Shown in pieces: positions 1 to 64,000 of a stretch of DNA of 64,000 nucleotides. Origin of the DNA: Neptunicoccus cionae (GTDB lineage: Bacteria > Pseudomonadota > Alphaproteobacteria > Rhodobacterales > Rhodobacteraceae); the NCBI RefSeq assembly GCF_002860325.1, contig NZ_PKOJ01000004.1, positions 248,001-312,000 on the forward strand, read 5' to 3'. Position 1 is the first letter of the stretch. Each line of letters begins with the position of its first letter. The notes below the pieces were generated by a model that saw only the letters and a list, made by a program, of their open reading frames with translations, was not told the origin of the DNA and searched no databases. The position numbers were made by a program, and so were the translations under genes.

Positions 1-1
1 G

Positions 2-583
2 CGGGCAGCAAAGCTGCCATTGCTGGTGCGTATCCCTGAAACCGGACACCATTGGGTTGCGACGGCACTGGATGCGGGGGCTGCGGGAATTATGGCCCCA
101 CAAGTACGCGACGCAGAAATGGCGCGTGCCTTGGTGGCTGCGACCCGCTTTGGTGCGCAAGGGCGCGGCTTTTCCCCTTCTACTGCAGGGGCGGACTATG
201 GCGCACGTGGTATCTCGGCCCATCTGAAACAGGTCGCACAGGAAACGGTCCTGATCTGCCAGATAGAGGATGAACCCTCCGTCGCACAGGCTGGCGACAT
301 TGCTGCCGTTAACGGTGTTGACGGGCTTCTGCTCGGGCCGGTTGATTTGACGGTTTCACTCGGCCTGACCGACCCGGCTGCCGCAGAAGTCGAAACACTC
401 TGTCAGGACACCATCACCGCGGCCGAGGCGACGGGAACCGCCGCGGGGCTGTTTCTGGGGAATCCGGCAGACAGCGGAAAATGGCAGAAAGCTGGGGCAA
501 ACCTGTTTGTTATCGGCAGCGATCAGGCATTTCTGATGGGGGCGGCGAGGACTGCGTTGAAACAATTCGGACACAATTCGTAA
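2..583 (+). CDS. HpcH/HpaI family aldolase, 5' truncated by window edge
   Basis: The reading frame is already open at base 2 and ends at 583, so the N-terminus lies outside the window. The visible part (about 193 residues) reads as the C-terminal portion of an HpcH/HpaI (citrate lyase beta-like) aldolase: the segments DAGAAGIMAPQV, CQIEDEPSV and GVDGLLLGPVDLTVSLG match the family's TIM-barrel core with its metal-binding Glu/Asp. Family members perform reversible class II aldol cleavage of 2-keto-3-deoxy acids to pyruvate and an aldehyde. The substrate cannot be read from the sequence. A thiolase follows 87 bp downstream on the same strand. Confidence 0.85.
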   Translation, partial: RAAKLPLLVRIPETGHHWVATALDAGAAGIMAPQVRDAEMARALVAATRFGAQGRGFSPSTAGADYGARGISAHLKQVAQETVLICQIEDEPSVAQAGDIAAVNGVDGLLLGPVDLTVSLGLTDPAAAEVETLCQDTITAAEATGTAAGLFLGNPADSGKWQKAGANLFVIGSDQAFLMGAARTALKQFGHNS

Positions 584-670
584 CCATGCGGCACAACGAA
601 AAAAGCGCCTCTTTTGCCCGTGACAGGGCTGGGTCAACTTGCCATAGTTCCGCCAAATGAGGAGAAAACC

Positions 671-1843
671 ATGACACATGACATTTGCATCGTTGGCAGT
701 GGCCATACCAAATTCGGCCGGCTGGACGAAAATCTCGAAGACATGATCGTAGCTGCGACCCGCGAAGCGATTGAAGAAGCGGGCGTTGATCCGGCGGATA
801 TCGACGCGCTGTTTCTGGGGCATTTCAACTCCGGCATGGTCAGTGACGGTTTTGCCTCGTCGCTGATTATGCAGGCCTATCCGGAGTTCCGCTTCAAACC
901 GGCCATGCGGGCTGAGAACGCCTGTGCCTCCGGCTCCGCAGCGATCCATGCTGGGATGAACGCAATCAGGGCGGGCAAGGCGAAAACCGTGCTGGTTGTC
1001 GGGGCTGAAAAGATGACCCACCGCCCGACAGCTGATATTACAACTGCATTGGCGGGTGCCGGATACCAGAACGACAGCACCGAAGCAGGGCTGAGCTTTC
1101 CACAGGTGTTTGCACTGGCGGCCAAAGCCTATGGCAAGCAGTATGACAGCCCGCTTGATGCGATGGCGCGGATTGCGTCCAAGAACCATATGAACGCAAT
1201 GGATAACCCGCTGGCGCAGATGCAAAAGCCTTTCACCTTTGAGGATTGCAGCCAGATCACCAATCGCAATCCGGAAATCGCCCCTCCCCTGCGCCTGACC
1301 GACTGTTCGCTGGTCACGGACGGGGCGGCGGCTGTGGTGCTGACCACCGGTGAAAATGCGGTGAATTTCCCCAAGGTGGCGGGTTTCCGTGCGGCGGCCC
1401 ATGTCAGCGATACGTTGCCCATGTCCTCCCGCGATTTCCTGAAATTCGAGGGTCCGGAGCGGGCGTTCCAGAATGCCTTTGCAGACTCCGGCACCACTGT
1501 GAAAGACATCGACTTTGCCGAAGTGCATGACTGTTTCACCATTGCAGAACTGCTCACCTACGAAGCGATGGGCCTGACAGAAAAGGGTCAGGGCGCACGG
1601 GCGCTGGAAGACGGCACGGTGTTCAAGGATGGCGCATTACCGGTAAACCTGTCCGGCGGGCTGAAGGCGAAGGGCCACCCTGTTGGCGCGACCGGCGTGT
1701 CCATGCACGCACTGGCCTTCCGTCAGGTGACAGGTCAGGCAGGTGGCATCCAGAAAGACGGGGCGAACCTTGGTTTGGTCTTTAACATGGGCGGTTCCGG
1801 CGTGGCCAACTACGTCTCTGTTCTGGAAACTGTAAAAGCGTGA
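671..1843 (+). CDS. thiolase family protein (acetyl-CoA acyltransferase, SCP2-type)
   Basis: 390-residue thiolase-fold protein. The nucleophilic cysteine is in AENACASGSA (about Cys85), a catalytic His is in the EVHDCF block, and the GGLKAKGHPVGATG block holds the C-terminal His. The short length and motif order resemble the SCP2/lipid-transfer thiolases more than biosynthetic PhaA. ATG 671 is chosen because GAGGAG lies 6-7 bp upstream; the frame is open further upstream to 614 without such a site. The acyl-CoA synthetase starts 4 bp after the stop, so the two are probably co-transcribed and act on the same acyl-CoA. Substrate unknown. Confidence 0.88.
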   Translation: MTHDICIVGSGHTKFGRLDENLEDMIVAATREAIEEAGVDPADIDALFLGHFNSGMVSDGFASSLIMQAYPEFRFKPAMRAENACASGSAAIHAGMNAIRAGKAKTVLVVGAEKMTHRPTADITTALAGAGYQNDSTEAGLSFPQVFALAAKAYGKQYDSPLDAMARIASKNHMNAMDNPLAQMQKPFTFEDCSQITNRNPEIAPPLRLTDCSLVTDGAAAVVLTTGENAVNFPKVAGFRAAAHVSDTLPMSSRDFLKFEGPERAFQNAFADSGTTVKDIDFAEVHDCFTIAELLTYEAMGLTEKGQGARALEDGTVFKDGALPVNLSGGLKAKGHPVGATGVSMHALAFRQVTGQAGGIQKDGANLGLVFNMGGSGVANYVSVLETVKA

Positions 1844-1847
1844 TAAA

Positions 1848-3347
1848 ATGAACCTCGCTCATTGGCTGCACCAGACTGCGCGGACCCGTCCTGCGCGCCC
1901 TGCAATCCAGACAGGCGAGGATCTTCACGCCACATACGAAGATTTTGCTGCGCAAAGCTGTGCCATCGGCCAGCACCTTGCGCAGCACTACAACATCAAA
2001 AAGGGCGACCGCGTTGCCCTTTTCACCCGAAACTGCGCCGAATATCTGGAAATTCTCTACGGAGTCCTGTGGATCGGCGCAGTGATTGTTCCGATCAATT
2101 ACAAACTCCACCCGCGAGAGGCCGCCTGGATTATCGACAACGCCCGCGCTTCGGTTGTTATTACCGAAACCGGCAATGTGTTTGGTGAAGATGCCTCCCT
2201 GCCCTGCCCCGAACTTGGCTTGACCGACTTCAATTCACTGCCCCGCGACGTCTATCAACCGCCCCGCCCCGTGGCGATGGATGATGTGGCGTGGCTGTTT
2301 TACACGTCCGGTACCACGGGGCGGCCCAAGGGGGTGATGATCACCCACAGGAATATCCACGCGATGGCAGGCAGTTATACGCTGGATGTAGACAGTGTCT
2401 CTCCCGATGACGTCTCGCTTTATGCGGCACCCATGTCCCACGGGGCGGGGCTTTATAACTTCCAGTTTGTGCGGGCCGGTGCGCGGCACCTGATCCCCCC
2501 GTCCCAAGGGTTTGATCCGGCGGAAATTGCCGCACTCGGCGGGCAGTTCGGCAATCTTGTGTTTTTTGCCGCCCCTACAATGATCAAGCGGCTGGTGGAA
2601 TACGCCAAGGCCGATGGCTATGACGGCAGCGGTATCCGGACGGTAATTTACGGCGGTGGTCCGATGTATCTGGCCGACATAAACGAGGCGCTGAGGGTGT
2701 TGGGACCAAAGTTCGTGCAGATTTACGGACAGGGCGAAAGCCCGATGACCATCACCGCCCTGCCCCGCGATCTGGTGGCAGACCGCGCGCACCCTGATGC
2801 CGAGTCGCGGCGCGTGTCGGTCGGTTTCGCCCAAACCTGCGTCACCCTGCGCGTGGTGGATGACGCAATGAACGATATGCCTTCGGGCGAAACGGGCGAG
2901 ATCATCGTGCAGGGCGACAGTGTAATGGCAGGGTATTGGGACAATCCGGAAGCGACCGGAAAAACCTTGCAGGACGGCTGGCTGAAAACGGGCGATATGG
3001 GACGGTTTGACGGAGATGGCTTTCTCACCCTGACAGACCGGTCCAAAGACGTCATCATTTCGGGAGGCAGCAACATTTACCCCCGCGAGGTAGAAGAAGT
3101 CCTGCTGACCCATCCCGATGTGTTCGAGGTCTCGGTCGTGGGGGCAACGGATGCCGAATGGGGAGAGATCGTGGTAGCATTTATTGTCTTTGAACAGGAC
3201 AGGGCTTGCGATACGGCGCAGCTCGACGACTGGTGCAGGTCGCAAATCGCGTCTTTCAAAAAGCCGAAGCGATACGAAATCCTGACTGCTTTACCAAAGA
3301 ACAGTTACGGAAAAGTGCTGAAAACAGAGCTGCGTCAGCGTCTTTAA
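1848..3347 (+). CDS. AMP-dependent acyl-CoA synthetase/ligase
   Basis: 499-residue member of the ANL (acyl-CoA synthetase) superfamily. The P-loop-like A3 motif YTSGTTGRPKG is at residues 152-162, the A5-type motif IYGQGES in the middle, the A7 motif GWLKTGDMG, and the A8 hinge plus A10 lysine region (PKNSYGKVLKTEL) at the C-terminus, so both sub-domains are complete. It should activate a carboxylic acid to its acyl-CoA through an acyl-adenylate. The gene begins 4 bp after the thiolase stop and likely feeds that enzyme. Chain length or aromatic specificity cannot be read from the sequence. Confidence 0.9.
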   Translation: MNLAHWLHQTARTRPARPAIQTGEDLHATYEDFAAQSCAIGQHLAQHYNIKKGDRVALFTRNCAEYLEILYGVLWIGAVIVPINYKLHPREAAWIIDNARASVVITETGNVFGEDASLPCPELGLTDFNSLPRDVYQPPRPVAMDDVAWLFYTSGTTGRPKGVMITHRNIHAMAGSYTLDVDSVSPDDVSLYAAPMSHGAGLYNFQFVRAGARHLIPPSQGFDPAEIAALGGQFGNLVFFAAPTMIKRLVEYAKADGYDGSGIRTVIYGGGPMYLADINEALRVLGPKFVQIYGQGESPMTITALPRDLVADRAHPDAESRRVSVGFAQTCVTLRVVDDAMNDMPSGETGEIIVQGDSVMAGYWDNPEATGKTLQDGWLKTGDMGRFDGDGFLTLTDRSKDVIISGGSNIYPREVEEVLLTHPDVFEVSVVGATDAEWGEIVVAFIVFEQDRACDTAQLDDWCRSQIASFKKPKRYEILTALPKNSYGKVLKTELRQRL

Positions 3348-3439
3348 CCTCTAGCGTAATCTGATCGCGAAAAGATGAGACCGCTTTCCCTTCGCATTTA
3401 GACCGTTCCGGCCTAAGTGTGGAGAAAGAAGGCGTAGAA

Positions 3440-4588
3440 ATGACCAGAAAAACTGACAGAGAACAAACCGTACTTGTGTTGCAGGGCGGCGGTGCGCTTG
3501 GTGCTTATCAGGCGGGCGCTGTAGAAGAACTGGACGCCCGCGGGCATCATCCCGACTGGGTGGCGGGCATCTCCATCGGTGCGATTAACGCAGCCCTCAT
3601 TGCGGGCAACCCGCCGGAGACCTGCGTTGATCAACTTCGGGCGTTCTGGACGCGGATCACCTCTAACACAGCATACCTGACACCCTTGAAATTCAACACT
3701 GCCCTGACCGTTTTCAATAACATCAGCGCAGCGGCCACCATGACAACAGGCGCTCCCGGTTTTTTCCAGCCCCGTGTCCCCCCTGCCCCGATGCGCCTGC
3801 CCGGACAGGAGGGCGCGGACAGCTATTACGATACCTCTGAACTGCGCGAAACCCTGCTGGAACTGGTAGATTTCGACCGGCTGAACAACGGTCCCACCCG
3901 ACTGAGCATCGGGGCGGTTAATGTGGCCACTGGAAACATGACCTGGTTTGACAGCGCACGGGAAACCATCCGCCCCGAACATATTATGGCCAGCGGTGCA
4001 CTCCCTCCGGGTTTTCCGGCAGTCGAAATTGACGGGCAATTCTACTGGGACGGCGGACTGGTTTCCAATACACCATTGAAATATGTACTGGACCATCCCG
4101 GCGACAGCAGCGAGATGTGCATCTTTCAGATTGACCTTTTTAACGCCAAAGGGCCGGTGCCCCAATCGGTCTGGGACATTGAATCCCGTGTTAAGGACAT
4201 CCGCTATTCCAGCCGCACGCGGTTTAACACCGAAATGATGAAACGCCTGCACCAGCAACGTGAAGCGGCTGAAAGACTGTTTAAAAAACTCCCAAAAGAG
4301 CTGCAAAATGATCCCGACGCCCGCGCACTGTTGTGCGAAGACGACGAACCGGATATCGCAATAGTGCACCTGATTTACAGGCAGGCCCAGTATGAGGGAG
4401 GCTCTAAAGATTACGAGTTTTCCCGCAATTCAATGCTGGACCGTTGGGCAGCAGGGCGCGAAGATGTGATGGAAACCCTGACCCATCCGGACTGGGAGAA
4501 CCGCCACAAGTCCGAAGGGCGGATCGGCATTTACGATCTTGCCGGAGACAGATGGAACAGACACAGGACCGCAAAGGAAGCGAAATGA
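3440..4588 (+). CDS. patatin-like phospholipase (DUF3734-type C-terminus)
   Basis: 382 residues. The oxyanion-hole motif [10 protein letters not shown] is at residues 15-24, the nucleophile elbow GISIG has Ser45, and the catalytic Asp is in the DGG motif (YWDGGL), so the Ser-Asp dyad is complete. The C-terminal half beyond the patatin core matches the DUF3734-type extension common in alphaproteobacterial patatins. ATG 3440 is chosen over an upstream in-frame GTG (3419) because GGAGAAAGAAGG precedes it. The gene overlaps bdhA by ATGA. Homologues often sit beside 3-hydroxybutyrate dehydrogenase, which suggests a role in lipid or polyhydroxybutyrate turnover; that is inference. Confidence 0.87.
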
Positions 4589-5367
4589 ATTTGAAAGACA
4601 AAGTTTGCATTATCACCGGCTCTGCCAGAGGCATCGGGGAATCTATTGCGCGGCGTTATATGGAGGACGGCGCGAAAGTGGTCATTGCGGATCTTGACCT
4701 TGATGCGGCCAAAGAGACAGCGGCACGGTTAACCGACGAATTCCCCGGAACGGCCATGGGTGTTGCAATGGATGTGACCGATGAAGACGCCGTCAATGCA
4801 GGTGTGGCCGAGGTGATCGACGCTTGGGGACAGATCGATGTTCTTGTATCAAACGCCGGTGTTCAGATCGTCCATCGGGTCGAAGATTTCCCCTATTCCG
4901 CCTGGAAGAAAATGCTGGCGATTCATCTGGATGGCGCGTTCCTGACCACCAAAGCCTGCCTGCCCCATATGTATAAGGCCGGGTCCGGCTCGGTTATTTT
5001 GATGGGGTCGGTGCATTCCAAAGAAGCCTCTCCCCTGAAATCCGCTTATGTTACGGCAAAGCACGGTTTGCTGGGCCTGTCCCGCGTTATCGCCAAAGAA
5101 GGGGCGGCCCATGGTGTGCGCTCCAATGTGATCTGTCCGGGCTTTGTGAAGACACCGCTGGTGGAAAAACAGATCCCCGAACAGGCCAAAGAGTTGGGCA
5201 TCTCCGAAGAGGAAGTGGTCAAGACCGTGATGCTCGGCAAGACTGTGGATCAGGAGTTCACGACCGTGGAAGACGTGGCCGAGGTCGCGCATATGTTCGC
5301 CGCCTTCCCGACCAATGCCCTGACCGGACAGTCACTGGTCGTCAGCCACGGCTGGTTTATGGAGTAG
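4585..5367 (+). CDS. bdhA: D-3-hydroxybutyrate dehydrogenase (SDR)
   Basis: 260-residue short-chain dehydrogenase. The NAD-binding motif TGSARGIG is at residues 11-18, NAG is near 90, and the catalytic triad is Ser142, Tyr155, Lys159 (YVTAK). Length and the blocks [13 protein letters not shown] and [13 protein letters not shown] match bacterial 3-hydroxybutyrate dehydrogenase, which oxidises 3-hydroxybutyrate to acetoacetate with NAD+. The start overlaps the patatin stop (ATGA), indicating translational coupling. The 3' end overlaps the convergent kinase gene by 11 bp. With the thiolase and acyl-CoA synthetase upstream it forms a ketone-body/short acyl-CoA module. Confidence 0.9.
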
Positions 5368-6736
5368 GCGCTGGTGCCGGCGGAAACCGCAGGCTAACCC
5401 GCAAACCGGGCTCGTTTGACTCCAGTGTCAGGCGGGCCTCGTGCAAATCGGCAATGACTGAAACAAGGCTAAGGCCAAGTCCGCTGCCCGAAGTCGTGCG
5501 GCTTTGCTCCAGCCGGTAAAGGCGCCGTAGTACGTTGTCCCGCTCCTGTTCGGGAATGCCCGGCCCCTTATCCGCAACAGTCAGAACAACATTCGCGCCG
5601 GACCGGTCCAGCCGCACATCTATTGGTGTTCCTTCGGGCGTGTGGCGCAGGGCATTTTCAATAAGATTGGCGAGCACCTGTCCCAGCAGCGCTTTGTCGC
5701 CCATTACCGTAAGTCCCGTTCCCTCGGGTGCAGTCACCGTCAGGCTGTGGCCCGTTTCCTCGGCAGAGGGTTCGTAAACTTCTACGAAAGTGCCAGCCAG
5801 TTTTGCCAGATCAACCGGCACGAAGCGGGATTTCGGACTGCCGCCTTCGATCTGTGCGATTTGGAGCAAAGACTGGAAAGTTGCTACGATCCCTTCGGTT
5901 TCCTGTCCGGCGCGGTGCATCAAATCCTCCAGCTCCGGCGGGAGATCCGGCATTTCGCGCGCTTGGTTCAGCATCACAGCAACCCGCTGGATCGGTGTCT
6001 TCAAATCATGGGCAATATCGGCCGAGACCTGTTTGAGCGCCGCCACCGAAGATTGCTGCGCCTGTCCCATCCGGTCCACATGGGTCGCAATGAACGACAG
6101 GTCATCCCTGCGCCCTGACAATTTTGGCACCCGCGCCCCAAGATCGCCGCCCGCCATCTTGTCCAGTGTGTCCCCGATTGCCCTGATCCGCCGCGCCGTG
6201 CGCCGTGCCAGAACCAGACCTGCAGTCATACCGATAGCGGTGGTGGGCAGCACGCTGAGCAGCAGGATCTTTATGAAAAAGTCGCTCAGATTGTCGATCT
6301 GCGCCCGACTGATGGCAATGGTCAGCCGCCCCCCGTAAAGCGGGCGGCTGACCGCCAGATAGGTTAGTTGAGACAGGTCATCGTCTTTGGAAATCGACAG
6401 CACGCGAAACCCGTCTTCGGTCAGGGCGATATAGCCGTTGCCATAATGCCGCCCGTCCGGTGCGGTGTAGCTGAGGATACGACGGTCGGAGCGTGTAACA
6501 GCGGCCTCGGCCTTGACCAATGCGGCCACGGCCCCGGCGGTCGGGGCGGCTTGGAAGCCGGCGAACTCTTGTGTCAGATCGGACCGCATAGCCTGCTGCA
6601 TGGAATCGCGGATCACCAGAAAGGCCGCCCCGAGACTGATCAGGCTGACCAACGCGAAAAGGGCAATCAACCCCACCGTCAGACGCAAGGGCGTGGATTG
6701 TAGCAGGTTGATCCGTCTGGGCGTGCGCTCTGCCAT
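5357..6736 (-). CDS. two-component sensor histidine kinase
   Basis: About 459 residues. Order: N-terminal membrane segment (about 19-43), a periplasmic stretch of roughly 100 residues, a second membrane segment (about 157-178), a HAMP domain, a HisKA helix with phospho-acceptor His244 in DIAHDLKTP, and a HATPase domain with an N-box (NLIENALRH), G1 box (DKGPGIP) and G2 box (GSGLGLSL). ATG 6736 is taken; an in-frame TTG at 6739 is the alternative. It lies 3 bp after the response regulator stop, so the pair is one operon. The degP-like gene is divergent from the pair, which suggests envelope stress as the signal (inference). Confidence 0.92.
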
Positions 6737-6739
6737 CAA

Positions 6740-7414
6740 TCAGGATGCCTCTATCCGGTAGCCCGCACCGCGCACTGTTTTAATCAGTTCCGTATCAAAG
6801 GGTTTGTCCACTTTTGCCCGCAAGCGACTAATATGGGTTTCTACAACATTTGTCTGGGGATCAAAACTGATGTCCCAGACCGCCTCTAGCAGCATCGTAC
6901 GTGTCTGCACGCGGTTCTTGCGCCGCAACAGATGTTCCAGCAAGGCAAATTCGCGCGGCAAAAGATCAATCTCTACGTCGCCCCGTGTGACCTTACGCCG
7001 GATCAGATCCATCGTCAGATCCCCTGCATGCAACGTATTTTCCATTTCAGCCATTTTCGGCCGCCGCGCAAGGGCCGCGACCCGTGCTGACAATTCGCCG
7101 AACGCAAAAGGTTTGATTAGATAGTCATCCGCCCCCGCGTTCAGCCCGTCGATCCGGTCATCCACCCCGCCAAGCGAGGTCAGAAATAACACCGGCGTCA
7201 GGTTCTTCGCCCCTCGGAGGGTTTTAACAATCGACAATCCGTCGAGATCGGGCAGCATCCGGTCAATAACAAGGATATCATAATCCGAAGTGCTCGCGCG
7301 GATTAACCCGTCCCGCCCGTTTTCGATCAGATCAACCGTATGGCCCTCTTCACGCAGACCGTGGGCGACATAATCGCCCGTTGTCTTATCATCTTCGATC
7401 ACAAGAATTTTCAT
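6740..7414 (-). CDS. OmpR/PhoB-family response regulator
   Basis: 224 residues. N-terminal receiver domain with the acidic pair EDD at 7-9, phospho-acceptor Asp51 (LVIDRMLPDLDG), and the conserved Lys in DDYLIKPF. The C-terminal winged-helix DNA-binding domain ends in the typical KTVRGAGYRIE block. AAGG lies upstream of the ATG. First gene of a two-gene operon with the kinase. The 178-bp space to the divergent degP-like protease is the likely site of autoregulation and of protease control. Confidence 0.93.
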   Translation of the reverse strand: MKILVIEDDKTTGDYVAHGLREEGHTVDLIENGRDGLIRASTSDYDILVIDRMLPDLDGLSIVKTLRGAKNLTPVLFLTSLGGVDDRIDGLNAGADDYLIKPFAFGELSARVAALARRPKMAEMENTLHAGDLTMDLIRRKVTRGDVEIDLLPREFALLEHLLRRKNRVQTRTMLLEAVWDISFDPQTNVVETHISRLRAKVDKPFDTELIKTVRGAGYRIEAS

Positions 7415-7592
7415 CCGGCCTTCCTGAATTATCCACGCCCGATGGGATGCGGTCCTGCTGCTCTACACCAGAAAAGTCTAGTGCAGCGAGTTCATCTGCA
7501 AAGATTACAAATTTGTATAGCTGCTGCAAAGTCATCCTTAATTGCATGCCCCATCTCCTTGAAACAGGAACAAGACTACGGAGTAGCACCAC

Positions 7593-8702
7593 ATGACATC
7601 GACTATTATTTCCAAACCCCGCAAAACCCTGACTGCCGCGCTTATGGCTGCAACAATCGCCACAGGCGGTGCGATTTCTCTCTCGCCGTCAACAGCGCTC
7701 GCCGTTCCCGCTGGCGGTTACGCCGATCTGGTAGAAACCGTTACCCCCAGCGTGGTCTTTATCGAAGTTACGCAAAAGGCTCTGCCGGTTTCTGCAGAAA
7801 GCAAGCTGCTGCAACAATTCCAGAACCGTTACGGGCTTCAAGTGCCTGTGCCACCCCAAGCAGCCCCAAGAACCGGGCTCGGCTCCGGCTTTATCATCAG
7901 CGCTGACGGCGACATTGTGACCAATCACCATGTTGTGGCGGACGCAGATGAAGTTAAGGTAAAAATGGCCGACGGGCGCAGCTTTACGGCGACTGTAGTG
8001 GGCAGTGACTCGCTTACAGATATTGCCCTCCTTCGGATTGAAACAGACGAAGAATTGCCGGTCGTCAAATTCGGCAGCTCTGAAGAGATCCGTGTTGGCG
8101 ACGAAGCCATTGCGATTGGCAATCCTTTCGGCTTGGGCGGCACAGTAACCACTGGTATTATTTCTGCTAAATCCCGAGACATCAAATCCGGCCCCTTTGA
8201 CAATTACATCCAGACAGACGCTGCCATTAACCGCGGCAATTCCGGTGGACCGTTGTTCAACGCCGATGGTGAAGTCATCGGGGTGAACACCGCAATCTTC
8301 TCTCCGGATGGTGGATCGGTTGGCATTGGCTTTGCCGTTCCGGCAGACATGGTCAAAACGATCGTGGCCGATCTGTCCGCAGATGGCACCATTGATCGCG
8401 GCTGGCTGGGTGTCCAAATACGTCCGATGAGCGACGAAGTCGCCGCAGTTCTGGGCTATGACGCTCCGAAAGGGGCCGTCATCGAGGCGGTTCAGGCTGA
8501 CAGCCCTGCAGATAAGGCCGGTTTCAAAGCAGGTGACATCGTTATGTCCTTCGCCGGAACCGAAATTGAAACGCTTCGGGATCTACCCCGCGCTGTGGCC
8601 GGTGCCGAACCGGAAAGCAAACAGACCGTTACCGTTCTGCGTAAAGGGCGTGAACTGGAACTGGAAGTAACGCTCGGGCATCTGCCAAAACAGGACGCCT
8701 GA
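7593..8702 (+). CDS. DegP/HtrA-type periplasmic serine protease, single PDZ
   Basis: 369 residues. A signal peptide (hydrophobic run about 15-36, cleavage near ALA-V) exports it to the periplasm. The trypsin-like triad is His113 (NHHVV), Asp143 (TDIALL) and Ser217 (GNSGGP). Only one PDZ domain follows (about 275-360), so the protein is shorter than DegP/DegQ with two PDZs and closer to DegS-like or short HtrA forms, but without a retained N-terminal anchor that I can be sure of. GGAG precedes the ATG. Divergent from the two-component pair; terminator-like hairpins follow the stop. Likely role: degradation or refolding of damaged envelope proteins. Confidence 0.9.
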   Translation: MTSTIISKPRKTLTAALMAATIATGGAISLSPSTALAVPAGGYADLVETVTPSVVFIEVTQKALPVSAESKLLQQFQNRYGLQVPVPPQAAPRTGLGSGFIISADGDIVTNHHVVADADEVKVKMADGRSFTATVVGSDSLTDIALLRIETDEELPVVKFGSSEEIRVGDEAIAIGNPFGLGGTVTTGIISAKSRDIKSGPFDNYIQTDAAINRGNSGGPLFNADGEVIGVNTAIFSPDGGSVGIGFAVPADMVKTIVADLSADGTIDRGWLGVQIRPMSDEVAAVLGYDAPKGAVIEAVQADSPADKAGFKAGDIVMSFAGTEIETLRDLPRAVAGAEPESKQTVTVLRKGRELELEVTLGHLPKQDA

Positions 8703-8717
8703 AAATAACCCCGTATT

Positions 8718-8744
8718 CGGAAGGGTCGACAGTCAGCCCTTCCG
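8718..8744 (+). terminator. hairpin downstream of the degP-like gene
   Basis: 8-bp perfect inverted repeat CGGAAGGG/CCCTTCCG with an 11-nt loop, starting 15 bp after the protease stop. There is no T-tract behind it, so it is more likely an mRNA-stabilising hairpin or a rho-assisted stop than a classical intrinsic terminator. Confidence 0.45.
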
Positions 8745-8797
8745 GATAAATGTCTTCCCGGATCAGGCTTCCCCGAAAAGCCGGTCTGTGGAAGCTC

Positions 8798-8830
8798 CCA
8801 CCGGTGTAGCAATGCGCCGGTGGATTTTTA
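8798..8830 (+). terminator. probable intrinsic terminator of the degP-like gene
   Basis: 7-bp GC-rich inverted repeat CCACCGG/CCGGTGG with a 12-nt loop, followed by ATTTTTA. It is the second hairpin after the protease gene and has the stem-plus-T layout of an intrinsic terminator. Confidence 0.5.
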
Positions 8831-8892
8831 CATTTATTCTGACACTTGGACAAATGCTATTACGAATGTCACAGCTGAATAGAAACAACGAA

Positions 8893-8927
8893 CGGCGCTT
8901 TACATTGCTTTCCTAAAGGAAAAGCGC
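8893..8927. terminator. hairpin between degP-like gene and rep, possibly bidirectional
   Basis: Inverted repeat GGCGCTTT/AAAGCGCC; the inner part TTTCC TAA AGGAA can extend or compete with the stem. It lies 20 bp downstream of the rep stop on the - strand and may insulate the replication module from the protease gene. Neither flank has a strong T-tract. Confidence 0.4.
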
Positions 8928-8946
8928 CCCAGCTTGAAGCCTTCTT

Positions 8947-9648
8947 TCAAACTGTAATTCGGATCTCGTCCAGAATACCAAACTCCTGTTCCAATGCATG
9001 ATGCAGCTCATCGAAAAGATGGGTTTGTATGTAATTGGCAACAAACCTGCTGGGCGCAAGAATTTCAGCTTTCCGATCTTTGCATACTTTCAAACTCAGA
9101 CGGGAGTACCAGTTATTATGGATCGCCTCGTCTTTGCTTCGGAGAGCCTGTTGGACAGCCCGCCATGTTCCGGATCGTGTTTCCTTAGGTTCAGGTTCAC
9201 TTGAAGGAAGAGAAGCCGCAGCGAAATCGACTTTAACCACATTTTCAACGCGCTGTGGGAAATAGCCAGCCATACGCTCCGCAAAGTCCGGCCCTATGGT
9301 ATCCCATTGGTCGGCGGACAGTTTGGCAATAGCAGCGAGGTTCAGCACATAGGCGCCCACCCTGCCCCGCACGCCCTGCCGTTTGCAGGTCAGGATCTGG
9401 CTGTCGAGCAGCCGCTTTATTTCCCGCTTTACTGTGCGTTCGTTCACAGCCCACATACGGGCCATGTCCCGCTGACCAACTGAAAGTTCGTTCGCACGCC
9501 AGTTATACCGTGCTGTGACCAAAGCAGTCAGTCTGAGAACTGTCATCTGCTGGGTTGTCGTGCCGTTCAACCCGATTAGGGTCAATGCTGTGAGAATGTC
9601 ATACTTTAGCGCCCCGGCCTCGGGGCCGGTTAGTCGCTTGGGTTCCAT
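8947..9648 (-). CDS. DnaA-like plasmid replication initiator (wHTH plus C-terminal DnaA domain I-like module)
   Basis: 233 residues. Residues about 50-100 look like a winged helix (RDMARMWAVNERTVKREI, then a basic wing). Residues about 161-233 read like the N-terminal domain of chromosomal DnaA: a Trp-led helix, NNWYSRL, then ILAPSRFVANYIQ and a final EIRITV strand. The AAA+ and box-binding domains of DnaA are absent. Known context: one of the Rhodobacterales plasmid types uses a 'DnaA-like' replicase next to parAB; this gene is divergent from parA-parB over 395 bp, which fits. Inference: the winged helix binds the origin and the DnaA-like domain recruits helicase. This marks the window as extrachromosomal or derived from such a replicon. 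Confidence 0.78.
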   Translation of the reverse strand: MEPKRLTGPEAGALKYDILTALTLIGLNGTTTQQMTVLRLTALVTARYNWRANELSVGQRDMARMWAVNERTVKREIKRLLDSQILTCKRQGVRGRVGAYVLNLAAIAKLSADQWDTIGPDFAERMAGYFPQRVENVVKVDFAAASLPSSEPEPKETRSGTWRAVQQALRSKDEAIHNNWYSRLSLKVCKDRKAEILAPSRFVANYIQTHLFDELHHALEQEFGILDEIRITV

Positions 9649-9680
9649 AGTTTGCCTGTCATACTGCTGCCTCTGATGCG

Positions 9681-9704
9681 ATCGACTTTTTTATTGGTGT
9701 CGAT
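9681..9704. promoter_or_regulatory. inverted repeat upstream of rep (candidate operator)
   Basis: ATCGAC and GTCGAT separated by 12 bp, 33 bp upstream of the rep start codon. The spacing would suit a dimeric regulator on one DNA face; autoregulation by Rep or ParA is possible but not shown. Confidence 0.35.
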
Positions 9705-9832
9705 TCTGTCTGCATTTGGAGGAGGCACGAATTCCCGTTTTTTGTCAATCACTTTGAAATATCGGGAAAAAGAGAGAAAAACTTAAAAAAGAGGAATAGA
9801 TAAGGTTTATTGGTTAAGGGGGACATTCAGGA

Positions 9833-9899
9833 TGTCACCTTATTGGGGCCTCGGTGTCACCTTATTTGCCTGTATAGGCAGGGTTGCTGTCCCCTTATT
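9833..9899 (+). repeat. three iteron-like repeats TGTC(A/C)CCTTATT in helical phase
   Basis: Copies at 9833-9844 and 9855-9866 are identical (TGTCACCTTATT); a third at 9888-9899 differs by one base (TGTCCCCTTATT). Start-to-start distances are 22 and 33 bp, i.e. about two and three helical turns. A degenerate inverted copy (TAAGGGGGACA) lies just upstream at 9815-9825. Likely binding sites for Rep or for ParA autoregulation. Confidence 0.55.
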
Positions 9900-10043
9900 A
9901 TTTATCTTACCCGGCAATTCGACCCGTTTTTCCTGTTTTTCGTCCGAATCGGGGGATTACAGGAAAATATCGAAAATTCGGTTTTGCTCTTTCTGTCAAT
10001 TCCCGTTATTCAACATCTATGTGGCAAAAACAAGAGTAGAGCA

Positions 10044-11354
10044 ATGCGCAACCATAAAGACCTTCAGCAGATGAACGAACGCAGTCTCGCACAACAGGCG
10101 GCGGTCCGGCGTTCAACTTTTTCCCCGGGCGAGGTTAAAACCCTGCGTCCTTTTTCTATATGGGAGATCAGCCAGTTTATGTTTGATGTGTCAGCGGACA
10201 CACTTCGTAAAAAGCTGATGGATGATCCCTCCCTGCCCCAAGGGTCCACAGAAGAAGACGGTCGTCAACGCTGGTTTTCGCTGGAGGAGATTAACGAACT
10301 TCGCCGTCGCGCAAAGTTTCGCGGGAAGACGCTGCTTCCAAAGCGCCCAAAAGGTCGCGCCATGCGGGCGGCGGTTTCAAACTTCAAAGGAGGTGTCGGC
10401 AAGACAGTCGTGGCCCAGCATCTTGCCAATGCGGCGGCGCTCGACGGGTATCGGGTTCTTTGTGTCGATTTCGATCCGCAGGCGACATTGACCCACTCTA
10501 TGGGTCTGACCGAGGTTAAGGAATGGAATACAGTCTGGGGTATCATGTGCCGCGATCTGTGCCGTGAAGCTGACAGGATTATAGAGAGCTACGATGATCC
10601 GGATGATTGCCCCTACCCTTCTTCCGAAGAATTGCCGGATGACGTGCGGTCTATCGGGTCGCAGCGGGTTCAGGATTTTATCCAGCCAACTTGCTGGCCG
10701 ACGATTGATATTATTCCATCCTGCGCCAACGCGGCCTTTGTGGAATTTGCCTCTGCACAGTATCGGGCCTTGCATAAAGCGTGGAGCTTTTTTGGATGTA
10801 TGGCGCGCTATCTTGATGAACTTCCGGACGATCAGTACGACATTATCATTTTCGATTGCCCGCCAGCGATTGGCTATCAATCTCTGAACGCTGCCTTTGC
10901 GGCAGACATTCTGTATATCCCGTCCGGTCCCGGATATTGGGAATATGACAGCACCACCAGTTACCTCGGGCAATTGGGCGATGCGATGGCAGATATATCT
11001 GATGGCTTCGGGGCGCTGGCGGAAGATGCCGGCATCACCCTGCCAAAAGCCTTTGCTGACATTCGCGTTTTGATGACCCGTTTTGAAAACACCAACCCGT
11101 TGCACGCTGCTATGATGGATGCCTTCCGGAACGTCTTTGGGGCGGACGTTTGTCAGAACCCGATCGAAATGACCCGCGCGGTCGAACAATCCGGCAGGTT
11201 CCAAATGTCGGTCTACGAGCAGGACTACCGGCATATGACGCGGGAAACTTGGAAACGGGCGCGGCACAGTTTCGATCGGGCATACGGCGAATTTCTCGGA
11301 ACCGTGCTAGATGCCTGGGACAAAAGAAACGGCAGTGAGGGAGCGAAGCAATGA
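10044..11354 (+). CDS. parA: ParA/RepA-like plasmid partitioning ATPase
   Basis: 436 residues from ATG 10044. An N-terminal MerR-like helix-turn-helix region (about 36-90, ending QRWFSLEEINELRR) is followed by the deviant Walker A box NFKGGVGKT at 113-121, the A' box DFDPQATLT near 143-150 and the Walker B strand IIIFDCPPAIGYQSL. This is the long ParA type that both segregates DNA and represses its own operon. The frame is open to 9810, but that extension would run through the origin repeats, so a start at 10044 (or ATG 10071) is preferred; no strong Shine-Dalgarno decides it. parB follows with ATGA overlap. Confidence 0.9.
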   Translation: MRNHKDLQQMNERSLAQQAAVRRSTFSPGEVKTLRPFSIWEISQFMFDVSADTLRKKLMDDPSLPQGSTEEDGRQRWFSLEEINELRRRAKFRGKTLLPKRPKGRAMRAAVSNFKGGVGKTVVAQHLANAAALDGYRVLCVDFDPQATLTHSMGLTEVKEWNTVWGIMCRDLCREADRIIESYDDPDDCPYPSSEELPDDVRSIGSQRVQDFIQPTCWPTIDIIPSCANAAFVEFASAQYRALHKAWSFFGCMARYLDELPDDQYDIIIFDCPPAIGYQSLNAAFAADILYIPSGPGYWEYDSTTSYLGQLGDAMADISDGFGALAEDAGITLPKAFADIRVLMTRFENTNPLHAAMMDAFRNVFGADVCQNPIEMTRAVEQSGRFQMSVYEQDYRHMTRETWKRARHSFDRAYGEFLGTVLDAWDKRNGSEGAKQ

Positions 11355-12403
11355 CATCAAAAAACAAATTCGGATTTGGCCCTTTAGATACGACCGAACC
11401 TGTTTCTCGCAGATCGCGCAGTGTTGGCCCGATGGGGGCTGCGGTGCGCGAGGCTGCGGATAGTCTGCAGGAAACAACCGAAGCGAAAGTCGAACAGCGC
11501 CGTTTGAATGCACGGGATGCGAAGGAATTTCGGGAAGCGTCACAGCAAGGGCGTGTATTGCAGGCTTTGGACCTTTCGGAAATTTCAACCGATGAATTGC
11601 CCCGCGACCGTCTGGAACTGGAGGCTGTGGCTGTATCCGCTGAGATGGACGAGTTGAAGGCATCCATTCGCGAGCGCGGGCAGAAAGAACCGATCGAGGT
11701 TTTCTTGGGTGCCGACGGGGGGTATCAGTTGAAGAAAGGTTGGCGGCGGTTTACGGCGCTGACCCAGCTTCTGGAAGAAACCGGCGATCCGCAATTTAAA
11801 ACCATTCTGGCGCGGGTGGATCGGGCGGACGATGACCGGATCACACGTTACATTGACATGGTCGAAGAAAATGTTGTGCGGGAGGATCTGACCTTTGCTG
11901 AAATGGCGCAGGTTGTTCTGGCCGCAGCGCAGGACGATCAGGTGGAAGGACGCGACCCCGATGCGCTCGTCGGGCGGCTTTATGCGTCGCTGCACAAAAT
12001 GAAACGCTCTTACATTCGCAGCTTCGTCTATCTGTTGACGACGCTTGGCGATGCGCTGCAATGGCCGAAAGACGTTTCGCGCAACCTTGGAGCTGACGTG
12101 GCGCGGGCGTTGAAGTCGGGGCAGGGCGACATTGCAGAGCTTCGGCAGTCCCTGTCAAACTGTGCGAACCGCGATGCGCAGGCCGCGGTTTTGGCGGCGT
12201 TCGTCTCGGCATCGAAATCCGGCAACGGAACCAAGACAATCAAAAGCGAACCGAAGGAGAAGTTCGAGTTCCACGTCGGTGAATTAAAGGTCACTGCCCG
12301 CAATGGAGAGTGCCGGATCGTCGGGCGGGTTGATTTCGCGGGGGTGCCGAAAGATCAACTGGAGCGGGCCATTCGTGCGTTCAACGCTGCGCTTGGAGAC
12401 TGA
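11351..12403 (+). CDS. parB: ParB/RepB-like partition protein
   Basis: 350 residues. Residues about 85-180 form a ParB N-domain: LKASIRERGQKEPIEVF, KKGWRRFTAL, and the ENVVREDLTFAEMAQ motif that leads into the helix-turn-helix. A C-terminal region of about 60 residues, after a charged linker, may serve in dimerisation. It should bind the centromere (parS) and stimulate the ParA ATPase. Translationally coupled to parA (ATGA). Two 16-bp palindromes start 2 bp after its stop and are the best candidates for its binding site. Confidence 0.9.
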   Translation: MTSKNKFGFGPLDTTEPVSRRSRSVGPMGAAVREAADSLQETTEAKVEQRRLNARDAKEFREASQQGRVLQALDLSEISTDELPRDRLELEAVAVSAEMDELKASIRERGQKEPIEVFLGADGGYQLKKGWRRFTALTQLLEETGDPQFKTILARVDRADDDRITRYIDMVEENVVREDLTFAEMAQVVLAAAQDDQVEGRDPDALVGRLYASLHKMKRSYIRSFVYLLTTLGDALQWPKDVSRNLGADVARALKSGQGDIAELRQSLSNCANRDAQAAVLAAFVSASKSGNGTKTIKSEPKEKFEFHVGELKVTARNGECRIVGRVDFAGVPKDQLERAIRAFNAALGD

Positions 12404-12404
12404 A

Positions 12405-12420
12405 GTAACCCGCGGGTTAC
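12405..12420. promoter_or_regulatory. perfect 16-bp palindrome, candidate parS centromere
   Basis: GTAACCCGCGGGTTAC is a perfect 16-bp palindrome starting one base after the parB stop codon. It agrees at 8 of 10 fixed positions with the repABC-type parS pattern GTTNNCNGCNGNNAAC as I recall it. A second copy, GTAATCCACGGGTTAC (two changes), is at 12433-12448, 28 bp further on. Confidence 0.55.
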
Positions 12421-12429
12421 GGTGTAAGG

Positions 12430-12458
12430 GGGGTAATCCACGGGTTACCCCTTTTTTT
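12430..12458 (+). terminator. intrinsic terminator of parAB containing the second parS-like palindrome
   Basis: Stem GGGGTAA (12430-12436) and TTACCCC (12445-12451), with a further CC/GG pair in the loop, followed at once by seven Ts (12452-12458). The stem includes the second copy of the 16-bp palindrome (12433-12448), so the same bases may serve ParB binding and transcription termination. Confidence 0.75.
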
Positions 12459-12739
12459 ATGTGGTTAGCCGTTTTAAGGGGGTGCGAACGCTTGTTTGGG
12501 CGCGAAGCACTGGTGGAGAAAAGTATTTATAATGATTTTCAATGTGTTACGCGAATTTTAAGCGCTTCATCCAACATTTGATGCAAAATGGCGCAATGCG
12601 ACCGGATTCTAGGCAATTCAGGTGTTGCATCCGGATTGAAGGCTGTGCAATTCCCCGCAAGAACTTGTTCCAAGCCACTGTTCTTAATAGGGAAGCGGGC
12701 AGTTTGTAACGCAGGGTAAAGTTGCATCCGCAAAAAATC
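12459..12739. other. non-coding spacer between par module and nucleoside ABC operon
   Basis: No credible gene. An imperfect tandem repeat begins with CCGGATT at 12602 and again at 12631 (29-bp step), each followed by GGC and CAATTC; GTTGCATCCG occurs at 12624-12633 and again at 12721-12730. I see no tRNA-like fold or further ParB-type palindrome. Confidence 0.3.
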
Positions 12740-12769
12740 TTGACCTGTTGGTCAGACTCATCGTTACAT
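12740..12769 (+). promoter_or_regulatory. candidate promoter with embedded operator, BMP/nucleoside operon
   Basis: TTGACC (12740-12745), an 18-bp spacer and TTACAT (12764-12769) resemble a sigma-70 promoter, 25 bp before the substrate-binding protein start. An inverted repeat TGACC-TGTT-GGTCA (12741-12754) covers the -35 box and could be a repressor site. Confidence 0.4.
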
Positions 12770-12794
12770 GTTGCCATCCAGAGGGAGATACACC

Positions 12795-13811
12795 GTGAAA
12801 ATAGCAAACAAAATGAACCGTCGCCATTTCTTGGGGACGAGTGCAGCAACATCATTGTTAATTGGAACAGCCGGGGCAGGGCGCGTGCTCGCCGCGGAAC
12901 CCATTAAAACCGCTGGTGTCTACACCGTGCCTGTTGAACAGCAGTGGGTCAGCCGGATTCACAAAGCCGCCGTAGCCGCGCAGGATCGGGGCGACATTGA
13001 CTATTCGTTCTCGGAAAATGTGAGCAACACCGACTATGCCCGCGTGCTTCGCGAATATGCCGAAGCTGGCAACAAGCTCATCATTGGTGAGGTCTTCGGC
13101 GCTGAACAGGAAGCTCGCGAAGTGGCGGCGGAATACCCGGATGTTGCTTTCCTGATGGGGTCCAGTGTCAAGGAAGACGCTGCACTGCCAAACTTTGCAG
13201 TGTTTGATAATTACATTCAGGACGCGTCTTACCTGTCCGGAATCATTGCCGGCTCCATGACGGAGAGCGGGAACATCGGGCTCGTCGGTGGCTTCCCGAT
13301 TCCCGAGGTGAACAGACTGATGCACGCCTTCATGGCTGGCGCGAAAGAGATGAACCCGGACATTAAATTCCAGGTCAGCTTTATCGGCAGCTGGTTTGAT
13401 CCGCCCAAAGCCAAGGAAACCGCTTTCGCGATGATCGAAAACGGCGCAGACGTGCTGTATGCAGAACGCTTCGGTGTGTCTGACGCCGCCAAAGAAAAGG
13501 GCATTCTGGCCATTGGCAACGTGATCGACACGCAAGCAGAATATCCAGACACAGTGGTGGCGTCCGCCATCTGGCACTTTGAGCCAACGCTCGACAAAGC
13601 CATTGCCGAAGTTCAAGCCGGTACCTTTAAAGCCGCCGATTACGGTGTTTATTCCTTTATGGGTGAGGGGGGTACATCACTGGCGCCCCTTGGAACTTTT
13701 GAAGGTAAGGTTCCGGCGAAGGCTATGGATCTGGTGAAAACACGCGAAGCAGAGATCAAATCCGGAGCCTATACGGTAGAGATCAACGACGCCGAGCCGA
13801 AGTCATCCTGA
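12795..13811 (+). CDS. BMP-family ABC substrate-binding protein (nucleoside/nucleobase uptake)
   Basis: 338 residues from GTG 12795, chosen because GAGGGAG lies about 8 bp upstream; ATG 12813 is the alternative. The signal peptide carries a twin-arginine motif (NRRHFLG) ahead of a hydrophobic stretch ending VLAAE, so Tat export is likely. The mature part is a Med/BMP (PnrA-like) periplasmic binding protein, family of purine nucleoside receptors. It heads an ABC operon of ATPase and two permeases, followed by a cytosine-deaminase-like gene, which points to nucleoside or nucleobase uptake. The exact ligand is not visible. Confidence 0.87.
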   Translation: MKIANKMNRRHFLGTSAATSLLIGTAGAGRVLAAEPIKTAGVYTVPVEQQWVSRIHKAAVAAQDRGDIDYSFSENVSNTDYARVLREYAEAGNKLIIGEVFGAEQEAREVAAEYPDVAFLMGSSVKEDAALPNFAVFDNYIQDASYLSGIIAGSMTESGNIGLVGGFPIPEVNRLMHAFMAGAKEMNPDIKFQVSFIGSWFDPPKAKETAFAMIENGADVLYAERFGVSDAAKEKGILAIGNVIDTQAEYPDTVVASAIWHFEPTLDKAIAEVQAGTFKAADYGVYSFMGEGGTSLAPLGTFEGKVPAKAMDLVKTREAEIKSGAYTVEINDAEPKSS

Positions 13812-13815
13812 CCTT

Positions 13816-15372
13816 ATGAGCACGCACCCAGAAGAGGTTTTGCGCCTCGACGGGATCACCAAACGTTTCGGAGAGCTGACCGCAAATGACGCGGTCAGCT
13901 TTTCTCTGGCAAAGGGTGAGGTCGTCGCGCTGCTTGGTGAAAACGGAGCTGGCAAAACCACATTGATGAACATTCTCTTCGGCCAGTATACGGCTGATAA
14001 CGGGACGGTTTCTGTCTTTGGCAAGACACTTCCGCCGGGCAATCCCCGTGCGGCATTGGATGCGGGCGTGGGGATGGTGCACCAGCATTTCACGCTGGCC
14101 GATAACATGACCGTTCAAGAGAATATAACACTTGGGACAAGACCCTTGTTCAGTGCGCGGCTTGACCGCAAGGAGGCACGGAAGCGGATTATCGAACTGT
14201 CCGAACGCTTTCACCTTGCTGTGTCGCCGGACGCGAAAGTTGGCAGTCTGAGTGTGGGTGAAAGACAGCGGGTCGAGATCCTGAAGGCGCTTTACCGCGA
14301 TGTGCGCATTCTTATTCTGGACGAGCCGACGGCAGTTCTGACACCGCAGGAAACGGACGATCTGTTTGCTACGCTGCGACAGGCGATTGCGAATGGTCTG
14401 TCCATTATTTTCATTTCTCACAAACTTCACGAAGTTATGGCGATTGCTGATCGTGTGGTTGTCTTGCGTCACGGAAAAATGGTGGATGGCGTTGCAATCA
14501 AAGACACTGATAAAGCAGCACTCGCTGCCCTGATGATGGGGGCGGAAGCGACACCTCCGGCCGTGGCGCCTGCTAATCCGGGTGAGACACTTATGGAGCT
14601 AAAGGGCGTATCTACGCCTGATATTGGCAGCGCCCCTGGATTGAAATCTGTCTCGCTTGAATTGAAGGCAGGGCAGATCATCGGTCTTGCTGGGGTTTCG
14701 GGAAACGGGCAGGCCGCAATGGCAGAAGTCGTTGGCGGACAGCGCGTTCCCGTAACAGGCTCTTTGGCCCTTTCGGGGCTGGAAATTCCCCAATGGTCAC
14801 CGCGCAAGGCGGTTGAAAGTGGAATAGCCCGCATTCCGGAGGACCGGCACAAAACGGGAACGATTGCAGATTTCGATCTGACGGAAAACGCGATTCTGGA
14901 ACGATACAGCAATACGCCGTTCAGTCGGGGAGGGTGGCTGGACTGGCGAAAATCCCGCAGTTTTGCCAACGAGATTATTGAGAAATACGACGTGCGGTGT
15001 CCGGGGCCGGACACGACGATCCGTCTGTTGTCCGGCGGGAATATGCAAAAGCTGATCCTCGGGCGTGTGCTTGAAGCTGCACCTCAGATCATCCTGGCGA
15101 ACCAGCCGGTGCGCGGGCTTGATATCGGCGCTGTGAACTATGTGCATTCCCAACTTCTGGAAGCTCGGGATCGGGGGGCGGCGGTTCTGCTGATCTCTGA
15201 GGATTTGGATGAAATCATGGGTTTGGCAGATGTCATTCATGTGATAGCCGAAGGACGTCTGTCACCCGCCTTTAACCGCGGTGAAAAATCACCGGCAGAG
15301 CTTGGGTTATGGATGGCAGGGCAGGGGTTCGAGGAACCTGCGCGAAAACAAGAGAGTCACCATGCGTCTTGA
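13816..15372 (+). CDS. ABC transporter ATP-binding protein with two ABC domains (nucleoside type)
   Basis: 518 residues, two fused nucleotide-binding domains. Domain 1: Walker A GENGAGKTT at 41-49, signature LSVGERQR, Walker B ILILDEPTAVL. Domain 2: degenerate P-loop (GVSGNGQ), signature LSGGNMQK and the QPVRGLD block in place of a classic Walker B. This layout is the norm for the RbsA/YufO (NupO)-type ATPases that pair with BMP receptors. It lies 4 bp after the binding protein and overlaps the first permease by 11 bp. Confidence 0.92.
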   Translation: MSTHPEEVLRLDGITKRFGELTANDAVSFSLAKGEVVALLGENGAGKTTLMNILFGQYTADNGTVSVFGKTLPPGNPRAALDAGVGMVHQHFTLADNMTVQENITLGTRPLFSARLDRKEARKRIIELSERFHLAVSPDAKVGSLSVGERQRVEILKALYRDVRILILDEPTAVLTPQETDDLFATLRQAIANGLSIIFISHKLHEVMAIADRVVVLRHGKMVDGVAIKDTDKAALAALMMGAEATPPAVAPANPGETLMELKGVSTPDIGSAPGLKSVSLELKAGQIIGLAGVSGNGQAAMAEVVGGQRVPVTGSLALSGLEIPQWSPRKAVESGIARIPEDRHKTGTIADFDLTENAILERYSNTPFSRGGWLDWRKSRSFANEIIEKYDVRCPGPDTTIRLLSGGNMQKLILGRVLEAAPQIILANQPVRGLDIGAVNYVHSQLLEARDRGAAVLLISEDLDEIMGLADVIHVIAEGRLSPAFNRGEKSPAELGLWMAGQGFEEPARKQESHHAS

Positions 15373-16411
15373 ACCGATAGAAAATCCGACTGTAATCCGG
15401 AGGCTGGGCCTGCCCGCCGCGGCATTGGCTGCGACCTTTCTGGTGGCTTCCCTGCTGGCAATGGTGGCAGGTGCCAATCCGTTTTCAGTCTTCGGGTTGA
15501 TCATGAAAGGGGCGTTCGGATCAAAGTTTGCGGTACTGGAAACCTTGAACCGTGCAACGCCCCTGATCTTTACAGGTTTGGCGGTGGCCGTCGCCTTTCG
15601 CGCCAAATTCTGGAATATCGGTGCAGAGGCCCAGCTTTATGCTGGCGCACTGGTGACTGTGGTTCTGGGAACAGGGTTCCTCCCATGGCCGGCTTTTGCG
15701 ATCTTACCGGCACTGTTTGTGTGTGCAATCTTGGCGGGTGCGATTGTTCTGTTGGTTCCGGCCCTTCTAAAGACCCGTTTCGGAGTGGACGAGGTTGTGA
15801 CAACATTGTTGTTCAATTTTATCTTTTTACTGTTTATTTCCATGCTGCTGGAAGGCCCGCTTAAAGATCCGATGGGCATGGGCTGGCCCAAATCCGCACG
15901 ACTGGTTCCAGAGGCGCGTCTGCCCCGTATCGTAGACGGGCTGCGGTTGCACTGGGGGTTTGCACTGGCGCTGATTTCGGCTGTACTGGTCTGGATCATT
16001 CAGACCAGAAGCACACTCGGGTATGAAATGCGTGCCGTCGGTCTGAACAAGGAAGCGGCAGCTTTTGCCGGTATTCCGGTCAATCGCGTGCTGGTGAAAA
16101 CAGCACTGTTGTCCGGTGGTCTGGCCGCGCTTGCCGGATTTTCCGAAGTGGCGGGTCTGAAGGGGAGCCTGACGCTCGATCTGTCTCCGGGGTTCGGATA
16201 CACGGGGATTATCGTGGCGATGCTGGCGCTGCTCAACCCGCTTGGTGTTGTTGTGGCGGCGCTTTTTGTTGCCGGCATTTTTGTCGGGGCTGATAGTATG
16301 AGCCGCGCTGCGGACGTGCCGACCTATCTGGCAGATATTATGCTGGCAAGCGCGCTACTGATGATGGTTTTGGCGATCATGCTGACCCGTTTCCGAGTGG
16401 TAAGAGGCTGA
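15362..16411 (+). CDS. ABC transporter permease (nucleoside type, NupP-like)
   Basis: 349 residues with about 9-10 hydrophobic segments. The block TLGYEMRAVGLNKEAAAFAGI matches the cytoplasmic loop of branched-chain/nucleoside-type (BPD_transp_2) permeases that contacts the ATPase. ATG 15362 overlaps the ATPase end; a longer open frame to 15281 would run inside that gene. Forms a heterodimer with the next permease. Confidence 0.88.
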   Translation: MRLEPIENPTVIRRLGLPAAALAATFLVASLLAMVAGANPFSVFGLIMKGAFGSKFAVLETLNRATPLIFTGLAVAVAFRAKFWNIGAEAQLYAGALVTVVLGTGFLPWPAFAILPALFVCAILAGAIVLLVPALLKTRFGVDEVVTTLLFNFIFLLFISMLLEGPLKDPMGMGWPKSARLVPEARLPRIVDGLRLHWGFALALISAVLVWIIQTRSTLGYEMRAVGLNKEAAAFAGIPVNRVLVKTALLSGGLAALAGFSEVAGLKGSLTLDLSPGFGYTGIIVAMLALLNPLGVVVAALFVAGIFVGADSMSRAADVPTYLADIMLASALLMMVLAIMLTRFRVVRG

Positions 16412-16413
16412 AT

Positions 16414-17358
16414 ATGGACATTATCGAAATCCTCTTCACCGCCAGTTTCTGGGCCGCAGCGATCCGAATTGCCACGCCATTGATCCTTGCCACAATGGGA
16501 GAGTTGATCTGCGAAAGGGCAGGGGTGCTGAACCTCGGGATCGAGGGTATCATGGTCGTTGGCGCATTCGCTGGATGGATGGCGGTTTATTCGGGCACGG
16601 GGCTTTGGGTCGGGGTTGCTGTAGCCTTTGCAGTGGGCATGTTGTTCGGTTTGTTGCACAGCACATTGACGGTGCCTTTCGGGCTGTCTCAGCACGTTGT
16701 CGGGCTTGGCGTTACGCTGCTGGCAACATCAGCAACCTATTACGCCTACCGGCTGGCCCTGCCCGAAGTGACCAGCCCGCCGAAAATTGCAGCCTTTCAA
16801 CCTTACGAAATCCCAATCCTTTCCGATATTCCATTCCTTGGCGAGGCTGTTTTCTCGCAAACCCCTTTCACCTACTTTGCCTTTTTGCTGGTTTTGGCCG
16901 TGGCGGTCGTGCTCTATCGCACGCCTCTCGGGTTGGCGGTGCGCGCAGTAGGCGAAAATCCTTCCGCTGTGGCGGCGCAGGGCCTGTCCGTTACAGCCAT
17001 CCGAATGGGCGCGGTGATTGTTGGCAGCGGGTTTATGGCAATGGGGGGCGCATTCCTGACCATGTCCGCTTTCGACAGTTTTTTCTTTGAAATGGTAAAC
17101 GGTCGGGGCTGGATCTGCATTGCCCTTGTGGTTTTCGGCTCGTGGCGTCCGGGCAAAGCCTTGCTCGGGGCAGTCTTGTTTGCCGCTTTCGATGCCTTGC
17201 AAATCAGGGTGCAACAAACTGATATAGGGGCAGAAATACCCTATCAAATCTTCCTGATGATGCCCTATATCCTGTCTATTCTTGCGCTTGTGGTTATGTC
17301 CCGCCGCGCCGAAGTTCCGGCTGCACTGATGGTGCCGTTCAATAAAGGAGAACGCTGA
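16414..17358 (+). CDS. ABC transporter permease (nucleoside type, NupQ-like)
   Basis: 314 residues, about 8-9 membrane segments, with GELICERAGVLNLGIEGIMVVGA near the N-terminus and the loop TPLGLAVRAVGENPSAVAAQGL, both typical of the second permease of BMP-linked nucleoside transporters. It starts 2 bp after the first permease and its stop overlaps the amidohydrolase start (TGATG). Confidence 0.88.
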   Translation: MDIIEILFTASFWAAAIRIATPLILATMGELICERAGVLNLGIEGIMVVGAFAGWMAVYSGTGLWVGVAVAFAVGMLFGLLHSTLTVPFGLSQHVVGLGVTLLATSATYYAYRLALPEVTSPPKIAAFQPYEIPILSDIPFLGEAVFSQTPFTYFAFLLVLAVAVVLYRTPLGLAVRAVGENPSAVAAQGLSVTAIRMGAVIVGSGFMAMGGAFLTMSAFDSFFFEMVNGRGWICIALVVFGSWRPGKALLGAVLFAAFDALQIRVQQTDIGAEIPYQIFLMMPYILSILALVVMSRRAEVPAALMVPFNKGER

Positions 17359-18638
17359 TGTTTGATCTGATCGTCAAGGGGGGCAATCTGCCCGACGGGC
17401 GCGTAACGGACATTGGTATTCGGGGTGGCAAGATCACGGCGATAGAGAGTCTTGACGGCGCAGAAGCGGGTGAAGTTCTGGAGGCACAGGGTGATCTTGT
17501 ATCGCCGCCCTTTGTCGACCCGCATTTTCATATGGACGCGACCCTGTCCTATGGCCTGCCACGGATCAATGAATCCGGCACGCTGCTGGAAGGGATCGGT
17601 CTTTGGGGAGAACTGAAAGAGATCGTCACACAGGACGATATGGTCACCCGCGCATTGGAATATTGCGACTGGGCAGCGAGCATGGGGTTGTTGTCCATCC
17701 GAAGCCATGTAGACACTTGCGACGACCGTCTGCTCGGGGTCGAGGCCCTATTGGACGTACGGGAAAAGGTAAAGGATTACATTGATCTGCAACTCGTTGC
17801 TTTCCCGCAGGACGGATTCTATCGTGACCCGACTGCGCGGGACAACACCATCCGTGCTTTGGACATGGGCGTAGATGTTGTCGGCGGCATTCCCCACTTT
17901 GAACGGACAATGGCAGACGGCGCGGCCTCGGTAAAAGAACTCTGCGAAATCGCGGCAGAACGGGGTTTGCAGGTGGATATGCACTGCGACGAAACCGACG
18001 ATCCGATGTCGCGTCATATCGAAACGCTGGCCTATGAAACAACGCGGCTGGGGTTGCAAGGACGGGTGGCAGGCTCTCATCTGACGTCCATGCACTCGAT
18101 GGATAACTACTACGTTTCCAAACTCTTGCCGATGGTTGCTGAAGCGCAGATCAGCGCAATTCCGAACCCGCTGATCAATATTGTTATTCAGGGAAGGCAT
18201 GACAGTTTCCCGAAACGCCGCGGCCTGACGCGGGTCAAGGAAATGCTGGCGATGGGTATCAATGTGGGTTGGGGGCAGGATTGTGTGCTTGACCCTTGGT
18301 ATTCGCTGGGCACTGCGGATATGCTGGACGTTGCTTTCATGGGGTTACACGTGGCGCAGATGACCAGCCCGGAAGAAATGCGTACCTGTTTTGACATGGT
18401 GACCGAAAACAACGCGAAGACCCTTGGGCTTCAGGATTACGGCCTGCGCGTCGGGGCGCAAGCATCGCTGGTTGTTCTGGATGCGGCTGACCCGATTGAA
18501 GCACTGCGGCTGAGGGCGGCGCGGCTGTGTGTCGTGTCCAAAGGACGGGTGATCAGCCGAACACCGCGCGGGGATGCTAGCCTGTCTATTGCAGGACGGC
18601 CTGATCGGGTACGCCGCCGCCATCAGGTGATGTCCTGA
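17358..18638 (+). CDS. cytosine deaminase-like amidohydrolase
   Basis: 426 residues of the metallo-dependent hydrolase (CodA-like) fold. Metal ligands are visible in DPHFHMDATL (His-x-His), MHCDETDDP (His), and the catalytic Asp in GWGQDCV. It should deaminate cytosine or a related azaheterocycle, for example to uracil plus ammonia. Translational coupling to the upstream nucleoside permease suggests it processes the imported compound. The last 53 bp overlap the convergent udgX fusion gene; the C-terminal tail beyond about residue 410 is basic and may be an extension. Confidence 0.85.
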   Translation: MFDLIVKGGNLPDGRVTDIGIRGGKITAIESLDGAEAGEVLEAQGDLVSPPFVDPHFHMDATLSYGLPRINESGTLLEGIGLWGELKEIVTQDDMVTRALEYCDWAASMGLLSIRSHVDTCDDRLLGVEALLDVREKVKDYIDLQLVAFPQDGFYRDPTARDNTIRALDMGVDVVGGIPHFERTMADGAASVKELCEIAAERGLQVDMHCDETDDPMSRHIETLAYETTRLGLQGRVAGSHLTSMHSMDNYYVSKLLPMVAEAQISAIPNPLINIVIQGRHDSFPKRRGLTRVKEMLAMGINVGWGQDCVLDPWYSLGTADMLDVAFMGLHVAQMTSPEEMRTCFDMVTENNAKTLGLQDYGLRVGAQASLVVLDAADPIEALRLRAARLCVVSKGRVISRTPRGDASLSIAGRPDRVRRRHQVMS

Positions 18639-20073
18639 CCGCAAGGTCCTGTGCCAGTCGATGTGCTCGGGTCAGGTCTGTTCGCAGTAAATCGGTTGCG
18701 GCTTTCCGTGCGTCAGGGTCTTGCAGACGCAGCAGGTACGACGGGTGGAACGTCAGCACCACTGGTGTTCCGTCTTCCAGCTGTTGAACCTTGCCGCGTC
18801 GGCTGCGAATATCTTTCCCATTGCCGGTTAACGACAAAGCGGCACTGGCCCCCATAGCCAGAATCACACGGGGCTGAACCGCTACCCGTTCCGCGTCCAG
18901 CCACCATTTGCATTGCTCCACTTCGGTCGTGCTTGGCTGTTGGTGAATCCGCCGTTTGCCGCGGGGTTTGAATTTGAAATGTTTCACAGCATTGGTGACA
19001 TAGGCTTTGCTGCGGTCTACCTCTGTTTCTGCACATAGCTGATCCAACAGCTTACCCGCGGGACCAACAAAGGGGCGACCGGCCAGATCTTCGGTATCGC
19101 CCGGCTGTTCCCCGACGATCATCAGGGGCGCATCTATCGGCCCTTCGCCGTGCACTGCTTGCGTTGCATGGCAATGTAGCGGGCAGCGCGTACAGGCAGA
19201 GATTGCGGCGCGCAGCGCATCGGCGTTACCGGACCAGACAGACTCGGGTAGCTGCGCAAGTTGCTGCTGTACCTTTTCCACGCGCAGCGGCGGTAAAGTG
19301 GGTGCGGCATCGTTCATGGCGCGGACGCGGGCAGGGGCCGAAGCGATAAGATCGGGAATGGCGGCGGCCTCTGGCATATTCTTCCAGTATTTCTTTGGCA
19401 TCTCCGATTGCATCGCTTTCACTTTCACCCGTGCCGGATTGAAAATATTGCGAAAATAGGTGGTCCAGAGCTGTTCGCTGGCGTCTTCGGGTAGGGGTGG
19501 TTTGCTTTGGCCTTCAGTGTAGCGAAGCTCTCCGTTTGTAAAACTGGCCGTGACGCTTGGTGTTATGATGCGCCAGTCCATATCGCCAAAGCGGCGGGCG
19601 AACCACGGGGCGGTCGGTTCCACAGTGAAATGGCTCGGTTCGAACCACGCGGCGAAGGACCGGCGCGGATCGTCCGGCGAACCGATTTCGCGAAACCGCA
19701 CAAAAGCCTTCATCTTGTGCTGGCAGCGGTGCACGTTTTTTTGCAACTGCCGCAATCTGGCCAGTTCGGGATCGGCCCGATCCTGCAGCAATCGGGGCGT
19801 GTCCCGCAACCGCCACAAAACCTGATAGAGCAGGGAAAAGCGGGCAGGATCGCTGTGCCAAACAACAGAGCGGGCAATAGAGACGAACTCCTTTGGTACC
19901 GTTAGAACCTTATCGGTGCAGGGGGGGGGGGGGCTGTCCCACAGCCCTGCAGGTGTCGTCTCATCCCCCCAACTGACATCACAGGGCGGGACATTGGCGC
20001 TGATCAAGCCCCGCGCTGCGTCCCGCCACGCCTGCGCGGTGCCGATCGCCGGCATGGTTACAAATACAGTCAT
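18586..20073 (-). CDS. udgX: DUF4130-UdgX fusion: uracil-DNA glycosylase superfamily protein
   Basis: 495 residues. The N-terminal half (about 55-230) is the DUF4130 type linked to radical SAM genes. The C-terminal domain (about 288-480) is a UdgX-type uracil-DNA glycosylase: Fe-S cysteines around 294-297 and 388, motif A GEQPGD at 321, the UdgX-specific KRRIH loop at 373-377 and motif B HPSYLLR at 443. In UdgX the loop His (here His377) forms a covalent bond to the abasic product, so it traps uracil-DNA rather than turning over. A 13-base C run encodes residues 47-51. It overlaps the upstream radical SAM gene by 4 bp and shares that gene's SOS box. Confidence 0.88.
   Translation of the reverse strand: MTVFVTMPAIGTAQAWRDAARGLISANVPPCDVSWGDETTPAGLWDSPPPPCTDKVLTVPKEFVSIARSVVWHSDPARFSLLYQVLWRLRDTPRLLQDRADPELARLRQLQKNVHRCQHKMKAFVRFREIGSPDDPRRSFAAWFEPSHFTVEPTAPWFARRFGDMDWRIITPSVTASFTNGELRYTEGQSKPPLPEDASEQLWTTYFRNIFNPARVKVKAMQSEMPKKYWKNMPEAAAIPDLIASAPARVRAMNDAAPTLPPLRVEKVQQQLAQLPESVWSGNADALRAAISACTRCPLHCHATQAVHGEGPIDAPLMIVGEQPGDTEDLAGRPFVGPAGKLLDQLCAETEVDRSKAYVTNAVKHFKFKPRGKRRIHQQPSTTEVEQCKWWLDAERVAVQPRVILAMGASAALSLTGNGKDIRSRRGKVQQLEDGTPVVLTFHPSYLLRLQDPDARKAATDLLRTDLTRAHRLAQDLAVRTSPDGGGVPDQAVLQ
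19921..19933 (-). repeat. 13-base homopolymer (poly-C on coding strand) inside the udgX fusion gene
   Basis: Thirteen consecutive G on the + strand, i.e. thirteen C in the coding strand, covering the end of a Ser codon and four Pro codons (residues 47-51). As written the frame is open; a one-base change would truncate the protein before both domains. Candidate for slipped-strand phase variation, or a sequencing weak point. Confidence 0.9.
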
Positions 20074-21305
20074 AACAGCGTCAGTTGTTCCGGTGGTGGC
20101 GCGAATCTCGCGCGTAGATCAGTGCTGTCGATCAGTTTACCCGGCGACCATCCCGTCACCGTCACAAAAGCGCGGGCCTTTTTCATCGATACGCCCATTC
20201 GGGTCAGATCTTCGTATCGCAGGCTGCGGTGCCGACGTGTGGACAGGATCCGGTTCACCGTGCGCACCCCAAATCCGGGCACGCGCAGTAACATCTCCCG
20301 GCTGGCCTTATTCACATCAAGCGGAAACAGCCCGCGATGGGCCAGCGCCCAGGCCAGTTTCGGATCGTAATCCAGCTCCAGATTCCCGTCTTTGGTCACA
20401 TCCGTGATTTCATCCAGTTCAAACCCGTAGAAGCGCAGCAGCCAGTCTGCCTGATACAGCCGGTGTTCCCGCTTCAAAGGCGGGCGGATCAGGGGCAGGT
20501 TTTTGGAACTGTCAGGGATCGGAGAAAAGGCAGAGTAATAGACCCGTTTCAAACCGTAACTGGAATAGAGCCGCGTAGACTGGCCAAGGATCGTCGCATC
20601 GTTAGACGCATCCGCCCCGACAATGACCTGTGTAGACTGTCCCGCCGGTGCGAACTTTGGTGGCCGCTTTCCGGTATGGGAACGGTCGTTGCTATCTTCT
20701 TTGCGCAACCGGACATGGCCCATTGCCTTGCGAATCTGGGCAGGGTCTTTTTCAGGGGCGTATTGGGTGACAGCCGCATCGGTGGGCAGTTCCACATTGA
20801 TAGACAGCCGGTCCGCCAGCAATCCGGCCTCGGCAATCAGTTCCGGCGCGGCATCGGGGATTGTTTTAAGATGGATATAACCGCGGAAGTTTTCTTCGTG
20901 TCGCAGCTTGCGGGCGATTTGTACCATTTCGGACATGGTCACATCCGGAGAGCGGATAATACCGGAGGACAGAAACAGCCCTTCAATGTAATTTCTGCGG
21001 TAGAATTCGATGGTTAGTTTCACAACCTCATCCACCGTAAACCGAGCCCGCTCTACGTTTGATGACACGCGGTTGACGCAATAGGCGCAATCGTAAATGC
21101 AAAAATTCGTCATCAGGATTTTCAGCAGCGAAATACAGCGCCCGTCCGGTGCATAGGCGTGACAGATACCGCTGCCGCCATTGGATCCGAGCCCCTTTCC
21201 ATCACGGGAATCCCGTTTGGTGGAGCCGGAGGAGGCGCAGGACGCATCATATTTTGCGGCATCGCTGAGGATGGCAAGTTTGGATTCTATGGATCGTGTG
21301 CTCAT
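20070..21305 (-). CDS. putative DNA modification/repair radical SAM protein (UDG-linked family)
   Basis: 411 residues from ATG 21305; the frame runs on upstream to 21368 but through the SOS box. The radical SAM cluster motif CIYDCAYC (Cys69, Cys73, Cys76) is followed by a TIM-barrel-like body, and the C-terminus (about 320-390) contains helix-hairpin-helix sequence (VNKASREMLLRVPGFGVRTV) that suggests DNA binding. Known: this family (rSAM_link_UDG) is regularly found beside DUF4130/UDG proteins, with unproven chemistry. It overlaps the udgX fusion by 4 bp, and a perfect SOS box lies 3 bp before the start. Confidence 0.87.
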   Translation of the reverse strand: MSTRSIESKLAILSDAAKYDASCASSGSTKRDSRDGKGLGSNGGSGICHAYAPDGRCISLLKILMTNFCIYDCAYCVNRVSSNVERARFTVDEVVKLTIEFYRRNYIEGLFLSSGIIRSPDVTMSEMVQIARKLRHEENFRGYIHLKTIPDAAPELIAEAGLLADRLSINVELPTDAAVTQYAPEKDPAQIRKAMGHVRLRKEDSNDRSHTGKRPPKFAPAGQSTQVIVGADASNDATILGQSTRLYSSYGLKRVYYSAFSPIPDSSKNLPLIRPPLKREHRLYQADWLLRFYGFELDEITDVTKDGNLELDYDPKLAWALAHRGLFPLDVNKASREMLLRVPGFGVRTVNRILSTRRHRSLRYEDLTRMGVSMKKARAFVTVTGWSPGKLIDSTDLRARFAPPPEQLTLL

Positions 21306-21307
21306 GT

Positions 21308-21322
21308 GTTCACTATATGTTC
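21308..21322 (-). promoter_or_regulatory. alphaproteobacterial LexA (SOS) box before the radical SAM/udgX operon
   Basis: GTTC-ACTATAT-GTTC is a perfect match to the alphaproteobacterial LexA consensus GTTC-N7-GTTC. It ends 3 bp upstream of the radical SAM start codon, where bound LexA would block transcription or a short-leader start. The motif is well established for Rhodobacter and Rhizobium type bacteria; its use here is inferred from position. Confidence 0.8.
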
Positions 21323-21412
21323 TCAATCCGACAGAAACAATAGCAATACCCCTATAACGGGATTCCACCGGTAGAAATTCGCCGATGACGTAAAGGAAAT
21401 CTGGGCAGGGGG

Positions 21413-22846
21413 TTAGCGGATCAGGGCGCCGGGGTTCATAATGTTAAACGGGTCCAGCGCGTTTTTTATACTGCGAAGCGCTTTCTGTTTGGCAGAACTT
21501 GCATAAGATTCCAGATCGGCAGCCTTCAACCGTCCGATACCATGTTCGGCACTGATCGAACCGCCGTTCTGGTGGGTGACTTCATTGATCGCCATACGGA
21601 CCGCGTCGATAATTTCGGGATGTGCCTGAATGAAATCGCCCTTTGTGGTTCCTTCGGGGGCAAAAACGTTGTGATGAATATTACCATCCCCGATATGACC
21701 ATAGGTGTTTATCCGCAATCCGGCATGAATGTCGCGCAGTGCTTCATTGGTTTCATTCACAAAATGTCCGATCCTGCGGATCGGCACGGATGTATCGCTG
21801 CTGCAAAACGCACCTTCCATGCGGTTCGCCTCGGGCGTGTTTTCCCGCAGCGCCCAAAGGTCTTCGGACTGGGTTTCGGACTGGGCGACAACCGCGTCAA
21901 CCAGAAGGCTTTCTTCGAACATACGTCCCAAAACCTCCTCAACTTTGTCGTTCAGTCCGGTAGGCCCGTCAAATTGCAACAGCAGGTGCCACGAGTGTTT
22001 TTCGGCAAATGGTGCTGGGAGCTTGGGAAAATGGTTGCGTACGAGATCTACGCCAAAGCCGCTCATCAGTTCAAAGGCGGACAAAGACTCGCCAAGGGAT
22101 GCGCGGAGTTCCTTATAGAGTTTCACCCCATCCGAATGATCGCGGATCGCGCAAAATACGGTGACAGTTTCCGGATCCTGCGGCTTGAGGACAAGGCTGG
22201 CGGCCGTGATGATGCCAAGGGTACCTTCGCTTCCGATCAACAGATGGCGCAGATCGTAACCGGTGTTGTTTTTACGTAACGGGCTGAGCTCGTGCAGGAT
22301 TGAACCGTCCGGTAACACCGCTTCCACCCCAAGGCAAAGATCCCGTGCATTGCCATGGCGCAGAACCTGAATACCACCTGCATTCGTGGCCAGATTGCCG
22401 CCGATGCAACAGCTGCCTTTTGACGCCATGCTGAGTGGAAAGATCATGTTTTCCAGTTCGGCGCGGCTATGTATATCCTGCAGGATACATCCGGCTTCTG
22501 CCACCAAAACTCCGTCTTCAACAGATACTTCACGGACTTTGTTCATACGCTCCAGCGATACAATGACCGCATGGGGGCTGTAAGGCGAAAGCTGGCCGGC
22601 GACAACGCCAGTGCCGCCGCTGTAAGGAATGATACCGATTTTCTGCGCACAACAGTAGCGCACGATTTTTGCTACCGTTTCAACTGTATCGGGCAGCAAA
22701 ACCAGTGTGGCCTGTCCAGTGAACCGCCCGCGCGGGTCTTCGAAATAACGGGCCATATCCGTTCCGGCCCGCCAGCCGCCAGTTCCGGCGATGTCTTGCA
22801 AAGCGGCCACGGCTTGCGGTTCGGGAGGAGTAAAACCTGCTGTCAT
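21413..22846 (-). CDS. FAD-binding oxidase (GlcD/D-2-hydroxyacid dehydrogenase type)
   Basis: 477 residues. A PCMH-type FAD domain shows IPYSGGTGVVAGQLSP, CCIGGNLATNAGG and RHGNARDLCLGVEAVLPDG. The C-terminal FAD-oxidase cap ends with the signature NGGSISAEHGIGRLKA and DPFNIMNPG. Members oxidise D-lactate, D-2-hydroxyglutarate, glycolate or similar acids, passing electrons to an acceptor other than NAD. It lies downstream of a LysR regulator on the same strand and divergent from comDE-like genes, so a D-hydroxy (possibly sulfo- or phospho-) acid is plausible. The substrate is not proven. Confidence 0.87.
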   Translation of the reverse strand: MTAGFTPPEPQAVAALQDIAGTGGWRAGTDMARYFEDPRGRFTGQATLVLLPDTVETVAKIVRYCCAQKIGIIPYSGGTGVVAGQLSPYSPHAVIVSLERMNKVREVSVEDGVLVAEAGCILQDIHSRAELENMIFPLSMASKGSCCIGGNLATNAGGIQVLRHGNARDLCLGVEAVLPDGSILHELSPLRKNNTGYDLRHLLIGSEGTLGIITAASLVLKPQDPETVTVFCAIRDHSDGVKLYKELRASLGESLSAFELMSGFGVDLVRNHFPKLPAPFAEKHSWHLLLQFDGPTGLNDKVEEVLGRMFEESLLVDAVVAQSETQSEDLWALRENTPEANRMEGAFCSSDTSVPIRRIGHFVNETNEALRDIHAGLRINTYGHIGDGNIHHNVFAPEGTTKGDFIQAHPEIIDAVRMAINEVTHQNGGSISAEHGIGRLKAADLESYASSAKQKALRSIKNALDPFNIMNPGALIR

Positions 22847-22945
22847 GGTCGGTGCCTGTTTTGCATTCGTTCAAAGTCGGCTCAAACCTATATGAAAGTT
22901 CTTCTTTCGCAAATCATTTGATTTTTAGAGAACGTAAAGAAAATT

Positions 22946-23839
22946 TTAAAGCGCACGTCCGGGGTGGTTGTCTTCGATTGTAGCGTGAATCTGGTCATAC
23001 AAGCGCTGGACAAGCCGGATTTTAGAACAATCGGTGCGCGTCAGAATTCCCAAAGTCCGTGCCGTTGCGGTTGGCCCAAGAGAAATTTTCCGCAGCCCTT
23101 CAAAAATCGGATCGGGGACGCAGATGTTCGGCCCGATTGAAACCCCGAGGTCATGGGCAATCATGCTGGCGAGATTTTCAAGAGACCCCATTTCCATAGC
23201 ATCATGAACCGTCACCTTGTTGTCAGAGAGCCATTCCTCTGCCAGCATTCCGACAGAGGCCTGTCGCGTGTGGCGGATGTAGGGTTTCATGGCGAGAATT
23301 TCCAAAGGATCGTTTTCGGTTACTTCAGGTGAGGTCAGCAGAACCAGTTCTTCCCGCACGAAAGGCTTCCAGTCGAGATTGCGGGACAGGCGGGTCGGTT
23401 CGCTGAGTACGGCGGCATCCAGCGTTCCCCGCTCGATTTGTTCCAGCAGATTGGGGGACAAGTCCGGCACCACGCGGATGTGCAGATCGGGGTAAAGTTG
23501 CACTAGTCGTTTCATCGCCTGTGGGATCAGCCCGCGAATGGTAGAAGGCACTGCGCCCAATACCAGTTCCCCGATCATGCGGGGGTCGCCTGTCAGATCG
23601 TCCAGAATGGTTTCATATTCCGCCACCACGGCTTTGGCCTTGGGCACCAGAGCTTTTCCCAACTGGTTCAGTCGCGGGGTTTTGGCAGAGCGGTCAAACA
23701 GGGAAACGTTCAGCGAATCCTCCAGCCTTTTCATCTGCTGGCCCACTGCTGCGTGGGTAACGCAAATCTCTTCGGCGGCGGCGCTAAAGCTGCCGTGTTC
23801 GGAAATGGCAATGAGGGTTTTGAACAGGGCTATGGTCAT
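22946..23839 (-). CDS. LysR-family transcriptional regulator
   Basis: 297 residues from ATG 23839 (a TTG at 23872 would add 11 residues). N-terminal winged helix-turn-helix (FKTLIAISEHGSFSAAAEEICVT through KRLEDSLNVSLFDR) and a LysR-substrate domain. Divergent from the comDE-TctCAB operon with 130 bp between starts, the normal position for the regulator of that operon. The inducer is probably the transported or decarboxylated acid (inference). Confidence 0.9.
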   Translation of the reverse strand: MTIALFKTLIAISEHGSFSAAAEEICVTHAAVGQQMKRLEDSLNVSLFDRSAKTPRLNQLGKALVPKAKAVVAEYETILDDLTGDPRMIGELVLGAVPSTIRGLIPQAMKRLVQLYPDLHIRVVPDLSPNLLEQIERGTLDAAVLSEPTRLSRNLDWKPFVREELVLLTSPEVTENDPLEILAMKPYIRHTRQASVGMLAEEWLSDNKVTVHDAMEMGSLENLASMIAHDLGVSIGPNICVPDPIFEGLRKISLGPTATARTLGILTRTDCSKIRLVQRLYDQIHATIEDNHPGRAL

Positions 23840-23969
23840 GGGGCGCTTTCGCTGGCGGGGTATTATCGCCAATAAACAGATTCTTTACTTAAACGCAAAT
23901 ATTAATGATTTGATTTAGATCGCCTTTACAACAACGGTAGGCAGGGACTGTAACTTTTGGGATCTTACC

Positions 23970-24476
23970 GTGGATATAGACAAGAAGATCGTCGCGGATT
24001 TCGTGAACAACGACATCGAACTGGTGACAACCGTGCCGTGCAAACAACTGGCAGGGGTAATTGATGAAATTGACGCCTGCAAGGACATCTATCACATTCC
24101 GAGCAATAAAGAGGACGAAGGCATCGGGATCTGCGCAGGTGCGTTTATGGGGGGGAAGCGTTCGGCCATAATCATGCAGAACACTGCGATCGGTGTGACG
24201 GTAAACACGCTTGTGACACTGACACAGTTCTACCGGATGCCACTGCCGATGCTGATTTCCTATCGCGGAGAGCTGAAAGAGCCGGTGGCCTGTCAGGTGG
24301 AAATGGCGGTTCACACCAAGGCGCTGCTCAACCAGCTTCATATCCCAACCTATCACTTCCATCAGCAATCCGACGCGGAAGAGCTGGATACAATCCTGAA
24401 ATACACATTCATGTGCAACAAACCGGTCGCGATCCTGACCGATGCAACCTTCTGGGGAGGCTACGGCGACCAATGA
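23970..24476 (+). CDS. comD: sulfopyruvate decarboxylase alpha subunit-like (ComD; TPP enzyme PYR domain)
   Basis: 168 residues from GTG 23970. The sequence reads as a stand-alone ThDP-enzyme N-domain: VTTVPCKQLAGVIDEI, the NKEDEGIGICAGAFMGGK block that carries the cofactor-activating Glu, and QNTAIG. Length and split organisation match ComD of ComDE sulfopyruvate decarboxylase (3-sulfopyruvate to sulfoacetaldehyde plus CO2). Phosphonopyruvate decarboxylase is related but usually one chain. Overlaps the beta subunit by ATGA. Substrate assignment rests on family resemblance and neighbours. Confidence 0.7.
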   Translation: MDIDKKIVADFVNNDIELVTTVPCKQLAGVIDEIDACKDIYHIPSNKEDEGIGICAGAFMGGKRSAIIMQNTAIGVTVNTLVTLTQFYRMPLPMLISYRGELKEPVACQVEMAVHTKALLNQLHIPTYHFHQQSDAEELDTILKYTFMCNKPVAILTDATFWGGYGDQ

Positions 24477-25036
24477 TCCGTTCCGAAGTATTAAAAGAGC
24501 TTGTTCCAGTCATTTCCGACCAGCTTGTCGTTTGTAATATCGGCCTGCCCAGTCAGGAGCTTCACATGCTCGATGACCAGCCGACAAATTTTTACATGTT
24601 GGGAACGATGGGGCTGTCATCCTCTATCGGTCTGGGGGTGGCGCTGGCGCAGGACAAAAAGGTGATCTCCATTGACGGTGACGGTTCGGTCCTGACCAAT
24701 TTCGGTACATTGCCAACCATTGCCAATAACGTGGCGGACAATTTTATCCTGCTGATCATCGACAATGGCAGCTATGGATCGACCGGCGACCAACCCACCT
24801 ATGCGGGCAAGAAAACGTCTTTGGCTGCGGTTGCCAAAGCCTGCGGCTGTGAAACTGTAATCGAATGTCAGGCCGAAGACTGCACCGATGTCATGCGCGA
24901 GGCGATTGCGAGTGACAAGATGACGATCATCGTGTGTAAATGTAAAAGTGGAAATATCAAGGTACCTGTCATTACCAAGGATCCGGTTGTGATCCGCGAC
25001 AGGTTTATGACAGCGATACGGGAGGCAAATACCTGA
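24473..25036 (+). CDS. comE: sulfopyruvate decarboxylase beta subunit-like (ComE; TPP-binding domain)
   Basis: 187 residues from ATG 24473. Carries the ThDP-binding motif: IDGDGSVLTN with the closing Asn about 27 residues on (IIDNGSYGSTGDQ), preceded by GTMGLSSSIGLGVALA. Together with the preceding gene it makes the split heteromeric decarboxylase. Start by ATGA overlap; a longer frame to 24413 lies inside the alpha gene. Followed 45 bp later by the TTT transporter genes, so the substrate or precursor is probably imported. Confidence 0.7.
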   Translation: MIRSEVLKELVPVISDQLVVCNIGLPSQELHMLDDQPTNFYMLGTMGLSSSIGLGVALAQDKKVISIDGDGSVLTNFGTLPTIANNVADNFILLIIDNGSYGSTGDQPTYAGKKTSLAAVAKACGCETVIECQAEDCTDVMREAIASDKMTIIVCKCKSGNIKVPVITKDPVVIRDRFMTAIREANT

Positions 25037-25081
25037 TAGATCAACAGAATTAAGCTTTACAGCACAATAGGGAGGAAAATT

Positions 25082-26035
25082 ATGCTGAGAAGAACCATTT
25101 TGAAAGCCGGTGCCGCAATGGCGCTGGTTACCAGTCTTGCAACCGTCGCATCGGCGGAGTTAAGCGGTCCGGTCAATTACATCATTCCATTCGGTCCGGG
25201 CGGTGAATCCGACATTTCCGCACGGTTGCAACAACCTTTCTTTAAAGAGAAATTCGGACAGGATCTGGTTGTGTCTTACCAGCCGGGCGGCGGCGGGGCC
25301 GTGGGTTGGGCTTCGCTCAACGGGTTGAGCAGTGACGGCCAGACCATCATGGGCGTGAACCTGCCTCATATCGTGATCAAACCGGCGCAAAAGGATGTTG
25401 GTTTTACCACGGATGAACTGAATACATTTTACATGTTCCATTTCACACCGGATGCGTTGGTTGTGACAGCGGACAGCCCTTACCAGACTCTTGAAGATCT
25501 GGTGGCCGATGCCAAGGCAAACCCCGGTCAGGTGACTATTTCCGGATCAGGCAAGGCCAGCGCAAACCATCTTGCGCAAATCAAGTTCGACAAGATGACC
25601 GGTGCGATGACCACCTATGTTCCGTTCAAGGGGACCGGCGCTGCTGTGACGGCCCTGCTTGGCAAACAGGTAAAGGCAGAATGGGGATATACCACCGTAG
25701 GCGCTGCGCAGGGTGATGCGGTGCGACTGCTGGCCGTTGCAATGGAAGAACGCCACCCGCTGTTCCCCGATGTGCCGACCTTCAAGGAACTCGGCTATGA
25801 CATGGTCGGTGGTGCCTATCGCGGGATTGCCCTGCCCAATACAGCCAGCGAGGAAACCACCAAAATGTGGTCCGACATGATTGGCGAAGTCAACGCAGAC
25901 GAAGCTTTCCGCCAGAAAATGCTGGATGCGGGATTTGCCTTGCTGGACGTTGATGCCGCCGGAATGGAAGCCTTCATGGCAGAGCGTAAAGAGGAGTATC
26001 TGAAAGACGCCCGCGAAGCCGGACTCATTAAATAA
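25082..26035 (+). CDS. tctC: tripartite tricarboxylate transporter (TTT) substrate-binding protein
   Basis: 317 residues, TctC/Bug family: signal peptide (to about residue 23, TVASAE), then NYIIPFGPGGESDISAR, the first ligand-loop of the family, and an internal ISGSGKASANH block near the second loop. GGGAGG lies before ATG 25082. First gene of a C-A-B transporter set that follows the comDE-like pair. These receptors bind carboxylates; a 3-carbon sulfonate or hydroxyacid is plausible here. Confidence 0.87.
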   Translation: MLRRTILKAGAAMALVTSLATVASAELSGPVNYIIPFGPGGESDISARLQQPFFKEKFGQDLVVSYQPGGGGAVGWASLNGLSSDGQTIMGVNLPHIVIKPAQKDVGFTTDELNTFYMFHFTPDALVVTADSPYQTLEDLVADAKANPGQVTISGSGKASANHLAQIKFDKMTGAMTTYVPFKGTGAAVTALLGKQVKAEWGYTTVGAAQGDAVRLLAVAMEERHPLFPDVPTFKELGYDMVGGAYRGIALPNTASEETTKMWSDMIGEVNADEAFRQKMLDAGFALLDVDAAGMEAFMAERKEEYLKDAREAGLIK

Positions 26036-26060
26036 ATCAGGTCACGCCGGAGAGACTTCT

Positions 26061-27566
26061 ATGAATTTCGAGCATTTTCTAACCGCTGCGACGCCGTTCA
26101 ACCTGTGTTTGGCACTGTTCGGTGTGGCGGCGGGGACGATTGTTGGATCAATCCCCGGCCTGACCGCTACTATGGCACTGGCTGTTCTGGTGCCGATCAC
26201 CTTCAGCATGGATCCCGCGTCGGCGTTGATCCTGCTGGGGGCGATTTATACTGGCGCCCTTTATGGCGGGGCCTATGCCGCCATTCTTCTTAATACTCCC
26301 GGCACGCCTTCCGCGATTGCGACCACCTTTGACGGTTATCCCATGGCCAAGAAAGGGGACGGAGACCTGGCTGTCGCGTTAGCCTGTTTTGCTTCGGTTT
26401 GCGGCGGCCTGATCGGGGCTTTCGCGCTGCTGTTGCTTGCGCCACCTTTGTCCAAGGTCGCGCTTGCCTTCGGCCCCGTAGAATATTTCTGGCTCTCGGT
26501 CTTTGGTCTGTCCCTGATCGCTTCCCTGTCCACAGGTAACCTGATGAAAGGTCTCGCTGGCGGGGCGTTCGGAATGATCCTTTCTACCGTCGGCGTGGCC
26601 GAGATTTCCGCCGACATCCGCCTGACCTTTGGCAGCCAGACCCTGATCAGCGGCTTTGGAGTGGTGGGTACATTGATCGGGCTTTATTGTATTCCCGTCC
26701 TGATAGACCTTGTGGCTGTGCCGGACCGTCACCTGAAGGTCGAAAAAGACGTTAAATCCGTGCGCATCGGAGAAGCATTCGGTCTTGCTATGCGCTCCAA
26801 ATTCAATCTTGTCCGCTCTTCAATCATCGGCACGCTGGTCGGTATCCTGCCGGGTGCAGGGGGTTCGGTGGCAGGACTTGTGGCTTATTCCGAAGTGAAG
26901 CGCGGCGCAAAACCCCACCAGAAATTCGGCGAGGGCGAACCCGATGGCATCATGGCCGTTGAATCCGCCAATAACGCCACTGTGGGCGGCGGGTTCATCC
27001 CGACGCTGGTGCTGGGAATTCCCGGAACGCCGCCGGATGCCATCGTGCTGGGTGCGCTGCTGGTGCAAGGTGTGCGCACGGGTCCGACCATGTTTCAGCA
27101 AAGCGGTTCGATCGTCTACACTTTCATCTACGGGCTAATCATTGCAACAATCATGATGCTGCCCGCGGGCCTGCTGATCGGGCGCTATGCCTATAAATCC
27201 ATCGTTACCATCCCGAAGGCCGTATTGGTGCCGGCGGTGGGCTTTATGACGATCATCGGCACCTTTGCCATCCGCAACAGTATCTCTGATGTGGTTATTA
27301 TGCTGTGCCTTGGTCTCTTCGGCTGGGTCGTGGCACGGTTCGGATTTGCAGCCTCCCCGATTGTGTTGGGCCTGATCCTCGGTCCAATTGCCGAACAGGG
27401 GTTTGTGCAGGGCTGGACCATTGGTGCGGCGACCAACAACCTGACAGGAATGTTCTTCGGGCGCCCCATTTCCCAAGGTATCATTGCCTTTACCCTGATC
27501 ACTCTGGTGTTGCCGGTATTCATGGCCAAACGCCGCGCCAAAGCTGCGGGAGGAACTGCACAATGA
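26061..27566 (+). CDS. tctA: TTT transporter large membrane subunit TctA
   Basis: 501 residues with about 11-12 membrane segments. Family-defining blocks are present: GTIVGSIPGLTATMALAVLVP at the N-terminus and the repeat GTLVGILPGAGGSVAGLVAY in the middle, plus ESANNATVGGGFIPTLVLGIPG. GGAGAG precedes the ATG. Overlaps tctB by ATGA. Confidence 0.93.
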   Translation: MNFEHFLTAATPFNLCLALFGVAAGTIVGSIPGLTATMALAVLVPITFSMDPASALILLGAIYTGALYGGAYAAILLNTPGTPSAIATTFDGYPMAKKGDGDLAVALACFASVCGGLIGAFALLLLAPPLSKVALAFGPVEYFWLSVFGLSLIASLSTGNLMKGLAGGAFGMILSTVGVAEISADIRLTFGSQTLISGFGVVGTLIGLYCIPVLIDLVAVPDRHLKVEKDVKSVRIGEAFGLAMRSKFNLVRSSIIGTLVGILPGAGGSVAGLVAYSEVKRGAKPHQKFGEGEPDGIMAVESANNATVGGGFIPTLVLGIPGTPPDAIVLGALLVQGVRTGPTMFQQSGSIVYTFIYGLIIATIMMLPAGLLIGRYAYKSIVTIPKAVLVPAVGFMTIIGTFAIRNSISDVVIMLCLGLFGWVVARFGFAASPIVLGLILGPIAEQGFVQGWTIGAATNNLTGMFFGRPISQGIIAFTLITLVLPVFMAKRRAKAAGGTAQ

Positions 27567-28012
27567 GCGTTTCAACTTCTCAAGGTCACATCGGTTCGCT
27601 ACTCACATCGGCGTTTTTCATGCTGGCAGGCGCGGCGACGCTTTATGATGCAGCGAGTTATACGGATCGCGACAGTCAGGTGTTTCCGCAAACCGTTGCG
27701 GTGATCCTGATCATTACGGCGGGGCTGTCGCTGATAACCCGGCTACTGCGCCCGTCTGATCGGGGCGGGTTCGGCACTGGGAGCTGGTGGCGACGTATCC
27801 TGCTGGTGGTCAGCATGTTGGCTGCCTGCTTTGCGATGCCGGTGATCGGCTTCCTTCCGGCTGGTGTGATCGCCTTTGCCGGCGGCCTGATCGCGGCGAT
27901 GCACGACAAATGGACGACACGCACGGTGCTGCTTTACTGGAGCAGCGGCGCGGTGGTCATGGTCTGTTTTTTCGCTTTGTTCAAGTATGTGCTGAATGTA
28001 CCGCTGCCCTGA
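27563..28012 (+). CDS. tctB: TTT transporter small membrane subunit TctB
   Basis: 149 residues, four predicted membrane segments, with the DRDSQVFPQTVAVILI block typical of TctB (pattern: acidic loop, FP, then a hydrophobic segment). The ATG at 27563 overlaps the tctA stop. Low sequence conservation is normal for this subunit; position decides the call. Confidence 0.85.
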   Translation: MSVSTSQGHIGSLLTSAFFMLAGAATLYDAASYTDRDSQVFPQTVAVILIITAGLSLITRLLRPSDRGGFGTGSWWRRILLVVSMLAACFAMPVIGFLPAGVIAFAGGLIAAMHDKWTTRTVLLYWSSGAVVMVCFFALFKYVLNVPLP

Positions 28013-28041
28013 ACCGGACCTGTCGGAAAGGGACTCCCGCC

Positions 28042-29166
28042 ATGTTCTTCAATAATGCGATCCACAGTTTTGAGGACGCCCGCCGGATCGCAAAGCGGCG
28101 GCTGCCGTGGATGGTGTTCGACTATATCGACGGCACGGCGGGGACGGGATGCGGTGCGCGGACAAATCGTGCGGCGATGGAGCGGATCAAACTACAACCG
28201 CGCGTGTTGAACAACGTGGAAAACCGCAGCATCGCGGGGCAGGTGTTTGGCAAGGCTTGCAAATTACCCTTCGGGATCGCGCCGATGGGGATGTGCAATC
28301 TGGCCAGTCCTTCCGCGGATCGGTTGCTCGCGCAAATGGCTGCTGCGGATCGTATTCCAATTGGTGTCAGCACCGTCGCTTCTACCTCGCTTGAGGAGAT
28401 GTGGGAGCAGTCACAGGGCAACGCCTGGTTCCAGCTTTATATAAGCCGCAGCACCGGAACGGCGGACCGTCTAATCGCGCGGGCTAAATCCGCAGGGTAT
28501 GAGACGCTCGTCCTGACGGTTGATGTGCCGGAAGTGGGCCGTCGCCCGCGGGAACTGCGCCGTGGTTTCAAGATGCCCTTCCGCATCGGCCCGCGTCAGT
28601 TCGTGGATTTCGCCTGCCATCCGTCGTGGTCTTTGCCCCAACTGATCAAAGGCAAACCGGATATGGGCAATTTCGGAGGTGCCTTCGGGGAGTTCGATCG
28701 CGAGGAAAGCCGCGCCGGGGCGGATTGGGACACACTGGCACGGGTGCGGGACCAATGGTCCGGCAAGCTGGTTCTGAAAGGCGTGATGGACGCGCGGGAC
28801 GCAAAACGGGCGCGGGAAGCGGGCGTGGATGCAGTGCAGGTTTCAAGCCACGGCAGCCGCCAGCTTGACAGCGCCCCGCCCGCCATCCACGCGTTGAGAA
28901 ATATCCGCGAGGCACTGGGGCCGGAATTTCCGCTGTTTTTTGACAGCGGTATCCAAAGCGGTGAAGACATCGTCAAAGCCTATGCTATGGGGGCGGATTT
29001 CGTCTTTGCAGGGCGGGTGTTTTCCTACGCGATTGCAGCAAACGGGGCAGGGGGGCTGCGCCAGATGCGGGATGTTCTGGCGCAGGAGGTCAGCATCACG
29101 CTGGCCCAGCTTGGCCTGCGAAAGTTAAAGCAGATCACACCGGAGGTGATCGCCCCGCCTGTGTGA
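28042..29166 (+). CDS. FMN-dependent alpha-hydroxyacid dehydrogenase (LldD/GOX family)
   Basis: 374 residues, FMN TIM barrel. Visible: LPWMVFDYIDGTAGTG, APMGMCNL, VSTVASTSLEE, LKGVMDARDAKRA (FMN-binding Lys) and FFDSGIQSGEDIVKA. The catalytic loop reads SSHGSRQLD where most family members have SNHGGRQ(L/V)D; the His and Arg remain. It should oxidise an L-2-hydroxyacid to the 2-oxoacid. Placed 29 bp after tctB, it could oxidise an imported hydroxyacid (for example sulfolactate) to the substrate of the comDE-like enzyme. ATG 28042 chosen because a GGAAAGGG site precedes it; the longer frame overlaps tctB. Confidence 0.87.
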   Translation: MFFNNAIHSFEDARRIAKRRLPWMVFDYIDGTAGTGCGARTNRAAMERIKLQPRVLNNVENRSIAGQVFGKACKLPFGIAPMGMCNLASPSADRLLAQMAAADRIPIGVSTVASTSLEEMWEQSQGNAWFQLYISRSTGTADRLIARAKSAGYETLVLTVDVPEVGRRPRELRRGFKMPFRIGPRQFVDFACHPSWSLPQLIKGKPDMGNFGGAFGEFDREESRAGADWDTLARVRDQWSGKLVLKGVMDARDAKRAREAGVDAVQVSSHGSRQLDSAPPAIHALRNIREALGPEFPLFFDSGIQSGEDIVKAYAMGADFVFAGRVFSYAIAANGAGGLRQMRDVLAQEVSITLAQLGLRKLKQITPEVIAPPV

Positions 29167-29180
29167 ACACGCCCCTTTAA

Positions 29181-30665
29181 TCAGGCCCAATCACGGCAGA
29201 CGTATTTCACATCTGTGAAGGCTTCCAACCCCAGCCGCGATCCTTCCCGACCCAAACCGGATTGTTTCACCCCGCCAAAGGGGATCGGTGCGCCGGTGAC
29301 TTTGGTCCGGTTTACCGCCACCATCCCGAATTGCAGCGCACGACTTGCACGGTAAATACGGCGTGGGTCCTGACTGTGAACATAGGCGACCAGCCCGTAT
29401 TCTGTGTCATTGGCCCGCGCGATCACCTCTTCTTCCGTGTCAAAGGCTGCGATGGCTGCCATTGGCCCAAAGGTTTCTTCGTGCATGATCCGCGCATTTG
29501 CGGGAACATCGGCCAGCACAGTAGGTTCAAAGAACAGCGGCCCCTTGGCGGGACGCTTGCCGCCGCACAGCAACCGCGCGCCCTTGTCCAGCGCATCGCG
29601 GATTTGTTCTTCCTGCTTCACAACCGCGTTTTCATTCATCAGCGGACCGATGTCCGGATCGTCGACGCCTGCTCCGACTGTCAGAGCTTGCGTGGCTTTG
29701 GCAAATTCGGCGCAAAAGGTATCATAGCAATCCCGCGCAATGAGAAAGCGGTTCGCGCCGAGACAATCCTGTCCCGAGGTGGCAAATTTCGCCTTGATCC
29801 CCTCGGTAACGGCACGATCCATATCAGCATCGTCAAACACAATAAACGGTGCGTGCCCGCCCAGTTCCAGAACCAACCGCTTGATCGTGTCTGCCCCTTG
29901 GGAATAGAGCAGACGTCCGATTTCGGTCGATCCGGTAAAGGAAACAGCCCGCACGCGGGTGTCTTCCATCCATGCGCCGACGATCTCTGCGGCGTCTCCG
30001 GTGACAACGTTGAACACACCCTTGGGCAACCCGGCCCGTTCCCCCAGTTCAGCCAGCGCCAGCGCGGAAAACGGGGTTTCGGCGGAAGGATGAGCCACAA
30101 CGGTACAACCCGCCGCAAGTGCGGCACCGGCCTTGCGGGTCAGCATGGCAGACGGAAAATTCCACGGCGTCACAAGGGCCGCAACCCCGACCGGTTCGCG
30201 CCAGACTTCTACCTCTGCATCCGGCAAGTGGGATGTGACGCCCTCGATATTCGGCCGACGGGCCTCTTCGGCGTAGAATTCGAAAAATGCGGCTGCGTAG
30301 TCGATTTCGCCGCGGGATTCCGAGATCGGCTTGCCTTGTTCCGCAGTCATAATCTGCGCAAGGTCTTCCTTATGTTCCAGCATGAGTTCATACCACCGCC
30401 GCAGAATATGGGACCGCTCTTGCGGAAGCAATCCCGACCATTGCGCAAAAGTAGACTGGGCTGCAGTCACCGCCTCACGCGCGTCCTGACCGCTCAGTTT
30501 TGCCACTTGTCCGAGCTTTTGCCCGTTGGCAGGGTCCGTCACTGCGAAAACCTCTTTCGCGGTACCGCTGCTCCATGCGCCATCCACATAAGCCAGATCG
30601 CGCCACAAGGCAGGGCAGGCTAGATTTGAAAATCCGGCGGGGGTGCAGGTTGTGTGCTGTGTCAT
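29181..30665 (-). CDS. NAD(P)-dependent semialdehyde dehydrogenase (GabD/DoeC-like)
   Basis: 494 residues, aldehyde dehydrogenase fold. Catalytic Glu267 (LELGGHAP) and Cys301 (SGQDCLGANR) are present. The usual cofactor-binding Lys of the KPxExTP motif is replaced by His192 (AHPSAETP). Best matched to succinate-semialdehyde dehydrogenase by motif. Its position next to an Lrp regulator and the ectoine genes resembles the ssd/doeC genes of ectoine clusters, where the enzyme acts on aspartate or succinate semialdehyde; that role is inferred. ATG 30665 has GGA-type sites upstream; the longer frame lacks support. Confidence 0.85.
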   Translation of the reverse strand: MTQHTTCTPAGFSNLACPALWRDLAYVDGAWSSGTAKEVFAVTDPANGQKLGQVAKLSGQDAREAVTAAQSTFAQWSGLLPQERSHILRRWYELMLEHKEDLAQIMTAEQGKPISESRGEIDYAAAFFEFYAEEARRPNIEGVTSHLPDAEVEVWREPVGVAALVTPWNFPSAMLTRKAGAALAAGCTVVAHPSAETPFSALALAELGERAGLPKGVFNVVTGDAAEIVGAWMEDTRVRAVSFTGSTEIGRLLYSQGADTIKRLVLELGGHAPFIVFDDADMDRAVTEGIKAKFATSGQDCLGANRFLIARDCYDTFCAEFAKATQALTVGAGVDDPDIGPLMNENAVVKQEEQIRDALDKGARLLCGGKRPAKGPLFFEPTVLADVPANARIMHEETFGPMAAIAAFDTEEEVIARANDTEYGLVAYVHSQDPRRIYRASRALQFGMVAVNRTKVTGAPIPFGGVKQSGLGREGSRLGLEAFTDVKYVCRDWA

Positions 30666-30804
30666 CGGTTCCGATCCTTTACGAGAGGCCTGTTTCGTGC
30701 AGGCTAGTGCAAAGGCGGGGGAGAGTGCTTCGGGATTTAGAGGCCTGCGCCGATGATTTATCGCCTGGTGCCGGTTTTTGACGGGTAATTTTTCGGTGCG
30801 GACG

Positions 30805-31287
30805 TCAGGCGTCGAATAGAAGATCAAAGGGCAGGGCGGCGTTCTTCACAGCTTTCGTCACGATATAGGTGAAGTACCGTGCAAGTCCTGCGTCCTCTTC
30901 CAGCACCGTTTCTATTAGCTGTTGGTAACTTTCAATGTCGCGGCTGATGACCTGTAACAAATAGTCAAAACCGCCGCCCAAAGCCCAGCATCCGGTTATT
31001 TCGGGATGGCGTTGAACGATTTTTTCGAAGGTCTGAAAGGCCTCGGCATTATGATTGGCCAGTTCGGCTAATACGAACACGGTGACATGGGGCGCGAGCT
31101 TTCGCAGTTCAACTTCCGCATGATACCCTTTGATCAGACCCGAAGATTCCAGCCGTTGTAGCCTGTCCCAGCAAGCCGTCGCGCTAAGATTCACCCGATC
31201 CGCAAGGGCGGTTTTGGAAATCCGACCCTCTGCCGAAAGGGTCTTGAGAATGGCAATATCGCGTTTATCAAGTTTCGTGAAGCTCAT
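30805..31287 (-). CDS. Lrp/AsnC-family transcriptional regulator
   Basis: 160 residues. N-terminal helix-turn-helix (ISKTALADRVNLSATACWDRLQRLESSGLIKGY) and C-terminal RAM ligand domain with the typical GGGFDYLLQVISRDIESYQ. Divergent from the MocR/EnuR gene over 65 bp and upstream of the semialdehyde dehydrogenase on its strand. An AsnC-type regulator (asnC/doeX) accompanies ectoine catabolic genes in several alpha- and gammaproteobacteria, so it may share control of this cluster. Confidence 0.88.
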   Translation of the reverse strand: MSFTKLDKRDIAILKTLSAEGRISKTALADRVNLSATACWDRLQRLESSGLIKGYHAEVELRKLAPHVTVFVLAELANHNAEAFQTFEKIVQRHPEITGCWALGGGFDYLLQVISRDIESYQQLIETVLEEDAGLARYFTYIVTKAVKNAALPFDLLFDA

Positions 31288-31352
31288 ATCACAGTCATGG
31301 GCGTGACGGGAGGGCTTGTCAATTGTACTGATTAGCGTGAGTATCCCGTATC

Positions 31353-32732
31353 ATGACAAAATGGCTCCCCGATCCCGAAACCATCACCCGTCCGGCCTAC
31401 CGTTCTTTGGTTCAGGCCATAGAACTCGCCATTCAACATGGTGATCTCAAGCCCGGGGACCAACTGCCGCCCCATCGTAAACTGGCCTATGATCTGAAGT
31501 TGAGCGTGCAGACTGTCAGCCGGGCCTATGACAAGCTGACCGAGGCAGGCAGGGTAGTCGGTGAAGTCGGTCGGGGCACATTTGTACGAGGCGTGCAGGA
31601 TGAATTTCCGGTGCCCTTTGTCAGCCGCAAGACCGCTGACAAGGTGCTGGATATGTCCCTGATCAAACCGGTGCTGGATCAGATACACGACATCGCGATG
31701 GAAAAGGTTTTGCGCAGCATGGCCCGCTCTTTGCCACCGGCGGTGTTGTCGGGGTTTCGTCCTGACGAACCGCAGGACGACGAGCCGGAATCCGCGCGGC
31801 GATGGTTGAAGCTTTGCGGTCTGGATACAGGCAGCTCTGGCGTGGTCGTCACCAATGGCAGCACCAGCGCGATGAGCATGGCGCTCATGACCGCGGCACA
31901 GGCAGGCGATCTGGTGCTGAGCGAAGATGTTGGCCATCATACCTTACGCTCCCTGACACGATATCTGGGGATGCGGCTTGAAGGGGTGCGTGTCGACGAC
32001 GACGGTATCTGTCCGGATGCTCTGGAGCAACGTTGCGCACAAGAGCCTGTAAAAGCTTTGTATTTGATGCCCGGCGGCACGAATCCTTTAGGTTTTGTCA
32101 TGTCGGCAGAACGGCGTGCCCGCATTGTCGATATTGCCCGACGTTATGATATTTTGATCGTAGAAAATCATGCTTGGGGGCCGTTGTTGCAGGGGCCGCC
32201 ACCTCTGGCCGCGCTGGCGCCGGAGCGGGTTTTGTTCTTTACCAGTCTGACCAAATCCATCTTGCCCGGCCTGCGGGTGGGCTATCTGGTGGTCCCCGAT
32301 CATCTTGCGCGGGCGGCGGCAAACCGGCATCTGGTGATGAACTGGATGGCGACGAACCTGATGACTGAAATCGCCTATCGCTGGATTATGGACGGCACAG
32401 CGCAAATCCTTCTGGACCGCCAAAAGGCAGCTTTGTCGGACCGCGCCGGGGTCGTAGAAAACCTGTTTCGCGGCCTTGATTACAAGATGGCACCGAACGG
32501 CCTGCACGTTTGGTTGAACACTCGCGGTGCCGAACAGGAACAGCGTCTGGTCGACACAGCCCGCCAGATGGGAGTCGCCGTTGCGGCAGGTGCCAGTTTC
32601 AGTATCGGTCCGCATGAGAATCACACAGGTGTTCGCATCGCTTTGGGGGGGCTGAGCTTTCCGGATTTCACCCAAGGTCTGCGGATCATTGCCGGTATCA
32701 TGGGTCAGGAACCGCACCTCAATCCTGCTTAA
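31353..32732 (+). CDS. enuR: MocR/GntR regulator, probable EnuR of ectoine catabolism
   Basis: 459 residues. GntR winged helix at about 13-80 (DQLPPHRKLAYDLKLSVQTVSRAYDKL) fused to an aminotransferase fold I domain with the PLP lysine at Lys301 (SLTKSILPGLRVG). This is the MocR architecture, and the PLP-Lys position agrees with EnuR as I remember it from Ruegeria. It precedes a TRAP transporter, Usp and DoeA in the order enuR-uehABC-usp-doeA known from Roseobacters, which makes EnuR the best call. EnuR represses until an ectoine breakdown product reacts with its PLP. No clear Shine-Dalgarno precedes the ATG. Confidence 0.8.
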   Translation: MTKWLPDPETITRPAYRSLVQAIELAIQHGDLKPGDQLPPHRKLAYDLKLSVQTVSRAYDKLTEAGRVVGEVGRGTFVRGVQDEFPVPFVSRKTADKVLDMSLIKPVLDQIHDIAMEKVLRSMARSLPPAVLSGFRPDEPQDDEPESARRWLKLCGLDTGSSGVVVTNGSTSAMSMALMTAAQAGDLVLSEDVGHHTLRSLTRYLGMRLEGVRVDDDGICPDALEQRCAQEPVKALYLMPGGTNPLGFVMSAERRARIVDIARRYDILIVENHAWGPLLQGPPPLAALAPERVLFFTSLTKSILPGLRVGYLVVPDHLARAAANRHLVMNWMATNLMTEIAYRWIMDGTAQILLDRQKAALSDRAGVVENLFRGLDYKMAPNGLHVWLNTRGAEQEQRLVDTARQMGVAVAAGASFSIGPHENHTGVRIALGGLSFPDFTQGLRIIAGIMGQEPHLNPA

Positions 32733-32753
32733 ACCCGCTCGCGCATGGGTGGA

Positions 32754-32822
32754 ATTGTCATGGTTCAATAATGACATTGACATGATTGTCATGGTTCGAA
32801 ATGGTTAATTAATCATGACAAT
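32754..32822 (+). promoter_or_regulatory. repeat-rich operator/promoter region upstream of uehA (candidate EnuR sites)
   Basis: ATTGTCATGGTTC occurs twice (32754-32766 and 32785-32797, 31 bp apart), and CATGACAAT at 32814-32822 is the reverse complement of its first nine bases. Pairings give TGTCAT-N9-ATGACA (32756-32776) and TGACA-TGAT-TGTCA (32778-32791). TTGACA at 32777-32782 could be the -35. The region separates enuR from uehA and is the natural place for EnuR or Lrp binding. Confidence 0.55.
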
Positions 32823-32828
32823 TTGTGT

Positions 32829-32850
32829 GGCACCACTTTCGGGTGGTGCC
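32829..32850 (+). other. hairpin in the uehA leader
   Basis: GGCACCAC and GTGGTGCC form an 8-bp stem with a 6-nt loop, ending 12 bp before the AAGGAGG ribosome site of uehA. No T-tract follows. It could stabilise the mRNA 5' end or be a remnant terminator of enuR. Confidence 0.45.
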
Positions 32851-32873
32851 TGCACGCGTTTAAGGAGGACTTT

Positions 32874-33893
32874 ATGTCTCTATTTAAAAATCTTCTCGCG
32901 GGGGGCATTGTCGCCTCTGTTGCCTCTATCGCTGCAATGGGCACCGCATCGGCGGAGACCTGGCGCTATGCTTTCGAAGAAGCGATGGACGAGGTTCAGG
33001 GGAAATACGCCCAGAAATTCAAGGAAGTGGTTGAGGCAAATTCCGATCACGAGATCCAGTTGTTCCCCTACGGGACACTGGGCGAAAGTGCGGATATCAT
33101 GGAACAGGCACAGGCCGGCATCCTGCAGTTCGTGGACCAGTCACCGGGATTCACAGGCGCGTTGATCCCCGAAGCGCAAGTGTTCTTTGTGCCTTACCTG
33201 CTGCCGGACAATGAAGAAGAACTGTTCGAGTTCTTCCGCACCTCCAAGGCCGTGAACGAGATGTTCCCGAAACTTTATGCCGAGCAGGGGCTGGAATTGC
33301 TGACCATGTTCCCAGAAGGCGAAGTCGGGATTACCACGCAGGAACCAATCAGCTCTCCTGAAGATTTTGATCAGGTCAAAGTCCGCGTGATGACCAACCC
33401 GCTGCTAGTTGAAAGCTACAAAGCCTTCGGCGCAACACCCACCCCGCTGCCGTGGGGCGAGGTTTACGGTGCGCTGCAAACCGGCATCATTCAGGGGCAG
33501 GAAAACCCGACATTCTACATCCTGTCCAACAAGCTGTACGAGGTGAGCGAACATCTGACCTATATCGGTCACAACAATTTCACCACCGCTGTTATGGCCA
33601 ATCAGGACTTTTATCAGGGACTGTCGGATGCGGATAAAGAAGTGATTCAGAAGGCCACGGATGAAGCATTCGAGTATATTCTCGAATACCAGAAGGGCCA
33701 GACACAGGCGTCTATCGACGGGATCAAGAAAGCCAAGCCGGATTACACGATCACCGTGCTGGACGATGAACAGCGCCAGCCTTTCCGCGACGCGGCTGCG
33801 CAGGTTGAAGAAGCCTTCATCGAAATGACAGGCGACAGTGGCAAGGAACTGCTGGAGCAGTTCAAGGCCGATCTCGAAGCGGTCAAGAAATAA
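32874..33893 (+). CDS. uehA: TRAP transporter substrate-binding protein, probable ectoine receptor UehA
   Basis: 339 residues, DctP family: signal peptide (to about residue 24, GTASAE), then FKEVVEANSDHEIQLFPYGTLGESADIMEQ and the central block VRVMTNPLLVESYKAFGATPTPLPWGEVY with the Arg that holds a carboxylate. A strong AAGGAGG precedes ATG 32874; the longer frame to 32823 has none. Followed by DctQ/DctM subunits, Usp and ectoine hydrolase, which supports ectoine/5-hydroxyectoine as ligand. Confidence 0.85.
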   Translation: MSLFKNLLAGGIVASVASIAAMGTASAETWRYAFEEAMDEVQGKYAQKFKEVVEANSDHEIQLFPYGTLGESADIMEQAQAGILQFVDQSPGFTGALIPEAQVFFVPYLLPDNEEELFEFFRTSKAVNEMFPKLYAEQGLELLTMFPEGEVGITTQEPISSPEDFDQVKVRVMTNPLLVESYKAFGATPTPLPWGEVYGALQTGIIQGQENPTFYILSNKLYEVSEHLTYIGHNNFTTAVMANQDFYQGLSDADKEVIQKATDEAFEYILEYQKGQTQASIDGIKKAKPDYTITVLDDEQRQPFRDAAAQVEEAFIEMTGDSGKELLEQFKADLEAVKK

Positions 33894-33915
33894 CACTCCT
33901 CCAAGAGTTTACGGT

Positions 33916-33937
33916 TCCCCGATTACCGGTCGGGGGA
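33916..33937 (+). other. intercistronic hairpin between uehA and uehB
   Basis: CCCCGA (33917-33922) pairs with TCGGGG (33930-33935) across a 7-nt loop, about 25 bp after the uehA stop. No T-tract. Such hairpins commonly keep the binding-protein message more abundant than the permease message. Confidence 0.5.
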
Positions 33938-33984
33938 TCGTTCCCAATTTATTGTTTCGGTCATAGATGCGAAGGATTCTGAAG

Positions 33985-34614
33985 GTGACAGACGCAAACC
34001 ACGGGTCACAGGAACAATCGAACACCGATACCACCGGACTCGATGATGCGCCGCTGACGGCCTATGAATCCAGCCTTCCGGGATTTCTGGGAACCATCGA
34101 CAACGGCATCAGCCGGATCGAATCCCTGATGCTGGCAGCAGGTGTGTTGCTGATGGCCGCGAACACCATGTCCAATGTGGTAGGGCGTTTTGTGTTCCAG
34201 AGTTCGATCTTCTTTTCCGAAGAGCTCAACCGCATCCTGATTATCCTGATTACATTTGCCGGTATTTCCTATGCTGCGCGCCACGGTCGGCACATTCGGA
34301 TGTCCGCGATTTTTGATGCCATGCCGCCAAAGCTGCGCAAATTGATGATGATCGTGATCTCTCTGGTAACGGCCGTGTTCATGTTCGGACTGGCCTGGTA
34401 CGCGCTGCAATACCTGCTGACACAGGCGGGGCGGGGCAGGGTGCTGCCTGCCTTGCAGATTCCGGTCTGGATGCCGCTGGTCTGGGTGCCTGTCGGATTC
34501 TTTATGACCGGACTTCAATACCTTCTGACTGCGGTCAAGAACATGATCGAGAAGGACATCTACCTGTCCACCAACGTGCTGGAAGGCTACGACGACAACG
34601 AGCAGGAGATCTGA
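33985..34614 (+). CDS. uehB: TRAP transporter small permease (DctQ type), probable UehB
   Basis: 209 residues from GTG 33985, which has AGGA 8 bp upstream; ATG 33967, six codons earlier, has no ribosome site but cannot be excluded. A hydrophilic N-terminus of about 40 residues is followed by four membrane segments with the [13 protein letters not shown] loop typical of DctQ. Next gene starts 3 bp after its stop. Confidence 0.85.
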
Positions 34615-34617
34615 GCC

Positions 34618-35904
34618 ATGGCTTTGACCATTTTTTCAATCATGATCGTGCTTCTTCTGCTCGGCTTTCCGATGATGATCCCGCTGATCGTCGGGGCCTT
34701 CGTTGGTTTTTTCATGTTGTTTGGCGGGTTGGACCAAATGGAGACCATGATCCAGCAAATGATGGCGGGGATACGCCCTGCCTCGCTCATCGCGGTGCCG
34801 ATGTTCATTTTTGCAGCCGACATCATGACGCGGGGCCAGTCTGCGGGCCGGTTAATTGATATGGTGATGTCCTTTGTCGGCCATATGAAGGGTGGTCTTG
34901 CCGTGTCCACGGCGGCGGCCTGTACCATGTTCGGGGCGGTGTCCGGTTCGACACAGGCCACAGTGGTGGCGATCGGTTCACCGTTGCGGCCGCGTATGTT
35001 GAAAGCAGGTTATAAAGACAGCTTCATTCTGGCGCTGATTGTAAATTCCTCTGACATTGCCTTTTTGATTCCGCCCTCCATTGGGATGATTATTTACGGT
35101 GTGGTATCCAACACCTCTATTGCCGAACTGTTTATCGCGGGGATCGGGCCGGGGCTGCTGATCCTTGTGCTGTTTTCCATCTATGCAGTGATTTACGCGA
35201 TCCGCCATGATGTGCCGACCGAGGAGAAAACAACTTGGGGCCAGCGCGCACGTGCGGTGCAAAAGGCGCTCTGGCCGCTCGGGTTTCCGGCCATTATCAT
35301 CGGCGGGATCTACGGCGGGATCTTTTCCCCGACAGAGGCCGCTGCGGCCTGTGTGCTATACGCGCTGATACTGGAAACCATCGTGTTCCGCTCGTTGAAC
35401 TGGCACGGCGTTTACGAAACCGCCAAATCCACCGGATTGATCACCGCTGTTGTGTTTATCCTTGTGGGGGCAGGGGCGGCATTTTCATGGGTCATCTCCT
35501 TTGCGCAAATCCCGCAGGCCATTCTCGGGTCTATCGGCATTGACGAAATGGGCGCGATCGGCGTTCTCTTCGTGATCTCCATTGCCTTTTTTATCGGTTG
35601 TATGTTCGTTGATCCAATTGTGGTGATCCTCGTGCTGGTGCCAATCTTTGCGCCGGTGGTAAAATCCGTCGGGCTTGATCCGGTATTGGTGGGGACAGTG
35701 ATCACATTGCAGGTGGCGATCGGCTCGGCCACGCCGCCCTTCGGCTGTGATATTTTCACGGCCATAGCAGTCTTCAAACGCCCCTATATAGAAGTGGTGC
35801 GCGGCACCCCGCCGTTTATTCTGATGCTGTTGAGCGTGTCCGTCGCGCTGATCTTTTTCCCGCAAATCGCGTTGTTCCTGCGCGATCTGGCATTCGCAAA
35901 ATAG
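34618..35904 (+). CDS. uehC: TRAP transporter large permease (DctM type), probable UehC
   Basis: 428 residues, about 12 membrane segments. DctM hallmarks: AVPMFIFAADIMTRG, FGAVSGSTQATVVAIG, NSSDIAFLIPPSIGMIIYG, GIFSPTEAAAACVLYA and the C-terminal VTPPFGCDIF-like block (SATPPFGCDIF). Completes the TRAP set; powered by the sodium or proton gradient. Confidence 0.92.
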   Translation: MALTIFSIMIVLLLLGFPMMIPLIVGAFVGFFMLFGGLDQMETMIQQMMAGIRPASLIAVPMFIFAADIMTRGQSAGRLIDMVMSFVGHMKGGLAVSTAAACTMFGAVSGSTQATVVAIGSPLRPRMLKAGYKDSFILALIVNSSDIAFLIPPSIGMIIYGVVSNTSIAELFIAGIGPGLLILVLFSIYAVIYAIRHDVPTEEKTTWGQRARAVQKALWPLGFPAIIIGGIYGGIFSPTEAAAACVLYALILETIVFRSLNWHGVYETAKSTGLITAVVFILVGAGAAFSWVISFAQIPQAILGSIGIDEMGAIGVLFVISIAFFIGCMFVDPIVVILVLVPIFAPVVKSVGLDPVLVGTVITLQVAIGSATPPFGCDIFTAIAVFKRPYIEVVRGTPPFILMLLSVSVALIFFPQIALFLRDLAFAK

Positions 35905-35920
35905 ACCGGAGGAGACGCCT

Positions 35921-36361
35921 ATGTTTACCCACATCCTTGCGCCTTATGACGGATCGGTCACCGCCAATCGTGCCCTTCACAAGGCGGCAGAAATGGCGCT
36001 GCTGACCGGCGCAAAAGTGACCTTGCTGACAGTCTATCGCCACCATTCTATGCTGGAGGCATCGCTTTCGATGGTGCGGGTCAGCGATCCGGGCAATCTG
36101 GATGATGCCATGAAAGAACACGCAACCGAGATTATCAACCACGGTAAAGCGGTCATGGCTGAGGCCGGAGTCACAAATTTACGCGCCTTCGTGCGCAACG
36201 GCCGACCGGCGCGGGCGATTACGGAATTTGCCCAAAAGCACGAAGCTGACCTGATCGTGCTCAGCAGCCGCGGGCTTGGTTCTTCCGGCGACAGCTATCT
36301 GCTTGGCAGTGTCTCGCACAAGGTAATAGGGCTGGCAAAGATGCCGGTCCTTGTCGTCTAA
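35921..36361 (+). CDS. usp: universal stress protein (UspA family)
   Basis: 146 residues with the UspA fold: HILAPYDGSVTANRALHKAAEMA at the N-terminus and the nucleotide-binding loop SSRGLGSSGDSYLLGSVSHKV near the C-terminus. CGGAGGAG lies before the ATG, 16 bp after uehC. A usp gene at this exact place in TRAP/ectoine operons is known (related TeaD binds ATP and tunes TeaABC transport), so it probably modulates the uptake system. Confidence 0.9.
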   Translation: MFTHILAPYDGSVTANRALHKAAEMALLTGAKVTLLTVYRHHSMLEASLSMVRVSDPGNLDDAMKEHATEIINHGKAVMAEAGVTNLRAFVRNGRPARAITEFAQKHEADLIVLSSRGLGSSGDSYLLGSVSHKVIGLAKMPVLVV

Positions 36362-36524
36362 ACGTCGCTTTGAACCGCAATTCTCGGTTTATAAGATTAA
36401 AGTCTTTCTTATCATTGACATCGCGGCAAAAGGTGATGCCAATGAACCTATCCCTGCCGGTTGTTACATAGTCTATCGCTCCGGTCTGGAAACACTCTGA
36501 CATTTGTATAACCGGAGAAGCGCC

Positions 36525-37706
36525 ATGACGACATTTCAGGCCAATTTCACCACCACAGAATACCTGCGCCGGATCGACAAAACCCGCAAGGCAATGGCTG
36601 CAAAAGGTCTTGATGCGATCGTCGTTAGCGACCCGTCCAATATCTCGTGGCTGTCGGGTTATGACGGCTGGTCGTTCTACACCTATCAGGCGGTGATCCT
36701 GACACACGAGGGAGAGCCGGTCTGGTGGGGCCGTGGCATGGATGCGCTTGGCGCGCGGCGGACCGTCTTTATGGAAGACGATTGTATTCGCGGCTATGAC
36801 GACACTTACGTGCAGAACCCTGAAAAACATCCGATGGAAGATTTGTCAGCGCTGCTGAAAGAAAAGGGTCTGGAAAAGGCGCGGCTTGGCGTGGAGATGG
36901 ACAATTATTATTACGCCGCTGCTGCCCATGCGACCCTTGTCCGCGAATTGCCCGAGGCGAAACTTCAGGATGCAACGGGGCTGGTGAACTGGCAGCGGGC
37001 CGTCAAGTCAGAGCGCGAGATCGAATATATGCAGCGCGCGGGCCGGATTGTCGAAGTTATGCACGAACATATCCTAGAGGTGGCCGAACCCGGAATGCGT
37101 AAAAACGATCTGGTGGCCGAGATCTATGCCGCTGGCATTCGCGGCGCGGACGGGTTTTGGGGCGATTATCCCGCGATTGTGCCGATGGCGCCTTCCGGCA
37201 TGGACGCCACCGCACCGCATCTGACATGGGACGACCGCCCGATGGAAACAGGGGAGGCGACCTTCTTTGAAATCGCAGGGGCGCACCGGCGGTACCAATG
37301 CCCGCAATCCCGCACCCTGTTCTTTGGCGAGGTGCCGCAGAAATACCGCGATGCGGAAGCCGCTGTCCTGGATGCGATTGATGCGGGGCTGGAACAGGCC
37401 AAACCGGGGAACCGTGCCGAGGATATTGCCAATGCTTTTAACGCAACGCTGAACAAGGCAGGCTTTGAAAAGGACTCCCGCTGCGGCTATGCCATCGGCA
37501 TCAGCTATCCACCCGATTGGGGCGAGCGGACGATTTCGTTCCGGCGCGGTGACCAGACGGTTCTGGAACCGGATATGACGTTCCACTTCATGCCCGCGCT
37601 CTGGCTGGATGATGGCGGTCTGGAAATTACCGAACCCATCCGGATTACAGAAACCGGCCACGAATGTTTCTGTACCACCCCACGCAAACTGTTTGTGAAG
37701 GACTGA
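36525..37706 (+). CDS. doeA: ectoine hydrolase DoeA (M24 peptidase-like)
   Basis: 393 residues. The blocks VSDPSNISWLSGYDGWSFY, GVEMDNYYYAAAAHATL and DATGLVNWQRAVKSEREIEYM are characteristic of DoeA/EutD, the M24-fold enzyme that opens the ectoine ring to N-acetyl-2,4-diaminobutyrate. GGAG precedes ATG 36525; a 7-codon longer start lacks a site. A 163-bp gap after usp suggests its own control or a processed junction. The usual doeB, doeC and doeD partners do not follow; the next genes are unrelated. Confidence 0.86.
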   Translation: MTTFQANFTTTEYLRRIDKTRKAMAAKGLDAIVVSDPSNISWLSGYDGWSFYTYQAVILTHEGEPVWWGRGMDALGARRTVFMEDDCIRGYDDTYVQNPEKHPMEDLSALLKEKGLEKARLGVEMDNYYYAAAAHATLVRELPEAKLQDATGLVNWQRAVKSEREIEYMQRAGRIVEVMHEHILEVAEPGMRKNDLVAEIYAAGIRGADGFWGDYPAIVPMAPSGMDATAPHLTWDDRPMETGEATFFEIAGAHRRYQCPQSRTLFFGEVPQKYRDAEAAVLDAIDAGLEQAKPGNRAEDIANAFNATLNKAGFEKDSRCGYAIGISYPPDWGERTISFRRGDQTVLEPDMTFHFMPALWLDDGGLEITEPIRITETGHECFCTTPRKLFVKD

Positions 37707-37781
37707 TTTTTTAGATCAAAAAGCGCGGCGGTTTAACGGTTTCAAGTAGCCCGAACCGCCGTTTGCTGTTAGCCTTCCACT

Positions 37782-38714
37782 ATGAAGCAGGCCAAAATCA
37801 CCCCCGCTGCGCAAGATGTTGATTTCGCGCCTTTCCCCCACTGGGCCGAGCCTGCAAGCGGGCAATCGCCAGAGGCAGCAGCTTTCGCATCCGGTGCTGC
37901 GCTTTGCGTGTTGCACGGATTGGTGACGCACCATAGCGGCGCGGTGCCTGTCACACTGCTGCGCAACCGTCTGGCATTGCTGGCAAGCGAGGCAACGCTG
38001 AGGATCGAAGGCCGTGCCGAAACGGCAGCAGCGATCCGCGATGCGGTCTACCTTACACGTCCCGGCGACAGTATGGGCCCCGCGGGAGAGATGTACCTGC
38101 GCTGGCGCCGCGCTGCTGCCCTACGGCTGCGGGGCAAGGACTGGATCGACCCGTTTAACGAAATCCTGCCCAAACCCTTTGCAGAGGCATTGCCCCACTG
38201 GTTCAAACAGACAGAGACAGCGGGCAGCCCAGTGGCGCAAGCTGTCGGCCTTATGCGACTTATCCTAGAGGCGGACCCCCGCGAAGAAGCAACCGCGATG
38301 ATCTGCGCGGATGTTGTGCTGGCCCGCGGGTTTGGGTGGTCCGCTCCGCTGCCGCTGACTGCGCTGCATTTGACCCGCGCCGCCTTGCGCGATCTTCAGG
38401 TCGCTGATCTTCATCTGCTTTTGACCCGCGCCGCCCGCACTGCAACTGCTCTGGCCCATGACCTCAGCCGCCGCGCGACCATGTTGCAGCAGGTTGCCCC
38501 GAAACTGCGCTCCAAGGGTTCGGGTCATGCGGTCGCGCTGTTTCTGCAAGAAGACGCGATCTCGCCCGGAACCATGTTGTCGCCCGTCATAAAGGGCACC
38601 AAGACGGCCATGACGGACCGTTCGGCCCGCCGGCTTTGCGACCGTCTGGTCAGCCTTGGCGCCGTGAAAGAACTGACGGGGCGGGGCAGCTTTCGGCTCT
38701 ACGGGTTGGCGTGA
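37782..38714 (+). CDS. DUF1403 family protein
   Basis: 310 residues matching the uncharacterised DUF1403 family found mostly on alphaproteobacterial plasmids. The body is helical and Ala/Arg-rich, without signal peptide or membrane segments. The last about 55 residues (TDRSARRLCDRLVSLGAVKEL, then GRGSFRLYGL) look like a winged helix. It is translationally coupled to a ScpB-like gene (TGATG), suggesting a chromosome- or plasmid-structure role, but function is unknown. Confidence 0.75.
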   Translation: MKQAKITPAAQDVDFAPFPHWAEPASGQSPEAAAFASGAALCVLHGLVTHHSGAVPVTLLRNRLALLASEATLRIEGRAETAAAIRDAVYLTRPGDSMGPAGEMYLRWRRAAALRLRGKDWIDPFNEILPKPFAEALPHWFKQTETAGSPVAQAVGLMRLILEADPREEATAMICADVVLARGFGWSAPLPLTALHLTRAALRDLQVADLHLLLTRAARTATALAHDLSRRATMLQQVAPKLRSKGSGHAVALFLQEDAISPGTMLSPVIKGTKTAMTDRSARRLCDRLVSLGAVKELTGRGSFRLYGLA

Positions 38715-39277
38715 TGGAAGAGGAAGAATTTGATCGCGAACTTGCGGGATTACCCGAAGATGTGCGGTGGCAGGAATGGATGGCGCGGGTCGAGGCGGTG
38801 TTATTCGCCAGCGATACGGTAGTTGCGGAAAAATCCCTGATGGCGGTGATCGGGCAGGGTGCAAAGCTGGATCGGTTGATCACGGATATTAACGCCGATC
38901 TGATCCGCCGCCCCTACGAGGTGGTCGCCGTGGCCGGCGGTTATATGATGAGGACGCGCAAAAAATTTGCGCCTGTCATTCACAAGGCCAGACACGGCGA
39001 GGATAAGGGCGTCCGGCTGAGCGAGTCCGAACTCTTGGTGCTTGCGACCATTGCCTATCAGCAACCGGTCAGCCGTGCGGATTTGCGGGATGTTTTCGGC
39101 AAGGATGTAAACCGCGATCTGCTGTCCCGTCTGCAATATCGTAAACTGATCGCCAACGGTCCGCGCAGCCCCCGTCCGGGTGCGCCCCATACCTTTGTGA
39201 CAACGCCGGAGTTTTTACGCACCTTTGACCTTGAAAGCCTGCGCGACCTGCCGGAGATGGATTTCCCGCAGGCCTAG
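38714..39277 (+). CDS. scpB: ScpB-like segregation/condensation protein
   Basis: 187 residues. Two winged-helix modules typical of ScpB: RVEAVLFASDTVVAEKSLMAVIG through EVVAVAGGYMMRTRKKFAPVI, and SESELLVLATIAYQQPVSRADL through the C-terminal PHTFVTTPEFLRTFDL. ScpB normally binds the kleisin ScpA in SMC condensin. Here no scpA or smc is nearby; the partner gene is DUF1403. ATG overlaps the DUF1403 stop. Ends overlap the convergent alcohol dehydrogenase by 4 bp. Confidence 0.83.
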   Translation: MEEEEFDRELAGLPEDVRWQEWMARVEAVLFASDTVVAEKSLMAVIGQGAKLDRLITDINADLIRRPYEVVAVAGGYMMRTRKKFAPVIHKARHGEDKGVRLSESELLVLATIAYQQPVSRADLRDVFGKDVNRDLLSRLQYRKLIANGPRSPRPGAPHTFVTTPEFLRTFDLESLRDLPEMDFPQA

Positions 39278-40428
39278 GCTGCTTGTTCAAGAATGGCGAC
39301 AAGTTCGGACTGGCTGAGAGGGAATGGATTGCCCTTCATAGAGGAAGCACCCGCCGAAAGGGCTGCAGTTTGCGCAAATATGCCCTTGTCCAGCCCCATC
39401 GCAGACAACCCCCGCAAGCCGTTGGTGCGGGACCAGTCTTGTAGGGCCAGCACCCCGTCCGGTTGATCGCCTGTGGCGAAAGCTTCATTGATCAGATCCA
39501 GCACCCATCCGGTTCGTTCGGCGATCCCGCTGCCTTGCGGCGCTTTCTGCCGATGCGAGGCCAGCACCGCCGGTAAGAGAGCGCCGCAGATTTCACCGTG
39601 GGGCGCATTGGTTATCCCGCCGATGACACCGGCAAAACCGTGCACCGCGCCCAAGCCGCTGTTGGCCAGCGCAAGGCCGCCGCAGGTGCTGACCCATGCC
39701 ATCCGGTCAAGGGCTTCTGCCGAATCTTCCTCGATCAGCGGTCTGAGCGCGGCGATACCTTCGGGAATGGCTCCCCGGCAAAGCGCATCACTCATCGGAT
39801 TGGCCTTGACCGAGAGATAGGGTTCGATCACCTGCGTTACCGCATCCAGCGCGGCGGCAAGTATGACGGCTTTGGGTGCGCCTTCCATAAGGTCCGCATC
39901 GACAATAGCAGCGCAAGGGATCATCCGCGGATCGCGCAAGCTGACTTTTATGGCGCGGTCTGGCACTGTGATCACCGCGTTTCGCGTGACTTCCGACCCC
40001 GTTCCGGCTGTGGTTGGCAGTGCAATCACTGGCAGGGGGGCGGCATCAAGGCTGCGCCCGTCGCCGACGACCTCAAGGTAACTGCGTGGTGACGCTGTGC
40101 AGGGAACCAGTGCGGCAAGCGCCTTGGCAAAGTCCATGACGGAACCGCCGCCAAGGGCGATGATAACATCCGGTGGCGCGGTTCTGATACCGGGCAGGGC
40201 GGCTTCCAGTAAAGGCAGATCCGGTTCCCCGTTGCAGGCGGTGGTCTGCACGGTAAGACCCGCATTTGCACAGTCTTCCAGCAGCCACTCTGCCCGTTTG
40301 GATGTCGCTCCATGGACGACAAGAACTGATCTGCCAAATGTTGCCGCCAGTCCGGCGGCCTTGCTCCGGCTGCCGCGCCCGAAATGGATTGTGTTCGGGG
40401 CAGTAAAAGTAAATGCGTTAAAATTCAT
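39274..40428 (-). CDS. iron-containing alcohol dehydrogenase
   Basis: 384 residues of the Fe-ADH family: NTIHFGRGS, GGGSVMDFAKALAAL (nucleotide loop), PTTAGTGSEVTRNAVIT, and metal ligands in the ALDAVTQVIEPYLS (Asp/His-type) and GAVHGFAGVIGG His blocks. Family members reduce aldehydes or maleylacetate with NAD(P)H. The first metal His site reads DAVTQVIE where many members have DALTHAIE, so metal binding may differ. It lies 12 bp after glpK on the same strand, so a link to glycerol or 1,3-propanediol type compounds is possible. Confidence 0.83.
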   Translation of the reverse strand: MNFNAFTFTAPNTIHFGRGSRSKAAGLAATFGRSVLVVHGATSKRAEWLLEDCANAGLTVQTTACNGEPDLPLLEAALPGIRTAPPDVIIALGGGSVMDFAKALAALVPCTASPRSYLEVVGDGRSLDAAPLPVIALPTTAGTGSEVTRNAVITVPDRAIKVSLRDPRMIPCAAIVDADLMEGAPKAVILAAALDAVTQVIEPYLSVKANPMSDALCRGAIPEGIAALRPLIEEDSAEALDRMAWVSTCGGLALANSGLGAVHGFAGVIGGITNAPHGEICGALLPAVLASHRQKAPQGSGIAERTGWVLDLINEAFATGDQPDGVLALQDWSRTNGLRGLSAMGLDKGIFAQTAALSAGASSMKGNPFPLSQSELVAILEQAA

Positions 40429-40440
40429 TGTCTGCCAGCC

Positions 40441-41928
40441 TTAAACGCTCATCGTGGCGTCGATTGCCTTTTTCCATCCGGCATATTTGGACTTGCGCTG
40501 GTCTTCGTCCATTTTCGGTGTGAACTGTTTGTCGAGCGCCCAGCCCTTGGCGAAAGTTTCCTGATCAGGGTAGAGGCCTACATGCATCCCCGCCAGCCAC
40601 GCCGCCCCGAGCGCGGTTGTTTCCAGTACCTTCGGGCGGTCCACAGGGGCTGCAATAATATCAGACAGGAACTGCATGGCAAAATCATTGGCAGACATGC
40701 CACCGTCTACCCGCAGGGTCGGTTGCACGCCGTCCACCTGCCAGTCTGCGGACATGGCATCAAGCAGGTCACGGGTCTGGAAACCCACGCTTTGTAATGC
40801 AGCCCGCGCCATTTCCGCCGGACCGGAACCGCGGGTCAGACCGAAAACCGCACCGCGGCAGTCAGGGTTCCAGTAGGGCGCACCAAGGCCCACAAACGCA
40901 GGAACAAGGATCACATCCTGATTATCATCCGCATCCCGCGCCAGCGCTTCGGTTGCCGCAGCATCCTTGATGATCTGCAAGCCGTCCCGCAGCCATTGCA
41001 CCACAGCGCCTGCTACAAAGATCGACCCTTCCAGCGCATAGGTCGGCTTGCCATCCAGTTGATAGGCGATGGTGGTCAGCAGGCGGTTTTTTGAAACCAC
41101 AGGGGTTTCCCCTGTGTTCAACAGCGCAAAACAACCGGTGCCATAGGTGGATTTCAACATGCCGGGGGTGAAACAGGCCTGCCCGACCGTGGCGGCCTGC
41201 TGGTCGCCTGCAACGCCGCAAATCGGAATTTCATGGCCGAACAGATCCGCCCGGGCATGGCCAAAATCGGCGGCGCAGTCCTTGACCTCGGGCAGCATAT
41301 CCATCGGGATGTTCAACAGCTCGCAGATTGTGTTGCTCCAACGCCCCTTGCGAATGTCATATAGCATTGTGCGAGCCGCATTGGTGGCGTCGGTGGCGTG
41401 GACCTTGCCGCCGGTCAGCTTCCAGATCAGATAGCAATCAACAGTGCCGAACAACAGTTCGCCCTGGTCGGCGGCCTGCCGTGCTCCATCTACGTTTTCC
41501 AGAATCCAGCGCAGTTTCGTGCCGGAAAAATAGGGGTCAACCAGAAGGCCCGTGCGGTCCGCGATCATGTCGCCCTGTCCGCTGTCCCGCAGGCTGCGGC
41601 AATATTCTGCGGTGCGGCGGTCCTGCCAGACAATGGCATTATAGACCGGCTTGCCGGTTTTGGCGTTCCAGACGATGGTGGTTTCGCGCTGGTTGGTGAT
41701 GCCGATTGCCGTCACCTCTCGCGAGGATAATCCTGCGCGCTCGATCGCTGCGCGGCAGGTGCCAGCCGTCGTTGCCCAAAGGTCCGCCGGATCATGTTCA
41801 ACCCAACCGGAGTTGGGGAAAATCTGGCGGAACTCTTCCTGCGCACTGGCGACAGGATTCATGTTTTCGTCAAACAGGATCGCCCGCGTCGAAGTCGTGC
41901 CCTGATCAATGGCGAGGATATGGGTCAT
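40441..41928 (-). CDS. glpK: glycerol kinase
   Basis: 495 residues, full-length FGGY kinase: [18 protein letters not shown] at the N-terminus, [37 protein letters not shown] and the C-terminal [17 protein letters not shown]. Phosphorylates glycerol to sn-glycerol-3-phosphate with ATP in the cytoplasm. Downstream of the glycerol ABC operon; two strong hairpins separate it from the binding-protein gene. Confidence 0.95.
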
Positions 41929-42013
41929 GGGATGTCCACCTGTTTCTGAGATGTCGATAGAATGTCGGTGCGCGGGCGGCTGTCAAGCCTTCGGCCGCAA
42001 GCCTGCGCGGGGT

Positions 42014-42042
42014 GGAGCGGCCCGCCCGTTCGGGGCCGCTCC
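42014..42042 (-). terminator. GC-rich hairpin between glpV and glpK
   Basis: 9-bp perfect stem GGAGCGGCC/GGCCGCTCC with an 11-nt loop, without T-tract. Likely reduces read-through from the abundant binding-protein message into glpK or protects its 3' end. Confidence 0.55.
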
Positions 42043-42057
42043 GGTATTGAGGATCGC

Positions 42058-42078
42058 AGGGGCGGCGGGCCGCCCCCT
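42058..42078 (-). terminator. second GC-rich hairpin immediately after glpV
   Basis: GGGGCGGC/GCCGCCCC with a 2-nt gap, extendable by A-T at the ends, 11 bp beyond the glpV stop. No T-tract. Works with the neighbouring hairpin as a processing or attenuation site. Confidence 0.5.
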
Positions 42079-42088
42079 GATCACCGGC

Positions 42089-43810
42089 TTACTGCCAGGA
42101 TTTGATCAGCTCGTCGTAAGATACCGTCTTTGGCTCTTCGTCTTCGTTTTCCAGCTTGGCCTTAGGCGAACCGGGTTGGGACAGCCAGTGCTCCGGGTCC
42201 ATTTCCTCGTTCATCTTCGGGCCGATGTCGCCCTGAACACCTGCACGCTCCAGACGGATCAGGACTTTTTCCTGATCGGCACACAAAGCGTCGAGCGCTT
42301 CTTGTGGGGTTTTCGCACCGGACATTGCGTCACCGATGTTCTGCCACCACAGCTGGGCCAGTTTCGGGTAGTCAGGCACGTTTGTGCCGGTCGGGGACCA
42401 CTGCACGCGGGCAGGGGAACGGTAGAATTCCACCAGACCGCCGAGTTTTGGCGCCCGTTCGGTGAAGCTGTCGTGCTGGATCGTGGATTCACGGATGAAT
42501 GTCAGACCAACATGGGATTTCTTCACGTCAACGGTTTTAGAGGTCACGAACTGGGCGTAGAGCCAAGCCGCCTGGGCACGATCCACAGGAGTGGATTTCA
42601 TCAGCGTCCAGGAACCGGCGTCCTGATAGCCGATCTTGGTGCCTTCCGTCCAGTAAGCGCCGTGTGGCGAAGGAGCCATGCGCCATTTCGGGGTACCGTC
42701 TTCGTTCATCACAGGCAGATCGGGTTCAACCGATGCGGCTGTAAAGGCGGTGTACCAGAACATTTGCTGCGCAACATTACCCTGTGCCGGGATTGGACCC
42801 GCTTCGGAGAATGTCATACCGGCAGCCGCTGGGGGAGAGTATTTTTCCAGCCATTCGATTGCCTTGGTCACAGCATAAACCGCTGCTGGCCCGTTGGTTG
42901 CACCGCCACGGGCGACACAGGAACCCACAGGTTGGGAGTTTTCGTTTACACGGATACCCCATTCATCCACAGGCAGGCCGTTCGGCTCACCCACATCGCC
43001 GGCACCGGCCATGGACAGCCACGCATCTGTGTAGCGCCAGCCAAGGGACGGGTCTTTCTTACCGTAATCCATGTTGCCATAGATTTCACCGTCAACGCCC
43101 ATGTGGGTCAGATCACGGCCGGTGAAGAATTCAGCGATGTCTTCATAAGCGGACCAGTTTACAGGCACGCCCAGATCATAGCCGTATTTCTCTTTGAAAT
43201 CGGCCTTGTTCTTTTCGTCGTTGAACCAGTCGTACCGGAACCAGTAAAGGTTGGCGAACTGCTGGTCGGGCAACTGGTAAACCTTGCCGTCCGGTCCGGT
43301 GGTGAATGACAGACCGATAAAGTCTTCCAGATCCAGACCGGGGTTGGTGACAGAAGCGCCTTCGCCTTCCATCCAGTCGGTCAGGTTACGCGCCTGTTGA
43401 TAGCGCCAGTGCGTGCCGATCAGGTCAGAGTCGTTGATATAGGCGTCATAAATGTTTTCGCCGGACTGCATCTGTGTTTGCAGTTTCTCAACAACATCGC
43501 CTTCACCGATCAGGTCATGTGTGACCTTAATGCCGGTAATGGCTTCGAATGCAGGCGCCAGAACTGTGGCTTCGTATTCGTGGGTGCCGATTGTCTCGGA
43601 AACCACATTGATGGACATGCCCTGAAACGGTTTCGCTGCATCCACGAAGAACTGAAGCTCTGCTTCCTGTTCTGCACGGGACAGGACGGACATATCCTTG
43701 ATTTCGGAATCCAGAAACGCTTTGGCGGCGTCCATATCCGCGAACACGGGTGTGCTCAGCAAACAGGCCACCACGCTAAGCGCGGATGTTCCTTTAAGTC
43801 GCAAGGTCAT
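42089..43810 (-). CDS. glpV: glycerol ABC transporter substrate-binding protein
   Basis: 573 residues, an unusually large extracellular solute-binding protein with a signal peptide (cleavage near VFA-D). ATG 43810 follows GGGAGGAAC; the longer frame starts before it. Blocks such as GTHEYEATVLAPAFEAITGIKV, DQQFANLYWFRYDWF and the C-terminal SQPGSPKAKLENEDEEPKT fit the binding proteins of GlpSTPQV-type importers known from Rhizobium. Position after the permeases and the DUF2160 gene, and before glpK, supports glycerol as ligand. Confidence 0.9.
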   Translation of the reverse strand: MTLRLKGTSALSVVACLLSTPVFADMDAAKAFLDSEIKDMSVLSRAEQEAELQFFVDAAKPFQGMSINVVSETIGTHEYEATVLAPAFEAITGIKVTHDLIGEGDVVEKLQTQMQSGENIYDAYINDSDLIGTHWRYQQARNLTDWMEGEGASVTNPGLDLEDFIGLSFTTGPDGKVYQLPDQQFANLYWFRYDWFNDEKNKADFKEKYGYDLGVPVNWSAYEDIAEFFTGRDLTHMGVDGEIYGNMDYGKKDPSLGWRYTDAWLSMAGAGDVGEPNGLPVDEWGIRVNENSQPVGSCVARGGATNGPAAVYAVTKAIEWLEKYSPPAAAGMTFSEAGPIPAQGNVAQQMFWYTAFTAASVEPDLPVMNEDGTPKWRMAPSPHGAYWTEGTKIGYQDAGSWTLMKSTPVDRAQAAWLYAQFVTSKTVDVKKSHVGLTFIRESTIQHDSFTERAPKLGGLVEFYRSPARVQWSPTGTNVPDYPKLAQLWWQNIGDAMSGAKTPQEALDALCADQEKVLIRLERAGVQGDIGPKMNEEMDPEHWLSQPGSPKAKLENEDEEPKTVSYDELIKSWQ

Positions 43811-43846
43811 TTTTGTTCCTCCCAAGGTTTGAACAATTAAAGCTTT

Positions 43847-43863
43847 CCGGCCTTGCGTGCCGG
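43847..43863 (-). other. small hairpin upstream of glpV
   Basis: CCGGC/GCCGG with a 7-nt loop in the 66-bp gap between the DUF2160 gene and glpV. Probable processing or stability element that uncouples glpV expression from the upstream genes. Confidence 0.35.
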
Positions 43864-43876
43864 TCAGCCACTTTGA

Positions 43877-44149
43877 TTACACCCAGCGAAACACCGCTAC
43901 AGCGTAAAAAAAACAGACGATCAACGCGCCCCATTGCGGGGCACTGGTTGATGCGAGCCATGCCAGATTGATAAAGGCCGATCCTAACAGGGTGATGAAC
44001 AGACGATCCCCCCGTGTGGTTTCAATCCGCAAAATCCCGACCCGAGGCGTTTCGGGGAATTTGATCGCAAGGATTGTGAACACGATCAGGGTCGCGGCGA
44101 TCACTGCAAAGAAAATTGCGGTCGGCCAGGTCCATGCCATCCATTCCAT
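43877..44149 (-). CDS. DUF2160 small membrane protein
   Basis: 90 residues with three hydrophobic segments (about 9-29, 50-66, 70-88) and the conserved MAWTWPTAIFF and RGDRLFITLLGSAFINL stretches of DUF2160. Such a gene (called glpU in Rhizobium) lies between the permeases and binding protein of GlpSTPQV systems, function unknown. GGAGAG precedes the ATG. Confidence 0.85.
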   Translation of the reverse strand: MEWMAWTWPTAIFFAVIAATLIVFTILAIKFPETPRVGILRIETTRGDRLFITLLGSAFINLAWLASTSAPQWGALIVCFFYAVAVFRWV

Positions 44150-44169
44150 GAGGTCTCTCCTTCGTTAGA

Positions 44170-45003
44170 TTACACGCGGCCCAGGGCAAAACCCTTGGCG
44201 ATGTAGTTGCGGACAAAATAGATCACCAGCGCACCCGGAACGATAGTCAGCACACCGGCCGCTGCCAGTACTCCCCAGTCAATACCGGCGGCACCCACGG
44301 TGCGGGTCATAGTGGCGGCGATGGGTTTGGCGTCTACGCTGGTCAGGGTCCGGCTGAGCAGCAGTTCGACCCAGCTGAACATGAACAGGAAAAAGGCCGT
44401 AACCCCGATGCCCGACGCCACCAGCGGTGTGAAGATGCGGATAAAGAAACGCGGGAAGGAATAGCCGTCGATATAGGCTGTTTCGTCTATTTCCTTTGGC
44501 ACCCCGCGCATGAAACCTTCCAATATCCACACCGCCAGCGGCACGTTGAACAGGCAATGGGCCAGCGCCACTGCGATATGGGTGTCAAACAACCCGACCG
44601 AGGAATAAAGCTGGAAGAACGGCAGCGCAAAAACCGCAGGCGGGGCCATCCGGTTGGTCAGCAGCCAGAAGAACAGGTGTTTGTCCCCCAGAAATGTATA
44701 GCGGCTAAAGGCATAGGCGGCAGGCAGCGCCACGGCGAGGCTGATCACCATATTGATCACCACATAGGCCATAGAGTTCAGATAGCCCGTATACCAAGAC
44801 GCATCTGTCAGGATGGTCAGATAGTTGTCAAAGGTCAGATCACGGGGCCAAAGGGTAAATGTGTTCAGGATTTCCGTGTTGGTCTTCAGGCTCATCGTGA
44901 GCAGCCAATAGATCGGCAGCAGCAGGAACAGCAGATACAGCCCCATGACAATGGCGTTGCCCTTTATGCGGAAGCCACCGCGTTTTTGTACAGATACAGA
45001 CAT
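44170..45003 (-). CDS. glpQ: glycerol ABC transporter permease GlpQ
   Basis: 277 residues, six membrane segments, MalG-type permease with the EAA loop EIDETAYIDGYSFPRFFIRI. Overlaps glpP by ATGA. Clearly paralogous to the product of 51625-52434. Confidence 0.9.
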   Translation of the reverse strand: MSVSVQKRGGFRIKGNAIVMGLYLLFLLLPIYWLLTMSLKTNTEILNTFTLWPRDLTFDNYLTILTDASWYTGYLNSMAYVVINMVISLAVALPAAYAFSRYTFLGDKHLFFWLLTNRMAPPAVFALPFFQLYSSVGLFDTHIAVALAHCLFNVPLAVWILEGFMRGVPKEIDETAYIDGYSFPRFFIRIFTPLVASGIGVTAFFLFMFSWVELLLSRTLTSVDAKPIAATMTRTVGAAGIDWGVLAAAGVLTIVPGALVIYFVRNYIAKGFALGRV

Positions 45004-45875
45004 CAGTGGCCATCCCTTTTATCGAGGTTCGTCATAACGGTGTAGAACACATAGGAGATCAGCAGGATCACCAGATAATACATGATCGAGAAGGCGGCTG
45101 CGGGACCAAGATCAAACTGCCCCAGTGCCATTTTCACCAGATCAATCGACAGGAAGGTTGTCGAATTGCCCGGCCCGCCGCCTGTTACAACAAACGGTTC
45201 GGTGTAGATCATGAAGCTGTCCATAAAGCGCAGCAGGATCGCGATCATCAAAACGCCGGTGATTTTCGGCAGTTCGATAAAGCGGAAAACGGCCCAACGG
45301 CTGGCCTGATCAATCTTGGCCGCCTGATAATAAGCATCGGGAATGGATTGCAGTCCGGCATAGGCCAAAAGTGCGACAAGCGAGGTCCAGTGCCACACGT
45401 CCATGACAATGACCGTGATCCATGCCGCATAGAAATTCTGGGTATAGTTGTAATCAATCCCCATCGCATCCAGCGTATACCCCAACAGGCCGATATCGAC
45501 CCGCCCGAAAATCTGCCAGATGGTGCCGACCACGTTCCAAGGGATCAGCAGGGGCAGGGACATCAGCACCAGACAAAACGACGCCCAGAAGCCGCGCTTG
45601 GGCATGTTCAGCGCAACAAAGATGCCAAGCGGGATCTCAATGGCAAGGATAATGGCGGAGAAAGCGATCTGCCGCCCCAACGCATCCCACATCCGTTCGG
45701 AATCCATCATCTCGCGGAACCAGTCGATACCGGCCCAGAAGAACTGGTTGTTGCCGAACGTGTCCTGCACCGAATAGTTGACCACCGTCATCAATGGAAT
45801 GACTGCAGAAAAGGCGACAAGCACCAGAACGGGCAGGATCAGGAACCATGCCTTTTGGTTGACAGTCTTGTTCAT
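45003..45875 (-). CDS. glpP: glycerol ABC transporter permease GlpP
   Basis: 290 residues, six membrane segments, MalF-type permease with the EAA-like loop AYYQAAKIDQASRWAVFRFIEL. Touches glpT by one base. Shares long stretches (VMDVWHWTSLV, LLRFMDSFMIYTE) with the second permease at 50762-51628. Confidence 0.9.
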   Translation of the reverse strand: MNKTVNQKAWFLILPVLVLVAFSAVIPLMTVVNYSVQDTFGNNQFFWAGIDWFREMMDSERMWDALGRQIAFSAIILAIEIPLGIFVALNMPKRGFWASFCLVLMSLPLLIPWNVVGTIWQIFGRVDIGLLGYTLDAMGIDYNYTQNFYAAWITVIVMDVWHWTSLVALLAYAGLQSIPDAYYQAAKIDQASRWAVFRFIELPKITGVLMIAILLRFMDSFMIYTEPFVVTGGGPGNSTTFLSIDLVKMALGQFDLGPAAAFSIMYYLVILLISYVFYTVMTNLDKRDGH

Positions 45876-46957
45876 TATTCCCCCCCCGATGGCGCAACCC
45901 GCCAGCTGTCCGCATAGATGTTGATCCCTGCGGGATCAAAGATGATCCTGTTGGCATCCGGTGAAATGGAGCTGCCTTCTTCGGCAATCACGTTGATTTC
46001 GGTGCCATTGAAATCGGCGCGAACGATCTTGTGACGCCCAACATCTTCGATCCGTTTGACTGTCACCGGCAGGCCGGTGTCGCCGCTGGTCAGTTTGGTG
46101 AATTCAGGACGAACCCCCAGCTCAACCTTGCCCGACAGAGCGCCAAAGCCCTGTCCCAGCGGAATTTCCGTGCCATTCAGAACCGCCTTGTCGCCGGAGA
46201 CTGATGCTTCCAGCACGTTCATACCGGGAGAGCCGATAAAATAGCCCACAAAAGTATGCTCGGGGCGTTCGAACAATTCCTGCGGCGTGCCCATTTGCAC
46301 AACACGGCCATCATACATCACCACAACCTTATCCGCAAAAGTCAGCGCCTCTGTCTGGTCGTGGGTCACGTAAATCATCGTGTGACCGAATTCGTGATGC
46401 AGGGATTTCAACTGGGTGCGCAATTCCCATTTCATGTGGGGGTCGATCACGGTCAGCGGTTCGTCAAACAGCAGCGCGTTCACGTCCTCGCGCACCATTC
46501 CCCGCCCGAGCGATATCTTCTGCTTGGCATCCGCCGTCAGTCCGCGGGCCTTGCGGTTGAGCATCTCTTCCATGCCGATCATCTGCGCGATCTGTTGCAC
46601 GCGATCCCGCACATAGGCCGCATCCGCCCCGCGATTGCGCAGTGGAAACGCCAGATTGTCCCGCACGGTCATCGTGTCGTAGACCACCGGAAACTGGAAA
46701 ACCTGCGCGATGTTGCGCTCCGTGGTGGGCGCGTGGGTCACGTCCTTGTCGTCAAACAGGATTCGCCCCTGACTGGGGTGCAGCAGGCCGGAAATGATGT
46801 TTAGCAGTGTGGATTTCCCGCACCCCGAAGAGCCAAGCAGCGCATAGGCTTCTCCGTCCACCCAATCGTGGTTAAGCTCTTTCAGCGCGTAATCCTGTTC
46901 GCCTTGCGGGTTTGGCAGATAGGAATGGGCCAGATTGTCGAGGGTGATTTTAGCCAT
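45875..46957 (-). CDS. glpT: glycerol ABC transporter ATP-binding subunit GlpT
   Basis: 360 residues, MalK-like. Walker A GSSGCGKST, Walker B ALLFDEP, H-loop VTHDQTEA and a C-terminal OB-fold (TOBE) domain. The signature, normally LSGGQ, reads LTADAKQK, so this subunit lacks a standard C-loop. Overlaps glpS by 8 bp; the two should form a heterodimer with one competent ATP site. Confidence 0.9.
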   Translation of the reverse strand: MAKITLDNLAHSYLPNPQGEQDYALKELNHDWVDGEAYALLGSSGCGKSTLLNIISGLLHPSQGRILFDDKDVTHAPTTERNIAQVFQFPVVYDTMTVRDNLAFPLRNRGADAAYVRDRVQQIAQMIGMEEMLNRKARGLTADAKQKISLGRGMVREDVNALLFDEPLTVIDPHMKWELRTQLKSLHHEFGHTMIYVTHDQTEALTFADKVVVMYDGRVVQMGTPQELFERPEHTFVGYFIGSPGMNVLEASVSGDKAVLNGTEIPLGQGFGALSGKVELGVRPEFTKLTSGDTGLPVTVKRIEDVGRHKIVRADFNGTEINVIAEEGSSISPDANRIIFDPAGINIYADSWRVAPSGGE

Positions 46958-48053
46958 GGTTCAAGCCCTCTGTCTCTGTGGCATAGGCAGCAGGGGCTAC
47001 GGATGTGCCGTCCTGCGCAAAAATGTATACGTGGCGGGGATCAAGAAAAACCTTCAGTGCAGCGCCAATTTCAAGGTCTTTGACCCCGTGGATCAGGCCG
47101 ACCCAGTTTTCGCCGTGGTGGTCCAGATGAACAAAAGTTTCCGATCCGGTAATTTCCTTGACCTGCAAGGTTCCGGTGAACTCCAACGTGGCACTGCCGC
47201 TGTTTTCCAGTTCCAGATGGTTGGGGCGGAAACCGGCCATGTAGTCACCATCCGGAAGGGCGGCAAATCCGGTGGAAGCGGCGCTTTGTCCGTCGCCGAA
47301 GTGCAAAGTATCACCGGATTTGCGGATGTTGAGGAAGTTCATAGGCGGGTCGGAGAATACCCGCGCCGTGGTTGCATCTACCGGCTGGCGATAAACGATC
47401 GGGGTTTTGTCGAACTGGGTGATCCGGCCTTCCCACATTGTCGCTGTGTTGCCGCCAAGCAGCAGCGCTTCTTCCGGTTCGGTTGTGGCGTAAACAAAAA
47501 TCGAACCCGCTTCTTCGAAAATCTTCGGAATTTCGGCGCGCAGTTCCTCGCGCAGTTTATAGTCCAGATTGGCCAGCGGTTCATCCAGCAGCACCAGTCC
47601 CGCGTCCTTCACCAGCGCGCGGGCCAGTGCGCACCGCTGCTGTTGCCCGCCGGACAGTTCCAGCGGCTTGCGGTCCAGCATTTCCGAAAGTTTCATCAAA
47701 TCGGCGGCCTTCTTCACCGCCGCGTCGATTTCTGCCGCAGATTTGCCGAGCAACCGCATCGGGCTGGCGATATTTTCATAAACGGTCATCGATGGATAGT
47801 TGATGAACTGCTGGTACACCATCGCCACGCCGCGGTCTTGGACGCGCATGCCGGTGACATCCTTGCCATCCCAGAACACCTTGCCGGTGTTGGGCACATC
47901 AAGCCCCGCCATCAACCGCATCAAAGATGTCTTGCCAGCCAAGGTCGGACCAAGCAGAACATTCATCGTACCAGACCGTAGTTCAAGGTCTGTCGGATGG
48001 ATATGGGTCTGGCCGTTCACGACCTTGGAAACACCTTCAAGTACAAGTGCCAT
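46950..48053 (-). CDS. glpS: glycerol ABC transporter ATP-binding subunit GlpS
   Basis: 367 residues from ATG 48053, preceded by AAGGAG. MalK-like with Walker A GPTLAGKTS, intact signature LSGGQQQR and Walker B LVLLDEP, plus a TOBE domain. The H-loop region reads YATTEPEEA, without the usual His. This complements GlpT, which has the His but not the signature. Starts 1 bp after glpD. Confidence 0.9.
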   Translation of the reverse strand: MALVLEGVSKVVNGQTHIHPTDLELRSGTMNVLLGPTLAGKTSLMRLMAGLDVPNTGKVFWDGKDVTGMRVQDRGVAMVYQQFINYPSMTVYENIASPMRLLGKSAAEIDAAVKKAADLMKLSEMLDRKPLELSGGQQQRCALARALVKDAGLVLLDEPLANLDYKLREELRAEIPKIFEEAGSIFVYATTEPEEALLLGGNTATMWEGRITQFDKTPIVYRQPVDATTARVFSDPPMNFLNIRKSGDTLHFGDGQSAASTGFAALPDGDYMAGFRPNHLELENSGSATLEFTGTLQVKEITGSETFVHLDHHGENWVGLIHGVKDLEIGAALKVFLDPRHVYIFAQDGTSVAPAAYATETEGLNHG

Positions 48054-48054
48054 G

Positions 48055-49650
48055 TTATTCTCCTTGTGCGCGCGCAACGGGCGCCTGTGCGGGTGGAGCG
48101 GCGGCATGTTCTGCCATCCAATCATCCAGCGCGTCTATTTCCTGTGGCGTCATGCGCAACCCCAGTTTGGAGCGCCGCCAGACGACATCCTGCGCGGTCC
48201 GCGCATATTCCTTGTCCATCAGCCAGTGTACTTCACGCTCGCTTAGATCACTGCCGAAGTTCCGTCCCAGATCATCCGCGGTTTTCGCCCCGTCAAGCAG
48301 TTCGAACGCATCGGTGCCGTAAGCTTTGACAAGACGGGTGCACCAGCGCGGGGATAGAAAGCTGTAACGGGAGGAAAGTTCAGCCTTCAGATCCCCGACG
48401 CCTTGCACCGGAAAATCGCCGCCGGGAAGGGGGATTCCAGCGGTCCAGCGATCCGGCAACCCGTCAAAAAACGGTGCAATTTTTTCAAGGGCAGATTCCG
48501 CAAGGCGGCGGTAGGTAGTGATCTTGCCGCCAAACACATTCAGCATCGGTGCACCGGCTGAGGTATCCACCTTCAGCACATAATCCCGCGTTGCGGCCGT
48601 GGCAGAGCTGGCCCCGTCATTGTAAAGCGGCCGCACGCCGGAATAGCTCCAGACAATATCGTCCCTTGTGACAGGGGTTTTGAGATAGTTTGAAGCAAAG
48701 GCCAACAGATAGTCCCGTTCTTCGGGCGTGCATTCGGGGCGCTTTGAAACATCGTCGTGATCCGCATCTGTGGTGCCGATCAGGGTGAAATCCGTTTCGT
48801 AAGGGATGGTAAAGATGATCCGGCCATCCTCGCCCTGAAAGAAATAACATTTGTCGTGATCGTAAAGCTTGCGGGTTACGATATGGCTGCCGCGCACCAG
48901 CCGCACACCTTCGGTTGTGTTGATCCGCGCTGTGTTGCGGATCACGTTTTCGACCCACGGCCCGCCGGCATTCACCAGCATTTTCGCAGTCACTGTCCGT
49001 TGGTCGCCGGTGACGGTATTTTCCAGTGTGATTGACCAATGGCCGTCCACCTGTTCAGCGGACACAACTTTTGTGCGTACATTTATCTTCGCGCCACGGG
49101 CTTCGGCGTCCCGTGCGTTCAGCACGACCAAGCGGCTGTCTTCAATCCAGCAATCCGAATATTCGTATGCTTTGCGAAACCGGTCTTGCAGGGGTGCGCC
49201 TTCGACGGAATTATCCAGATCGACAGATTTGGTGCCTTCCAGAATATCCCGGCCACCCAGATTGTCATAAAGAAACAGGCCAAGCCGGACGAGCCACGAC
49301 GGGCGGCGCCCTTTCATCCATGGCATGAAAAAGCTCAAAAGCTTTGATGTGGGCGTATCGCCCTCAAACCGCATGTCCTTGTGGTAAGGCAGTACAAACC
49401 GCATCGGCCAGGAAATATGGGGCATCGCCTTGAGCAGGGTTTCCCGCTCGATCAGGGCCTCGCGCACAAGGCGCACTTCCCAGTATTCCAGATAACGCAA
49501 CCCGCCGTGGAACAATTTGGTAGAGGCAGAAGATGTGGCAGATGCGAGATCGTTCATCTCGGCCAGTTCAACGCGCAGGCCACGCCCCGCAGCATCGCGG
49601 GCGATGCCGCATCCGTTGATGCCGCCGCCAATGACGAACAGGTCAATCAT
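48055..49650 (-). CDS. glpD: glycerol-3-phosphate dehydrogenase (FAD)
   Basis: 531 residues. FAD-binding motif VIGGGINGCGIARDAAGRGL at the N-terminus, then SSASTKLFHGGLRYLE, GGPWVENV and GTTDADHDD, and a C-terminal helical domain. Oxidises glycerol-3-phosphate to dihydroxyacetone phosphate and passes electrons to quinone at the membrane. ATG 49650 matches the family N-terminus; the frame upstream to 49752 carries no typical sequence. First gene of the glpD-S-T-P-Q-(DUF2160)-V-K operon, divergent from glpR. Confidence 0.94.
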   Translation of the reverse strand: MIDLFVIGGGINGCGIARDAAGRGLRVELAEMNDLASATSSASTKLFHGGLRYLEYWEVRLVREALIERETLLKAMPHISWPMRFVLPYHKDMRFEGDTPTSKLLSFFMPWMKGRRPSWLVRLGLFLYDNLGGRDILEGTKSVDLDNSVEGAPLQDRFRKAYEYSDCWIEDSRLVVLNARDAEARGAKINVRTKVVSAEQVDGHWSITLENTVTGDQRTVTAKMLVNAGGPWVENVIRNTARINTTEGVRLVRGSHIVTRKLYDHDKCYFFQGEDGRIIFTIPYETDFTLIGTTDADHDDVSKRPECTPEERDYLLAFASNYLKTPVTRDDIVWSYSGVRPLYNDGASSATAATRDYVLKVDTSAGAPMLNVFGGKITTYRRLAESALEKIAPFFDGLPDRWTAGIPLPGGDFPVQGVGDLKAELSSRYSFLSPRWCTRLVKAYGTDAFELLDGAKTADDLGRNFGSDLSEREVHWLMDKEYARTAQDVVWRRSKLGLRMTPQEIDALDDWMAEHAAAPPAQAPVARAQGE

Positions 49651-49968
49651 GTCCTGATTTCCGTGCTGACTCACTTGGACCTCCACCGCCACAAAACCAC
49701 ACCGGAATTGGCTCCACCCTCCGGTTTGTGACTGGGAATATACCAACAGCATTTACAGATTTGTTGCAATAACGAATGTTCGTTTATTTTCTTTTTTGGA
49801 TTAATACCTGATTTTACTGTGTTAATTTTTTCGTTTCGGGCCGGTTTTACCCGCGCTTTCGCAAGAATCTCGATTCGCGCTCTTGACCTTCGGACCTGCC
49901 CGTTGATTGATACAAGCCGGAGGACCACGCCAGACAGGTATGGGAAACGGGGAGAGGGGCACGCCACT
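49651..49968. promoter_or_regulatory. divergent glpD/glpR control region
   Basis: 318 bp without a credible gene. Contains an AT-rich core (about 49765-49840) with the palindrome at 49771-49784 and a related half site in TTTTTTCGTTTCG near 49825-49838. Promoters for both the glpD operon and glpR should lie here. Confidence 0.5.
49771..49784. promoter_or_regulatory. palindrome, candidate GlpR operator
   Basis: AACGAATGTTCGTT has perfect 6-bp arms (AACGAA/TTCGTT) around a 2-bp centre. DeoR-family GlpR proteins bind sites rich in TTCG/CGAA such as the E. coli ATGTTCG-type operator. It lies in the AT-rich middle of the glpD-glpR intergenic region. Confidence 0.6.
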
Positions 49969-50778
49969 ATGGTGTCGAATTTCAGGCAGCAGGAAATTCT
50001 CGAAATTGCGCGGGAGCAGGGCAAGGTTACGGTAGACGGGTTGGCAGAACGCTACGATGTAACTGTTCAGACCATCCGGCGCGATCTGGCGGAATTGTCC
50101 GAAAGCGGACGTCTGGAGCGGGTACACGGCGGCGCAGTTGTCCCGTCAGGCGTGGTCAATATCATCTATGAGGAACGCCGCCGTTTAAACGAAGCCGGCA
50201 AGAAAGCCATCGGCGTGCGTTGCGCAGCGGCAATCCCGAACGGTGCCTCGGTTTTTATGAACATCGGCACCAGCACAGAGGCCGTAGCGCGGGAATTGCT
50301 CGACCATGAGAACCTGCTGGTGGTGACGAACAACCTGAACATCGCGAATATTCTTGCGGCAAACCAGAGTTGCGAGATCATTCTTGCGGGCGGAGTCCTG
50401 CGGCGCGCGGATTCCGGTATCGTCGGCGGTCTGACGGTGGAAATGGTGAAACAGTTCAAGTTTGATTATTCTGTTCTGGGCTGTTCGGCCATTGATGCGG
50501 ACGGGGACTTGCTGGACTTCGACGGTCAGGAAATCATGGTCAGCAGTACCGCGATCCAGCGGTCCCGAAAGGTCAAGATCGTGGCGGATCACCTGAAATT
50601 CCAGCGCAAAGCCCCCCTGACCATCTGTTCCCTGCGGGATGTGGATGTGTTTTACACGGATGGCAAATTGCCAAAATCCCTGATGGAAGACTGCGCCGGT
50701 TGGGGCACCGAGGTGCAGATCGCCGAACCTGCCGGATTACGGGGGCGCAAAGCGACTCGAAATGAAGCCAACAGATAA
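49969..50778 (+). CDS. glpR: DeoR-family glycerol regulon repressor GlpR
   Basis: 269 residues from ATG 49969, preceded by GGAGAGG. DeoR helix-turn-helix (VTVDGLAERYDVTVQTIRRDL) with the following GRLERVHGGAV, then the sugar-phosphate sensor domain (NIGTSTEAVARELL, GGVLRRADSGIVGG). Expected ligand glycerol-3-phosphate. Divergent from glpD; its 3' end overlaps a glycerol-type permease by 17 bp. Confidence 0.9.
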   Translation: MVSNFRQQEILEIAREQGKVTVDGLAERYDVTVQTIRRDLAELSESGRLERVHGGAVVPSGVVNIIYEERRRLNEAGKKAIGVRCAAAIPNGASVFMNIGTSTEAVARELLDHENLLVVTNNLNIANILAANQSCEIILAGGVLRRADSGIVGGLTVEMVKQFKFDYSVLGCSAIDADGDLLDFDGQEIMVSSTAIQRSRKVKIVADHLKFQRKAPLTICSLRDVDVFYTDGKLPKSLMEDCAGWGTEVQIAEPAGLRGRKATRNEANR

Positions 50779-51628
50779 TTCCGGGTGGTTATTTGTGCTG
50801 CCCGCAATGGCGGTTCTTGGCCTGATCGGATTGATCCCGCTATTAACGGTCGTAAATTATTCTTTCTTTGAAATCTTTATTCTCAGTTCACGGTTTTGGG
50901 TCGGGCTGGAGTGGTACGGCGAACTGATCGGCTCTGCCCGTTTCTGGCAGAGCTTCGGGCGCAGCATCTTCTTTTCGATGATAGTGCTTCTGATCCAGAT
51001 TCCGCTCGGGATCGGGCTTGCCCTTTGTATTCCAAGGGGTCGTCTCTGGATCGGCCTGTCGCTTGTGGTGGTGGCACTACCACTGCTGGTGCCATGGAAT
51101 ATGATCCCCGCCCTGTGGCTGAGCCTGCTTAATCCTGAAACCGGACTTCTGGGGCGTTTGGGTTCAATTCTCGGCTGGCCTGCGGATTGGAAAGCCTCGG
51201 CGTTTCACACATGGGTTGTCATTGTGATGATGGATGTCTGGCATTGGACCAGTCTTGTGGTGATCCTGTGCTACTCTGCGCTGACAACAATTCCTGCCGC
51301 CTATTATCAGGCGGCTGCGATCGACGGGGCGAGTCCTTGGGATGTGTTCCGTTTTATCCAGTTGCCCCGTTTGCACAATGTGCTGCTTATGGCCGTACTG
51401 CTTCGGTTTATGGATTCCTTTATGATCTACACCGAAGCTTTCCCTATCAACGCAGGTGGTCCGGCAGAGGCGACGCTGTTTCTGGCGGTTGATCTGGGCG
51501 AAGAGATCAAGGCGTTTAACTATGGTCCCTCCGCCGCCCGTTCCGTGCTGTATTTCTTGATAATCGTAACAGTGGCGTGGCTGTTTACCAAGGCGCAGGG
51601 CAAACTAGAGGACAAGGCGGCCCCATGA
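50762..51628 (+). CDS. second MalF-type permease, GlpP paralogue
   Basis: 288 residues, six membrane segments. Aligns by eye with GlpP along its length: IPL(L/M)TVVNYS, PWN, VVIVMMDVWHWTSLVV, AYYQAAAIDGASPWDVFRFIQLP, LLRFMDSFMIYTEAF. It starts inside the glpR end (17-bp overlap) and is coupled to the next permease. No binding protein or ATPase accompanies the pair, so it may borrow GlpV and GlpST, or use subunits encoded elsewhere. Confidence 0.88.
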   Translation: MKPTDNSGWLFVLPAMAVLGLIGLIPLLTVVNYSFFEIFILSSRFWVGLEWYGELIGSARFWQSFGRSIFFSMIVLLIQIPLGIGLALCIPRGRLWIGLSLVVVALPLLVPWNMIPALWLSLLNPETGLLGRLGSILGWPADWKASAFHTWVVIVMMDVWHWTSLVVILCYSALTTIPAAYYQAAAIDGASPWDVFRFIQLPRLHNVLLMAVLLRFMDSFMIYTEAFPINAGGPAEATLFLAVDLGEEIKAFNYGPSAARSVLYFLIIVTVAWLFTKAQGKLEDKAAP

Positions 51629-52434
51629 AGCTGATCTACCGCTACCTTGACGTGATCAAGATCGTTGCACTGCTGGCTTTCATGATCTTTGTTTGCCTGC
51701 CCCTTGTGCAAATGACGTTGCTGGCCTTTGTCGCGACCCTGCCCCATGAAGGGCTGGATGTAGGGCAAGCGACCTTGCGAAACTTCACCGGCATTCTGGC
51801 AGATCCGAACCTGCGCGCGGCCTTTGGCAACTCTATCGCCTATGTGCTGATCAATATCTGCATCACAATTCCGGTTGCGCTGCCCTCCGCCTATGCCTTT
51901 TCGCGCATGTCGTTTGTCGGGGACAAATCCCTGTTTCTGGCCTTCATCGCCTTTCGCATAACCCCGCCTGTTGTGCTGACCCTGCCAATCTTTCAGCTTT
52001 TTTCGGCGCTCGGGATCGTAAATTCGGTCTTTGGAATTGCGCTGGCCCATTGTCTGTTCAACCTGCCGATTTCCATCTGGATCTTGCAGGGGTTTATCTC
52101 GGCCATCCCGCAGGAAATGGACGAAACGGCCTTTATTGACGGCTATTCGCGGCCCCGTTTCATCTGGTCAATCCTGATCCCGCAAATCAGGGCTGGCATC
52201 GCTGTAGCGGCTTTTTTCTGCTTTATGTTTTCATGGGTAGAGGTGGTATTTGCCCGTATCCTCACCACGACAAACGGCAAGCCGATCAGTATGGCGATCA
52301 ATGCCCTGTTCGGGTTTCAAACCGACATCGGGTTGGTTATGGCCGTCACCCTTGCCTCCATGGCACCGGGCGCATTGCTGCTCTTTGCGATGCGCAATCA
52401 CCTGTCGCGGGGTTTCCGGATCGGTCAGGTTTGA
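51625..52434 (+). CDS. second MalG-type permease, GlpQ paralogue
   Basis: 269 residues from ATG 51625 (ATGA overlap). Six membrane segments, EAA loop EMDETAFIDGYSRPRFIWSI, and shared blocks with GlpQ: VALPSAYAFSR, ALAHCLFNLPISIWIL, FFCFMFSWVE and the tail RNHLSRGFRIGQV. Second half of the orphan permease pair linked to glpR. Confidence 0.88.
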   Translation: MKLIYRYLDVIKIVALLAFMIFVCLPLVQMTLLAFVATLPHEGLDVGQATLRNFTGILADPNLRAAFGNSIAYVLINICITIPVALPSAYAFSRMSFVGDKSLFLAFIAFRITPPVVLTLPIFQLFSALGIVNSVFGIALAHCLFNLPISIWILQGFISAIPQEMDETAFIDGYSRPRFIWSILIPQIRAGIAVAAFFCFMFSWVEVVFARILTTTNGKPISMAINALFGFQTDIGLVMAVTLASMAPGALLLFAMRNHLSRGFRIGQV

Positions 52435-52512
52435 CGCGGGGCTTTCGGTCATGCACAAGTTAGGGTGACAAAGCGATTGCACCAAAACCCATTACACAGG
52501 AGCCTCTGTCCC

Positions 52513-53109
52513 ATGACACCGGAAAAACTGCGCAGCCTTTACGGGGCGGTATCCCCTGCGGCGGCGGCCAAAGTGATCACGCGATTTGACCACCATTGCC
52601 GCGATTTCATCGAAAACGCCACGTTTCTGGTTATGGCCACTACGAATGGCCAGACGCTGGATGTGTCGCCGAAGGGCGATCCGGCGGGTTTTGTGACGGT
52701 CGAAAGCGATACCACCTTGTTGATACCGGACCGCCCCGGCAACAACCGGATCGACGGTTTGATGAATATTCTGGCCAACCCGCAAGTGGCGCTGATTTTC
52801 CTGATCCCCACGGTGGGCGAAACCCTGCGCGTGAACGGGCGGGCGGAAATTTTGGACGACCCTGAAATTTGCGCACGGTTTGCGGTGAACGGGCGCAGCC
52901 CCAAAACGGTTACTCGGGTGACAGCGGAAAAGATCCTGACCCATTGCGGCAAGGCACCGATCCGTGCGGGCTTGTGGAAACCGGAAGGCTGGCCTGCCGA
53001 ACGGCCGGTTGCCACGCTCAGCGACATCATCCGCGATCACGTCAAGGGCGAGGCCGAAGTGGTGGATGACGCCACAATGCAGGCAATCTATCAGAAAACA
53101 CTTTACTAG
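52513..53109 (+). CDS. pyridoxamine 5'-phosphate oxidase family protein (MSMEG_1061-like)
   Basis: 198 residues from ATG 52513, which has AGGAG 10 bp upstream; a GTG at 52465 would add 16 residues. Split-barrel flavin-binding fold: FLVMATTNGQTLDVSPKGDPAGFV, LLIPDRPGNNRIDGLMNILANPQVALIFLIP and TLRVNGRAEI. These are FMN- or F420-binding reductases/oxidases of unknown substrate, not true PdxH. Followed 24 bp later by HMG-CoA reductase. Confidence 0.85.
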   Translation: MTPEKLRSLYGAVSPAAAAKVITRFDHHCRDFIENATFLVMATTNGQTLDVSPKGDPAGFVTVESDTTLLIPDRPGNNRIDGLMNILANPQVALIFLIPTVGETLRVNGRAEILDDPEICARFAVNGRSPKTVTRVTAEKILTHCGKAPIRAGLWKPEGWPAERPVATLSDIIRDHVKGEAEVVDDATMQAIYQKTLY

Positions 53110-53133
53110 GGCTTGGGCCGGACGGGATCGGGA

Positions 53134-54423
53134 ATGACACAAGGCAAAAACATCTGCTCGCGGATTGAAAACATGCGCGGACTTGATCCCGCACAACGGC
53201 TTGCGGCTGTCGGACAGGCGGCGGGGTTGTCACCGGACGATCTGGCCACACTTGCGGGGCGGGACGTTCTGGATATGGCCCGCGCGGACGGGATGATCGA
53301 AAACGTTGTCGGCAAATTCGAATTGCCGCTTGGGGTGGCGACCAATTTTGTGGTGAACGGCAAGGAGTACCTCGTGCCGATGGCGGTCGAGGAACCTTCA
53401 GTGGTGGCTGCGGCTTCTTACATGGCCAAGATAGCAAGGACCTACAGCGGGTTTCACACCAGCGCCACCGCGCCGTTGATGCGGGCACAGATTCAGGTGC
53501 TTGGGATCACCGACCCTTATGCTGCCCGTCAGCGTATCCTGTCTCATCGTGACAGCCTGATGGCAGCCGCCAATGCCAAAGACACGCTTTTGGTCGAACT
53601 GGGCGGTGGCTGTCAGGATATTGAGGTTCACGTGTTTGACGACACTCCGGTCGGCGCAATGGTGGTGGCCCATCTGATCGTTGATGTGCGCGATGCGATG
53701 GGGGCGAATACGGTCAACACGATGGCAGAGGCGCTTGCCCCCGAGGTAGAGCGGATCACAGGCGGCACCGTGCGGTTGCGTATCCTCTCAAACCTTGCAG
53801 ACAAACGGATTGTGCGGGGGCGGGTGGAGCTGCCGCCAGAGGCGCTGGACACGAACACCTTGCAAGGCGCTGATGTTGCCAAAGGTATGGTGGAGGCTTG
53901 CACGCTTGCGATCATTGATCCTTACCGCGCAGCGACCCACAATAAGGGGATTATGAACGGGATTGATCCGGTGGTGCTGGCAACAGGCAATGACTGGCGC
54001 GCGATTGAAGCAGGCGCTCATGCCTATGCTGCGCGGAACGGACGCTACACATCGCTGACACGATGGGAACTAACATCGGATGGCGGGCTGGCGGGCAGTA
54101 TCGAACTGCCGCTGGCGCTGGGGCTGGTGGGCGGGGCCACGAAGACCCATCCGGCAGCGCAGGCTGCGTTGCGGCTAATGGATGTGGGCAGCGCGACGGA
54201 ACTGGCCGAGGTTACAGCCGCCGTCGGACTGGCGCAGAATATGGCAGCACTGCGGGCGCTCTCGACCGAGGGTATCCAGAAAGGTCATATGGCCTTGCAT
54301 GCCCGCAATATCGCGATTTTGGCTGGTGCCAGCGGCGCGGATGTGGACCGGATTGCCCGTGCTCTGGTGGTTTCAGGGGATGTGAGCGCTGCGAATGCGC
54401 GAACTCTCTTGAACGCGAAATAG
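53134..54423 (+). CDS. mvaA: hydroxymethylglutaryl-CoA reductase, class II (degradative type)
   Basis: 429 residues. Very like the class II enzyme of Pseudomonas mevalonii in the blocks [67 protein letters not shown] (catalytic Lys and Asp) and [11 protein letters not shown] (catalytic His). Interconverts mevalonate plus CoA and HMG-CoA, with NAD(H) in degradative forms. ATG 53134; seven upstream in-frame codons lack a ribosome site. No HMG-CoA lyase or other mevalonate gene is in the window, so the direction (mevalonate use versus isoprenoid supply) is open. Confidence 0.9.
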
Positions 54424-54459
54424 GCATCATCTCCGGCAGGAACAGCCCTTGAACCGGCA

Positions 54460-54490
54460 GACGCGCCTGACCACTCCGGCCAGACGCGTC
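54460..54490. terminator. hairpin between convergent HMG-CoA reductase and hutU
   Basis: GACGCG and CGCGTC, with inner CTG/CAG pairing, form an interrupted stem in the 91-bp gap between two convergent genes. A few Ts follow on the + side (TCATTATTGTCT). Plausible shared terminator. Confidence 0.4.
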
Positions 54491-54514
54491 GTCATTATTG
54501 TCTAACTGCGGGGA

Positions 54515-56182
54515 TTACAGAATTCCCGGCAGGTTTAACCCGTTTTCCCGCGCGCATTCCTTGGCCTCTTCATAGCCTGCATCTGCGTGGCGCATCACGC
54601 CTGTTGCCGGATCGTTCCAGAGCACCCGCGCAATGCGGCGGTCGGCGTCTTCGGAACCGTCACAACAGATCACCATGCCGGAGTGTTGGGAAAAGCCCAT
54701 GCCAACGCCCCCGCCATGATGCAGCGACACCCAAGTCGCGCCCGAAGCGGTATTCAGCAACGCGTTCAATAGCGGCCAGTCCGACACAGCATCGGAACCA
54801 TCCATCATCGCCTCGGTTTCGCGATTGGGAGAAGCAACCGAGCCGCTATCCAGATGGTCGCGCCCGATCACGATCGGGGCTTTCAATTCGCCTTTTCGCA
54901 CCATTTCGTTGAAGGCCAGTCCCAGTTTGTGGCGCACGCCCAGACCGACCCAGCAGATCCGCGCTGGCAGCCCTTGGAAGGAGATCCGCTCCCGCGCCAT
55001 ATCCAGCCAGTTGTGCAGATGGGCGTCTTCGGACAGGATTTCCTTCACCTTGGCGTCTGTCTTGTAGATGTCCTCGGGATCACCCGATAGCGCGGCCCAT
55101 CGGAAGGGACCAATGCCGCGGCAGAACAGCGGGCGGATATAGGCAGGCACAAATCCGGGGAAGTCAAAAGCGTTGTCCAGCCCTTCTTCCAGTGCCATCT
55201 GGCGGATGTTGTTGCCGTAATCCACGGTGGGTATGCCCATTGCGTGGAAGTCGCACATCGCCTTGACCTGCACCTTCATGCTGGCCCGCGCAGCTTTTTC
55301 CACCGCTTTGGGATCGCTCTCCCGCTTCTCGCGCCATTCGCCCATGCTCCAGCCTTGGGGCAGGTAGCCGTTGACCGGATCATGGGCCGAGGTCTGGTCA
55401 GTCACAATATCGGGACGCACGCCTCGTTTAACCAGTTCAGGGAAAATATCGGCAGCATTGCCCAGCAGTCCGACGGATTTTGCCTCACCCGCTGCGGTCC
55501 AGCGCTCGATCATCTCCAGCGCTTCGTCCAGCGTTTCCGCCCGTTCGTCCACGTATTTGGTGCGAAGCCGGAAGTCGATGCTATCCGGATTGCACTCTAC
55601 CGCCAGACAGCAGGCACCTGCCATTACGGCGGCAAGCGGTTGTGCGCCGCCCATGCCGCCCAGACCACCTGTCAAAATCCATTTGCCTTTCAGATCACCG
55701 CCGTAATGCTGGCGGCCTGCCTCGACAAAGGTTTCATAGGTGCCTTGCACGATGCCTTGAGAACCGATGTAAATCCACGAACCGGCAGTCATCTGCCCGT
55801 ACATGGCAAGCCCTTTCTTATCCAGCTCGTTAAAGTGGTCCCAATTGGCCCAATGGGGCACAAGGTTGGAGTTGGCGATCAATACGCGGGGCGCGTCTTT
55901 GTGGGTCTGGAACACGCCGACGGGTTTGCCCGATTGCACCAGCAGGGTCTGGTCATCCTCCAGCGCTTTCAGGCTTTCGACGATCTTGTCAAAATCCGCC
56001 CAAGTACGGGCCGCGCGGCCGATACCGCCATAAACCACCAGCTCGTGCGGGTTTTCCGCCACATCTGGGTGCAGGTTGTTCATCAACATGCGCATCGGCG
56101 CTTCGGTCAGCCAGCTTTTGGCGGTGATCTCGGTTCCGGTGGCCGGAAAGACGTCGCGGGCATTTTTGCGGGGATTGGTCAT
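54515..56182 (-). CDS. hutU: urocanate hydratase
   Basis: 555 residues, full family length. Includes [19 protein letters not shown], the NAD-binding [19 protein letters not shown] block, the [15 protein letters not shown] stretch and the C-terminal [19 protein letters not shown]. Hydrates urocanate to 4-imidazolone-5-propanoate using tightly bound NAD+. Last gene of a hutI-hutH-hutU set on this strand, 37 bp after hutH. Confidence 0.96.
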
Positions 56183-56219
56183 GGGATACCTTTCGAAAGA
56201 ATATAGGGGCTGGCGCGGC

Positions 56220-57758
56220 TCAGTCGCGCAGGGCAGGGGTTTTAACAGCGGCGGCCTTGAGGATTGCGCCGGTGCGGATCAGCACTGCGGCCTGTTCCAG
56301 ATCAGGGGCGAGATAGCGGTCTTCCTCTATGGTTTTGACCGATTTGCGCAGTTCACTGACCACGCGCTCCAGCGGGGCGCTGGTGGTCAGGGGGGCGCGG
56401 AACTCGATCCCTTGCGCCGCACACAGCAGTTCCACTCCGAGTATCCGTTCCAGATTGGCGACCATCCGTCCCAGACGCACGGCACCGTGGGCAGCCATGC
56501 TAACGTGATCTTCCTGATTGGCACTGGTGGGCGTGCTATCGGTCACACAGGGGTTCGCCAGATGTTTGTTTTCGGACATCAGCGCGGCCGTGGTCACCTC
56601 GGCAATCATCAGGCCCGAGTTCAGGCCGGGGTTGGGTGTCAGGAACGGCGGCAGGTCATGGCTCAGTACCGGATCAACGATCAGCGCGATCCGGCGCTGC
56701 GCGATTGCGCCGATTTCAGCAACGGCCAGCGCGATCATGTCAGCGGCAAAGCCTACGGGTTCGGCGTGGAAATTCCCGCCCGATACAATCAGGCCTGCGC
56801 CGACCAGCACCAGCGGATTATCCGTGGCAGCATTGGCCTCGATCTCCAGCGTGCGGGCGGCCATGCGGAGCATATCCATCGCAGCCCCAGTAACCTGCGG
56901 CTGGCAGCGGATGCAGTAAGGGTCTTGCACCCGCGTGTCGCCTTCGCGGTGGCTTTCACGAATGACCGAGCCGTCCAGAAGGTCGCGCATGGTGGCGGCG
57001 GCTTCGATCTGTCCGGCATGGCCGCGCAGGGTGTGGATTTCCGGTTCCAACGGGGCGGTAGAGCCCATGATCGCATCGGTGGACATCGCGGATGTCACCA
57101 GCGCCGCATTCATTGCCCGCCAAGCGTCAAACAATCCCGCCAGAGCAAAAGCCGTGCTGAACTGTGTGCCGTTGATCAACGCCAGCCCTTCCTTGGCGCC
57201 CAGCACAACGGGTTTCAGTCCGGCCCGTTTCAGGGCTTCTGCACCGCTCAGGGTTTCGCCCTGATACTGCGCTTCGGCGTGGCCCATCATCACTGCGGCC
57301 ATATGGGCCAGTGGCGCCAGATCGCCCGAGGCCCCGACCGATCCCTGCACGGGGATCAGCGGTGTGACGCCTTTTTCCAGCATGGATTCAATCAGATGCA
57401 CGATCTCCAGCCGCACGCCCGAGGCCCCACGCCCGAGGCTGAGGAGTTTAAGCGCCATCATCAGGCGGGCGTGTGCGGTTGCAATCGGCTCACCCACGCC
57501 GCAGCAGTGGGACAGGATCAGGTTGCGCTGCAAAGTGGCCGTGTCCTTGGCTGCGATCTTGACGCTGGCCAGTTTGCCAAAGCCGGTGTTCACACCATAA
57601 ACAGCAGTATCGCCATTGGCGGCGGCGTCGATCCGTTCCTGCGCTGCAACAATGTCGGGATGGCAGGCAGGGTCCAGTTTCACACTGGCGCCCTCGCGGT
57701 AGATCACGGCCAGATCGTCCAGCGTCACAGAACCGGGGGAGAGGGTAAGCGTGGTCAT
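56220..57758 (-). CDS. hutH: histidine ammonia-lyase
   Basis: 512 residues. The Ala143-Ser144-Gly145 triad ([13 protein letters not shown]) that cyclises to the MIO prosthetic group is present, with the N-terminal [10 protein letters not shown] block and the QEDHVSM block. Deaminates histidine to urocanate. The start overlaps the hutI stop by ATGA. Confidence 0.96.
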
Positions 57759-58966
57759 GTAAGGTCTCCGAAAATACGGGTGTGAAGGGGATTAAATCCG
57801 ATGCGATAGGCTAGTTCTGCAGGGTGTTTTACGTCCCAGACCGTCAGATCCGCCTTTTGACCTGCGGCAAGGGTGCCCTGATCCGACAGGCCAAGCGCAC
57901 GGGCTGCGTTGACGGTGACACCGCGCAGGGCTTCTTCGGGGGTCATACGGAACAGGGTGCAGCCCATGTTCAGGGTCAACAAAATGGAATTCAGCGGCGA
58001 GGAACCGGGGTTGATATCAGTCGCCAGCGCCATTGGAACGCCGTGTTTGCGCAGCAGATCAATCGGCGGCGCCTGTGTTTCACGCAAGGTGTAAAACGCT
58101 CCGGGCAGGATTACGGCAACGGTTCCAGCCTCTGCGAGCGCTTTTGCGCCATCCTCGTCCAGATACTCGATATGATCCGCCGACAAAGCGCCGTAACGGG
58201 CGGCAAGTTTCGCGCCCCCGAGGTTGGACAGTTGTTCAGCGTGAAGCTTGACCGGCAGGCCGAGTTCCTTGGCCACATCAAAGACGCGGGCGATCTGGTC
58301 AGGCTGGAAGGCGATGCCTTCGCAAAACCCGTCCACTGCATCCACCAGCCCTTCGGCGTGGGCGGCACGCAGGGCAGGGATGCAGACCTCGTCAATATAA
58401 GCGTCATCGCGGTCTTTGTATTCGGCAGGGGTGGCATGGGCGCCCAAAAAGCTGGTGACAACCCGCACAGGGCGATGGTTCGGGATAGCACGGGCAACGC
58501 GCAGCATGCGTAGTTCGGTGCCCACGTCCAGACCATAACCGGACTTGATTTCAAGCGTGGTCACACCTTCGCTGATCAGCACATCGACGCGGCGCAAAGC
58601 CTCTGCCAACAGTTCGGATTCGCTGGCGTTGCGGGTGGCTGTCACGGTGGAGACGATTCCGCCACCGGCGCGGGCGACCTCTTCGTACGAGGCTCCGTTA
58701 AGGCGCATCTCGAACTCAACCGCACGATCGCCGCCGTGCACGATATGCGTGTGGCAGTCGATCAGGCCGGGCGTGACCAGTCTGCCGCCCATCGTTCGAT
58801 TTTCAAATAATTGATATTGCTCCGGAATTTCAGCAGCAGAACCGATCCAGACGATGGTCCCGTCATCGATCGCAATAGCGGCATCTTCGATCATTCCATA
58901 TGGCGCGGCGGTCTCTGTCATCGTCGCCGCCTTCAGGTCTGTCAGTAATTGGGTCCGGTCGGGCAT
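57755..58966 (-). CDS. hutI: imidazolonepropionase
   Basis: 403 residues from ATG 58966, which follows AAGGAG; the frame upstream to 59248 has no family sequence. Amidohydrolase fold with metal ligands in [10 protein letters not shown] and [11 protein letters not shown], and [12 protein letters not shown]. Opens imidazolonepropanoate to N-formimidoyl-glutamate. First gene of the hut operon here; hutF, hutG and a hutC regulator are not in the window. Confidence 0.93.
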
Positions 58967-59013
58967 GGGTGAATCTCCTTCCTGTTCAGCATTAAGTATA
59001 TTCTCATTGCTTA

Positions 59014-59027
59014 TATGTCTATACATA
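59014..59027. promoter_or_regulatory. palindrome in the hutI/psd divergent region (candidate operator)
   Basis: TATGT-CTAT-ACATA has perfect 5-bp arms and lies 48 bp upstream of hutI in an AT-rich patch. HutC-type GntR regulators bind similar TGTAnnTACA-like sites, so this may control hut; the match is loose. Confidence 0.4.
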
Positions 59028-59198
59028 AAAAATGGAAAACAGATGCCGGCTGATGGTAACACTCCGCTTTGCACGGGGTTTGCGCTGGAGGTGCGCCCAT
59101 GAAATTGCCGATCAGGCCAAGCTGGTATATTTCGCGTTGTAGTAGGCTTGGTGTTCAGGATAGAAAGCGGGCAACTCGGCACGAAAGGCGACACCCCC

Positions 59199-59891
59199 GT
59201 GAAAATGCGCGACACATTCATTAAACCGATGCATCCGGAAGGCCGCAAATTCGTGGCTATCTTTGCCTCGATTACTCTGGTGCTTTTCCTGATCGCTGAT
59301 TTTCTTGGCTGGATCGGTGTGGGCCTGACGGTCTGGTGCTATTACTTTTTCCGGGATCCGAAGCGCGTTACACCCGAACGGGACGGCTTGATCGTCAGCC
59401 CTGCGGACGGGGTCGTTTCGCTGATCGAAAAAGCAGTGCCGCCTGCGGAACTTGGCATGGCGGATACGCCACTGACCCGTGTCAGCGTGTTCATGAGCGT
59501 GTTTAACTGCCACGTAAACCGCGCACCGATTGGCGGGAAGATCACGGCGATTGCCTATCGCCCCGGTAAATTCTTCAATGCCTCGCTGGATAAAGCCAGC
59601 GCCGATAACGAACGCAACAGTCTGTGCATCGAAATGGAAGATGGCCGTCAGATTGCAGTTGTCCAGATCGCGGGGCTGGTTGCACGGCGCATCGTTTGTT
59701 TTTCGAAAGTGGGCGACGGTATTCGCACCGGCGCACGCTTCGGGCTGATCCGCTTCGGTTCCCGCCTTGATGTCTATCTGCCAGATGGCGTCGCGCCGCT
59801 GGTGTGTCTGGGGCAGAATATGGTCGCGGGGGAAACAGTACTGGCTGATCTGGCCACCGACGAGCCGCGCCGGACCGGACGGACGGACTAA
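59199..59891 (+). CDS. psd: phosphatidylserine decarboxylase proenzyme
   Basis: 230 residues from GTG 59199, which has AAAGG about 10 bp upstream; ATG 59205 is the alternative. Short prokaryotic Psd type: one N-terminal hydrophobic segment (about 18-48), [35 protein letters not shown], and the self-cleavage site in [11 protein letters not shown] (Gly187-Ser188), which yields the pyruvoyl cofactor. Makes phosphatidylethanolamine. 2 bp separate it from pssA. Confidence 0.93.
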
Positions 59892-59893
59892 CT

Positions 59894-60661
59894 ATGTCCC
59901 AGCCTCCTAGCGATACCAAAGCCGAAGTCAGTATTCTTCAGCTTTTGCCCAATGTGATTACCATCGGAGCAATCTGTGCGGGGCTGACAGCGATCCGCTT
60001 CGGGTATCAGGGGGATTTTGAAACTTCGGTGCGATTGATCCTGCTGGCCTGTGTCCTTGACGGGATTGACGGGCGTCTGGCGCGGATGATGAACACCGAC
60101 AGTGCGGTCGGCGCGGAACTGGATTCCCTTGCGGACTTCCTGAATTTTGGTGTGGCACCTGTACTGATCCTGCATCACTGGGCCCTGACGGATACCACCG
60201 GATTGGGCTGGATCGCAGTGCTCTGCTATACAATCTGTTGTGTGCTGCGACTGGCACGGTTCAACGTGACCAGCCGGTTGGAAAAGCTGTCTCCGGACCC
60301 GAGCAGCGGGACCGACCATTTTATTGGCGTACCTTCTCCGGCCGGAGCAATGCTGGTTATGTTGCCGATGTTTATTGTTTTTCTTTTCCCTGACATCGGG
60401 ACCATTCCGCCGGTTGCGATTGCCATTTATATCGGTGCAATCGGCTTGCTGATGATCAGCCGCCTTCCTACATATTCATTCAAGAACATTTCAATCGCTC
60501 GCAAATACGCCAAATATCTGATGTTGATGGCGGTTTTGATGGCGGCTGCGTTATTTACCTATCTGTGGGCAACTCTTGTGCTGTTCTGCGTGATTTATCT
60601 GCTGGGGCTGGTACGGGCGTTTCAACTGGATCGAAGAGCGAAGAAAAATACTGAAGGGTAG
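59894..60661 (+). CDS. pssA: CDP-diacylglycerol-serine O-phosphatidyltransferase
   Basis: 255 residues, membrane protein with about seven hydrophobic segments. The CDP-alcohol phosphotransferase motif is complete (DGIDGRLAR, then GAELDSLADF). Makes phosphatidylserine, the substrate of Psd. Sits between psd and pmtA with gaps of 2 and 5 bp, so one operon covers the whole PS-PE-PC route. Confidence 0.93.
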   Translation: MSQPPSDTKAEVSILQLLPNVITIGAICAGLTAIRFGYQGDFETSVRLILLACVLDGIDGRLARMMNTDSAVGAELDSLADFLNFGVAPVLILHHWALTDTTGLGWIAVLCYTICCVLRLARFNVTSRLEKLSPDPSSGTDHFIGVPSPAGAMLVMLPMFIVFLFPDIGTIPPVAIAIYIGAIGLLMISRLPTYSFKNISIARKYAKYLMLMAVLMAAALFTYLWATLVLFCVIYLLGLVRAFQLDRRAKKNTEG

Positions 60662-60666
60662 TTACG

Positions 60667-61296
60667 ATGGAACTTGAGGCAGTCAAATCCTCTTATGCGC
60701 GATGGGCCCCTGTTTATGACAAGACTTTTGGTATCATCACCAGCGGCGGAAGACGGGCTGCTGTGGGATTTATCAACGGCCAAAAAGATTGCCGGAACGT
60801 TCTTGAAGTGGGGGTGGGCACGGGGCTTGCCTTGCAGCACTATCGTGACGGTTTGAATGTAACAGGCGTGGACTTCAGCACCGATATGCTGAAAAAGGCC
60901 CGCGAAAAAGTGGACAAACAGGGGCTGAGCCACGTAAAGGAACTGCGCCAGATGGATGCACGGGAGCTGGATTTTCCGGATAACTATTTTGATGCGGTCG
61001 CGGCGATGCATATCGTGTCTGTCGTGCCGGAGCCGGAGAAAGTGATGGCTGAAATGGCCCGTGTCTGCAAACCCGGGGGAAAGGTTGTCATCACCAACCA
61101 CTTCGCCAAAGAAGCCGGTGCAATGGCCGTCGTTGAAAAAATGTCTGCGCCCTTCGCAAATCTGCTGGGGTGGCATTCCGATTTCGAGATGAGCACGGTT
61201 CTGAAACAGCCGAACCTGAAGCTGGTAGAAAAACGACCGCTGCCGCCGGTTAACATGATGACGTTTCTGGTTCTGGAGAAAACCCAGAGCAATTGA
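60667..61296 (+). CDS. pmtA: phosphatidylethanolamine N-methyltransferase (PmtA, class I MTase)
   Basis: 209 residues. Starts SSYARWAPVYDKTFG, then SAM motif I VLEVGVGTGLAL, acidic motif II GVDFSTDML, and post-motif VCKPGGKVVITNHF. Matches the Rhodobacter-type PmtA that methylates PE to phosphatidylcholine. The position directly after psd-pssA supports this over a generic (UbiE-like) methyltransferase. Confidence 0.85.
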   Translation: MELEAVKSSYARWAPVYDKTFGIITSGGRRAAVGFINGQKDCRNVLEVGVGTGLALQHYRDGLNVTGVDFSTDMLKKAREKVDKQGLSHVKELRQMDARELDFPDNYFDAVAAMHIVSVVPEPEKVMAEMARVCKPGGKVVITNHFAKEAGAMAVVEKMSAPFANLLGWHSDFEMSTVLKQPNLKLVEKRPLPPVNMMTFLVLEKTQSN

Positions 61297-61385
61297 GCCG
61301 GTCCGTTTCTGACCAGTCACAACCAGACGCGACACGGGGGCGCAGCCCCTTTAGCTTTGCAGCTATTCACAGATATAAGCATCTT

Positions 61386-61739
61386 ATGATCCGTCGTTTG
61401 ACATATTCTCTTCTGGCCTGTTGCGCCGCAGTAATGATCGCTTGGGCGGGTGTAAGCTCTGCGACCATGATGGCGCCGGAACGGGGCGAGGTGGACAAAC
61501 TGGAAACCGCCTTGGTGTTCGGTTTGTCAGCTGCGGACTTTTGTGAAGAAGGTACTGCGGGCCACAGCCACGAATGTCCGTTCTGTCTGACCGTTTCCAA
61601 GGCGCCCCTTATCCGTCCGGCTGCAACAGTCACTTTGTTGACGCCCTTTGACGGATGGCGCGCTCTTGCGGGCTTGACCCGTCACGCAGAGGCACCTTCG
61701 CCCCATTACACCACCCGCGCTCCGCCGGCGTTGGTCTGA
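61386..61739 (+). CDS. small secreted DUF2946-like protein
   Basis: 117 residues from ATG 61386. N-terminal hydrophobic segment (about 6-25, signal peptide or anchor), then a His/Cys cluster HSHECPFCLTVS and a short Pro/Ala-rich tail, like DUF2946 proteins that often sit beside copper handling genes. The PCu(A)C and Sco genes follow. Function unknown; metal binding by the His/Cys cluster is plausible. Confidence 0.6.
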   Translation: MIRRLTYSLLACCAAVMIAWAGVSSATMMAPERGEVDKLETALVFGLSAADFCEEGTAGHSHECPFCLTVSKAPLIRPAATVTLLTPFDGWRALAGLTRHAEAPSPHYTTRAPPALV

Positions 61740-61850
61740 TACCGCCTGTTTAAAGGCAATCAAGACTGAAAACGCGGGCCCCAAATTGCCCGAAAAAAGA
61801 CAAGCGTAAGATGTGGTGTTCCCACGTGCGCTATGTGACGGAGTAACAAC

Positions 61851-62399
61851 GTGTACAAATCAATTCTTATGTCCGCCGTTCTGGTGGGACTGGTCAGTGT
61901 CGCTCAGGCTCAGGCCGAACAGACCGCAACTGGCCATAGTGCTAAAACAAGCAGCCTAAACCCAGCACAGTCCGGCGAAGCAGTTGCAATAGGCGATCTG
62001 ACAATTTCAGGCGGTTTTGCCCGTGCAACATTGCCAAACCAGCCGGTCGGTGGCGGTTTCTTCGCAGTAACCCACAGCGGCGATGCAGATGACCGTCTCG
62101 TTTCTGTTTCTACCGAAGTCTCCCCGCGCGTGGAAATTCACGAGATGAGGGTGACAGAAACTGTGATGAAGATGCGCAAGTTGGAAGGTGGGCTGCACAT
62201 TCCGGCCGGGGAGACAGTCGTTCTGGAACCGGGCGGGTTGCATCTGATGTTTATGGACCTGACGCAGCCTTTGATTAAGGAAGAAATCCTGCCAGTGACC
62301 CTGACCTTTGAGAATGCCGGAGAAGTTGTGGTTCCGCTCGCAATCAAAGCTCCAAACGCCCGCAAGTCGGGTGATCATTCAACACACGACGGACATTAA
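61851..62399 (+). CDS. periplasmic copper chaperone PCu(A)C
   Basis: 182 residues from GTG 61851, with GGAG 8 bp upstream. Signal peptide (to about residue 20), then the PCu(A)C core with Cu(I) ligands: HEM...MKM...LHLMFMD, the H-M-x(n)-M-x(n)-H-x-M pattern. A His-rich C-terminal tail (DHSTHDGH) may add a Cu(II) site. With the Sco protein downstream it would deliver copper to the CuA or CuB centre of cytochrome oxidase. Confidence 0.9.
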   Translation: MYKSILMSAVLVGLVSVAQAQAEQTATGHSAKTSSLNPAQSGEAVAIGDLTISGGFARATLPNQPVGGGFFAVTHSGDADDRLVSVSTEVSPRVEIHEMRVTETVMKMRKLEGGLHIPAGETVVLEPGGLHLMFMDLTQPLIKEEILPVTLTFENAGEVVVPLAIKAPNARKSGDHSTHDGH

Positions 62400-62414
62400 A
62401 CCGGAGCCGATGAA

Positions 62415-63008
62415 ATGACTTTTCAACGTAAACACTATGCCATTCTGGGCCTCTGGGTGATTGCCATGCTTGCGCTTGGACTTTTTGTCTGGGCGCGCTT
62501 TGCCCAGCCAACCTATCAAAACGCCATGGCTGACGTGATCGGGCCGGGGGACTACGAACTTGTCACCACCGGTGGAGAGAGCTTTACCCAAGACAGTCTG
62601 AAGGGGCGCCCCTCGGCTGTGTTCTTCGGCTTTACCCATTGTCCTGATGTCTGTCCGACCAGTCTCGGGGATATCGCAACATGGCAGGAAGAACTTGGGC
62701 CTGACAACCAGATCCGTGTGTTCTTTATCACGGTCGATCCGGAGCGGGATACAGTTGAAAGCCTCAAGGATTATGTGGAATGGGTACCGGATGCGGTTGG
62801 CGTGTCCGGAAGCCCCGAAGAGGTTGAGAAAGCGGTGAAAGCGTTCAAAATCTACGCCCGCAAGGTGCCGCAGGATGACAGTTACACAATGGACCATTCG
62901 TCGAACGTGCTGCTGTTTGATGCGAATGGCCGGTTCTTTGAGCCGGTCGGGTATCAGGAAGCATTCGACCGTGCGATTGCCAAAATCCGGCGGATGCAAC
63001 GGGGCTGA
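62415..63008 (+). CDS. SCO1/SenC family copper chaperone/thiol reductase
   Basis: 197 residues. An N-terminal membrane anchor (about 7-26) and a thioredoxin-like domain with the Cys pair FTHCPDVCPTS and the distal His in MDHSSNVLLFD, all three copper ligands of Sco proteins. Starts 15 bp after PCu(A)C. Acts in the periplasm in assembly of cytochrome c oxidase. Confidence 0.93.
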   Translation: MTFQRKHYAILGLWVIAMLALGLFVWARFAQPTYQNAMADVIGPGDYELVTTGGESFTQDSLKGRPSAVFFGFTHCPDVCPTSLGDIATWQEELGPDNQIRVFFITVDPERDTVESLKDYVEWVPDAVGVSGSPEEVEKAVKAFKIYARKVPQDDSYTMDHSSNVLLFDANGRFFEPVGYQEAFDRAIAKIRRMQRG

Positions 63009-63047
63009 CAACCGGCCCCGCCGTTACCTGACGCAAACTTAACCCTG

Positions 63048-63107
63048 TTCGCGCAACTCGTCTGTGCGGTGGATACTGTTATCCACCGCACAGACGAGTT
63101 GCGCGAA
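63048..63107. terminator. perfect 28-bp inverted repeat with 4-nt loop after sco
   Basis: Arms at 63048-63075 and 63080-63107 are exact reverse complements, loop CTGT, and TTTT follows at 63108-63111. It works as a candidate intrinsic terminator for the PCu(A)C-sco unit, but a 28-bp perfect stem is far longer than usual. Confidence 0.75.
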
Positions 63108-63188
63108 TTTTCCGGCCTTCAAAGGCCAGTTGACCGCTGCATTATTGGCCTTTGGTTTGCAGACGGTCTGTTGAATGGTTCCCAAAAG

Positions 63189-64000
63189 ATGAAACAAACG
63201 ATTGAAAAAACCCGCCCGTCGAACGGGCTCTATCGGGCTGTCTGGCGCTGGCATTTCTATGCCGGATTGCTGGTACTGCCCTTTCTTATCCTTCTTGCCG
63301 TGACAGGTGGTATCTACCTGTTCAAGGACGAGATAAACAACACGGTATACTCCGGTCTCAGGATCGTGGAACCTCAAGAAGCGGCGTTCAAGCCGGCGTC
63401 GCTGATCACGTCGAATGCGCTGGCGTACGGGGGCGGTACGCTGAAAGCCTACGTCCCGCCAGCAGCGGCAGATTCATCGGCGCAAGTGCGCCTGGTGGGC
63501 GAGGACGGCCTTAAAAACACTGTCTTTTTGAACCCGTACACCGCCGAAGTCCTTGGCAGCCAATGGGACAGCGGAGCATCAGGTAGTCCGGCAATGTGGG
63601 TAGTCCGCAAGTTACACTCGCTTGAATACATTGGCTGGCTTGGCAACCGGATTATCGAAGGTGTTGCCGGTTGGCTGGTGCTGTTGGTCGGAACCGGATT
63701 GTACCTGTGGTGGCCGCGCAACCGCAGGGCCGGTGTTTTGACAGTAAAGGCAAGGAAGGGTCGGCCGTGGTGGCGGGATGTCCATGCGGTAACCGGCTTT
63801 TACACGGCAGGTTTTATCCTGTTCCTGTCGCTAACCGGCCTGCCGTGGTCCGGCGTCTGGGGCAAACAGTTTTATGACCTGTCGTACAAGTTGGGGCTGG
63901 GGATGCCTGACGGATACTGGTCTTCCTATCCTGTGTCCAACGTGCCTACGGGGGAGGTTCTGGACCGCACACCCTGGATATTGGAGCATCAGCCGTTGCC
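63189..64000 (+). CDS. PepSY-associated membrane protein, cut by window end
   Basis: The first 270 residues are visible and the frame is open at base 64000. Starts with an Arg/Trp-rich segment (YRAVWRWHFYAGLLVLPF) and a membrane helix, followed by a periplasmic PepSY-like domain, a second helix (WLVLLVGTGLYLWWP) and a third (TAGFILFLSLTGLPW), as in PepSY-TM / PiuB-like iron-regulated proteins. These are linked to iron or copper uptake, possibly as metal or flavin reductases. ATG 63189 has no strong ribosome site. Confidence 0.82.
   Translation, partial: MKQTIEKTRPSNGLYRAVWRWHFYAGLLVLPFLILLAVTGGIYLFKDEINNTVYSGLRIVEPQEAAFKPASLITSNALAYGGGTLKAYVPPAAADSSAQVRLVGEDGLKNTVFLNPYTAEVLGSQWDSGASGSPAMWVVRKLHSLEYIGWLGNRIIEGVAGWLVLLVGTGLYLWWPRNRRAGVLTVKARKGRPWWRDVHAVTGFYTAGFILFLSLTGLPWSGVWGKQFYDLSYKLGLGMPDGYWSSYPVSNVPTGEVLDRTPWILEHQPL

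Follow-up and report, generated by a model that had tools for sequence, protein, structure and literature searches.

How would a protein of 233 residues, ending in a DnaA-like module and lacking an ATPase domain, start the replication of a large replicon? This question was raised by a gene (rep) in the window, by which we mean the whole 64-kb stretch of DNA analyzed here, part of a 369,126-bp contig (C12). An initiator made of a DNA-binding domain and DnaA domain I offers a natural case in which to test helicase recruitment without the DnaA ATPase. Rhodobacterales carry many DnaA-like replicons, and the way their replication starts bears on multipartite genomes.

Table 1. Features of the rep locus, with positions in the window
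Feature	Position	Strand	Basis and remarks
rep, DnaA-like plasmid replication initiator	8947..9648	-	233 aa; ATG at 9648, stop ending at 8947; ORF and translation, plasmid homologs
N-terminal winged-helix DNA-binding domain, residues 11-128	9265..9618	-	AlphaFold2 model, structural matches, weak profile matches
C-terminal DnaA domain I-like module, residues 161-233	8950..9168	-	Pfam DnaA_N, structural match, conserved W162, W180 and F202
AT-rich stretch beside iteron D, candidate unwinding element	9739..9813	.	72% AT, against 43% in the window
Iteron D, inverted copy	9814..9825	+	TTAAGGGGGACA on + strand; 14 bp from C (array scan); orientation and spacing kept in many homologs
Iteron C	9833..9844	-	AATAAGGTGACA, + strand TGTCACCTTATT; 22 bp from B; sequence array
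Iteron B	9855..9866	-	AATAAGGTGACA, + strand TGTCACCTTATT; 33 bp from A; sequence array
Iteron A	9888..9899	-	AATAAGGGGACA in rep sense, + strand TGTCCCCTTATT; sequence array
parA-type partition ATPase gene, divergent from rep	10044..11354	+	NFKGGVGKT motif in ORF
parB-type partition protein gene	11351..12403	+	ORF overlaps parA stop; weak ParB_N match, E 8.2e-4
16-bp perfect palindrome GTAACCCGCGGGTTAC, candidate centromere	12405..12420	.	Directly after parB; putative function

Architecture and family of the initiator

The Pfam scan matched residues 161-220 of the rep protein to DnaA_N with an E value of 2.2e-7, above the gathering score, and the same domain was matched in 16 of 16 aligned members of the rep family (best 7e-9). 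In the AlphaFold2 model (mean pLDDT 78.6), residues 11-128 formed helices and a winged helix (block pLDDT 77-93), residues ~131-159 a disordered linker, and residues 162-232 a helix-helix-strand-strand-helix-strand fold (block pLDDT 81-89). The top structural match for the whole model was domain I of Bacillus subtilis DnaA (4tps_B; Z 11.7, 2.4 A, 78 residues). Domain I of Helicobacter pylori DnaA (2wp0_D) scored Z 9.6, and DciA, a loader of similar fold, scored below these DnaA domain I matches (Z 7.2-7.6). With the rep family profile, domain I of chromosomal DnaA was detected across the Alphaproteobacteria (E values down to 1.7e-11), and matches to solved structures of this domain had E values of 7e-4 or weaker. 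The initial annotation had likened the last ~73 residues to DnaA domain I and placed a winged helix before it. Both assignments were borne out, and the fold of residues 161-233 agreed with that of DnaA domain I.

The N-terminal half gave matches to winged-helix families at sub-threshold scores only. Within it, the recognition region QRDMARMW..V.ERTVKRE was near-invariant in the family alignment. Phage_rep_O and O-like profiles matched this domain weakly; Phage_rep_O did so in six of the 16 members (best 9e-4), the window protein falling below the curated cut-off. The structures 4pql and 4pt7, which we take to be of the RepA_N family (pSK41-type), gave middling scores with the winged helix (Z 7.9 and 7.5), not above those of other winged helices, and no RepA_N match was found by Pfam in the rep protein. 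The structural-match lists (Foldseek, VIA) consisted mostly of generic winged helices and singled out no named initiator family.

Pfam found neither an AAA+ (Bac_DnaA) nor a Bac_DnaA_C (DnaA-box-binding domain IV) match in the rep protein, the DNA-binding domain being the N-terminal winged helix. The Walker A motif was absent from every family member scanned. The earlier description of a protein without an ATPase and without the AAA+ and box-binding domains was therefore correct. Its reading as a DnaA in reversed order was not upheld: a fusion between DnaA domain I and an unrelated winged helix, rather than a permuted DnaA, describes the protein best, and its lineage probably never lost the two other domains. 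An ATPase may still control initiation, because domain I could recruit the host DnaA and because ParA shares the module; both of these are ATPases.

Plasmid homologs were found in 289 records, 288 of them with at least 80% length coverage (E<=1e-5), with E values down to 6e-64. Those among the matches listed came from Rhodobacterales and were usually annotated as 'DnaA N-terminal domain-containing protein'; one was annotated as 'Plasmid replication initiation protein DnaA-like-II'. The DnaA-like replicase is one of the standard Rhodobacterales plasmid types, known since Petersen et al. 2011 and divided into groups -I and -II, according to a passage of a later paper that cites that work (PMC9025767). 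Over its full length, the window protein was 50.7% identical to DnaA-like-II of pDSM110277_b (220 bits) and 40% identical to DnaA-like-I of pDSM110277_c (154 bits). Judged by sequence, it is a member of the Rhodobacterales DnaA-like replicase family, on the DnaA-like-II side; it resembles these replicases over the full length and in the divergent parAB layout, and differs from them only in divergence. The proposal that rep together with parAB marks a replicon of the DnaA-like type was thus sustained. The family and its domain architecture are already known, and the arrangement is not unusual.

Among 295 sampled Rhodobacteraceae genomes, nearly all from different genera, full-length homologs occupied 89 places in 79 genomes. 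Among the matches listed from 385 genomes spread over the class, full-length ones occurred only in the same family, and the C-terminal part of the profile matched chromosomal DnaA domain I throughout. The search of phages returned no full-length homolog and one match, to a Mesorhizobium phage (E 0.05, residues 62-116 only).

Origin region and replicon

The iteron array sits between rep and the divergent parA, and only one further site in the 64-kb window came within one mismatch of the iteron pattern. The geometry of the array was conserved, with intervals of 31-34 and 20-23 bp between the direct sites and of 11-17 bp from the last of these to the inverted one. Of 39 non-redundant rep homolog loci, 35 had three or more of the four elements at the correct spacing (19 had all four), as compared with none of 780 dinucleotide shuffles. 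The array was kept although many of the encoded proteins are merely ~35-60% identical. Its distance to rep varied, and so the geometry itself appears to be what is kept. Sites spaced by 22 and 32-33 bp, about two and three turns of the helix, would lie on one face of the DNA.

The AT content of the adjoining 75-bp stretch was reached by 0.06% of the 75-bp windows in the 64 kb. The features of an iteron-type theta origin are thus present: phased direct repeats beside rep, an inverted fourth site and a stretch of 72% AT. The iterons, identified by their sequence, are candidate binding sites of the rep protein. Host DnaA boxes were also considered as conserved parts of these origins and were rejected, since two were observed against 1.2 expected. 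This suggested that the host DnaA is no conserved DNA-bound part of these origins.

Some further motifs were observed in this region. A candidate ACC-AT-ACCT motif was seen beyond iteron D in 20 of the 39 loci with a loose pattern. Two AATTCCCGTTWTT repeats, at 9730-9742 and 9998-10010, flank the iteron region and are possibly operator sites; one adjoins a candidate TTGACA promoter element of rep and the other lies near parA. ACGGGA motifs resembling these repeats also occur in relatives. By eye, the iteron type (GGTGACA or GGGGACA) showed no consistent covariation with residue 69.

A divergent P-loop ORF upstream of rep was recognized by the ParA motif in 27 of 38 loci. The other 11 miss this motif, and two of the three inspected read NFKGGAGKS in the divergent frame. 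In the annotated plasmids pDSM110277_b and pDSM110277_c, one of each DnaA-like type, an AAA family ATPase is annotated at the place of parA, and the parA-parB order is the same. The palindrome after parB was identical at the matching place in two close relatives (loci L010 and L011). A conserved palindrome in the module is reportedly a feature of Rhodobacterales DnaA-like plasmids.

The ends of contig C12 overlap directly by ~213 bp, except for a short mismatched stretch mid-way. Such an overlap would arise if the assembler had opened a circular molecule, and the contig, the circularity of which had been left as a point to check, is probably circular. The mismatched stretch may reflect a minor misassembly where the ends meet. 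No tRNA genes were found on C12. The full-length host DnaA is encoded on another contig (C2), and one strong DnaB match and one DciA were located on C10 and C1, respectively.

The detrended cumulative GC skew of C12 had its minimum at 256 kb and its maximum at ~62-64 kb. When the circle was split into halves at every 1-kb rotation, the arms differed most at 258 kb, which ranked first among the 370 rotations. The position of the iteron site is 257.85 kb, and the terminus is near the opposite side. The skew switch fits bidirectional replication from the rep/iteron locus and is independent evidence for an origin there. The replicon, at 369 kb, is most likely a plasmid or chromid of the DnaA-like type found in Rhodobacterales, presumably of low copy number. 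DnaA-like replicons include essential chromids in Paracoccus (PMC11578231). ParB-like genes on C13 (~299 kb) and C17 (~77-85 kb) suggest further plasmids in the strain. A search of the 64-kb window against Rfam gave no match.

Proposed initiation and its alternatives

We propose that rep encodes the iteron-bound initiator of a low-copy DnaA-like replicon of 369 kb, and assign a probability of about two in three to the model as a whole. The winged helix would bind the three direct iterons and the inverted one between rep and parA, and this binding would bend or open the adjoining AT-rich stretch. The bound protein would then display an array of DnaA domain I modules, to which the host DnaB would dock, either directly or through the loader DciA, as it does to domain I of oriC-bound DnaA. 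Bidirectional theta replication would follow, independently of the host DnaA. The model is favored because of the fold and sequence of domain I, the conserved array, the position of the skew maximum, the lack of DnaA-box enrichment and the retention of the residues equivalent to E. coli F46 and W6. The replicon type given in the initial annotation was right, and the mechanism it put forward, direct recruitment of the helicase, is plausible.

The DnaB contacts of E. coli domain I are E21 and F46, and W6 has a role in self-association (PMC5448010). In the alignment, the equivalents of W6 (W162) and W25 (W180) were W in all 42 plasmid proteins, and that of F46 (F202) was F in 41. The E21 equivalent was not kept, which counts against docking of DnaB, though it was likewise not conserved among 20 chromosomal DnaA proteins from the family. 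The equivalents of L5, L10 and L33 were variable in both sets alike. The plasmid domain I thus retains the residues that are retained in the local chromosomal DnaA, which is consistent with the same set of partners but does not point to DnaB in particular.

A tree of 90 domain I sequences, rough because of its few columns, placed the 42 Rhodobacterales plasmid domains on one side of a branch (97/94) and grouped domain I of the Bacillus plasmid pCR3 with B. subtilis DnaA (99/91). These groupings are expected if the lineages took domain I from their own kind of host, and we counted them for the model. The closest precedent, also counted for it, is pBS72. The replication of this B. subtilis plasmid reportedly does not need DnaA but depends on RepA, on iterons and on the primosomal proteins that load the helicase; RepA is said to have been predicted to bring the helicase via a DnaA-homologous domain (work attributed to Titok et al. 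2006). Two further points count against the model. Loading of DnaB in E. coli also uses DnaA domain III, which is absent from the rep protein. Domain I has other partners in other bacteria, namely DnaA itself, DiaA, HobA and SirA, and helicase docking is therefore not its sole possible role.

The main rival to helicase docking is that domain I recruits the host DnaA by a contact between two domains I, upon which DnaA would unwind the origin and load the helicase, so that firing would be under the host ATP-DnaA cycle. The invariant W at the key self-association residue of E. coli (W6; PMC5448010) and the weak domain I dimers reported in Actinomycetes (PMC13270200) would fit such a contact. We nevertheless consider it unlikely, since DnaA boxes were not enriched in the origins and the dimer positions L5, L10 and L33 were not conserved; the W may be kept for the fold. 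In addition, pBS72, which has the same design, is reportedly DnaA-independent.

It is less likely still that domain I serves mainly in regulation or self-association (copy control, handcuffing or a DiaA-like partner), with the helicase recruited by another route, such as the winged helix or a restart pathway. The surfaces of helices 2 and 3 of domain I do bind many regulators in different bacteria (PMC5448010), and the loss of the E21 equivalent would agree with such a role. Against it, the occurrence of domain I in several phyla, fused to initiators that differ in their DNA-binding domain, is more easily explained by a shared positive function. We infer that recruitment of the helicase or its loader is the likeliest mechanism for domain I. 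That rep is no working initiator but a relic, or an ordinary regulator, of the main chromosome is very improbable. Only the small size of the protein speaks for it. The ORF is intact and under strong conservation, with iterons and parAB in place, and its homologs are carried by plasmids (289 records); the location of the full dnaA on another contig, the overlapping ends and lack of tRNA genes of C12, and the skew switch at the locus contradict a relic on the main chromosome, a case that had been raised at the outset.

Domain I in other initiators

Domain I sequences from three hosts were searched against plasmids and phages, and the matched proteins were scanned for domains. HTH_36 followed by a C-terminal DnaA_N was found in pCR3, pAZOPL1, pDMT04, a Cytobacillus plasmid, pTHECO01, pHT01 and the Brevibacillus phage Jenst, the HTH_36 match being below the cut-off in pDMT04 and the Cytobacillus plasmid. 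A C-terminal DnaA_N also followed RPA/Rep3-type domains in two Rubrobacter (Actinomycetota) plasmids, one with DnaA_N just under the cut-off, and Rep3_C in Hymenobacter (Bacteroidota). In Ca. Megaera and Rickettsiales Ac37b it followed N-terminal parts with no Pfam match. DnaA_N was at the N-terminus instead in the proteins of pDSM107133_i and a Leptolinea plasmid.

The different DNA-binding families point to several fusions, whatever the tree. To us the chances appear even that domain I is a portable adaptor to host replication, captured repeatedly by plasmids and at least one phage, mostly at the C-terminus, and that these initiators form a common ATPase-free class that bypasses DnaA and docks the helicase machinery. 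Its recurrence on different initiators is a candidate general rule for the fit between plasmid and host. As far as the accessible literature goes, three things are apparently new: the conservation of an origin with four sites, the evidence from skew for this replicon, and how widely the domain I module occurs.

The Bacillota initiators of the pBS72/pHT01 type (pHT01 presumably carries the pBS72 replicon) resemble the rep protein in having the DNA-binding domain first and DnaA domain I last. They differ in that the DNA-binding domain is of the HTH_36 type and that, in pCR3, domain I falls with the DnaA of Bacillota. Initiators of the lambda O type bind iterons with the N-terminal part and a helicase-loading partner with the C-terminal part. 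They resemble the rep protein in N-terminal iteron binding, in its case predicted, and its winged helix matched O-type profiles weakly; they reach the helicase via phage P, however, and have no DnaA domain I. The RepA_N initiator of pSK41 also binds repeated Rep boxes by an N-terminal winged helix and contacts the host primosome by its C-terminal domain (PMC5703833); this domain, however, is DnaD-like and binds the primase DnaG. A C-terminal DnaA_N domain had already been noted in the DnaA-like protein (DALP) of Rickettsia plasmids (PMC4316617). DALP and the Ca. Megaera proteins are alike in this domain, with a divergent parA adjoining in one Megaera plasmid, but their N-terminal part is longer, very variable and without a Pfam match.

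The Bacillota initiators with HTH_36 and domain I were located at L108:1179-2216 and in L138, L139, L140, L141 and L145, including the Rep of the vector pHT01, and that of phage Jenst (L144:967-2010) is near a ParM-like gene. Those of Rubrobacter and Hymenobacter lie at L142:625-2058, L146:595-2046 and L143:1264-2040; the Hymenobacter initiator is apparently split over two overlapping genes. On the Rhizobium plasmid pRlX5 (L109:1563-2747), a truncated frame resembling DnaA covers domain I and the beginning of an AAA+ domain, at a place where no gene is listed. In genome G035, a 115-aa ORF on the minus strand of the 153-kb contig C3 (~53.4-53.7 kb; L132:482-829) is essentially a stand-alone domain I close to a parA-like frame, possibly a split or frame-shifted initiator. 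The Rhodobacterales initiator of pDSM107133_i (L107:1-1203) has the reverse order, with domain I at the N-terminus followed by an RPA replication domain.
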